Assembly (NCBI GenBank): GCA_030693575.1
Contig: JAUYAG010000001.1
Coordinates: forward strand, 1 to 41,241
Source: Brevundimonas sp.
Lineage (GTDB): Bacteria; Pseudomonadota; Alphaproteobacteria; Caulobacterales; Caulobacteraceae
Direction of reading: 5' to 3'
Length of the DNA: 41,241 nucleotides
In this document: positions 1 to 41,241 of the stretch, one piece after another
How the letters are laid out: every line of letters starts with the position of its first letter
How positions within the stretch are numbered: the first letter of the stretch is position 1
Program-made: the position numbers and the translations under genes
The notes under the pieces: generated by a model
Told to the model about the DNA's origin: nothing
What the model saw: only the letters and a program-made list of their open reading frames with translations
Database searches by the model: none

Positions 1-790
1 CGACGTATTTCTGGGCCCCGAAATAGTTGATGGCGTTGACGTCGCCGGCCGCGATGGCCTGGGACACCATGGCGGTGGCCTTGGCCTCGGCCTCGGCTTC
101 ACGCTCGCGGGCCTCGGCATCTCGGAAGGCGGCTTCGCGGCGGCCTTCAGCTTCCAGAATGGCGGCCTGTTTGGCACCCTCGGCGCGGGCGATGGCGGCC
201 TGTTTCTCGCCGTCGGCTTCGGTGATGACGGCGCGGCGCTCGCGCTCGGCCTTCATCTGACGGGCCATGGCGTTGGTGATGTCGGCGGGCGGGGTCAGGT
301 CCTTGATCTCGATCCGGTTGACCTTGACGCCCCACGGCTCGGTCGCCGCGTCGATCACGGTCAGCAGGCGGGAGTTGATCGAGTCCCGCTGGAACAGGAC
401 CTCGTCCAGTTCCATCGAACCGACCACGGTGCGCAGATTGGTCGAGCACAGCTGGGTGATGGCGTAGGGCAGGTTCTCGATCCGGTAGGCGGCGGCCGAG
501 GCCTCCATCACCTGGATGAAGACGATGGCGTCGACCTTCACCATGGCATTGTCCTTGGTGATGACCTCTTGCTGAGGAACATCAAGCACCTGTTCCATCA
601 TGTTCATGCGCCGGCCGATGCGCTCGACGAAGGGGGTCAGGATGCTGATCCCGGGGCTGAGCGTGCGGGTGTATTTGCCGAACCGTTCGACGGTCATCTC
701 GCGGCCCTGGGGCACGATCTTGACCACGCTGAACAGCAGAACGAAGGCCAGCACCACCAGTGCGACGGTGAATAGAAGCGACGTGTCCAT
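1..790 (-). CDS. SPFH/band 7 (stomatin/QmcA-like) membrane protein, 3' end off window
   Basis: Reverse-strand translation from ATG at 790: [94 protein letters not shown]...; N-terminal TM helix, SPFH core, Ala/Glu-rich coiled coil. Open through position 1, hence absent from the ORF track. Confidence 0.9.
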
Positions 791-884
791 GATATCTCCC
801 TGTCCCGCTCAGGTTAGCACCCTGCGGCCGCCGCGCTACAGAAACCGGACACGGCGAAGATGACATCCGCGTAATCGTGCTCGC

Positions 885-1301
885 TCAGCGCGCGTCGGCG
901 GCCATCCGGATGATCCGCCGGGTCTCGGACCAGTCGATCAGGGTTTCGACCTCATCCAGCGCCACGAACCGCGCCTCGGCGGCGTCGTCGCCGGCCACCG
1001 GCTCCCCGGAAAGCCAGCGCGCAGAATAGTCGATCAGCACATAGTGCCGTCCCGCCTCGGGGAAGACCCCGTCGACCACGTCGATCAGCCCCGTGATCTC
1101 CGCCTCGACCCCGGTCTCCTCGCGCAGCTCCCGCAGGGCGGCGTCCATCGCCCGCTCGCCGGGCTCGATCCGGCCGCCGGGCAGGCTCCATTCGCCCTGA
1201 CGCGGCGGTGTTCCACGCCGGATCAGCAGCACCGAATCGCCGCGCAGACAGACGACGCCGACGGCAGGGACAGGGTTGGTCCAACTCACTTGGACCAACA
1301 T
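885..1301 (-). CDS. NUDIX hydrolase
   Basis: Nudix box-like GGRIEPGERAMDAALRELREETGVEAE in the translation; the start codon is uncertain because the palindrome at 1275-1299 overlaps the N-terminal codons. Confidence 0.88.
   Translation of the reverse strand: MLVQVSWTNPVPAVGVVCLRGDSVLLIRRGTPPRQGEWSLPGGRIEPGERAMDAALRELREETGVEAEITGLIDVVDGVFPEAGRHYVLIDYSARWLSGEPVAGDDAAEARFVALDEVETLIDWSETRRIIRMAADAR
1275..1299. promoter_or_regulatory. Perfect 10-bp inverted repeat GTTGGTCCAA-CTCAC-TTGGACCAAC, candidate operator
   Basis: Seen directly; lies between the divergent NUDIX and toxin-antitoxin genes, 26 bp before the antitoxin ATG. Confidence 0.6.
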
Positions 1302-1314
1302 TCGGTGAGTGCTA

Positions 1315-1331
1315 TGGTCATGACATGACCA
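1315..1331. promoter_or_regulatory. Palindrome TGGTCATG-A-CATGACCA straddling the antitoxin start codon
   Basis: 8-bp perfect arms around 1 nt; the ATG at 1325 is inside the right arm. Confidence 0.4.
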
Positions 1332-1585
1332 CCATGAACATCGCCGAGGCCAAGTCCAAGCTGTCCGAACTCGTCGCCCGAGCGGAAGCCGGCGAAGAGG
1401 TCGTGATCGCCCGCAACGGCAAGCCCAGCGTCCGGCTCCAGCCGGTCGAACCGACGTCGCGTCGCAAACCGGTTCTGGGGGCGTGGGAGCATCTGAAAAT
1501 CAATGTGCCGGACGCGGTCTTCTTCGAGCCTGATCTGGATCTTGAGGCCTTGATGGATGCACCGATCGATCCAGCTCGTCGATGA
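1325..1585 (+). CDS. Type II toxin-antitoxin system antitoxin, Phd/YefM family
   Basis: MTTMNIAEAKSKLSELVARAEAGEEVVIARNGKPSVRLQP is a characteristic Phd/YefM N-terminus; the upstream extension in the ORF track is not supported. Confidence 0.9.
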   Translation: MTTMNIAEAKSKLSELVARAEAGEEVVIARNGKPSVRLQPVEPTSRRKPVLGAWEHLKINVPDAVFFEPDLDLEALMDAPIDPARR

Positions 1586-1962
1586 GGTTGCTGCTGGATA
1601 CTCATGCGCTGGTGTGGGCAGCGCTGGCCCCGTCAAGGCTGTCGTTGCGAGCGCGCGACCTTATTGTCGATCCGGAAAACGATCGAATGGTCAGTGCGGC
1701 CTCAGCCTATGAGATTGAGTACAAGCGTCAACGCGATCCGGACCTTTCCAGACTTCCGACCGACCTGGATGAGCTACGCGGTGCCCTCGTATTCGAGTGG
1801 CTCCCGGTTGATGAGGGCCATGCCACACAGGCGGGCCGACTACCCCGACATCACCGCGACCCCTGGGATCGCATCATTGTCGCCCAGGCCCTCGCCGAGA
1901 ACCTCACCGTCATCTCGGCCGACAAGGCCTTTCCCATCTATGGGGCGAAACTGGAATGGTGA
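1582..1962 (+). CDS. PIN-domain toxin (VapC-like)
   Basis: MRLLLDTHALVWAAL start, ...HHRDPWDRIIVAQALAENLTVISADKAFPIYG PIN signature; ATGA overlap with the antitoxin. Confidence 0.9.
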   Translation: MRLLLDTHALVWAALAPSRLSLRARDLIVDPENDRMVSAASAYEIEYKRQRDPDLSRLPTDLDELRGALVFEWLPVDEGHATQAGRLPRHHRDPWDRIIVAQALAENLTVISADKAFPIYGAKLEW

Positions 1963-3356
1963 GTCCGCATGCGCTCGCCGCCCTGAAATCCGCCCTCGGC
2001 GACGGCGGCTGGACCGATGATCCCGCCGAGATCGCTCCCTGGCTCACCGAGTGGCGCAATCGCTGGCAGGGCCATTCGCCGCTGATGTTGACGCCGCGTA
2101 CGACCGCCCAGGTCGCCGCCGCCGTCCGCGTCTGCGCGGAACACCGCATCGCCATCGTCCCGCAGGGCGGCGACACCGGCCTCGTCGGCGGCCAGATTCC
2201 CTTTGGCGAGGTCCTGCTCTCGACCCGCAAGCTGCGCGCCGTGCGCGACGTCACCCCGCTGGACGACGCCATGACCGTCGAGGCCGGGATCACCCTGCTG
2301 GAAGCCCAGCAGGCCGCCGCCGCCGCCGACCGCCTGTTTCCGCTCAGCCTCGCCGCTGAGGGTACGGCCACCATCGGCGGGGTCATCTCGACCAATGCCG
2401 GCGGCACGGCCGTGCTCCGCTACGGCATGATGCGCGATCTGGTGCTGGGCATAGAGGCCGTCATGCCGGACGGCGAGGTCTTCAACGGCCTCAAACGCCT
2501 GCGCAAGGACAACACCGGCTATGACCTGAAGCAGCTGCTGATCGGGGCCGAGGGCACGCTGGGCGTGGTCACTGCCGCGACCCTGAAACTGTTCCCCGTC
2601 ATGCGCAGCCGCGCCACCGCCATGGTCGGGCTCGACGCGCCCGGCACCGCGATCGAACTGCTGGCCCGCGCCAGGGGCGAGACCGGCGGCGGGGTGGAGG
2701 CGTTCGAGCTGATGAAGCGGATCGGCATGGGCTTCGTCCTCGCCAATATCCCCGACACGCGCGAGCCGCTGGACTCGACGCCGCCCTGGTACGTCCTGAT
2801 CGAACTGGTCTCGGGCGAGCCCGGCGCGGCCGACGCGGCCATGGAGCGGCTGCTGACCCACGCCTTCGAGACCGGCCTGATCAACGACGCCGCCATCGCC
2901 CAGAACGAGGCCCAGCGCGCCGCCTTCTGGAAGGTGCGCGAGGAACAGTCGGCGGCCCAGAAGCCCGAGGGCGGGGGCTGGAAGCACGATGTCTCCGTCC
3001 CGCTCTCCCGCATCGCCGACTTCCTCGAAGAGGCCACGGCCGCCGTCGAACGTTTCCACCCCGGCGCCCGGGTCAGCGCCTTCGGCCACGTCGGCGACGG
3101 CAACCTGCACTATGACGTGCTCTGCCCCCCCGGCGGCGACCTGAAGGCCTTCCTCACCCGCTGGGAGGAAGGCTCGCAGATCGTCCACGACATCGTCGCC
3201 CGCTACGACGGCTCCATCTCTGCCGAACACGGCCTCGGCCGGCTCAAGACCGACGAAGCCCGCCGCTACAAGTCGCCGCTCGAGATCCGCACCATGCAGG
3301 CCGTTCGGCTCGCGATCGACCCGCACCGGATCATGAACCCGGCGGTGCTGTTCTAG
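1956..3356 (+). CDS. FAD-binding oxidoreductase (GlcD / D-2-hydroxyacid dehydrogenase type)
   Basis: VPQGGDTGLVGGQIP, LIGAEGTLGVVTAATLKLFP, FGHVGDGNLHYDV and SAEHGLGRLKTDEA motifs of FAD-linked oxidases. Confidence 0.9.
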   Translation: MVSPHALAALKSALGDGGWTDDPAEIAPWLTEWRNRWQGHSPLMLTPRTTAQVAAAVRVCAEHRIAIVPQGGDTGLVGGQIPFGEVLLSTRKLRAVRDVTPLDDAMTVEAGITLLEAQQAAAAADRLFPLSLAAEGTATIGGVISTNAGGTAVLRYGMMRDLVLGIEAVMPDGEVFNGLKRLRKDNTGYDLKQLLIGAEGTLGVVTAATLKLFPVMRSRATAMVGLDAPGTAIELLARARGETGGGVEAFELMKRIGMGFVLANIPDTREPLDSTPPWYVLIELVSGEPGAADAAMERLLTHAFETGLINDAAIAQNEAQRAAFWKVREEQSAAQKPEGGGWKHDVSVPLSRIADFLEEATAAVERFHPGARVSAFGHVGDGNLHYDVLCPPGGDLKAFLTRWEEGSQIVHDIVARYDGSISAEHGLGRLKTDEARRYKSPLEIRTMQAVRLAIDPHRIMNPAVLF

Positions 3357-3407
3357 CGGGCCGTAGGGGCCCTGGTCCGAGCTCGGCGGCCGTGGCCAGC
3401 GTAAGCT

Positions 3408-3582
3408 GGTTCATCACAAAGACCACGAAGAAGGCACGAAGGACACAAAGGACGGTGCCTGACCCCGCCTTTCGCGAGCCCTTGCCCGCCGTTCAATTCT
3501 CTTGCGCCTCCCTGGCGGGAGACGCGGGCCCTCCGGCCCCTTCGTGTCCTTTGTGATTCCTTGGTGTCCTTCGTGATGAACC
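3408..3582. repeat. Inverted pair of short tandem-repeat arrays (CAC[A/G]AAGGA-like 9-mers) flanking an ~83-bp core
   Basis: Left arm 3408-3453 GGTTCATCACAAAGACCACGAAGAAGGCACGAAGGACACAAAGGAC; right arm 3537-3582 CCCCTTCGTGTCCTTTGTGATTCCTTGGTGTCCTTCGTGATGAACC. Confidence 0.8.
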
Positions 3583-3671
3583 TGCCCGGGTACGTGCTTC
3601 CGAGGCGGGTCCCGCTTGCCCCCATTGCCTGATCGTCCTACCCCTCCGATTCAACCCTGCCGGAGACCCTC

Positions 3672-4616
3672 ATGACCCTCGCCCTGCTGTTTCCCGGACA
3701 AGGCAGCCAGTCGGTCGGCATGGGGGCTGCCCTCGCCGACGCCTTCGCTTCGGCGCGGGAGGTCTATGCCGAGATCGACGAGGCCCTGGGCCAGAAGCTG
3801 TCGGTCCTGATGCGCGAGGGCCCCGAGGATCAGCTGACCCTGACCGAGAACGCCCAGCCGGCCCTGATGGCCGTTTCGCTGGCCGCCGCCCGCGTGCTCA
3901 AGGTCGAGTTCGGCGTCGACTTGACCCGGGCCGCCTTCGTCGCCGGCCATTCGCTCGGGGAATATTCGGCCCTCTGCGCGGCCGGTTCCATCACCCTCGC
4001 CGACACCGCCCGTCTGCTGAAGCTGCGCGGTCAGGCCATGCAGCGCGCCGTGCCCGTCGGCAAGGGTGCCATGGCCTCGCTGATCGGCCCGAAGACCGAC
4101 CTGGCCCTCGCCGAGGCCGCCGCCGCCGCGGGCTCCGAGGTCGGCGTCTGCGTCGTCGCCAATGACAACAACGCCGGCAACATCGTCATCTCGGGCGACA
4201 AGGCCGCCGTCGACCGCGCCATCGAAAAGGCCAAGGAGCTGGGCGCCCGCGCCATTCCGCTGAACGTCTCGGCCCCCTTCCACTGCCCGCTGATGCAGCC
4301 CGCCGCCGACGAGATGGCCACCGCCCTGGCCTCCGCGACCATCGTCGCCCCCTCGGTCGCCGTCGTCGCCAATGTCACCGCCCGTCCCGAGCGCGACCCC
4401 GAGGTCCTGCGCCGCCTGCTGGTCGAACAGGTCACCGGCCGCGTCCGCTGGCGCGAGAGCATGGAGTGGATGGCCGGGGAGGGCGGGGTGACCCGCTTCG
4501 CCGAGATCGGCTCGGGCAAGGTTCTGGCCGGCATGGCCAGGCGGATCGCGCCGGATGCCGAAAGCCTGTCGCTGAACACGCCGGAAGACCTGGAAGCCTT
4601 CGCGAAGAGTTTTTGA
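3672..4616 (+). CDS. fabD: Malonyl CoA-ACP transacylase
   Basis: LLFPGQGSQSVGMG, FVAGHSLGEYSAL active-site motif; followed by fabG-acpP-fabF. Confidence 0.97.
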   Translation: MTLALLFPGQGSQSVGMGAALADAFASAREVYAEIDEALGQKLSVLMREGPEDQLTLTENAQPALMAVSLAAARVLKVEFGVDLTRAAFVAGHSLGEYSALCAAGSITLADTARLLKLRGQAMQRAVPVGKGAMASLIGPKTDLALAEAAAAAGSEVGVCVVANDNNAGNIVISGDKAAVDRAIEKAKELGARAIPLNVSAPFHCPLMQPAADEMATALASATIVAPSVAVVANVTARPERDPEVLRRLLVEQVTGRVRWRESMEWMAGEGGVTRFAEIGSGKVLAGMARRIAPDAESLSLNTPEDLEAFAKSF

Positions 4617-4620
4617 CTTC

Positions 4621-4774
4621 CCTTCTCCCCTTGCGGGAGAAGGTGTCAGGCGCAGCCTGACGGATGAGGGGTCGCACCGGCGGAACCGGCGCGGCGTCTC
4701 CAACTTCAACTTGAGAGGTCCGCGCGACCCCTCATCCGGCCCTCCGGGCCACCTTCTCCCGCAAGGGGAGAAGG
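4621..4774. repeat. REP/BIME-like two-armed hairpin element, copy A
   Basis: CCTTCTCCCCTTGCGGGAGAAGGTG...GGATGAGGGGTCGC / GCGACCCCTCATCCGGCCCTCCGGGCCACCTTCTCCCGCAAGGGGAGAAGG. Confidence 0.85.
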
Positions 4775-4788
4775 GAGAGGAGACACAG

Positions 4789-5529
4789 ATGTTCAATCTC
4801 ACCGGCAAGACCGCCCTCGTTACCGGCGCGACCGGCGGTATCGGCGGAGCGATCGCCCGAGCCCTGCACGCCCAGGGCGCGACCGTCGTCCTCTCCGGCA
4901 CGCGCGAGGCGGTGCTGCAGGACCTGGCGAAGGAACTCGGCGAGCGCGCCTTCGCCGCCGCCGCCAACCTGTCCGACGCCGAGTCGGTCGACGGCCTGCT
5001 GGCCCGGGCCGAGGAAGCTGCGGGCGCCCCGCTCGACATCCTCGTCGCCAACGCCGGTATCACGAAAGACGGCCTGCTGATGCGGATGAAGGACGAGGAC
5101 TTCCAGGACGTGATCCGGGTCAATCTGGAGAGCTATTTCCGTCTCTCGCGCGCCGCCATGAAGGGGATGATGAAGCGCCGCTCGGGCCGGATTATCGGCA
5201 TCACCTCGGTGGTCGGTGTCACCGGCAACCCCGGCCAGACCAACTACGCCGCCTCCAAGGCCGGCATGATCGGCTTTTCCAAGTCGCTGGCGCAGGAAGT
5301 CGGCTCGCGCGGCATCACGGTGAACTGTATCGCCCCCGGCTTCATCGCCTCGCCGATGACCGATGTGCTCAACGACACGCAGCGCGAGACCATCCTGAAG
5401 AACATCCCCGCCGGCCGGCTCGGCACGGGCGACGAGATCGCCGCCGCCGCCGTCTATCTGTCCTCCGATGACGCCGCCTATGTCACGGGGCAGACCCTGC
5501 ACGTGAACGGCGGCATGGCGATGATCTGA
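4789..5529 (+). CDS. fabG: 3-oxoacyl-ACP reductase
   Basis: SDR: ALVTGATGGIGGAIA, NAGITKDGLLMRM, NYAASKAGMIGFSKSLAQEV; start reassigned to MFNLTGKTALVTG because the ORF extension reads through the repeat. Confidence 0.96.
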   Translation: MFNLTGKTALVTGATGGIGGAIARALHAQGATVVLSGTREAVLQDLAKELGERAFAAAANLSDAESVDGLLARAEEAAGAPLDILVANAGITKDGLLMRMKDEDFQDVIRVNLESYFRLSRAAMKGMMKRRSGRIIGITSVVGVTGNPGQTNYAASKAGMIGFSKSLAQEVGSRGITVNCIAPGFIASPMTDVLNDTQRETILKNIPAGRLGTGDEIAAAAVYLSSDDAAYVTGQTLHVNGGMAMI

Positions 5530-5540
5530 TCCGGTTGCTT

Positions 5541-5683
5541 CCTTCTCCCCTTGGGGGAGAAGGTGGCCCGGAGGGCCGGATGAGGGGTAAGGTCGCCCCA
5601 GACCGGCCGCCAGCCCGTCGGCAGCTAACAGCCCCCGCATCCGAGCGGCTCCGCCGCCCACCTTCTCCCCCGAGGGGAGAAGG
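5541..5683. repeat. REP/BIME-like two-armed hairpin element, copy B
   Basis: CCTTCTCCCCTTGGGGGAGAAGGTGGCCCGGAGGGCCGGATGAGGGG ... CATCCGAGCGGCTCCGCCGCCCACCTTCTCCCCCGAGGGGAGAAGG. Confidence 0.88.
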
Positions 5684-5697
5684 ACACGGGAGACCCC

Positions 5698-5898
5698 ATG
5701 AAAATCCTCCGCATCCTCGCCACCATCCTCAGCGGCCCCATGCTGCTGATCGGCATCATCTGGGTCCTGCAGGGGCTCAACATCCTGCCGGGCAGCTTCA
5801 TGACCGGCCAGATCATCTGGGCCATCTATGGCGCGCCCCTGGCGCTGGCGGGCGGCGGGCTGGTCTGGTGGGTGAACCGGGGCGGTCAAACCCGGTAA
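5698..5898 (+). CDS. Small hydrophobic membrane protein (66 aa), function unknown
   Basis: MKILRILATILSGPMLLIGIIWVLQGLNILPGSFMTGQIIWAIYGAPLALAGGGLVWWVNRGGQTR: two predicted TM segments with basic ends; GGGAGA upstream of the ATG. Confidence 0.7.
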   Translation: MKILRILATILSGPMLLIGIIWVLQGLNILPGSFMTGQIIWAIYGAPLALAGGGLVWWVNRGGQTR

Positions 5899-6047
5899 CG
5901 GGCTATTTTCCGTCCGCGCCGCCGTGCTAAAGCCTCCGCAACCGGTTGGGGTGAGTCTTCGTTCAAGGCTTGCGTCGCCGTCGCCGTCGTCATACGGCAG
6001 GATTTGAGACAACAGCCGCCGAGGCGGCCCTGAAAGCAGAGACACCC

Positions 6048-6287
6048 ATGTCCGACACCCTGGAACGCGTCCGCAAGATCGTCATCGACCACCTGGACGC
6101 CGATCCGGAAAAGGTCGTTGAAAAGGCCAGCTTCATCGACGACCTGGGCGCTGACTCGCTCGACAACGTCGAACTGGTCATGGCCTTCGAGGAAGAATTC
6201 GACATCGAAATCCCGGACGATGCCGCCGAACACATCCAGACGGTCGGCGACGCCGTGAAGTTCATCGACGAGAAGCTGGCCGGCTGA
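6048..6287 (+). CDS. acpP: Acyl carrier protein
   Basis: [16 protein letters not shown]...[45 protein letters not shown] with the DSL phosphopantetheine site. Confidence 0.98.
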
Positions 6288-6310
6288 TCGCCGCCCTTTT
6301 CGAACGGCAT

Positions 6311-6365
6311 TGATGGCCGCCGTGGCGCGCCCCTGGCGGGGTCGCCCGGCGGCCATCATTGTTTT
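6311..6365 (+). terminator. Rho-independent terminator downstream of acpP
   Basis: Perfect 12-bp stem TGATGGCCGCCG (6311-6322) / CGGCGGCCATCA (6347-6358) followed by TTGTTTT. Confidence 0.75.
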
Positions 6366-6398
6366 AAGGTCAAGTTCTTCACAGTGTAGGGAGCGCTC

Positions 6399-7679
6399 AT
6401 GCGCCGTGTCGTCGTCACCGGCCTCGGTCTGCTCACCCCACTCGGCTGGGGCGTTGAGCATAACTGGAAGGGCATCCTCGAGGGTCGCTCGGGCATCGGC
6501 CCGATCACCAATTTCGACACCGAAGGCTATGGTTGCACCATCGCGGGCGAGATTCCGTCGGTCGACGGTCGCGGCGGCGGCGCCCCCGGCCAGCCGGGCG
6601 TCTTCGACCATGAAAAGGTCATGTCGCCCAAGGATCGCAAACGGGTCGATGACTTCATCGTCTACGCCATCGCCGCCGCGGACGAGGCCCTGGCCGATGC
6701 CGGCTGGAAGCCCGAGACCGAGGAACAGCGCGAGCGCACCGGCGTCATGGTCGGCTCCGGCATCGGCGGCCTCGGCCCCATCGCCGACACGGCCATCATC
6801 CTCAAGGAACAGGGCCCGCGCCGGGTCAGCCCCTTCTTCATCCCTTCGGCCCTGATCAATCTGACCTCGGGCCAGATCTCGATCCGCCACGGCCTCAAGG
6901 GTCCGAATCACTCGGTCGTCACCGCCTGCGCCACCGGCGCCCACGCCATCGGCGATGCGGCCCGGATGATCATGCTGGACGACGCCGACGTCATGGTCGC
7001 CGGCGGGGCGGAAAGCTCCATCGTCCCCATCGGCATCGCCGGCTTCCTCGCCTGCAAGGCGCTGTGCACCGCCTATAACGACACGCCCGAAAAGGCCTCG
7101 CGGCCCTGGGACAAGGACCATTCCGGCTTCGTCATGGGCGAGGGCGCCGGCATCGTGGTGCTGGAAGAGTACGAACACGCGAAAGCGCGCGGCGCGACCA
7201 TCTACGCCGAGGTCGTCGGCTACGGCATGAGCGGCGACGCCTACCACATCACCGCCCCGGCCGAGGACGGCGACGGCGGCTATCGCGCCATGCAGATGGC
7301 CGTGAAACGCGCCGGGATCACCGCCGCCGACATCGACTACGTCAACGCCCACGGCACCTCGACCATGGCCGACTGGATCGAGGCCGGGGCCATCGAGAAG
7401 CTGATGGGCGATCACGCCCCCAATGTCGCCCTGTCCTCGACCAAGTCGATGACCGGCCACCTGCTGGGCGCCGCCGGGGCCATCGAGGCCATCTTCTGCA
7501 TCCTGGCCATCCGCGACCAGATCGCGCCGCCGACCATCAACCTCGACAACCCCGAGCGCGAAACCGCCCTGAACCTGGTACGCGGCAAGGGTCAGCCGAT
7601 GGAGATCGACGTGGCCATGTCCAACTCGTTTGGTTTTGGCGGCACCAACGCCTCTGTGATCTTCCGGAAGGTGGGCTGA
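6399..7679 (+). CDS. fabF: Beta-ketoacyl-ACP synthase II
   Basis: MRRVVVTGLGLLTPLG, VTACATGAHAIGDA active-site Cys, NAHGTSTMADWIE, STKSMTGHLLGAAGAIEA, NSFGFGGTNAS. Confidence 0.98.
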   Translation: MRRVVVTGLGLLTPLGWGVEHNWKGILEGRSGIGPITNFDTEGYGCTIAGEIPSVDGRGGGAPGQPGVFDHEKVMSPKDRKRVDDFIVYAIAAADEALADAGWKPETEEQRERTGVMVGSGIGGLGPIADTAIILKEQGPRRVSPFFIPSALINLTSGQISIRHGLKGPNHSVVTACATGAHAIGDAARMIMLDDADVMVAGGAESSIVPIGIAGFLACKALCTAYNDTPEKASRPWDKDHSGFVMGEGAGIVVLEEYEHAKARGATIYAEVVGYGMSGDAYHITAPAEDGDGGYRAMQMAVKRAGITAADIDYVNAHGTSTMADWIEAGAIEKLMGDHAPNVALSSTKSMTGHLLGAAGAIEAIFCILAIRDQIAPPTINLDNPERETALNLVRGKGQPMEIDVAMSNSFGFGGTNASVIFRKVG

Positions 7680-8815
7680 TGTCCGTGGAGCGTCGTTCCG
7701 GCCGCAAGACGGCGTTTCTGGCGGCCACCGCCACCTTCAGCACCTTCCTGATCATTGCCCTCGTCGCGGCCTGGAGCGTCTTCTACGCCCCCGGACCGGC
7801 GGCGCGCGAGGGCGAGACGACCGTGGTCAGCCTGCCCAGCGGCGCCGGTGTCAGCGCCATCGCCGCCACGCTCAAGTCCGCGGGCGTGATCCGCTCGACC
7901 GACATGTTCAAGGCGGCCGCCACCCTGACCGGCGCCGACCGCAAGCTGCGCGCCGGCGAATACGAGGTGCCGAGCAAGGCCTCGCTGCGCTCCGTCCTTG
8001 TCCTGCTGGTCGAGGGCCGCGTGGTCCGGCACTACGTGACCCTGCCCGAAGGCTGGTCCTCGGCCCAGGCGGTCGAGATTCTCAACAGACAGGCCATTCT
8101 GACCGGGACCATCGACGCCATCCCGGAGGAGGCCAGTCTCTGGCCCGATACCTATGAGATCAGCCGCGGCGAGACCCGCGCCTCGGTCATCGCCCGCATG
8201 CGCCGCGCCCGCGACGAGAACCTCGCCCGCCTCTGGGCTGCCCGGGGGCCTGCCACCGTGGTCCGGACGCCGGAAGAGGCCATGATCCTGGCCTCCATCG
8301 TCGAAAAGGAGACCGGCTTGGCCGCTGAACGCCCGCGCGTCGCCGCCGTCTTCACCAACCGGCTGCGCTCCGGCATGCGGCTGGAGAGCGATCCGACCAT
8401 CGAATACGGCATCACCAGGGGCGTGCCGCTGCGCCGGGGGCTGAGGCGGTCCGAGCTGGACCGGCCCAATGCCTGGAACACCTATCAGATCGACGGCCTG
8501 CCCCCGACGGCCATCTCCAACCCGGGCCGGGACGCCGTCGCCGCCGTGCTCAATCCGCCGTCGACGGCTGACATCTTCTTCGTCGCCGACGGCTCGGGCG
8601 GCCACGCCTTCGCCCGGACCTATCAGGAACATCTCGCCAATGTCGCTCGCTGGCGTGAGATCGAGCGCCGTCGGGCGGGCCTTCCGCCTGCCGCGCCTGA
8701 GGCTCCGGTCGTGACGCCCGTCCCGGAAGTCCCTCCGGCCAACCCGACGTCCGGCATGGCTGTTCCCCCCGGTGCACGCGTGACTACCATTCCCGCCCCG
8801 GCCCCCGCCGGATGA
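7679..8815 (+). CDS. mltG: Endolytic transglycosylase MltG (YceG-like)
   Basis: N-terminal TM, ASIVEKETGLAAERPRVAAVFTNRLRSGMRLESDPTIEYGI, PNAWNTYQIDGLPPTAISNPG, FFVADGSGGHAFARTYQEH. Confidence 0.96.
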   Translation: MSVERRSGRKTAFLAATATFSTFLIIALVAAWSVFYAPGPAAREGETTVVSLPSGAGVSAIAATLKSAGVIRSTDMFKAAATLTGADRKLRAGEYEVPSKASLRSVLVLLVEGRVVRHYVTLPEGWSSAQAVEILNRQAILTGTIDAIPEEASLWPDTYEISRGETRASVIARMRRARDENLARLWAARGPATVVRTPEEAMILASIVEKETGLAAERPRVAAVFTNRLRSGMRLESDPTIEYGITRGVPLRRGLRRSELDRPNAWNTYQIDGLPPTAISNPGRDAVAAVLNPPSTADIFFVADGSGGHAFARTYQEHLANVARWREIERRRAGLPPAAPEAPVVTPVPEVPPANPTSGMAVPPGARVTTIPAPAPAG

Positions 8816-9693
8816 GCGCCATCTCGGGCATGACCGGCTTCGGCCGGGCCGATGGCGCGGAGGGCGACTGGATCTGGTCGGTCGAGGCCCGTTCGGTCAA
8901 CGGCCGCAATCTCGAGGTCCGCTTCCGCGGCCCGCCCGGCTTCGATGGGCTCGAGCGCCATGCCAAGACCGCTGCCCAGGCCCGTTTGAGCCGGGGGCAG
9001 ATCACGCTGGGAATCCAGGCCAAACGCGAGGTCGGGGCCGCGTCTCTGAAGGTCAATGAGGACGTACTCGCCCGCTATCTGACCCTGGCCAACCAGCTGG
9101 CGGAGGAGGGAGCCACGCCGCCGTCCGCCGACGGCCTGCTGTCGCTGCGCGGCGTGCTGGAAGCGCCGGAGGAGGTCGACGACCCCGAGGCCCGCGCCGT
9201 GGTCGAGGCCGCCATGGCCGTCTCGATCGACCAGGCGCTCGACGCCCTTCGGACATCCCGCGATCGCGAGGGCTCCCAGCTCCTGCCGGTGATCACCGAC
9301 TTCATCGATCGCATCGCCGCCCTGACGGCCCACGCCGGGACCGAAGCCGCCGCCCAGACCGCCGCCATTCGCGAGCGCTTCAGCCGCCGCATGACCGAGC
9401 TGGCCCCCGACGCGCCGGGTCTGGAGGAGCGGGTTTTCCTCGAGGCCGCCTCGCTGGCGACCAAGGCCGATGTCCGTGAGGAACTGGACCGGCTGGCCGC
9501 CCACGTCGCCTCGGCCCGCACCCTGTTGCAGCAACCCCCCGCCGGCCGGAAACTCGACTTCCTGATGCAGGAATTCATGAGGGAGGCGAACACCCTCTGC
9601 TCGAAATCGGCTACGACCGCGCTCACCGGAATCGGCCTGGAGCTGAAGGCCGTGATCGAACAGCTGCGCGAACAGGTCCAGAATGTTGAATGA
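8812..9693 (+). CDS. YicC/YloC family protein
   Basis: MSAISGMTGFGRADG...WSVEARSVNGRNLEVRFRGPP; C-terminal LDFLMQEFMREANTLCSKSA; precedes gmk. Confidence 0.95.
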   Translation: MSAISGMTGFGRADGAEGDWIWSVEARSVNGRNLEVRFRGPPGFDGLERHAKTAAQARLSRGQITLGIQAKREVGAASLKVNEDVLARYLTLANQLAEEGATPPSADGLLSLRGVLEAPEEVDDPEARAVVEAAMAVSIDQALDALRTSRDREGSQLLPVITDFIDRIAALTAHAGTEAAAQTAAIRERFSRRMTELAPDAPGLEERVFLEAASLATKADVREELDRLAAHVASARTLLQQPPAGRKLDFLMQEFMREANTLCSKSATTALTGIGLELKAVIEQLREQVQNVE

Positions 9694-10324
9694 ACGCCAT
9701 CCCCGCCGCGGCCTCCTGCTGATCGTCGCCAGCCCTTCGGGCGCCGGCAAGACCAGCCTGTGCCGCCGCCTGATGGCCGACCATGGCGGGCTGGAGCTGT
9801 CCATCTCCATGACGACCCGCGGCATCCGCCCCGGCGAGGTCGCGGACCGCGACTATCATTTCGTCGACGACGCCGAGTTCCAGCGCCTGATCGATGCCGA
9901 CGCCTTCCTCGAATGGGCCGACGTCCACGGTGCCCGTTACGGCACCCCTCGCGGGCCCATCGACCGGGCGCTCTCCGAGGGCCGCGACGTCCTGTTCGAC
10001 ATCGACTGGCAAGGCGCCCGCGACATCGCGGAAAAATGCCCCGAGGACGCCGTCCGCGTCTTCATCCTGCCGCCCAGCCTGGAAGAGCTCCGCCGCCGCC
10101 TCGTCACCCGCTCCCAGGACGCTGACGACGTCATCGAGCGCCGTATCCAGAACGCCAAGGGCGAGATCGAGCACTGCAGCCAGTTCGACTACGTCTTCGT
10201 CAATGACGACTTCGACCGCAGCTACGCCGAACTGGCCCACATCTATCACGCCGAGCGGTCGAAGCGGTTCCGCAACATCTGGATCGAGGCCTACAAGGGC
10301 GCCCTGCTGAACGAGGCGGTCTAG
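9683..10324 (+). CDS. gmk: Guanylate kinase
   Basis: LLLIVASPSGAGKTSLCRRL, SISMTTRGIRPGEVADRDYHFV, DVLFDIDWQGARDI. Confidence 0.97.
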   Translation: MLNERHPRRGLLLIVASPSGAGKTSLCRRLMADHGGLELSISMTTRGIRPGEVADRDYHFVDDAEFQRLIDADAFLEWADVHGARYGTPRGPIDRALSEGRDVLFDIDWQGARDIAEKCPEDAVRVFILPPSLEELRRRLVTRSQDADDVIERRIQNAKGEIEHCSQFDYVFVNDDFDRSYAELAHIYHAERSKRFRNIWIEAYKGALLNEAV

Positions 10325-10330
10325 CTGCGT

Positions 10331-10473
10331 CCTTCTCCCCTTGGGGGAGAAGGTGGCCCGGAGGGCCGGATGAAGGGGTCGTCTGATCAGGACCGGCTGT
10401 CGGTCGTGTCGCGTTCGCCAGCCCCCTCATCCGAGCGGCTTCGCCGCCCACCTTCTCCCCCGAGGGGAGAAGG
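10331..10473. repeat. REP/BIME-like two-armed hairpin element, copy C
   Basis: Left arm matches copy B through GGCCGGATGA; right arm CATCCGAGCGGCTTCGCCGCCCACCTTCTCCCCCGAGGGGAGAAGG; same 143-bp length as B. Confidence 0.88.
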
Positions 10474-10479
10474 CTCCCT

Positions 10480-10878
10480 TCAGGCCTTGTCGATCGCCGC
10501 GGCGATCTGCGCGGGGGTGTGCCCGGTCAGATCCTTGGAGATTTCGCCGACGAGCCGGGCTGTCGTCTCCTTGTGCCAACCCTTGCGCAACTGGCCCAGG
10601 GTCTTGGGTGCGGCGATGACCAGCAGGTGTTCGACCTTGTGGTTCAGCACCATCCTGTTCAGCACCTCGGCCACGCCCACGGCGAAACCGTCCTCGGCCT
10701 GGGTGTCATTGTCGGGGTTGGCCTCGCTGGAGCCGCGGCCCGCGGCGCCCGAAGCCCGCTCGGCGATGTCCGGCGTCGGCTGGGGCGTGAGCTCGACCGA
10801 CTGATGCCCCGTGTTGTGGAACAGCGCCAGTTTCTCGCCGTCGACCACGGCCACGAGGGTGCCTGCGGAAAGTATCAT
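10480..10878 (-). CDS. Host attachment protein family (Host_attach)
   Basis: MILSAGTLVAVVDGEKLALFHNTG...NPDNDTQAEDGFAVGVAEVLN...LLVIAAPKTLGQLRKGWHKETTARLVGEISKDLTGH resembles the alphaproteobacterial host-attachment family. Confidence 0.82.
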   Translation of the reverse strand: MILSAGTLVAVVDGEKLALFHNTGHQSVELTPQPTPDIAERASGAAGRGSSEANPDNDTQAEDGFAVGVAEVLNRMVLNHKVEHLLVIAAPKTLGQLRKGWHKETTARLVGEISKDLTGHTPAQIAAAIDKA

Positions 10879-11060
10879 CTGGTGGTCTCCGATTTTGTGG
10901 GGGCTTGGCTAACGCCTCGCGCGCGGCGCGGTTGCCGGGCGCATGACGGGTCCAGAGCCCCTGTGAAGACGCACACCTTGGGCCATCCGGCCCGCGCGGA
11001 CGTTGATTGAAAGCAAGGCCGGTCCGATTCAGCGCCGTCGCCGGGCAGGCCGGCGGCCGC

Positions 11061-11939
11061 TCAGCTTCGCTTGCGCCGCATCATCGTCGCCCCGCCATCG
11101 TTCGGCGGCGTCGGCTGCGCCTCACCCGTCACGGCCCGGGCCAGCCGCAGGAAGCCGGCCAGATCGATGACCTCGGCCCGGTCCTCGGGACTCAAGCCTG
11201 CGGCCTCGCAGAGGTCCGCTCCGCCCAGGGACTTCAGGCTGGATCGCAGCATCTTGCGGCGCTGGCCGAACGCGGCGGCTGTGACCCGCTCCAGAGCGGC
11301 CAGCAGCGCCTTTTCCGGACGATCGGCACGCGGGACCAGATGGACGACGGCGCTGGCGACCTTGGGCGGCGGGGTGAAGGCGGCGGCGGGCAGGTGCATG
11401 ACCAGTTTCGCCTCGCAGACCGCCTGGGCGATCACCGCCAACCGGCCATAGGCGTCGTCTCCGGGGGCGGCGGTGATCCGCTCGGCGACTTCCTTCTGGA
11501 ACATCAGCGTCAGCGCATGCGGCGTCCACGGGCCTGTCAGCCACTTGATCAGCAACGGCGTCCCGACATTGTAGGGCAGGTTGGAGACGACATGCGCCGG
11601 TCCCTCGACCAGTTCCGCCTCGTGGACCCTGAGCGCGTCGGCCTCGACCACAATCAGCCGGCCGGAGCCGTCATCCAGTTCGGCCAGCAGCGGCAGGAAC
11701 CGGGGGTCCTTCTCCACCAGCACAACCTTGCCGGCGTCGCTTTCCAGCAGGGCGCGGGTCAGGCCGCCGGGGCCGGGGCCGACCTCGATCACGGCCCGGC
11801 CGTCGAACGGTCCGGCCAGCCGCACGATCTTGCGGGTCACGTTCAGGTCCAGCAGGAAATGCTGGCCAAAGCTCTTCCTGGCCAGCAGCCCGTGGGCGTC
11901 GAGCGTTTCGCGGAGGGAGGGGAGGTCGGAGGGGTTCAC
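11061..11939 (-). CDS. rsmA: 16S rRNA (adenine1518-N6/adenine1519-N6)-dimethyltransferase
   Basis: KSFGQHFLLDLNVTRKIVRLAG, VIEVGPGPGGLTRALLE, HVVSNLPYNVGTPLLIKWL; GTG start. Confidence 0.96.
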   Translation of the reverse strand: MNPSDLPSLRETLDAHGLLARKSFGQHFLLDLNVTRKIVRLAGPFDGRAVIEVGPGPGGLTRALLESDAGKVVLVEKDPRFLPLLAELDDGSGRLIVVEADALRVHEAELVEGPAHVVSNLPYNVGTPLLIKWLTGPWTPHALTLMFQKEVAERITAAPGDDAYGRLAVIAQAVCEAKLVMHLPAAAFTPPPKVASAVVHLVPRADRPEKALLAALERVTAAAFGQRRKMLRSSLKSLGGADLCEAAGLSPEDRAEVIDLAGFLRLARAVTGEAQPTPPNDGGATMMRRKRS

Positions 11940-11960
11940 CGGTGTGTCATAGCCGGGAGA

Positions 11961-12088
11961 AGTGGTTAGTGGTTAGTGGTTAGTGATTGCAGCCTCGACG
12001 TCAGCGGAAGGGCGGCGCGGACCGCGCCATCGCCCCGGCATCGGCCAGCCACTAACCACTAGCCACTTGCCACTGGCCACTAGCCACT
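11961..12088. repeat. Inverted pair of GTGGTTA-type heptamer arrays flanking a ~60-bp core
   Basis: Left 11961-11988 AGTGGTTAGTGGTTAGTGGTTAGTGATT; right 12048-12088 GCCACTAACCACTAGCCACTTGCCACTGGCCACTAGCCACT. Confidence 0.82.
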
Positions 12089-13081
12089 CCTCGCCGCCGC
12101 CATCGTTCCCGCCAGACGGATCGCCGCGATCAGGCTGTCGGCCCGCGCCACGCCCTTGCCGGCGATGTCGAAACCGGTGCCGTGATCGGGCGAGGTGCGG
12201 ATCACCGGCAGGCCCAGGGTCGTGTTCACCCCGCCCCAGAAGTCCAGCGTCTTGACCGGGATCAGGGCCTGGTCGTGGTACAGGCACAGGACGGCGTCAT
12301 AGGTCGCGCGGGCGTCGTCGTGGAACAGGGTGTCCGCGGGCCGTGGGTCGGTGATGGCGATGCCTTCCGCGCGCAGACTCGCGGCGGCCGGAATCAGGAC
12401 CTCGATCTCCTCCAGCCCGATCGAACCGCTTTCGCCGGCATGCGGGTTGAGCGCCGCCAGCGCCAGCCGTGGCGCGGCGATCCCGAAGTCGCGCTTCATG
12501 GCTTCATGCACGACGCGGGCGGTGCGGCAGACCCGCTCGGCGGTGACCAGTTCCGGGACCTCCGCCAGCGGCGCGTGGATGGTCACCAGACAGGCGCGCA
12601 AGTCCTTGGCCGTCAGCATCATCACCGGCCCACGCGTTCCGGCGAAGGGGACGTCGGCGGTCAGTTCGGCGATGAATTCCGTATGGCCGGGGAAGCGGAA
12701 GCCCGCGGCATAGAGCGGGGCCTTGGCGATGGGGGCGGTGACGACGCCCGAGGCCTCCCCGGACAGGGCCAGATTGACCGCCTGTTCGATCCAGTCGGCC
12801 ACGGCCCCGGCGTTGGCCGCTTCAGGACGGCCCGGTGTGACGGGGGCGGGCAGGGGATGGTCCAGCACGGGAATGGCCCGGCGGAAGACGTCGACGGCGT
12901 CAGCGGCGGCCAGCACCGGTTCGACGGGCGCGCCCTGCAGCCGCAGCAAGCCTGCGTCGCCGATGACGACGAAGGCCGGTCCGTCGGCCCGAAGAGCGGC
13001 CCAGGCCGCGGCGATGATCTCCGGCCCCACGCCCGCCGGTTCGCCCATGGACAGGGCCAGCGGCGCAGGGGCGCCGGTCAC
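12080..13081 (-). CDS. pdxA: 4-hydroxythreonine-4-phosphate dehydrogenase
   Basis: LALSMGEPAGVGPEIIAAAW, GHTEFIAELT, LNPHAGESGSIGLEE, VLCLYHDQALIPVKTLDF, RTSPDHGTGFDIAGKG; GTG start overlapping the surA stop. Confidence 0.97.
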   Translation of the reverse strand: MTGAPAPLALSMGEPAGVGPEIIAAAWAALRADGPAFVVIGDAGLLRLQGAPVEPVLAAADAVDVFRRAIPVLDHPLPAPVTPGRPEAANAGAVADWIEQAVNLALSGEASGVVTAPIAKAPLYAAGFRFPGHTEFIAELTADVPFAGTRGPVMMLTAKDLRACLVTIHAPLAEVPELVTAERVCRTARVVHEAMKRDFGIAAPRLALAALNPHAGESGSIGLEEIEVLIPAAASLRAEGIAITDPRPADTLFHDDARATYDAVLCLYHDQALIPVKTLDFWGGVNTTLGLPVIRTSPDHGTGFDIAGKGVARADSLIAAIRLAGTMAAARSG

Positions 13082-14418
13082 TACCGGTACTCGATGAGCG
13101 CATCCTCGCGGAGGTCGCGCATATAGCGGCGGCCGAGGGTGGCGAGGTTCTGGCGGAACAGGGTGTTCTCGACTTCCTGCGGATTGGGCGCTTCGGTGCC
13201 GCCGACGCGACGGCCGCAGACGCCCAGCAGGTGTACGCCCAGCGGGGTGCGCACCGGCGTACTGACCGAGCCGACTTCCGCGGACCGGGCGACCTGCTGG
13301 AACTGCGGGGCCAGGTTCTGGACGTCGGCCTCGCCCAGATCGGCGCCGAGCAGCCCCGTCTCGGAGGTGGCGCGGGCCAGCATGGTGTCGCAGGTCAGTT
13401 GCGGACGCAGGGCTTCCAGCCGTTGGGTCGCCGCCGCAACGTCCGCGTCGGTGGCCGTATCCGGCAGTTCGATCATCACCTGCTTGATCGTCACGAGGCT
13501 GGCCGATGCGCCGTCCCGCTTGTCGCGCATGTAGACGATATAGACGCCGCCATCGACGGGGATGGGCCGCGAAAGCTGGCCGACATCAAGCTGGTCCAGC
13601 GCCTGCTGCAGGGCCGGCTGCATGGTGCCCTCGACAACCCAACCGGCGTCGCCGCCGCGGGTCGCGGACGGGGCCGCCGAGAACTGCTGGGCCACGGCCT
13701 GGAACGGCGCGCCCTGGACCATCTGCTGCACCAGCTGATTCGCGCCGTTCAGCGCCGCCTGCTGGCCACCGACACGGGCGGACTCGATATAGATCTCGCC
13801 GATCAGATACTGCTTCTTGGCGGCGGCTTCGGCGACCTGGCGAAGGGCCGCGGCCACGGCGGCACGGCTGACGCGGGCGCGGCCCTGGAACCGGCCGCCG
13901 ACCAGTTGCGACCAGCCGATCTGGGTCCGCAGTTGCTCGCGCAGGGTGCTCGGCCGGATGCCGCCCTGGGACAGGAAGTCGACATAGGCCTGGGGCGCTG
14001 CGCCCACTTCCTCGGCCATGGCCGTGATTTCCTGGTCCACCTGCTCGTCGGAGACGACCAGATCCTCGTAATTCCTGAGTTCCTGCACCTGCAGACGCTC
14101 ATCAATCAGGGCGTTCAGGGCCTGCTGCTGGATGGCCGGAATGTTCTCGGGCGTCGGCTGGACCTGGGTCATGGCGATCAGCAGCAGCATGCGCTGGCGC
14201 AGGTCGAACCCGGTGATGACGCTGTCGTTGACCGTGGCCAGGATGCCGTCCGACATCTGGAACGCGGGCGCGGCCGGCGGCGCGACCGGCGCGGCCTCGG
14301 CGGCGGGATTCAGATTGCCGGCGGCCGCCGGCTGTGCCGGAGGCGCGGTCTGGGCCATGGCCGAACCGGCCAGGAGGGCGGCGATCGCCACGCCCGTCAT
14401 GTAACGCTGCAAACCCAT
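13081..14418 (-). CDS. surA: SurA-like periplasmic peptidyl-prolyl isomerase/chaperone
   Basis: Signal peptide, ILATVNDSVITGFDLRQRM SurA N-domain, parvulin-like region; located between lptD and pdxA as in the conserved lptD-surA-pdxA-rsmA order. Confidence 0.92.
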   Translation of the reverse strand: MGLQRYMTGVAIAALLAGSAMAQTAPPAQPAAAGNLNPAAEAAPVAPPAAPAFQMSDGILATVNDSVITGFDLRQRMLLLIAMTQVQPTPENIPAIQQQALNALIDERLQVQELRNYEDLVVSDEQVDQEITAMAEEVGAAPQAYVDFLSQGGIRPSTLREQLRTQIGWSQLVGGRFQGRARVSRAAVAAALRQVAEAAAKKQYLIGEIYIESARVGGQQAALNGANQLVQQMVQGAPFQAVAQQFSAAPSATRGGDAGWVVEGTMQPALQQALDQLDVGQLSRPIPVDGGVYIVYMRDKRDGASASLVTIKQVMIELPDTATDADVAAATQRLEALRPQLTCDTMLARATSETGLLGADLGEADVQNLAPQFQQVARSAEVGSVSTPVRTPLGVHLLGVCGRRVGGTEAPNPQEVENTLFRQNLATLGRRYMRDLREDALIEYR

Positions 14419-14517
14419 GTCAGTCCGTATTCCTCAAGCGGCGCTGGTCCGGTTTTCGTCCCGGATTTGCGAACCGCGCACCCCCGGGCCGCGCGGCCGT
14501 CAGCGCCCGTCGCTGCG

Positions 14518-16947
14518 TCAATACCCTGTACCGCCGAAAGTGGCGAGGTTTAGGCGCACATAGACGCCCTCGGACGGTCCGGTCGGGCGCACGCGGGTGT
14601 TGTCGCGCCGGTAGCCGATCTCGAACCGGAAACAGTCATCGTCGAACAGCAGCCCGACTTCCGACCGGGTGATGATGTCCCGCTCCAGATCGGCGATGCC
14701 CGAGGCCGCCACGCCCCAGTTGCCGTAGATGAACTGCTGGCCCGACAGCTGCACGAATTCGTAGTTGCGGTTCAGAGGCCCGGCCAACGGATTCGAGCGG
14801 TCGATGATGTAGCTGACGGTCGCCAGATTGCGGCGCCCCCAACGGCCATCCACGGCCGTCTCGGCGCGCCGGATTTCACCGGACGCGTCGATCGTCGCGT
14901 GGCCCCAGCCGCGGATCCGGTCCGACGGCGAGAAGCTGCCCTGCACGACCCAGTCCGACGTCTGGGAGGCCAGGCCGGTTGGATCGTAGAGCTGGGCTGG
15001 CAAATCCGGGACCGGCGTCAGGAAGGCGGGTTCCTCCTTGGCGCGGTAGCTCCGGCCGATGAACAGACTGGCCTGCCGGCCATCGTTCCAGCGCAGGGTC
15101 GCGCGGGCACCGAGCGTCAGGCGTTGACCGCCCTCGTAAAGATCATAGCCGGGGAACCGGTCGGTCCGGAAAAGCGAGCTTTCGTCCAGCTCAAGCGTCT
15201 GGCTGTCCTCGATGGGGATGCGCGGATCGAGGTCGGAGCTGGTGGAGGCCGACAGCTGGGCCATCGGCTCCAGGATCAGATCGGCTCCGGGGCCGACGCT
15301 GCGGAAAAGGGGATAGCTGATGTCGAGGCCGGCGGTCGCGCGACCCCGGGAAATGGCTTCTTCCTCCAGCCCCAGCATGGGCGGCAGGTCGCCGACGGAA
15401 TAGAAGTCGGCGCGCACGTCGACGAACGGCTCCCACCGCACGCCCAGCGGTGAGATCAGGGTGCGCCGCCATTCCGCCTGACCCGAGATGCGCCGGCTGT
15501 CGACGCCGGGCAGACCCGGCGTCAGCACGGCCGGGATGATCTGGGGCCGCAGTACGGGGCCGCCGACATAGTCGTCGCGATACAGCGACACGGCCGATCC
15601 CCGCAGCCGCAGTCGACCGCCGAGTACGGGGCCCTCCGGCTCCCAGCGGGCCTCGACCAGCGGCGCGACCACCGGCAGGGCGCCGTCAGCCTCGAACTCG
15701 TTCAACGCCGGCGTGACGGGATCGAACACGCTGACCCGCAGGCTCTGCAGGTCGAAGGCGGCGATGGAGAGGTAGGAACGCGCGGTCTGCCGCTCGGCGT
15801 ACAACTGGCTGATCAGCCGCCGCTGGTCGCCATAGTAGAGGCCGTTGTCCTGATAGGGATCACGGACGTCGTAGCGGTCGAACAGGGTCTTGTCCGACAC
15901 GCGCTCGATGGTGAAACCCCAGCGCCAGGGCCCCATGGGATCGAACCGCCCATGGCCGAGGAAATAGCTGCGGCTCGTCCGATCACCGTATTTGACGTTG
16001 CTCTCGGCGTCGCCGTCGTTGTCGAGGTCGAAGTCGCCAAAACTGCGCTCATAGGTGTAGCCGCCGCGCGCGACGATCATCCCGTCGGCGAACCGCCGGC
16101 GCCATTGCAGGTTCAGCAGGGGTGCCACGTCGGTGTTCAGCTGCGGGCTGATCAGCCAGTCCTCGGACGGTGACACGACATGGAGATAGGGAACTTCAAG
16201 ACTCAGGCCGCGTCCCTCGTCATAGCTGGGGATCGGCACGAGGAAGCCGGACGCCCGTTCCACGGTCGGATCGGGATGGGCGAAGAACGGCAGGTAGAAG
16301 ACCGGAACGCCGCCGACCCGGAACACCGCATTGCGATACAGGATCGCGCGCAGTTCCTCGTCCTGGACGACCTTCTCCGCCTGGATGGCGATGCTGGGCT
16401 CCTTCGGATTTCCGTCGGTGTCGCAGATCGGGCAGGGGGTGAAGAGGGCGTAGTTGAGCTCGTTGACGTTCTCGCTCCGACGGACCGCCGTCGCCGCCAT
16501 CAGGCTGGCGCCGTTGCGGAAGCGGGTGGCGAAATCGACCGCCGCGCCCGCCTTCAGATCCGAGTCGAGCTCCAGATGGCTGGCGAAGACGACATTGCCC
16601 TCGGGATCGCTGAACTCGACCTGCCGGTCTGCCGTCGCGATGCCCAGCCCGAGGTCGTAGGTGACAGCGCCGGCTCTCAGCGTCGCGCCGCGGAACCGGG
16701 CCAGTACACGGTCGGCCCCGGCCCCTTCCGCCGTGATGACGTCGCCCGCCCGGCCCGCGGAATCGGCCTCGATGTAGACCGCCTCCGGGGTCAGCCCGTC
16801 CGCGCCGGCTGGCGCGGGGGGCGTCGCTGCGGGCGTCTGCTGCGCCTGGGCGGCACCGGCCAGTGACGACAGCGCGATTGCGGCCGCACCGGCCAGAAGC
16901 CGGTAGCGCAAGGCTCCCAAATCGGGCGCGCGGCGGTCACGCTGCAT
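14518..16947 (-). CDS. lptD: LPS-assembly protein LptD
   Basis: Signal peptide ending AQAQQ; OstA-like domain (ADSAGRAGDVITAEGAG...), FFAHPDPTVERASGFLVP, C-terminal beta-barrel. Confidence 0.95.
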   Translation of the reverse strand: MQRDRRAPDLGALRYRLLAGAAAIALSSLAGAAQAQQTPAATPPAPAGADGLTPEAVYIEADSAGRAGDVITAEGAGADRVLARFRGATLRAGAVTYDLGLGIATADRQVEFSDPEGNVVFASHLELDSDLKAGAAVDFATRFRNGASLMAATAVRRSENVNELNYALFTPCPICDTDGNPKEPSIAIQAEKVVQDEELRAILYRNAVFRVGGVPVFYLPFFAHPDPTVERASGFLVPIPSYDEGRGLSLEVPYLHVVSPSEDWLISPQLNTDVAPLLNLQWRRRFADGMIVARGGYTYERSFGDFDLDNDGDAESNVKYGDRTSRSYFLGHGRFDPMGPWRWGFTIERVSDKTLFDRYDVRDPYQDNGLYYGDQRRLISQLYAERQTARSYLSIAAFDLQSLRVSVFDPVTPALNEFEADGALPVVAPLVEARWEPEGPVLGGRLRLRGSAVSLYRDDYVGGPVLRPQIIPAVLTPGLPGVDSRRISGQAEWRRTLISPLGVRWEPFVDVRADFYSVGDLPPMLGLEEEAISRGRATAGLDISYPLFRSVGPGADLILEPMAQLSASTSSDLDPRIPIEDSQTLELDESSLFRTDRFPGYDLYEGGQRLTLGARATLRWNDGRQASLFIGRSYRAKEEPAFLTPVPDLPAQLYDPTGLASQTSDWVVQGSFSPSDRIRGWGHATIDASGEIRRAETAVDGRWGRRNLATVSYIIDRSNPLAGPLNRNYEFVQLSGQQFIYGNWGVAASGIADLERDIITRSEVGLLFDDDCFRFEIGYRRDNTRVRPTGPSEGVYVRLNLATFGGTGY

Positions 16948-17004
16948 GCAAGAATCACTCTGAAGGGCGGGCGGCCCGGCAAGCCGGGGGACAGGCCGGA
17001 TCGC

Positions 17005-18135
17005 TTAGCCGTCTTCGGTATAGAACAGCAAGGTGAAGGCGGCGAGCGCTGTCAGCAAGGGCGGAAGCCATGCCGCCAGCCAGGGCGGGATCACTTCCGC
17101 TGAACCGAAGGCGGACGCCGCCTGATTGACGAAGAAGAAGCCGAACCCGAGCACAACGGCCGCGACGCTCATCCGCGCCAGATCGCCCAGCCGCATCAGT
17201 CGCAGCGAGAAGGCGGCGGCCAGGATCGACATGGCCGCGAACATCAGCGGCGTGGCCAGCAACTGCTGCAGACGGAGCCGGTAGGCCGTCGAGGAGAAGC
17301 CCGCGGCCTCGACCCGGTCGATCTGCGCCGACAAGGACCAGAAGGACGTCGCCTGCGGCCGGGCAAACCGTTCGAACGCCTCTTCGTCGGCCAGGCTCGA
17401 GGGCAGGTCGAGGGTGGCGTAGCGCACGGCGCGCTGGCCGATCTCGGCCCCGATCGCATTGACCAGCCGCCAGCTGCCGTTCGACAGGGACGCCGAGTCG
17501 GCGTCGATCCGCTCCGAGAACGTCCGCATGCCCGCGGCGTCGTTGGTGTAGATGAAGAAGGTCACGTCCAGCAGCCGTGCGTTGGCCCGATCCTGACGCT
17601 CGGCGCGGATGACCATCTGGCGGGTATCATCGCCCTCGCGGATCCAGACAGTCGGGCGGGCCTCCGCCCCGGCCGCCGATCCGGACAGTCGCGCCCGTTC
17701 GCGCTGGAACAGGCCGTCGGCGGACGCCGCCAGCGGCCCAAGGGCGGCCACGGTGATCACGCCGAACATCAGCGCCGCGCCGGCCGCCGGCAGGACGAAC
17801 CGCCAGGCCGAGACGCCCGCCGCCCGCATGGCGATCAGCTCGCTGCGACGGTTCAGGCCGACAAAAGCCGCCAGCGTCCCGAACAGGAAGACGAACGGCA
17901 GCAGCTGGATGATCACCTGCGGTGACTTCAGCAGCATCAGCCCGAGGATGCGCACGCCCGACAGGTCGACATCCGAGCCGACGCCGCGCGAAATCTCCAC
18001 GAAGTCGATCAGCATGATCAGGGCGGCGATGACGCCCAGCGCAATGCCCAGCGACCGCGCCTGCTGCACCAGCACATAGCGTTCGATGCGGCCCAGCCTC
18101 AGCCAGGGAACGGGCAGGGAAGTGCGGCTGATCAT
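17005..18135 (-). CDS. lptG: LPS export permease LptG
   Basis: YjgP/YjgQ fold: LMLLKSPQVIIQLLPFVFLFGTLAAFVGLNRRSELIAMRAAGVSAWRFVLP; overlaps lptF. Confidence 0.93.
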   Translation of the reverse strand: MISRTSLPVPWLRLGRIERYVLVQQARSLGIALGVIAALIMLIDFVEISRGVGSDVDLSGVRILGLMLLKSPQVIIQLLPFVFLFGTLAAFVGLNRRSELIAMRAAGVSAWRFVLPAAGAALMFGVITVAALGPLAASADGLFQRERARLSGSAAGAEARPTVWIREGDDTRQMVIRAERQDRANARLLDVTFFIYTNDAAGMRTFSERIDADSASLSNGSWRLVNAIGAEIGQRAVRYATLDLPSSLADEEAFERFARPQATSFWSLSAQIDRVEAAGFSSTAYRLRLQQLLATPLMFAAMSILAAAFSLRLMRLGDLARMSVAAVVLGFGFFFVNQAASAFGSAEVIPPWLAAWLPPLLTALAAFTLLFYTEDG

Positions 18136-19265
18136 GCGAAACGCGCCTTCAGCCGCTCATAGGCGGGCCAGACCGGACGCCGGCGGGGCTTCAGCGCCTG
18201 GAACAGCAGCCTCAGGGCGATGACGGTCGCCACGATCGGCAGCAGATACTGGAAGATGTTCAGCCACCCGTTCCAGGCGCTGGCGGAGACCACGCCATAG
18301 CCGGCGATGCGGACCAGCAGAAACACGCCCGCCACCTTGGCGATTCGCAGCCCGTAGCCCGTCCGGCTGAACGGCCCGCCCAGGATCGCCGTCAGCGCCA
18401 TGGCCATGGCCATCAGGGCGTAGAGCGGCGCCGACAGCCGGGAATGGCCCTCGGCCATCAGTTCGCCCGCCGATCCGACCCGCTCCAGATCTGCCGGCGA
18501 CGGGTTGAACAGCTGCGTCAGATAGAGGTCCGACGGCTTGTAGCGGACCCGGTCAGTCACCGCAGTGTACTGGGCGAGAGGCACGTCGTTGCGGCCGAAG
18601 GAGAAATATTCCAGCACGCCGCGCGACGAATATCGCTGCCACGAGCCATTCAGCAGAGTGAGATAAGGCTGGCCGTCGATACGGGTGAACCGCGCCTCGG
18701 CCGCGTCCCAGGTGGTGATCTTGTCGCCGTCTTCCAGATAGACGAACAGGTTCTTCAGCAGGCCGTTCTGCTCGATCTGCTGGACATAGACCGTCAGCCC
18801 GTTGGGGCCCTGGACGAACTGTCCTTCCTCGACCAGCAGGGCGGCCAGATCGGTGCGGACGGCGAAGGCCTCGGCCCGCGACTGACGTTGCGCCCATGGC
18901 TGGCCCACCGTGGTGACCACCAGAGTCAGCAAGGCCGCGATCGCGGCGATCCTCACGGCCGGCCGGATCGCCGACCAGCGCGTGACGCCGGAGGCGAACA
19001 CCGCCGTCAGCTCCTGCTCGCGCTGCAGCCGGGTCAGGGCGATGAGGGCGCCGACGAACAGGCCGATCGGAATGATGACGGCCAGCAGCTGCGGCACGGC
19101 CAGCAGGGTCAGCTTGACCATGACCCAGACGCTCTGGCCGCGCTCGACGATGACTTCCAGCTGGTCGAGGCTCTGGCTCAGAATGCCGATTCCGGCCAGC
19201 GCGGCGCACGCGCCCACGACGGGGCGGGCGATCTGCCGGAAAAGATAGCCTTGGATCAGGGTCAT
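18132..19265 (-). CDS. lptF: LPS export permease LptF
   Basis: Start reassigned to MTLIQGYLFRQIARPVVG; LIALTRLQREQELTAVFASGVTRWSAIRPA and C-terminal TM region. Confidence 0.92.
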   Translation of the reverse strand: MTLIQGYLFRQIARPVVGACAALAGIGILSQSLDQLEVIVERGQSVWVMVKLTLLAVPQLLAVIIPIGLFVGALIALTRLQREQELTAVFASGVTRWSAIRPAVRIAAIAALLTLVVTTVGQPWAQRQSRAEAFAVRTDLAALLVEEGQFVQGPNGLTVYVQQIEQNGLLKNLFVYLEDGDKITTWDAAEARFTRIDGQPYLTLLNGSWQRYSSRGVLEYFSFGRNDVPLAQYTAVTDRVRYKPSDLYLTQLFNPSPADLERVGSAGELMAEGHSRLSAPLYALMAMAMALTAILGGPFSRTGYGLRIAKVAGVFLLVRIAGYGVVSASAWNGWLNIFQYLLPIVATVIALRLLFQALKPRRRPVWPAYERLKARFA

Positions 19266-19399
19266 ATGAGGTGGGAAATCACCCGTTGCGGGCGGCGGCG
19301 AGGGGGAGCATCTAATACACACCCGAACGCGCCGGTGAAACCGGCCGCGCTCATCCCATCGACACAGAGCCGGGGCGTACCACCCGGCGGGAGTAGTAA

Positions 19400-20875
19400 A
19401 TGAAGATCGAGTTCGTCGCGTCCGCGGGCGCTGCTGAGGTTCTGGCCGTTCTGGTCCACGAAGGCCGGGTCCTCTCCGGCATGGGCCCACAGCTCGACAC
19501 GGCAACCTCAGGTGCGCTGACGAAGGCGATGACGGCTGGCCGCTTCACCGGCGGCTCGAACAGCACGCTGGTGATCGCCGCGCCCGCCGGAGTCGAGGCG
19601 GGGACCATCCTGCTCAGCGGCGCGGGCGAATCCGGCAAGTTCGACGACCTCGCCCTCGAGGCCGCCGCCGGTGCCGCCTATCACGCGGTGAAGCTGTCGG
19701 GCGCGGCCGTCCTGACCCTCGACGCCGCCCACCTGACCGCCGACCAGGCGGCCCGCGCGGCCTTCGCCGCCCGTCTGGCCGCCTACCGGTTCCTCAAATA
19801 CCGGACCAAACTGAAGCCCGAGAAGACGCCGTCGATCGAGACAATTCGTGTCGTCGCCGCCGATCCGAAGGCCGCTGAGGCCGCCTGGGCGAACCATGCC
19901 GCCGTCGCCACGGCGGTCGAGTTCGCCCGCGACCTCGTCGCCGAACCGGCCAACGTCCTCTACCCGGAAGAGTATGCGAAGCGCGTGAAGGCCCTCGAGA
20001 AGCTGGGCCTCGAGGTCGAGGTCCTCGGCGAGAAAGAGCTCGAGAAGCTCGGCTTCCGCACCCTGCTGGCCGTGGGCCAGGGCAGTGTGCGCGACAGCCA
20101 GGTCGTCATCATGAAGTGGAACGGCGGCAACAAGGGCGACCAGCCCATCGCCTTCGTCGGCAAGGGCGTGACCTTCGACACCGGCGGCATCTCCATCAAG
20201 CCGGCGGACGGCATGGAAGAGATGAAATGGGACATGGGCGGCTCGGCCGCCGTCGTCGGCCTGATGCACGCGCTCGCCGGCCGCAAGGCGAAGGTCAATG
20301 CGATCGGCGTCATCGGCCTGGTCGAGAACATGCCGGACGGCAATGCCCAACGTCCGGGCGACGTGGTCATGTCGCTGTCGGGGCAGTCGGTCGAGATCCT
20401 GAACACCGACGCCGAGGGTCGCCTCGTTCTGGCCGACTGCCTCTGGTACACCCAGGAGCGGTTCAAGCCGAAATTCATGCTCGACCTCGCCACCCTGACC
20501 GGTGCCATGATCGTGGCTCTGGGGCTGGAATACGCCGGGGTGTTCTCCAACTCCGACGAACTGGCGAACAACTTCCTGGCCGCCGGTCCCAAGGTCGGCG
20601 AGAACGCCTGGCGGATGCCGATCCCGGCCTTCTACGAGCGCCACATCGACACCCCGATCGCGGACGTGAAGAACACCGGCAACGGCCGCGCCGGCGGTTC
20701 GATCACCGCCGCCCTGTTCCTGCAGCGCTTCACCAACGGCGTGCCCTGGGCCCACATCGACATCGCCCCGACCGCCTGGGTCAAGGACAGCCGCAACCCG
20801 ACCGTTCCGGACGGCGCCGTCGGCTGGGGCGTGCGCACGCTCGACCGGATGGTCCAGGATTCGTACGAGTCCTAG
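19400..20875 (+). CDS. pepA: Leucyl aminopeptidase (M17), cytosolic
   Basis: FVGKGVTFDTGGISIKPADGMEEMKWDMGGSAAVVG, NTDAEGRLVLADCLWY; no signal peptide. Confidence 0.96.
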   Translation: MKIEFVASAGAAEVLAVLVHEGRVLSGMGPQLDTATSGALTKAMTAGRFTGGSNSTLVIAAPAGVEAGTILLSGAGESGKFDDLALEAAAGAAYHAVKLSGAAVLTLDAAHLTADQAARAAFAARLAAYRFLKYRTKLKPEKTPSIETIRVVAADPKAAEAAWANHAAVATAVEFARDLVAEPANVLYPEEYAKRVKALEKLGLEVEVLGEKELEKLGFRTLLAVGQGSVRDSQVVIMKWNGGNKGDQPIAFVGKGVTFDTGGISIKPADGMEEMKWDMGGSAAVVGLMHALAGRKAKVNAIGVIGLVENMPDGNAQRPGDVVMSLSGQSVEILNTDAEGRLVLADCLWYTQERFKPKFMLDLATLTGAMIVALGLEYAGVFSNSDELANNFLAAGPKVGENAWRMPIPAFYERHIDTPIADVKNTGNGRAGGSITAALFLQRFTNGVPWAHIDIAPTAWVKDSRNPTVPDGAVGWGVRTLDRMVQDSYES

Positions 20876-20925
20876 GCCGGGATGATGACCACCACAGTCC
20901 CTTCCGGCCCGACAAGAGAACGGAT

Positions 20926-21384
20926 GTGAGTGTCGGTCCGGAAATCTGGTTCTACCACCTTGAGCGGTCGACCCTGGAACAGGTGCTGCCCGGCCTGATG
21001 GAGAAGACGCGTGATCGGGGTTGGCGGGCGCTCGTGCGCGCCGCCGACGCCCGTCTGCTCGATGATATCGACGAGCGTCTGTGGACCTATCGCGACGACA
21101 GCTTCCTCGCCCACGGCCGGGCGTCCGGGCCGGAAGCGGCGCGTCAGCCCATCCTGCTGACCGAATCGCTTGAGAACCCGAACGACGCTCAGGCGCTGTT
21201 CATCGTGGACGGTTCAGAACTGGGCGACACGAAAGGCTTCGAGCGATGCTTCATCATCTTCGACGGACGGGACGAGACGGCGCTGACCGGCGCGCGGGTC
21301 CGGTGGAAGTCGCTGAAGGACGCGGGCGCGGCTCTGGCCTACTGGAAACAGTCTCCGGAAGGACGCTGGGAAAAGGCGGCCTGA
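20926..21384 (+). CDS. holC: DNA polymerase III chi subunit
   Basis: WFYHLERSTLEQVLPGLMEKTRDRGWRALVRAADARLLDDIDERLWTYRDDSFLAHG...QPILLTE; GTG start; follows pepA, a common arrangement. Confidence 0.93.
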   Translation: MSVGPEIWFYHLERSTLEQVLPGLMEKTRDRGWRALVRAADARLLDDIDERLWTYRDDSFLAHGRASGPEAARQPILLTESLENPNDAQALFIVDGSELGDTKGFERCFIIFDGRDETALTGARVRWKSLKDAGAALAYWKQSPEGRWEKAA

Positions 21385-21695
21385 TCGCGGTGCTGGCTCT
21401 GGCGGCCTGCGCGGCACCCGCCTCGGAGGCGCTTGCGCCCCGCGCCATCGAGGAAGCCCAGATCAACCAGCCGACCGGCTCGCGCCCGTCGAACCCCACG
21501 GCCGACATGTGCCGCGCGGGTGAACTGCAATGGCTGGTCGGGAAACCCAGGACCGACATCCCCGTTCCCGTTGATGTGGTGAACCGGCGCGTCACCTGCA
21601 CGACATGCCCGGTCACCGAGGACTATTCGCCGACCCGCCTGAACATCTTCTTCAACGAGCAGACCGAAGTCGTCGAACAGGTCCGCTGCGGTTGA
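21303..21695 (+). CDS. Lipoprotein resembling I78 peptidase inhibitors, copy 1 (start uncertain)
   Basis: ...LIAVLALAACAAPAS lipobox; CRAGELQWLVGKPRTDIPVPVDVVNRRVTCTTCPVTEDYSPTRLNIFFNEQTEVVEQVRCG. The only conventional start close upstream is GTG 21303, inside holC. Confidence 0.75.
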   Translation: MEVAEGRGRGSGLLETVSGRTLGKGGLIAVLALAACAAPASEALAPRAIEEAQINQPTGSRPSNPTADMCRAGELQWLVGKPRTDIPVPVDVVNRRVTCTTCPVTEDYSPTRLNIFFNEQTEVVEQVRCG

Positions 21696-21717
21696 GCCCC
21701 TCACAGGATACGCGCCG

Positions 21718-22014
21718 ATGAAATTCCAGGCCCTCACCCTCGCCGCCACGGCCCTGCTGATCGCATCCTGCGCACCCGTGGACGCCGGCGACCCGGCACC
21801 GATGCCGCCCGAAGACGGTCCGACCCAGTGCAGGGCGGACCAGTATCAGCGCTACGTCGGCCGCAACCGCTCGGAACTGCCGGCGCGCCCGTCGGGCGAG
21901 GTGTGGCGCGTGACCTGCACCACCTGCCCGGTGACCATGGACTACAGCCCCGCTCGCCTGAACATCCTGTTCGAGGAGTCCACCGGTGTGATCCGTGAGG
22001 TCAAATGCGGATGA
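21718..22014 (+). CDS. Lipoprotein resembling I78 peptidase inhibitors, copy 2
   Basis: MKFQALTLAATALLIASCAPV lipobox; CRADQYQRYVGRNRSELPARPSGEVWRVTCTTCPVTMDYSPARLNILFEESTGVIREVKCG. Confidence 0.85.
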   Translation: MKFQALTLAATALLIASCAPVDAGDPAPMPPEDGPTQCRADQYQRYVGRNRSELPARPSGEVWRVTCTTCPVTMDYSPARLNILFEESTGVIREVKCG

Positions 22015-22283
22015 GAGCGCTGATCCCCGCCGCCGGCCTCGTGCTCACGGCCTGCGCGCCTGTGGAAGCGACGCCGGACACGACGCCAATCCCGCAGCGC
22101 TGCGATGCGGCGGCCGCCCGGTCGCTCATCGGTTCGCATGTCGGCGCGGTGTCCTTCCCGCAGGGCACCGACGTCCGGATCGTCTGCACCACCTGCCCGA
22201 CGACGAAGGACCTGCGGCCGGATCGGCTGAACGTCCGCTTCGTCGAGGCCACCGGGATCATCGAAAGCGTGGACTGCGGCTGA
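22011..22283 (+). CDS. Lipoprotein resembling I78 peptidase inhibitors, copy 3
   Basis: MRALIPAAGLVLTACAPVEA lipobox; CDAAAARSLIGSHVGAVSFPQGTDVRIVCTTCPTTKDLRPDRLNVRFVEATGIIESVDCG; ATGA overlap with copy 2 (alternative in-frame ATG at 22005). Confidence 0.83.
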   Translation: MRALIPAAGLVLTACAPVEATPDTTPIPQRCDAAAARSLIGSHVGAVSFPQGTDVRIVCTTCPTTKDLRPDRLNVRFVEATGIIESVDCG

Positions 22284-22352
22284 TCCCGCCCGCTCTTGGC
22301 GAACGCCGGCTTTCGCGACAAGGTGGCGGTGAGGGCAGGGGAGGCCCCGATC

Positions 22353-24050
22353 ATGCGCAAACTTCTGCTGGCCGGCGTCGCCCTGACCGTATCGCTGATT
22401 GGCCCCGCCGCCGTTGCTGACGCGACGGCCGAGCGCGCCATGCTCGACCGGATCGAACGCCCGCAGGTCTGCGGTCCTGCCGTCTCCGCCAACACCGGCA
22501 CGCCGGTCGCGGACATGGTCATGGTCGAGGGCTTCGGAACCGGCGGTTTCGCCGTCGACACGACCGTCCCCGAAGCCCAGGCATGGTTCAACCACGGGGT
22601 CCGGCTGCGCTGGGCTTTTGAACACAAGGAGTCGGTGCGCGCCTTCCGCAAGGCGCGGCTGCTCGACCCGACCTGTGGCATGTGCGCGTGGGGCGAGGCC
22701 TGGGCGCTCGGCCCGAACCTGAACGGGGGCGGCAACGACGACGACAGCCAGTCCGCCGCCCTGAAGGCCGCGCGCGATGCCCGTCGGCTGGCGCGCCGCG
22801 CGACGCCGATGCAGCGCCAGATGATCGACGCCCTGGTCCAGCGCTATTCGGGGCTGAACGGCTCGCGCGACCGGCGCTTCGCGCAGGCCATGGACCGGAT
22901 CGCCCGTCGCAACCCCTCGGACATTACGGTCGCGGCCATCACCGCCGACGCATGGATGCTCAAGGCCGATGAATGGTGGGACGACGACGGCAAGGCGAGG
23001 GATCCCGGCATCACCCGGGCCATGGGCATCCTCGAACAGGCGCTGGCAGCGGCGCCGAATGATCCGGGCGCCATCCACCTCTACATCCACCTGACCGAAT
23101 GGTCGGACGATCCGCACAAGGCCATCCCCTACGGCGAGCGTCTGGCCACGCTGGCGCCCGGCGCGAGCCATCTGGTGCATATGCCGTCGCACACCTTCTA
23201 CCGGGTCGGCCGCTATCGCGACGCCATGATGTCCAACGTCAACGCCGTGGCCCTGGACCGGCAGTACGACCGCCTTGCCCGGCCGCCCGGCGGCGTGCCC
23301 GGCATGCCCCTGCACGGCCACAACATCCATTTCGGCATGGGCGGTGCCTTGATGGCGGGCGGGGGCGAGGAAGGCCTGAAGCTCGCCGAATGGTTCCTCG
23401 CGACCTATCCGGACATCCCGGCCGACAACATGTGGCGGCAGATGGTCGCCAACAACGCTTACGCCAACTACGGCCGGTTTGGTTCTGCAGAGCAGGTCGC
23501 GGCCCTGCCGGAGCCGGCCGCCACCCACCCGATGCTCCGTGTCAGCTGGCGCTATGCGCGGGGCGAGGCGGCTGCGCGGGCGGGTGACGCCGCCGGGGTC
23601 CGGGCCGAGGCCGCCGCGATCGAAGCGCTGCGCGCCGACCCGTCGTTTGCTTCTGGACCGATGGCCGCCGAGCGGCGTGACTTCACCGAACTGTCCCAGC
23701 GCGTGCTTGAGGGTCGCGCCGCAATGATCGCGGGCGACGCGGACGCCGCCATCGCGGCCTTCTCCCGCGCGGCCGCGATCCAGGGCCAGGGCGAGGAGGG
23801 CGGCGATCCGCCGATCGTCTGGTATCCGACCCGCCGCAGCCTCGCGGCCGCCCTGCTGCTGAAAGGCGACGCCGCCGCTGCCCGGGCCAAGGTGCTGGAG
23901 CTGATCGAGGACTGGCCGAACGACCCCTACAGCTATTTCGTCCTCGCCGAGGCCGAAGCGGCGCTGGGCGATGCGACCGCCGCCGCCGAGGCGCGCCGCC
24001 GGTCGCGGATCGAATGGATTGGCGGGGCCATGGACCTGAAGCTGGCCTGA
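22353..24050 (+). CDS. Exported tetratricopeptide-repeat protein
   Basis: Signal peptide MRKLLLAGVALTVSLIGPAAVADA; FNHGVRLRWAFEHKESVRAFRKARLLDPTCGMCAWGEAWALGPNLN, later TPR-like helices. Confidence 0.85.
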   Translation: MRKLLLAGVALTVSLIGPAAVADATAERAMLDRIERPQVCGPAVSANTGTPVADMVMVEGFGTGGFAVDTTVPEAQAWFNHGVRLRWAFEHKESVRAFRKARLLDPTCGMCAWGEAWALGPNLNGGGNDDDSQSAALKAARDARRLARRATPMQRQMIDALVQRYSGLNGSRDRRFAQAMDRIARRNPSDITVAAITADAWMLKADEWWDDDGKARDPGITRAMGILEQALAAAPNDPGAIHLYIHLTEWSDDPHKAIPYGERLATLAPGASHLVHMPSHTFYRVGRYRDAMMSNVNAVALDRQYDRLARPPGGVPGMPLHGHNIHFGMGGALMAGGGEEGLKLAEWFLATYPDIPADNMWRQMVANNAYANYGRFGSAEQVAALPEPAATHPMLRVSWRYARGEAAARAGDAAGVRAEAAAIEALRADPSFASGPMAAERRDFTELSQRVLEGRAAMIAGDADAAIAAFSRAAAIQGQGEEGGDPPIVWYPTRRSLAAALLLKGDAAAARAKVLELIEDWPNDPYSYFVLAEAEAALGDATAAAEARRRSRIEWIGGAMDLKLA

Positions 24051-24056
24051 GCCGGA

Positions 24057-24929
24057 TCAGCCCGGCGCGGCGACCGCCATATTGTCGATCAGCCGGGTGC
24101 GACCTAGCCAGGCGGCCGCCAGAATCCGGCCCGGCGCATCGACCCGGCCGCCCTCGAAGACGCCCAGATCGTCTGCGCGACGGACGGCGACATAGTCGAC
24201 ATGGCTGAAGCCGGCCCGCAACAGGGCCTCCCGGGCGTCCCGCTCAACAGAATTCAGCGCCGCCCCGGAAGCGGCCGCCAGTCCGGCCTCCGCGAGCACG
24301 CCGTTCAGCTGGCGGGCGATCGCAAGCTCCGGCTCGGACAGGTACGCATTGCGTGACGACAGGGCCAGGCCGTGGCCGTCCCGCATGGTCGGCGATCCCA
24401 CGATGTCGGTGGGAATATCCAGATCCCGGACCAGCCGCCGCACGACCATCAATTGCTGCCAGTCCTTCTCGCCGAACACGGCCACATCCGCCTGGACCTG
24501 GTTCAGCAGTTTGGCGACCACAAGGGCCACCCCGCCGAACATCTGCGGCCGGAAATCGCCCTCCAACCCCTCGGCCGGTCCGCCGACGCGGATCGTGGTC
24601 GTCGCGCCCGCCGGGTACATCTCCTCGACCGGTGGCGCGAACAGCAGGTGGCAGCCGGCCTCCGCCAGCAGTTCGGCGTCCCTGGCTTCCTGCCGGGGAT
24701 AGGTCCCCAGGTCCTCATGAGCCGCGAACTGGGTCGGATTGACGAAGACGCTGGCGACAACCCGGTCCGCCCGCCGGCCGGCTTCCCGCACCAGCGTCAG
24801 ATGGCCTTCGTGCAGCGCGCCCATGGTCGGCACGAAGCCGACCGTGAACCCTTGTCGCCGCCAGCCGCTTACAGTCTGGCGCAGCGCCGCGATGCTGCGA
24901 ACCACGGGAAGGGCGTCGGTCTCGGGCAT
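24057..24929 (-). CDS. panC: Pantothenate synthetase
   Basis: VGFVPTMGALHEGHLTLVREA, VFVNPTQFAAHEDLGTYPRQEARDAELL, VFGEKDWQQLMVVRRLVRDL, LALSSRNAYLS; true start at MPETDALPVV, not the 821-aa ORF start. Confidence 0.97.
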   Translation of the reverse strand: MPETDALPVVRSIAALRQTVSGWRRQGFTVGFVPTMGALHEGHLTLVREAGRRADRVVASVFVNPTQFAAHEDLGTYPRQEARDAELLAEAGCHLLFAPPVEEMYPAGATTTIRVGGPAEGLEGDFRPQMFGGVALVVAKLLNQVQADVAVFGEKDWQQLMVVRRLVRDLDIPTDIVGSPTMRDGHGLALSSRNAYLSEPELAIARQLNGVLAEAGLAAASGAALNSVERDAREALLRAGFSHVDYVAVRRADDLGVFEGGRVDAPGRILAAAWLGRTRLIDNMAVAAPG

Positions 24930-25004
24930 GATGAACGGATTAACCTTCCGGCTTAAGCCTGATTGTGAACCGGGCGGCAAATCTTGCCGTGCCAGTGTCG
25001 GCTT

Positions 25005-25655
25005 ATGACGCCCAGCCTCATCATTCGTCCAGTCGTTGTCCTCGTATCGGCGGTCGCCCTGAACGCCTGCGGTATGGTCGACAGCGATCCGAACCGGTTC
25101 GAGAACCTGGCCAATTCGGTCGCGGCGATCGACGTGGGCGGCAAGCGCGCCGCCGCCGCGCCGCCGCGCACCGCCGCTGACGCCGGCCTGCGCCCGGCGC
25201 TGAGGGTCGAGGTCATGGACCCCCATGCGCTCTGGGACGCCCGCGACGGTCTTGAAGGCGCGGTCGAACGCGCTGCGCCTCAACTGGTCGCCGCCGCCGC
25301 GCCCGCTGTCGCCGACGCTGTGGTGCAACAGGTGTCGACGCGGATCGACGCCGCCTCGTCGCGGGCCGGCCTCCGGCCTGCCCTGGCGCCCTCGCGCCCC
25401 GCCGCCCCGCGGGCCAGCCGCGGTCTCGTCCAGCTCGGCGCCTATTCCAGCGAAGCCGCCGCCCGGTCGGCCTGGACCCGGCTCAAGTCCGGCGAGGCCG
25501 CCTGGGCGCTGAACGGCCTGTCGCCGGTCTATGAGGGCGTCGAGGTCGGCGGTCGCCGTCTGACCCGGCTGAAGGTCGCCGCGCCGGCCTCCGGTGCCGC
25601 CGCCGTCTGCGCCGCCGCCGGGATCGACGATCCCTGGTGCAATCGGGTCGCCTGA
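25005..25655 (+). CDS. SPOR-domain lipoprotein
   Basis: MTPSLIIRPVVVLVSAVALNACG lipobox; C-terminal GLVQLGAYSSEAAARSAWTRLKSGE...VEVGGRRLTRLKVAAPASGAAAVCAAAG typical of SPOR. Confidence 0.85.
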   Translation: MTPSLIIRPVVVLVSAVALNACGMVDSDPNRFENLANSVAAIDVGGKRAAAAPPRTAADAGLRPALRVEVMDPHALWDARDGLEGAVERAAPQLVAAAAPAVADAVVQQVSTRIDAASSRAGLRPALAPSRPAAPRASRGLVQLGAYSSEAAARSAWTRLKSGEAAWALNGLSPVYEGVEVGGRRLTRLKVAAPASGAAAVCAAAGIDDPWCNRVA

Positions 25656-25711
25656 CCCGCGCATCCACAGCCGCCGTCCATCGTGTCGTTGACGTCCGCC
25701 CCCGCGGACGC

Positions 25712-25744
25712 GATTCTGCGCAACTGCGGTCGCGCGTCTGAGTC
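25712..25744. promoter_or_regulatory. Two CcrM (GANTC) sites upstream of mipZ: GATTC 25712-25716, GAGTC 25740-25744
   Basis: Motifs seen directly; regulatory role inferred from Caulobacter mipZ. Confidence 0.45.
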
Positions 25745-25772
25745 GGCGGCCGCCAACGGGGCGTGAACATCC

Positions 25773-26612
25773 ATGGCTGACCCTTCGGTCATCGTCGTCG
25801 GCAACGAAAAGGGCGGGGCGGGCAAGTCCACCCTCGCCATCCATATCGTCTGCGGCCTGCTGCATGCCGGCCGGCGTGTGGCCATCATCGATCTGGACCT
25901 GCGCCAGCGCTCGATGGCCAAATTCTTCGCCAACCGCGCCGCCTGGATGGCCGGCAACAATCAGGTCCTGCCCATGCCGATCGAGCCCGACATGGGCGAC
26001 GGCAAGGCGCTGGCCAGGGCCGACGAGCAGGAACAGCTCGCACGCTTCCAGGCCGCGATGGCGCAGGCCCGCGCCGAGGCCGATGTCATCCTGATCGATA
26101 CCCCCGGCGGCGACACCCTGCTGTCGCGCACCGCCCACGGCCTCGCCGACCAGATCGTCACCCCGATGAACGACAGCTTCGTCGACTTCGACCTGCTGGG
26201 TCAGATCGATCCGGTCACCCTCGAACTGCTCAAGCCCTCGATCTATTCCGAGAGTGTCTGGGAAGCTCGCAAACACCGGGCGATCACCGACGGCCGCAAC
26301 GCCGCCATCGACTGGATCGTGGTGGTCAACCGCATGGCCGTCGCCGCCGCCCGCAACCGCCAGCGCCTTGAGGAGCGGATGGAGAAGCTGGCCCGCCGCG
26401 TCGGCTTCCGCATCGGCCCCGGCCTGCGCGACCGGGTCATCTATCGCGAGCTCTTCCCGTTCGGCCTGACCGTGGCCGATCTGTCGAATGAGGTTCGCCC
26501 GGTCGCCGTCTCCCTCGCCCATGTCGCGGCTCGGCAGGAGATGCGCAACCTGATGCTGGCGCTCGGCCTCGACGGCAGCGCGCTGGACGCCCCGCTGGAC
26601 GCGGCGGCGTGA
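25773..26612 (+). CDS. mipZ: Division-plane positioning ATPase MipZ
   Basis: VIVVGNEKGGAGKSTLAIHIV deviant Walker A; ILIDTPGGDTLLSRTAHG; MNDSFVDFDLLG; VGFRIGPGLRDRVIYRELFPFGLTVADLS closely resembles Caulobacter MipZ. Confidence 0.95.
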   Translation: MADPSVIVVGNEKGGAGKSTLAIHIVCGLLHAGRRVAIIDLDLRQRSMAKFFANRAAWMAGNNQVLPMPIEPDMGDGKALARADEQEQLARFQAAMAQARAEADVILIDTPGGDTLLSRTAHGLADQIVTPMNDSFVDFDLLGQIDPVTLELLKPSIYSESVWEARKHRAITDGRNAAIDWIVVVNRMAVAAARNRQRLEERMEKLARRVGFRIGPGLRDRVIYRELFPFGLTVADLSNEVRPVAVSLAHVAARQEMRNLMLALGLDGSALDAPLDAAA

Positions 26613-26616
26613 GGTC

Positions 26617-27036
26617 TTGAGCCTGGTCTGGCTGGCGCTGGCGGCGATCGCCGTCTGGGCGCTGGTGCGGCTGGGCCGTCAGACCGAGCAACGGGGCCGG
26701 GGCCACTGGCGCGTCACCGCCACCCTGTTCAGCGCGGTTCTGATCGCCGGCGGCGTCCTGCTCGCCGCCCGTGGTTCCTGGCTGCCCGCCGCCGCCCTTG
26801 TCGCGGCCGGGATCTGGCTGACCCTGTCCTCGCGCCAGCGCGCGACGGTGCCCCGGACCGAGGCGATGAGCCCCGCCGAGGCCCGCTCCCTGCTCGGCGT
26901 CTCCGCCGATGCGACGCCGCAGGAGATCAACACCGCCTGGAAACGGCTGATGGGCCGCGCCCACCCGGACCAGGGCGGCACGGAAGGGCTGGCGTCCCGC
27001 CTTAACGCGGCGCGGGACCGGTTGCTGAAGGGTTAG
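26617..27036 (+). CDS. Membrane-anchored J-domain protein
   Basis: Hydrophobic N-terminus; C-terminal MSPAEARSLLGVSADATPQEINTAWKRLMGRAHPDQGGTEGLASRLNAARDRLL with HPD motif; TTG start. Confidence 0.85.
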   Translation: MSLVWLALAAIAVWALVRLGRQTEQRGRGHWRVTATLFSAVLIAGGVLLAARGSWLPAAALVAAGIWLTLSSRQRATVPRTEAMSPAEARSLLGVSADATPQEINTAWKRLMGRAHPDQGGTEGLASRLNAARDRLLKG

Positions 27037-27043
27037 CCGCTTT

Positions 27044-27197
27044 CCTTCTCCCATTGGGAGAAGGTGGCGCGCAGCGCCGGATGTGGGTCGACTGGTTGAA
27101 GCGGCGAAGCCGCCCCCGGTCGCTCGACCCACACCCTTTCGCGCAAGGACGCCGGCTTCGCCGCCGTGCGCTCAAGCCCTCTCCCAACGGGAGAGGG
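27044..27197. repeat. REP/BIME-like two-armed hairpin element, divergent copy D
   Basis: CCTTCTCCCATTGGGAGAAGGTGGCGCGCAGCGCCGGATGTGGGTCGA ... TCGACCCACACCCTTTCGCGC...CCCTCTCCCAACGGGAGAGGG. Confidence 0.75.
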
Positions 27198-27198
27198 G

Positions 27199-29796
27199 TC
27201 AGCTTTTCGCAGCAGGCTTCTTCTTCACTGGGGCCTTCTTCGCCGCCGCCTTGGGAGCCGCCTTCTTCGCCGCCGGTGCCTTCTTCCCCTTGGCCGGAGC
27301 CGCCGCGGCGCGTGCGGCCAGCAGCGGCACGGCGATCTCCATCGTCATGTCCTCGGGCGCCGACCCCTTGGGCAGGGTGGCGTTGATCTTGCCCGACTTC
27401 ACATAGGGGCCGAACCGCCCCGCCATCACATGCACCGGCTCCCCCGTCTCCGGGTGGGCGCCGAGGTCCTTCAGCGGCGCGGTCGCCGCCCCGCGTCCCG
27501 CGAACTTGCCGGCCCGCTTCTCGGCCAGCAGCACCACGGCGCGGTTCAGGCCGATGTCGAACACCTCATCGATGTCGGCGACATTGGCATAGGTCCCGGC
27601 GTGCAGCACGAACGGTCCGTAGCGGCCGAGGCCTGCCGAGATCGGCTGGCCGTCCTCCGGATGGATCCCGACCGCGCGCGGCAGGGCCAGCAGGCGCAGG
27701 GCCTGTTCCAGCGCCAGGGTCGCGGGCGACCAGCCCTTGGGCAGGGACGACCGCTTCGGCTTCTCCTCGCCGGGGATGGTGGTTTCCACATAGGGGCCGA
27801 ACCGCCCGATCTTCAGGGCCACGGGCGCGCCGGTGTCCGGATCGACGCCGAGATCGCGGTCCCCGCCGTCCTCGACGCCGGTCGCGGCGCCGAAGCCCCG
27901 CGTGTAACGGCATTCCGGATAGTTGGAGCAGCCGATGAAGGACGACTTCATCTTGAAGCTGGCCTTCAGATGCAGCCGGCCCTGTTTGCACAGGGGGCAC
28001 AGCCGTGCGTCCGTCCCGTCGCCCTTGTCAGGGAACAGGAAGGGGCCGATCGCCGTGTCCAGCTCGTCGATCACGCCCTGGCGCGCGGTGACGGCGTCCG
28101 TCGCCGGCTTCAGCTGGCTCCAGAAGTCGCGCAGCACGACCTTCCAGTCGAGGTCCCCGGCCGAGACCTCGTCGAGCCGGGTCTCCAGCGCGGCGGTGAA
28201 GTCGTACTGGACCCACTGGGTGAAGAACTGTTCGAGGAAGGCCGTGACCAGCCGCCCGTTGTCCTCGGGGATGAACCGGTTCTTGTCCATGCGGACATAT
28301 TCACGGTCGCGCAGGGTGGTCAGGATCGAGGCGTAGGTCGACGGCCGGCCGATTCCGAGCTCTTCCAGCTTCTTGACCAGGGTCGCTTCCGAGAAGCGCG
28401 GCGGCGGCTCGGTGAAATGCTGGTCGGTGCGGATCGCCTCGACCTTGGCCACGGCGCCTTCCTTCAGTGCGGGCAGGCGGGTGGTGTCGTCCTCGTCGTC
28501 GACGCCGTCCTTGGGCTTGTCATCGCGGCCCTCTTCATAAACGGCGATGAAGCCGTCGAAGGCCACCACCTGGCCGGTGGCGCGCAGGCCCGTCTGGCCG
28601 TCCGGGGTCTCGACGTCGACCGTGGTCCGGTCCAGCCGGGCGGACTCCATCTGGCTGGCGACCATCCGCTTCCAGATCAGCTCATACAGCCGCGACAGGT
28701 CGCCCTCCAGCCGCAGGCTGTCGGGATGACGGGTCAGGTTGGTCGGCCGGATCGCTTCGTGCGCTTCCTGGGCATTCTTGACCTTGGTCTTGTAATATCG
28801 AGGTTGTTCCGGAACGTAGGCCGGGCCGAACCGGTCGGCGATGACCTCGCGGGCCTGGGCGATGCCCTCGGGGCTGACCGACAGGCCGTCGGTCCGCATA
28901 TAGGTGATCAGGCCGCCCGTATCGTCGACGCCCTCATACAGTTTCTGCGCCGCCTGCATGGTCCGCTGGGCGGTGAAGCCCAGCTTGCGCGCGGCCTCCT
29001 GCTGCAGGGTCGAGGTGGTGAAGGGCGGCGACGGGCTGCGCTTGACGGGCTTCTTCTCGATCGACTTGATCGTGAAGCTGCCGGCCTTGATGGCGTCGCG
29101 CGCGGCGATGGCCATGGCCTCCGAAGTGATGTCCAGCCGCTGCACCCGCTTGCCGGCGTGTTTGACCAGCCGGGTGGTGAAGGGCGGGCTGTCGGCGGCC
29201 AGATCGGCCTCGACCGACCAGTATTCCTGGGCCCGGAACGCCTCGATCTCCATCTCGCGGTCGACAACGATACGCAGGGCGACCGACTGCACCCGACCAG
29301 CCGAGCGCGCGCCCGGCAGTTTGCGCCACAGCACGGGCGACAGGGTGAAGCCCACCAGATAGTCCAGCGCGCGGCGGGCCAGATAGGCCTCGACCAGTTC
29401 CATATCCAGCTGGCGTGGATTGGCCATGGCCTCCAGCACGGCGGATTTGGTGATGGCGTTGAAGGTGACGCGCTCGACGGCGGTGTCCTTGAGCGCCTTC
29501 TTCTTCGTCAGGATCTCCAGAACGTGCCAGCTGATCGCCTCACCCTCGCGGTCGGGGTCGGTCGCCAGGATGACGCGGTCGGCCTTCTTGGCCGCCTCGG
29601 CGATCTCGGACATCCGCTTGGAGGCGCGGGCGTCGACTTCCCAGCTCATGGCGAAATCGTCGTCGGGCAGCACCGAGCCGTCCTTCGACGGCAGGTCGCG
29701 GACGTGACCGTAGGACGCCAGGACGGTGAAGTCCGGGCCCAGATATTTGTTGATGGTCTTGGCCTTTGCGGGGCTCTCGACAACGACGAGGTTCAT
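27199..29796 (-). CDS. topA: DNA topoisomerase I
   Basis: MNLVVVESPAKAKTINKYLG, ILATDPDREGEAISWH, ITYMRTDGLSVSPEG, zinc-finger CPLCKQGRLHLKASFKMKSSFIGCSNYPEC; Lys/Ala-rich C-terminal tail. Confidence 0.97.
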   Translation of the reverse strand: MNLVVVESPAKAKTINKYLGPDFTVLASYGHVRDLPSKDGSVLPDDDFAMSWEVDARASKRMSEIAEAAKKADRVILATDPDREGEAISWHVLEILTKKKALKDTAVERVTFNAITKSAVLEAMANPRQLDMELVEAYLARRALDYLVGFTLSPVLWRKLPGARSAGRVQSVALRIVVDREMEIEAFRAQEYWSVEADLAADSPPFTTRLVKHAGKRVQRLDITSEAMAIAARDAIKAGSFTIKSIEKKPVKRSPSPPFTTSTLQQEAARKLGFTAQRTMQAAQKLYEGVDDTGGLITYMRTDGLSVSPEGIAQAREVIADRFGPAYVPEQPRYYKTKVKNAQEAHEAIRPTNLTRHPDSLRLEGDLSRLYELIWKRMVASQMESARLDRTTVDVETPDGQTGLRATGQVVAFDGFIAVYEEGRDDKPKDGVDDEDDTTRLPALKEGAVAKVEAIRTDQHFTEPPPRFSEATLVKKLEELGIGRPSTYASILTTLRDREYVRMDKNRFIPEDNGRLVTAFLEQFFTQWVQYDFTAALETRLDEVSAGDLDWKVVLRDFWSQLKPATDAVTARQGVIDELDTAIGPFLFPDKGDGTDARLCPLCKQGRLHLKASFKMKSSFIGCSNYPECRYTRGFGAATGVEDGGDRDLGVDPDTGAPVALKIGRFGPYVETTIPGEEKPKRSSLPKGWSPATLALEQALRLLALPRAVGIHPEDGQPISAGLGRYGPFVLHAGTYANVADIDEVFDIGLNRAVVLLAEKRAGKFAGRGAATAPLKDLGAHPETGEPVHVMAGRFGPYVKSGKINATLPKGSAPEDMTMEIAVPLLAARAAAAPAKGKKAPAAKKAAPKAAAKKAPVKKKPAAKS

Positions 29797-29877
29797 GCGG
29801 GGAGGGGGCCTTGCGCGGGCTCGGAAAGGGGGCGGAACGTGGTTGGCGCGAGCGCCGCTGTCAATCGGCGCTGGAAT

Positions 29878-30969
29878 TCAGGGTGATCGCGCCGCGGCCA
29901 GACCGCCCGGCAGAAGCTCGGCGCGACCCACAAGATTGAGCTCCAGCAGGGCCGCCGCCACCGTCCCGATCGGCAGGCCCAACGCCCGGGCCAGTTCGTC
30001 GCGCGGCGTCGGCGTGGGCGACAACAGGCCGGCGAGCCGCTCGATCAGTGCCGCCTCGATCTCATCCGGCGCGCCCTCGAACGGATTGTCCGGCGCGGGT
30101 TCGCCCAGCATCCGCAGGGTCGAAAAGGCCCGCTCCACATCCTCCAGCCCCTCGCAGAGGATGGCGCCCTGCCGCAGCAGCTCATTCGGACCCCGCGACC
30201 GCGGGTCGAGCGGCGAGCCCGGCACGGCGAAGACGTCCCGGCCCTGTTCGCCCGCCAGCCGGGCCGTAATCAATGAGCCGGATCGCAGCTCGGCCTCGAC
30301 CACGATCACCCCGCGCGACAGGCCCGAGATGATCCGGTTGCGGCGCGGGAAGTCCTTCGCCTGCGCCCGCGCGCCGACAGGGCTCTCCGAGACCACGCAG
30401 CCCTGTTCGGCGACCTGGGCATAGAGGTCGGCGTTGTCCGGCGGATAAATGTCGTCCACGCCGCCGCCCAGCACCGCCACGGTCCCGGTCGGCAGGGCCC
30501 CGGTATGGGCCGCGGCGTCGATGCCGCGCGCCAGTCCGGACACCACCACATGCCCGGCCTCGCCCAGCTGCTGCGCCAGGCCGCGCGCGATTCTCTGTCC
30601 GCCGGCCGAAGCGATGCGCGCGCCGACCACGGCGATGCAGGGGCGCGCCATCAGGCTGGCGTCGCCGAGGGTCCACAGCAGCGGCGGCGGCGGATCGACC
30701 GCCGCCAGCATGTCGGGATAGTCCGCGTCGCCCAGAATGATCAGCCGGGCCCCGGCGCGCTCGCCGGCGGCCATCTCGGCCTCGATCCGGTCGACAGGCG
30801 GCAGGGCGTGTCCGTGGCGACCGCCGCGCCGGATCAGGTCGGGCAGGGCGTCGAGCGCCCGCTCCGCCGAGCCGAACCGCTCCAGCAGCTGTCGAAACGT
30901 CACCGGACCGACCTGGTCGGTCCGCGCCAGACGCAGGCGCGCGAAACGCTCTGCGTCCGGAAGGGTCAC
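29878..30969 (-). CDS. dprA: DNA-processing protein DprA
   Basis: [99 protein letters not shown]. Confidence 0.96.
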
Positions 30970-31607
30970 CCCTTCTTCGCGCCGATCCGGGGCTCGGTCC
31001 CCTTCAGGATGCGGGCGATGTTCTCATGGTGCCGGATCCAGATCAGCAGCGCCGTGGCCGCCGCGAGCGCGAGAATCGGGCCTGACGCCGGCAGGCCCAT
31101 CACCGGCAGGGGCAGGAGGGCGAACAGGGGCGCCATCGCTGCTGCGACCAGCGCGGCGAACGACGACATGCGGAACAGGGCCGCCACGATCAGCCAGGTC
31201 GCGCCCGCCATCAGACCCAGCGGCCAGGCCGCGGCCAGCAACAGGCCGAAGAAGGTCGCCACCCCCTTGCCGCCCTTGAAGCCGAGCCAGACGGGGAACA
31301 GGTGGCCGAGGAAGGCCGCGCCACCCGCGACCGCGGCGATGGCCGGCACGCCCGGGAACAGCGCCCGCGCGATCAGGAAGGCCGCCGCGCCCTTGCCGGC
31401 GTCGAGGATCAGGGTGGCGAAGGCCAGATCCTTGCGCCCGGTCCGCAGGACGTTGGTCGCGCCGATATTGCCGGAGCCGATGCTGCGCACATCCTCGCCC
31501 GTCGCGAGACGGGTCAGAATGACGCCGAACGGAATGGAGCCCAGCAGGTATCCGCCCACCGCTGCCAGCGCGAGCGTCCCCAAGGCCGGGCCGACCAGAT
31601 CCTGCAA
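30966..31607 (-). CDS. plsY: Glycerol-3-phosphate acyltransferase PlsY
   Basis: [60 protein letters not shown]. Confidence 0.96.
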
Positions 31608-31622
31608 GTGATTCGCTCCCTC

Positions 31623-32909
31623 TTAGCGTGTGTCGTGTACGATGCGTCCGCCGACGACCGTGAGCAAGACCTTGCCCTGCAATCGCCGCCCGTCGAACGG
31701 CGAGTTCTTCGACTTGGACTTCAGCGCGTCCGCGTCGATCATCACCGGCGCGCCCGGATCGAACAGGATCAGGTCCGCCGGCGCCCCGGCCGCCAGTACG
31801 CCGGCGTCCAGTCCCAGCAGGGTCGCCGGGCCGTGGGTCAGGGGCCGCAGGATGTCGAGCAGCTCCAGCCCGTCCTCATGGTGCAGCGTCAGGGCGGCGG
31901 GGAGCAGGGTCTCCAGCCCGACCGCGCCCGGCGTCGCCTCGGCGAAGGGCCGGCGCTTGTCCTCGGCGGGGGCGGGGGCGTGGGCCGAGGTGATGGCGTC
32001 GATCAGGCCATCGCGGACCGCCTCGATCAGCGCCTGCCGGTCGCTCTCGGGCCGCAGCGGCGGGTCCAGACGGTAGAAGGTCCGGTAGTCGCCGATATCG
32101 ATCTCGTTGAAGCACAGGTGGTTGATCGACACCGAGGCGGCGACTTCAAGCCCTTTCGCCCGGGCCCGCGCCAGCGTCTCCAGCGCGCCCTCGGTCGAGA
32201 TCTGGTCCACGAGGAAGCGCGCGCCCGTCTGTTCGACCAGCGCCAGATCGCGCTCCAGCTGGATGCGTTCGGCGATGGCCGGCGCCGAGGCCAGCCCCAG
32301 CCGGGTGGCCAGTTCGCCCGAGGTCGCCACCGCGCCCTCGCTCAGCCACGGATCAGCCGGACGGCAGGAGATCAGGGCGTTAAAGGCGGCGGCGTAGCTC
32401 ATCACCCGCTGCAGGGTGCGGGTGTTGGCGATGACCCGGTCCACGTCGGTGAAATAGAGGGCTCCGGCCTCGTCCATCAGGCCGATCTCGGCCATCCGCG
32501 CGCCGTCCCGCGCCTTGGTCGCCGCGCCTGCCGCCCGCACATTGACCAGACCCAGCGCCGCACCGCGCCGCAGGATGAATTCGATCATCGCCGGATCGTC
32601 GATGGCGGGATCGGTGTCCGGCTGGATGACGATGGTGGTCACCCCGCCCGCCGCCGCCGACAGGCTGGCCGACTTCAGCGTCTCCCTGGGCTCCGCGCCC
32701 GGCTCGCCGGTCTTGACCCGGATGTCGATCAGGCCCGGCGACAGGCACAGGCCCCCCGCGTCGATGACCGTCACCCCCGCCGGAGCGACCGCGCCGCCGC
32801 CGTGGATGACCTCGGTGATCCGCCCGTCCTCCACCAGCACCGCGCCGGGACCGTCATAGTCCGTGGCCGGATCGAGAATTCTCGCATTGAGGATGGCAAG
32901 CTTGTTCAT
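31623..32909 (-). CDS. pyrC: Dihydroorotase
   Basis: LCLSPGLIDIRVKTGEPG, INHLCFNEIDIGDYRTFYRLDPPLR, ITSAHAPAPAEDKRRPFAEATPGAVGLETLLP; next to pyrB. The usual DxHxH motif reads IDIRVKTGEPG here, so it may be a PyrX-like inactive form. Confidence 0.88.
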   Translation of the reverse strand: MNKLAILNARILDPATDYDGPGAVLVEDGRITEVIHGGGAVAPAGVTVIDAGGLCLSPGLIDIRVKTGEPGAEPRETLKSASLSAAAGGVTTIVIQPDTDPAIDDPAMIEFILRRGAALGLVNVRAAGAATKARDGARMAEIGLMDEAGALYFTDVDRVIANTRTLQRVMSYAAAFNALISCRPADPWLSEGAVATSGELATRLGLASAPAIAERIQLERDLALVEQTGARFLVDQISTEGALETLARARAKGLEVAASVSINHLCFNEIDIGDYRTFYRLDPPLRPESDRQALIEAVRDGLIDAITSAHAPAPAEDKRRPFAEATPGAVGLETLLPAALTLHHEDGLELLDILRPLTHGPATLLGLDAGVLAAGAPADLILFDPGAPVMIDADALKSKSKNSPFDGRRLQGKVLLTVVGGRIVHDTR

Positions 32910-32910
32910 G

Positions 32911-33072
32911 CCCTTCCCCCCTTGCGGGGGAAGGTGGCAGGCGAAGCCTGACGGATGGGGGGTGCAACACCGGCCCGCCCCAGTTCGCTCATCGCCTCAC
33001 AATCCATTCGGGGCGACCAGCCCCCCCATCCGAGCCGCTCCGCGGCCCACCTTCCCCCGCGAGGGGGGAAGG
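32911..33072. repeat. REP/BIME-like two-armed hairpin element, copy E
   Basis: CCCTTCCCCCCTTGCGGGGGAAGGTGGCAGGCGAAGCCTGACGGATGGGGGGT ... CCCCCCCATCCGAGCCGCTCCGCGGCCCACCTTCCCCCGCGAGGGGGGAAGGG. Confidence 0.85.
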
Positions 33073-33090
33073 GAACACAAAGAGCGTCCA

Positions 33091-34071
33091 TCAGGAATCT
33101 CCATCCAGCCGTGCGGAGAGCGCCGCCAGCACCGCCATCCGTGCCGCCACGCCCATCTCGACCTGATCCTGGATCAGCGACACCGTCAGATCGTCGGCCA
33201 CATCGGAATCGATCTCGACCCCCCGGTTCATCGGCCCCGGATGCATCACCTTCGCCCCGGCGTTGGCCCAGGACAGCTTCTCGCGGTCCAGACCCCAGAA
33301 GCGGAAATATTCGCGGGTTGAGGGGATCAGCGCCCCCTCCATCCGCTCCAGCTGCAGGCGCAGCATCATCACCACGTCGCAGCCCCTCAGGCCTTCGCGC
33401 ATGTCGTGGAAGACCTCGCAGCCCCAGCGGTCGGCGTCGCCGGGCACCAGGGTCGGCGGCCCGATCAGCCGCACCCGCGCCCCCATCATCGACAGCATCG
33501 ACACATTGGACCGCGCCACCCGGCTGTGGGCGATGTCGCCGCAGATCGCCACCGTCAGCCCGCCCACGTCCCCGAAGGCCCGGCGCAGGCTCAACAGGTC
33601 CAGCAGGGCCTGGGTCGGATGCTCGTGCCGTCCGTCGCCGGCGTTGACCACGGCGCAGCCGACCTTCTGCGAGAGCAGGGCCGCGGCGCCCGACGCCCCG
33701 TGCCGCACCACCAGCACATCCGGCTTCATGGCGTTCAGCGTCGCCGCCGTGTCGATCAGGGTCTCGCCCTTGGCCGTGGACGAGGTGCGCGGGCTCAGCG
33801 CCGTCACATCCGCCCCCAGCCGCTTGGCCGCGATCTCGAACGAGGCGCTGGTCCGGGTCGAGTTCTCGAAGAACAGGTTCATGACCGTCCGCCCGCGCAT
33901 CAGGTCGAGCGACTTGGAGGACTGGCGATTGAAGTCGACGAAGGCGTCGGCGAGATCGAGCAGCGGCGGGGTCGTCGCGGCGTTCAGATCGCCGGCGGAC
34001 AGGAAATGGCTGCGCGGGAACGGCGCCAGCCGCTCGAGAATCAGATCGGTGAGTGCGGCAGGCTGGCTCAT
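33091..34071 (-). CDS. pyrB: Aspartate carbamoyltransferase catalytic subunit
   Basis: [76 protein letters not shown]; start at MSQPAALTD. Confidence 0.97.
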
Positions 34072-34133
34072 CGAGGCCCGCCTATAGGGCCGTGCGCGCC
34101 GGAACGGAAGCGGCCCATGTTCAGATCCTGTGC

Positions 34134-35054
34134 TCAGATGTAGCCGAACAGGGCCAGCAGGATCGGAATGGTGAAGGCGCTGACCACCGTGGTCAGGGCC
34201 ACCACCCCCGCCATCAGCGGCGCATCGCCCCCCATCTGCCGCGCCATGACATAGGACGCCGCCGCGCCCGGCGAGGCACCGGCCAGCAGCGCCAGCCCCT
34301 GCGCCATCCGGTCTCCGCCCAGCACCCCGGTGAACCAGTACATGCCCACCGGCAGGACAATCAGCTTGATCACCGTCACGGTCAGCATCAGCACGGGCCG
34401 CGACGCCGCATAGCGGAAGCTCAGCCCCGCACCGGCCGTGATCAGCCCCAGGGCGATGGCACCCGGCCCCATCAGGTCGAAGACGCCCATCACCAGATCG
34501 GGCTTCGGCACGCCCGTCAGATTGAGCGCCGCCCCGATTCCGCAGGCCCAGATGATCGGATTGCGCAGCAGCGACGACAGCGCCAGCCGCCAGCCGCCGC
34601 CCTGTCCCGCGCCCCATCGGGCCAGCACCAGCACGCAGACCACATTCAACGCCGGCGCCAGCACCCCGAACGCCACCGCCGCCACGCCCAGCCCCCGCTC
34701 TCCGAAGATCGCCCCGGCCACGGGCAGAAAGACGAACCCGTTCCATCGGATCACGCCCTGGAAGACGCTGGTGAAGGCCGGGTCGCTGATGCGCAGCATG
34801 GGCTTGGCCAGCACCGTCAGCAGGGCCACAGTCAGGGCGACCGCCACCGTCGCCATGGCCACCGGCCCGGCCGCGCCGCCCGCGAAGTCCGCGCGCCACA
34901 CCGCCGGGATCAGAAAGGCCGGATAGAAGGCGAAATAGGTCAGCCGCTCGACCGCCCGCCAGCCGTCGTCATCAAGGAAGGCGCGCTTCTTCAGGCCCCA
35001 GCCCAGCGCGATCATGGCGAAGACCGGCACGATGCCGGTGAGCAGGGCGCTCAC
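34134..35054 (-). CDS. AEC (auxin efflux carrier) family transporter
   Basis: [49 protein letters not shown]...; multiple TM segments; GTG start overlapping the ruvX stop. Confidence 0.88.
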
Positions 35055-35515
35055 GCCCTCAGCCGGTCCAGCGCGCCCTGCAATATCCAGGCAGCGGCGG
35101 TGCGGTCGATCACATTGGCGCGTCGCTTGCGGTTCAGATCCAGCTCCTCGATCAGGAACCGCTCGACCGCGCTGGTCGACAGCCGCTCGTCCTGGAAGGC
35201 GCAGGGCACGGCGCGGATGCGCTGCAGATTGCGGGCGAAGGCCCGGCACGACTGCGCCCTCGGCCCCTCGCTGCCGTCCATGTTCAGCGGCAGGCCGATC
35301 ACCAGCCCCGAGGCCTTGCGCCCGTCCATCAGCTTGAGCACGGCGTGGGCGTCGTCGGTGAATTTCGTCTTGCGGACCAGCGACAGCGGGCTGGCGATCA
35401 TCCGCGTCGTGTCGCTGACCGCCACGCCGATGGTCTTTTCGCCCAGATCCAGCCCCAGCCACGGGGTGCCCGGCGGGGTGGAGGCGGCGAGGTCTTCGAG
35501 CGATAGAACTGTCAC
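35051..35515 (-). CDS. ruvX: Putative Holliday junction resolvase / pre-16S rRNA nuclease YqgF
   Basis: WLGLDLGEKTIGVAVSDTTRMIASPLSLV, LVIGLPLNMDGSEGPRAQ, DERLSTSAVERFL; GTG start. Confidence 0.93.
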   Translation of the reverse strand: MTVLSLEDLAASTPPGTPWLGLDLGEKTIGVAVSDTTRMIASPLSLVRKTKFTDDAHAVLKLMDGRKASGLVIGLPLNMDGSEGPRAQSCRAFARNLQRIRAVPCAFQDERLSTSAVERFLIEELDLNRKRRANVIDRTAAAWILQGALDRLRA

Positions 35516-35587
35516 GGCTTGGCGGTAGGACTGGCGAGCCGCCCTGTCAAAGTGCAAGCTGCGCCGTCGTTGTTGGGAGAACCTCCG

Positions 35588-36103
35588 ATGAAGCCCGTCA
35601 CCTTCCTCGCCGCCCTGCTCGGACTGGCCGCCTGCGATGCCCAGGTCGAGAGCCGCAAGGCCGCCATTCCCGCCGAACAGACGGCTCCCGCCGCCGCGCC
35701 CCTGACCGCCGCAGGCCCCGCCGCCACGGTCCAGCCCGACACCGAAGAGGGCAACCAGTGGGCCGCCGCCGTGGTCGAACTGACCCCGCTGATGCGTCAG
35801 GGCGACCGCACGGTGAAGATGTTCGGCACGGCGGGCGGCGATCCGGCCATGAATGGCCTCTACACCCACGTCGCCTTCTTCGATTCGCCGGCCGAGGGCT
35901 GGCGCGTCTTCCGCATCGGCGACTTCCTCGACTACCGCGTCCTCTCCGAGGTGCCGGGCCGGGTCGATCTGGAGATCAACGAGAGCGTGATGGACGAGGC
36001 CTCGGGCAATATCAGCAGCCGCACCCGGCGGATCATCGTCGGCTGGGCGGTCGCCACCGACGGCTCGGTCCCGGCCACGGTGACGGTCACACCGGCGCAG
36101 TGA
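35588..36103 (+). CDS. Putative lipoprotein, function unknown
   Basis: MKPVTFLAALLGLAACDAQ lipobox; conserved family not recognised. Confidence 0.7.
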   Translation: MKPVTFLAALLGLAACDAQVESRKAAIPAEQTAPAAAPLTAAGPAATVQPDTEEGNQWAAAVVELTPLMRQGDRTVKMFGTAGGDPAMNGLYTHVAFFDSPAEGWRVFRIGDFLDYRVLSEVPGRVDLEINESVMDEASGNISSRTRRIIVGWAVATDGSVPATVTVTPAQ

Positions 36104-36175
36104 CGTCAGAATCCTTGTGAAAGCGGGGCCGGGCGGCTAATCCCGCCCGTTCTGGTTTCGCATTTGGAGGGCCGC

Positions 36176-36463
36176 ATGGCCATCGACGCCGCGACCGTGC
36201 GCCGCGTGGCGCACCTCGCCCGCATCAAGACCCCGGAAGACCGTCTGGAGCCGCTCGCCGCGGAGCTGAACGGCATCCTTGCCTGGATCGAGCAACTCAA
36301 TGAGGTCGACGTCGCCGGCGTCGAGCCCATGACCTCCAACGTCGCCCAGCCGATGCGCCTGCGCGACGACGTTGTGACGGACGGGGACAAGGTCGCCGAT
36401 GTGCTCGGCAACGCCCCGCGCTCCGCCGACGGCTTCTTCGTCGTGCCCAAGGTGGTCGAATAG
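36176..36463 (+). CDS. gatC: Asp/Glu-tRNA amidotransferase subunit C
   Basis: [54 protein letters not shown]; upstream of gatA. Confidence 0.96.
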
Positions 36464-36464
36464 A

Positions 36465-37943
36465 ATGTCCGACCTGACCAAGCTCACGCTCAAGGCCGCC
36501 CTCGACGGCCTCAAGGCCCGCGACTTCTCGTCCGAGGAGATCACCAAGGCCTTCGTCGCCAATATCGACGCCGCCAATCCGCGCCTGAACGCCTTCGTGG
36601 TCCAGACCACGGACAAGGCGCTGGAGATGGCCCGCGCCTCCGACGCCCGTCTGGCCAAGGGGGAGGGCGGTGCCCTCGAAGGCGCGCCGCTGGGCATCAA
36701 GGACCTGTTCTGCACCGACGGTGTCCAGACCACCGCCGGCTCCAACATGTTGCGCGGCTTCGTCCCGCCCTATGAGTCCACCGTCACCGCCAACCTCTGG
36801 CGCGACGGCGCGGTCATGCTGGGCAAGCTCAACATGGACGAGTTCGCCATGGGCTCGTCGAACGAGACCAGCGCGTTCGGCCCGGTCGTCAACCCATGGA
36901 AATCAACAACGTCCAACGCTGACCTGACCCCGGGCGGCAGTTCGGGCGGTTCGGCCTCGGCCGTCGCCGGCGACCTCTGCCTCGCCGCCACCGCCTCGGA
37001 CACCGGCGGCTCGATCCGCCAGCCCGCCGCCTTCACCGGCACGGTCGGGATCAAGCCCACCTACGGCCGTGCCAGCCGCTTCGGCATGGTCGCCTTCGCC
37101 AGCTCGCTCGACCAGGCCGGCCCGATCACGAAGACCGTCGAGGACGCCGCCATCCTGCTGCGCGCGATGTGCTCCTGGGACCCGAAGGACGCCACCAGCC
37201 TCGACGTCGAGACCCCCGACTGGACCCGATCCCTCGGCCAGTCGGTCAAGGGCCTGCGCATCGGTGTGCCGAAGGAATACGTCGTCGACGGCATGCCCGC
37301 CGAGATCCAGGCGCTGTGGGACCAGGGCATTGCATGGCTCAAGGCCGCTGGCTGCGAGATCGTGCCGATCAGCCTGCCGCAAACGAAATACGCCCTGCCG
37401 GCCTATTACATCATCGCCCCGGCCGAGGCCTCGTCCAACCTGGCCCGCTACGACGGCATGCGCTTCGGCCATCGCGCCGAGGGCACGACCAGCCTCGCCG
37501 ACCTCTACGAGACCAGCCGCGCCGAGGGCTTCGGCAAGGAGGTCCAGCGCCGCCTGACCATCGGGGCCTATGTGCTCTCGGCCGGCTTCTATGACGCCTA
37601 CTATGTCCGGGCGCTCAAGGTCCGCCGCCGCATCGCCATGGATTTCGACGCCGTCTGGGACAAGGTCGACGCCATCGTGACGCCGTCCACCCCCTCGGCC
37701 GCCTTCGCCCTGGGAGACAAACAGATCGACCCGCTGCAGATGTATCTGAACGACATCTTCACCGTCACCGCCAACCTCGCCGGCCTGCCGGGCATCTCCG
37801 TCCCCGCCGGCTTCGACAAGGGCGGCCTGCCGCTGGGCCTTCAGGTAATCGGCAAGGCGTTGGACGAGGCGACGGTGTTCCAGGTGGCCAGCGCTCTGGA
37901 AGACGCGGCGGGGTTCGTCGCGAAGCCGGAGAAGTGGTGGTGA
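36465..37943 (+). CDS. gatA: Asp/Glu-tRNA amidotransferase subunit A
   Basis: Amidase signature [53 protein letters not shown]. Confidence 0.97.
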
Positions 37944-37959
37944 TTGGCTGAGGGAGGGA

Positions 37960-39576
37960 TCACCCCCCGCCGTCGCCGGCCCCGCGGGCGATCGGCCGCC
38001 AGTCACGCACGAACTGCTCCAGCAGCCGCACCGCGAACCCGGCCGAGCCCGCCGGCTTCCAGTCGCTGGGACCGCCATAGGCCATGTTGGCGATGTCCAG
38101 ATGCGCCCACGGGATGTCGCGGCTGATGAACTCCCCGATGAACCACGCGCCCGTCCCGGCGCCCGCGCCACCCGCGCCCGAGTTGACGATGTCGGCGATG
38201 GTCGATGAGATATCCTGCGCATAGCTGGCGTGCAGCGGCAGCCGCCACAACAGTTCGCCGGTGCTCCGGCCGGCCGCGTCCAGCTGGTCCGCCAGCGCGT
38301 CATGCCGGCTGAACAGTCCCGCATAGTCGTCGCCCAGCGCCCCGCCGACGGAACCGGTCAGGGTGGCCACGTCCACCACGACCGCCGGGTTCAGATTGCG
38401 TTCGGTCCAGACCAGGGCGTCCGCCAGAACCAGCCGCCCCTCGGCGTCGGTCGAGACGATCTCGATGGTCTTGCCGTTCATGGCCGTCAGCACATCGCCC
38501 GGACGCGTCGCGCCGCCGTCGGGCATGTTCTCCGCCAGGGCCGAGACGGCGACGACGTTCACCGGCGCGCCGGACCGGGCGAGGGCCAGCACCGCGCCAG
38601 TGACGGCGGCGGCCCCCGACATGTCCATCTTCATATTGCCCATGCCGGCACCCGGCTTGATCGATATGCCGCCGGAGTCAAAGGTGATGCCCTTGCCGAC
38701 CAGCGCGATCGGGCCACCCTCGGGCGCCCCCGCGCCGCGATAGCGGATCACCAGAAGCCGGGGCGGACGCTCCGACCCCTGGCCGACGCCGAGCAGGGCG
38801 CCCATGCCCAGCCGCTCCATGGCCGGCACGTCCAGAACCTCGACGGTCACGCCGCGGACCCCGGCGAAGGCGGCCCGCGCGCGATCAACGAAGGTCTCGG
38901 GATAAACGACATTGGCCGGCTCATTGGCGATGTCGCGCGTCCAGGTCATGGCCTCGACCAGAGCCGCGCCGCGCCCCTCGAAGGTGGACCGCGCCGCGCC
39001 GGCCGCGTCCGAGACGAAGGTCACGGTCCCGCCCGTCGCCGTCGCCTGCCGCGTCGAGCGGTACAGGTCCGACCGGTAGTGGCCGATGCCCATCCCGGTG
39101 GCGAAGCCAGCGACGGTCTCCGCCGGCAGACCGCCGGCCAGCACCGTGATCGGCCCGTCGTCGCTCATCAACGCCCGCCCCGCCACGGCGCCGCTCCACT
39201 GGGCCTCGCCGGCGTCCGGGGCCGCGCCCAGACCCACCAGCAGAATGCGATCCCAGGCACCGATGCCCCGAAGCGTCAGGGTTTGACGCGCGCGATAGCC
39301 GAACTCGGCCGAAGCGGCGGCCCGTTCGACGCCCTGCCGCGTCGCCTCATCCAGTCCCGCGCCCCGCGTCGCCAGATCCCCGGCCGCGCCCAGCGGCAGC
39401 ACCAGGGTTCCACCGGCCGCAGGCGCGCTTTCCGCGAAGGTCACCGTCCGCGACGGGGTCGCGGCCGCCTGGGCGGCACGGGCGTTGGTCTGGGCGAAGG
39501 CCGTCTGGGGGACGGTCATCATGAGCACGCCCGCAAGGACGGCGGCGGATACGACGAGCGAACGGGGGCGGGTCAT
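37960..39576 (-). CDS. Exported M17 leucyl aminopeptidase paralog
   Basis: Signal peptide MTRPRSLVVSAAVLAGVLMMTVPQTAFAQ; LVGKGITFDSGGISIKPGAGMGNMKMDMSGAAAVTG; STDAEGRLVLADALVW. Confidence 0.93.
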   Translation of the reverse strand: MTRPRSLVVSAAVLAGVLMMTVPQTAFAQTNARAAQAAATPSRTVTFAESAPAAGGTLVLPLGAAGDLATRGAGLDEATRQGVERAAASAEFGYRARQTLTLRGIGAWDRILLVGLGAAPDAGEAQWSGAVAGRALMSDDGPITVLAGGLPAETVAGFATGMGIGHYRSDLYRSTRQATATGGTVTFVSDAAGAARSTFEGRGAALVEAMTWTRDIANEPANVVYPETFVDRARAAFAGVRGVTVEVLDVPAMERLGMGALLGVGQGSERPPRLLVIRYRGAGAPEGGPIALVGKGITFDSGGISIKPGAGMGNMKMDMSGAAAVTGAVLALARSGAPVNVVAVSALAENMPDGGATRPGDVLTAMNGKTIEIVSTDAEGRLVLADALVWTERNLNPAVVVDVATLTGSVGGALGDDYAGLFSRHDALADQLDAAGRSTGELLWRLPLHASYAQDISSTIADIVNSGAGGAGAGTGAWFIGEFISRDIPWAHLDIANMAYGGPSDWKPAGSAGFAVRLLEQFVRDWRPIARGAGDGGG

Positions 39577-39757
39577 GTCGGGAACACTCTCTGACGGATG
39601 GATGAATGCGCGGTGTTCGCCGACTTTGCGATGCGGCGTCCGGTCGGGGCAATGCGACCAAGTGCGTCGCGCTGCACATGAATGATCCGCAACAATTCCG
39701 CGCCGCGCGCGCCGCTTTGCCCTCCCACCGCGGCCCGACAGCCGCTATGTGAAGTCC

Positions 39758-41241
39758 ATGACCGACACGACCACGACCTCCAAACTCATCCAGGGCCGCA
39801 CCGGCCCGTGGGAAATCGTCATGGGGCTGGAGATCCACGCCCAGGTGGCGTCGAAGGCCAAGCTGTTCTCGGGCGCCGCCGTCGGCTTCGGCGCGGGTCC
39901 GAACGAGCAGGTGTCGCTGGTCGACGCCGGCTTCCCCGGCATGCTGCCGACGCTCAACAAATACTGCGTCGAACAGGCCGTCCGCACCGGCCTGGGCCTC
40001 AATGCGCAGATCAACAAGCGCAGCCAGTTCGACCGGAAGAACTATTTCTACCCCGACCTGCCGACCGGCTATCAGATCAGCCAGCTCTACTTCCCCATCG
40101 TCGGCGAGGGCGTCGTCGAGGTGGAGGCCGAGGACGGCTCCTTCTTCAACGTCGGCATCGAGCGGCTGCATCTGGAGCAGGACGCGGGCAAGCTGATCCA
40201 CGACCTGTCGCCGACCCAGAGCTACGTCGACCTGAACCGCGCGGGCACGGCCCTGATGGAGATCGTGTCGCGTCCGGACATCCGTTCGCCTGAAGAAGCC
40301 GTGGCTTACGTCAAGAAGATCAGAACCATCCTGATCTACCTCGGCACCTGCGACGGCGACATGGAGAAGGGCAATCTGCGCGCCGACGTGAACGTCTCGG
40401 TCTGCCGCGAGGGCCAGTACGCGAAATTCAAGGCGACCGGCGATTTCAGCCATCTGGGCACGCGCTGCGAGATCAAGAACGTCAACTCGTTCCGCTTCAT
40501 CTCCCAGGCCATCAACTATGAGGCCCGGCGCCAGATCGAGATCCTCGAGGACGGCGGCAAGATCGATCAGGAGACCCGCCTCTACGACCCGACGGCCGGC
40601 GAGACCCGTTCGATGCGGTCCAAGGAAGAGGCGATGGACTATCGCTACTTCCCCGACCCCGACCTGCTGCCGCTCGAGCTGGAACAGGCCTGGATCGACG
40701 ACATCAAGGCCAGCCTGCCCGAACTGCCGGACGAGAAGCGCCGCCGGCTGATGGCCGACTACGGCCTGTCGCAATACGACGCCGTGGTCCTGATCTCGGA
40801 ACAGGCCAAGGCCGACTATTTCGAAGCCGCCGCCAAAGGCAGGGATGCAAAGCTGGTGTCCAACTGGGTCACCAACGAGCTGTCGGCCCGCCTCGCCGCC
40901 GACCACCTCGACTTCGACCAGAGCCCGGTCCCGGCCGCCCACGTCGCCCAGCTGGTCGAGCTGATCGAGACCAACGTCATCTCGTCGAAGATCGCCAAGC
41001 AAGTCTTTGACCTGGTCTGGTCCGGCGAAGGCTCGCCCGCAGAAGTCGTCGAGAAGCACGGCCTCAAACAGGTCACCGACACCGGCGCGATCGAAAAGGC
41101 CATCGACGAGATCATCGCCGCCAACCCCGACAAGGCCGCAGCCGTCGCCGAAAAGCCCCAGTCGCTCGGCTGGTTCGTCGGCCAGGTCATGAAGGCCACC
41201 GGCGGCAAGGCCAACCCGGCCGCGGTGAATGACATCCTGAA
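39758..41241 (+). CDS. gatB: Asp/Glu-tRNA amidotransferase subunit B, 3' end off window
   Basis: [39 protein letters not shown]...[18 protein letters not shown]...[11 protein letters not shown]...[15 protein letters not shown]; open at the edge, hence absent from the ORF track. Confidence 0.97.

Follow-up and report, generated by a model that had tools for sequence, protein, structure and literature searches.

In this work we have analysed a stretch of 41,241 nucleotides of Brevundimonas sp. DNA (contig JAUYAG010000001.1; the window in what follows) in which three small genes for predicted lipoproteins follow one another on the forward strand. ORF1 (21303–21695; copy 1 or group A), whose start is uncertain, encodes an I78-like lipoprotein with its lipobox cysteine at 21408. 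Its I78 domain, from the first cysteine to the closing CG (21510–21692), matches Pfam family PF11720 and carries the motif CTTC at 21597–21608 and, in the position equivalent to P1, a glutamate at 21618–21620. ORF2 (21718–22014; copy 2 or group B) is the I78 lipoprotein with the strongest family score, and it also gave a structural model with fold matches; its lipobox cysteine lies at 21769, its domain at 21829–22011, CTTC at 21916–21927 and the P1-equivalent methionine at 21937–21939. ORF3 (22005–22283; copy 3 or group C) starts 10 bases before ORF2 ends and encodes a divergent I78-like lipoprotein whose fold matches eglin c and AFUEI, with the lipobox cysteine at 22053, the domain at 22101–22280, CTTC at 22185–22196 and a P1-equivalent lysine at 22206–22208. 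Each protein consists of a lipobox and one domain of 60–61 residues, and all three share the pattern C..A......(V/I)G...........R(V/I)xCTTCPxTxDxxPxRLN(I/V)xF.E.T....V.CG. The ORF2 domain is 40–54% identical to those of ORF1 and ORF3, and 21 of about 61 columns are invariant, far above chance. Besides the lipidated cysteine, every mature domain has four cysteines, at domain positions 1, 30, 33 and 60. The initial annotation had described three tandem lipoproteins with a lipobox and a common motif, CTTC in each copy and four cysteines per mature domain, and all of this is borne out at the positions given above.

Upstream of the triplet lie pepA, which encodes an M17 leucyl aminopeptidase (19400–20875, forward strand; PF00883, 3.8e-123), and holC, which encodes DNA polymerase III chi (20932–21384, forward strand, start approximate; PF04364, 1.3e-33) and overlaps the 5' part of ORF1 with its 3' end. 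Downstream, on the same strand, an exported TPR-like protein is encoded at 22347–24050, for which no Pfam family scored above its cut-off; the wider region includes lptD, surA, lptF/lptG, panC and mipZ. It had been proposed that the lipoproteins and the TPR protein form a dedicated envelope cassette. Our survey of gene neighbourhoods speaks against this, since the TPR gene adjoins only 13 of 78 loci, all from close relatives, as against 75 of 76 loci with enough flanking sequence in which holC lies directly upstream; we therefore rejected the TPR protein as a constant partner. In 61 of 73 loci pepA is found upstream as well. The association with holC is one of position and does not have to imply a shared function.

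Where does ORF1 begin? Translation from the GTG at 21303 gives an acidic leader of 35 residues which does not look like a signal peptide, and translation from a CTG at 21366, inside holC, gives the more lipoprotein-like MGKGGLIAVLALAAC. Since the 5' part of ORF1 is read inside holC, a suitably placed ATG, GTG or TTG is missing from many of its orthologues. It is thus possible that ORF1 uses a non-standard start codon (21366–21410 of the window). In many Brevundimonas orthologues (loci L033–L112) CTG is the sole candidate start at signal-peptide distance.

The family assignment was examined with profiles and with predicted structures. Against Pfam I78 (PF11720, cut-off 23.6 bits) ORF2 scored 26.5 bits and ORF1 23.4 bits alone and 25.1 bits in context; ORF3 fell below the cut-off with 13.5 bits. 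Potato inhibitor I (I13, PF00280) was not reached by any of them, the best score being 15.7 bits against a cut-off of 24.5, and no NCBIfam model was found for the three lipoproteins. A search of the PDB with the single sequence of ORF2 returned only chance matches, so that profiles were needed: a profile of 30 CxxC domains found AFUEI (3w0d) at 7.6e-4 and then eglin c at about 0.04, and a profile of seven sisters free of CxxC found AFUEI at 1.2e-8 and eglin c at 0.009. AlphaFold2 modelled ORF2 and ORF3 with pLDDT values of 93.3 and 88.3; both models consist of three strands and a helix, strands 1 and 2 being joined by a long loop, an arrangement like that of AFUEI. For both models Foldseek ranks 1–48 were eglin c, AFUEI, CI-2 and plant or other potato-I inhibitors; the best E-values were modest (0.02–0.07), as expected for 60 residues, and the matches were uniform. 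The ORF3 model superimposes on AFUEI with a TM-score of 0.67. A thioredoxin-like fold around CxxC was rejected, as all leading Foldseek matches of the two models were of the potato-I type. The loop residues T-x-D/E...R-L-N are present as in I78, and both terminal cysteines of the domain, which are bonded in a disulfide in AFUEI, occur in ORF1–ORF3 as well as in 297 of the 304 unique relatives. We classed ORF3 as a divergent I78-like paralogue because of its similarity to ORF1 and ORF2 and its fold, despite the Pfam result. The resemblance to I78 noted earlier therefore holds by profile for ORF2 and, in context, for ORF1, not for ORF3; the fold supports it for both modelled proteins, ORF2 and ORF3. 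We assign the three proteins to the I78/eglin c type of family and fold with high confidence.

CTTC had been placed at the presumed reactive-loop position. In the HMM alignment, RVxCTTCPVTMDY..RLN of the lipoproteins lies on RVLHPGDMITMEY..RLN of AFUEI (AFUEI sequence from PMC8954713). The first cysteine of CxxC closes strand 1 in the ORF2 model; in the loop, which comprises residues 35–46, the second cysteine comes third and Met41, the residue aligned with P1, stands in the middle. Met45 of AFUEI and Leu45 of eglin c fall into one register in the profile alignment, and since Leu45 is the P1 residue of eglin c, CTTC should correspond to P8–P5 and not to the scissile site. With good confidence, based on these models and alignments, we place it where strand 1 ends, shortly ahead of the predicted cleavage site; the motif would adjoin the reactive bond and not lie on the bond itself, which refines the earlier placement. 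The annotation's statement that the I78 pattern has roughly RPG at this place is supported, as other members often read RPG or RPGD there.

Among the inhibitors of known structure the closest is AFUEI, the Aspergillus fumigatus elastase inhibitor (MEROPS I78; 3w0d/3w0e), which shares the fold (TM-score 0.54–0.67), the terminal cysteine pair and the loop I/V-T-M-E/D-Y...RLN with methionine at the same place in the profile alignment. It differs in being a secreted fungal protein, whereas ours are lipoproteins, and in reading H-P-G-D where these carry C-T-T-C (PMC8954713). Eglin c and CI-2 (I13, PF00280) share the fold and the loop register (PVT-L45-D in eglin c), and CI-2, like copy 2, has methionine at P1 (M59 mutants are among the fold matches); the position of Arg53 in eglin c is, however, occupied by asparagine in the lipoproteins. 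Neither eglin c nor CI-2 is known to contain a disulfide. ATSI, BTI, LUTI and related potato-I trypsin inhibitors of plants were likewise found among the fold matches (7al8, 3rdy, 1dwm, 1vbw). The loop of ATSI, a potato-I inhibitor, is constrained by one disulfide, and Lys45 serves as its reactive residue against trypsin (PMC11817793). The disulfide of the plant proteins (Cys4–Cys49) ties the loop, at its primed side, to the N-terminus, while the CxxC of our proteins is local and belongs to the non-primed side. Bacterial I78 proteins of the canonical IRPGDAVTMDY type are likewise lipoproteins with the terminal cysteine pair and the T-x-D...R loop, mostly with methionine or glutamine at P1, but they lack CxxC.

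How widespread is CxxC? Relatives were surveyed with an HMM. Among 304 unique domains, a sample of related sequences that leans towards CxxC through the use of CxxC profiles, both cysteines were present in 219, neither in 85 and a single one in none, and 26 different dipeptides occupied the two middle positions. CxxC is common in Caulobacteraceae and occurs in a second family of Caulobacterales as CHDC, CHNC, CATC, CFEC and other forms, whose genes frequently stand in tandem with CxxC-free sisters; seven loci of that family (L159, L162, L165, L168, L172, L173 and L177) hold mixed arrays of up to four I78 genes with and without the motif. It was also found in one further alphaproteobacterial genome (L140), in a Sinorhizobium copy on pSymA with CSKC, situated between IS elements, and in one Sphingosinicella copy. 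Most other I78 proteins that we read lack it, and it was absent elsewhere among the class- and phylum-level relatives, of which the best loci were read. We therefore rejected the ideas that CxxC is a sporadic oddity of this genome, given the 219 unique sequences with both cysteines, and that it is confined to Caulobacteraceae, given the other Caulobacterales family, L140 and pSymA. Judged from these sequences CxxC is a family-level trait; its wide occurrence and its changing middle residues had escaped the initial annotation. Parsimony on a tree of 115 domains counted 10 changes of CxxC, the tree being too short to count gains, and a single origin is possible. We found no description of CxxC in I78 within the open-licence literature searched.

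Two of the scattered copies have further features. The CSKC protein of Sinorhizobium meliloti pSymA (L198, 2288–2686) lies between IS66 and IS21 genes and has an N-terminal segment WAPE..IRNHP, which is found ahead of I78-like domains in L005, L012 and L161 too. The copy of Sphingosinicella sp. YJ22 (L065, 8001–8183) is a chimera which does not lie beside holC: its last 54 bases are 93–96% identical to Brevundimonas copy A and its first half resembles copy B (77% at best).

The three paralogues differ at P1, the position by which loops of this kind select their protease, a point that the initial annotation missed. Across 80 GTDB loci the order A-B-C is kept, with a CxxC-free copy D in some. 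Where three copies carry CxxC (34 loci), the P1-equivalent residue is glutamate in A (34/34 by codon count), methionine in B (34/34) and lysine or arginine in C (31/34). The Jensen–Shannon divergence of this column reached 1.58 of a possible 1.585, the highest divergence between groups among 61 columns, a rank shared with one column that is a deletion in C. At the same loci P2 is threonine throughout A, B and C and P1' is aspartate or glutamate; among the 304 unique domains threonine occupies P2 in 294, an acidic residue P1' in 298 and arginine P6' in 301. The basic character of P1 in copy C is kept in 30 of 32 sequences across the codons AAG, AAA, CGG, CGC, CGT and AGG, and the tree of C genes calls for 7 residue changes at P1 but for only 2 between basic and non-basic residues. 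In several Brevundimonas without C, copy A has glutamine or histidine at P1, and because of this group glutamate is not universal in A; such residues were seen in the two-copy loci L074, L076, L080, L083 and others. Single-copy Caulobacter genes have methionine, and this residue is likely ancestral, with glutamate and lysine or arginine having probably come later. The pattern suggests acidic, hydrophobic and basic specificities, so that proteases of three kinds may be inhibited by the set as a whole. Such a pattern would be expected of inhibitors whose specificity diverges and not of proteins with a purely structural or metal-binding role.

From the sequence, family, predicted fold, loop position, cysteine pairing, paralogue-specific P1 and synteny that we observed or computed, we arrive at the following model, in which inhibition, disulfide, specificity, target and envelope localisation are what we infer. 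Each of the three envelope lipoproteins would carry one I78 domain of the eglin/potato-I type and inhibit serine proteases by the standard mechanism. Its loop between strands 1 and 2 would offer P3–P1' (V/T-T-x-D) to the protease and be held by the set Thr(P2)/Asp(P1')/Arg(P6'). The cysteines at P8 and P5 would be joined in a short CxxC disulfide that stiffens the loop at its foot, from the non-primed side, and the terminal cysteines would form the usual I78 disulfide. Tandem duplication beside holC may have given rise to paralogues differing at P1, of which methionine would suit the hydrophobic pocket of elastase-, chymotrypsin- or subtilisin-like enzymes, glutamate a Glu-specific protease and lysine or arginine a trypsin-like one. 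We regard this whole explanation as probable; the inhibition of serine proteases by these lipoproteins is likely, and the precise assignment to Glu-specific, hydrophobic-pocket and trypsin-like enzymes is only somewhat favoured.

Which proteases could be the targets? The genome, which is 93.8% complete, was searched by family and gave no match to S8 subtilases and three to S1, all with the hallmarks of HtrA/DegP when inspected by eye; no cognate protease gene was found near the triplet. The targets would therefore be HtrA-like enzymes or proteases from outside, such as those of predators or competitors. The trio would accordingly either restrain HtrA-like periplasmic proteases or shield the cell envelope from several protease classes.

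What the CxxC does had been left between a redox role, metal binding and a disulfide-pinned loop. The last is the best reading and the evidence favoured neither of the others: a disulfide is the simplest explanation because forms with one cysteine are absent, the spacer is free to vary and DsbB, found by the family search, is present in the genome, and we consider a disulfide bracing the loop to be quite likely. Could the bond be a reversible switch, braced and active when oxidised, loose and inactive when reduced, which ties envelope redox to protease control? In redox systems a CxxC is often found next to a functional loop, and the strict pairing of the cysteines with variable middle residues would fit it, but there is no thioredoxin-like fold and no partner gene, the neighbour is holC and not a dsb gene, and DsbB in the envelope favours a permanently oxidised bond; we think this distinctly unlikely. 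A related proposal, three complementary P1 residues on one scaffold directed against foreign proteases with CxxC as a redox-controlled on/off brace, is rather unlikely. That CxxC binds a metal such as Cu(I) or Zn(II), perhaps together with the P1 methionine or other residues of the loop, which would make these metal-handling lipoproteins on an inhibitor fold, is brought to mind by CTTCPVTM in copy 2 and CHxC in some other Caulobacterales. Copies 1 and 3, however, keep CxxC with glutamate or lysine/arginine replacing methionine, and the Thr/Asp/Arg loop residues are near-invariant as in inhibitors even in sisters free of CxxC, and so we hold metal binding to be highly improbable.

Homology to I78 is in itself no proof that the bacterial members inhibit proteases. 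The domains may have lost inhibition and become structural or protein-binding envelope lipoproteins whose loop binds another partner, and it is in keeping with this that we found no description of inhibition by bacterial members in the literature we could search and that no cognate protease is evident. Yet P2, P1' and P6' are near-invariant and P1 is fixed and specific to each paralogue, the pattern of an inhibitory loop, and we judge such a loss to be unlikely.

The lipoprotein triplet is real; ordinary by family, it is a distinct variant, I78 lipoproteins probably braced by CxxC and with a paralogue-specific P1. Bacterial I78 proteins are common and, within the literature we could search, almost unstudied. 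Here one cluster offers a single scaffold with glutamate, methionine and lysine or arginine at the predicted P1, together with matched sisters with and without CxxC, and so provides a direct test of protease inhibition by the I78 lipoproteins of bacteria. It could also show what a local CxxC does to a canonical inhibitory loop, and whether anti-protease coats of multiple specificity exist in bacteria.
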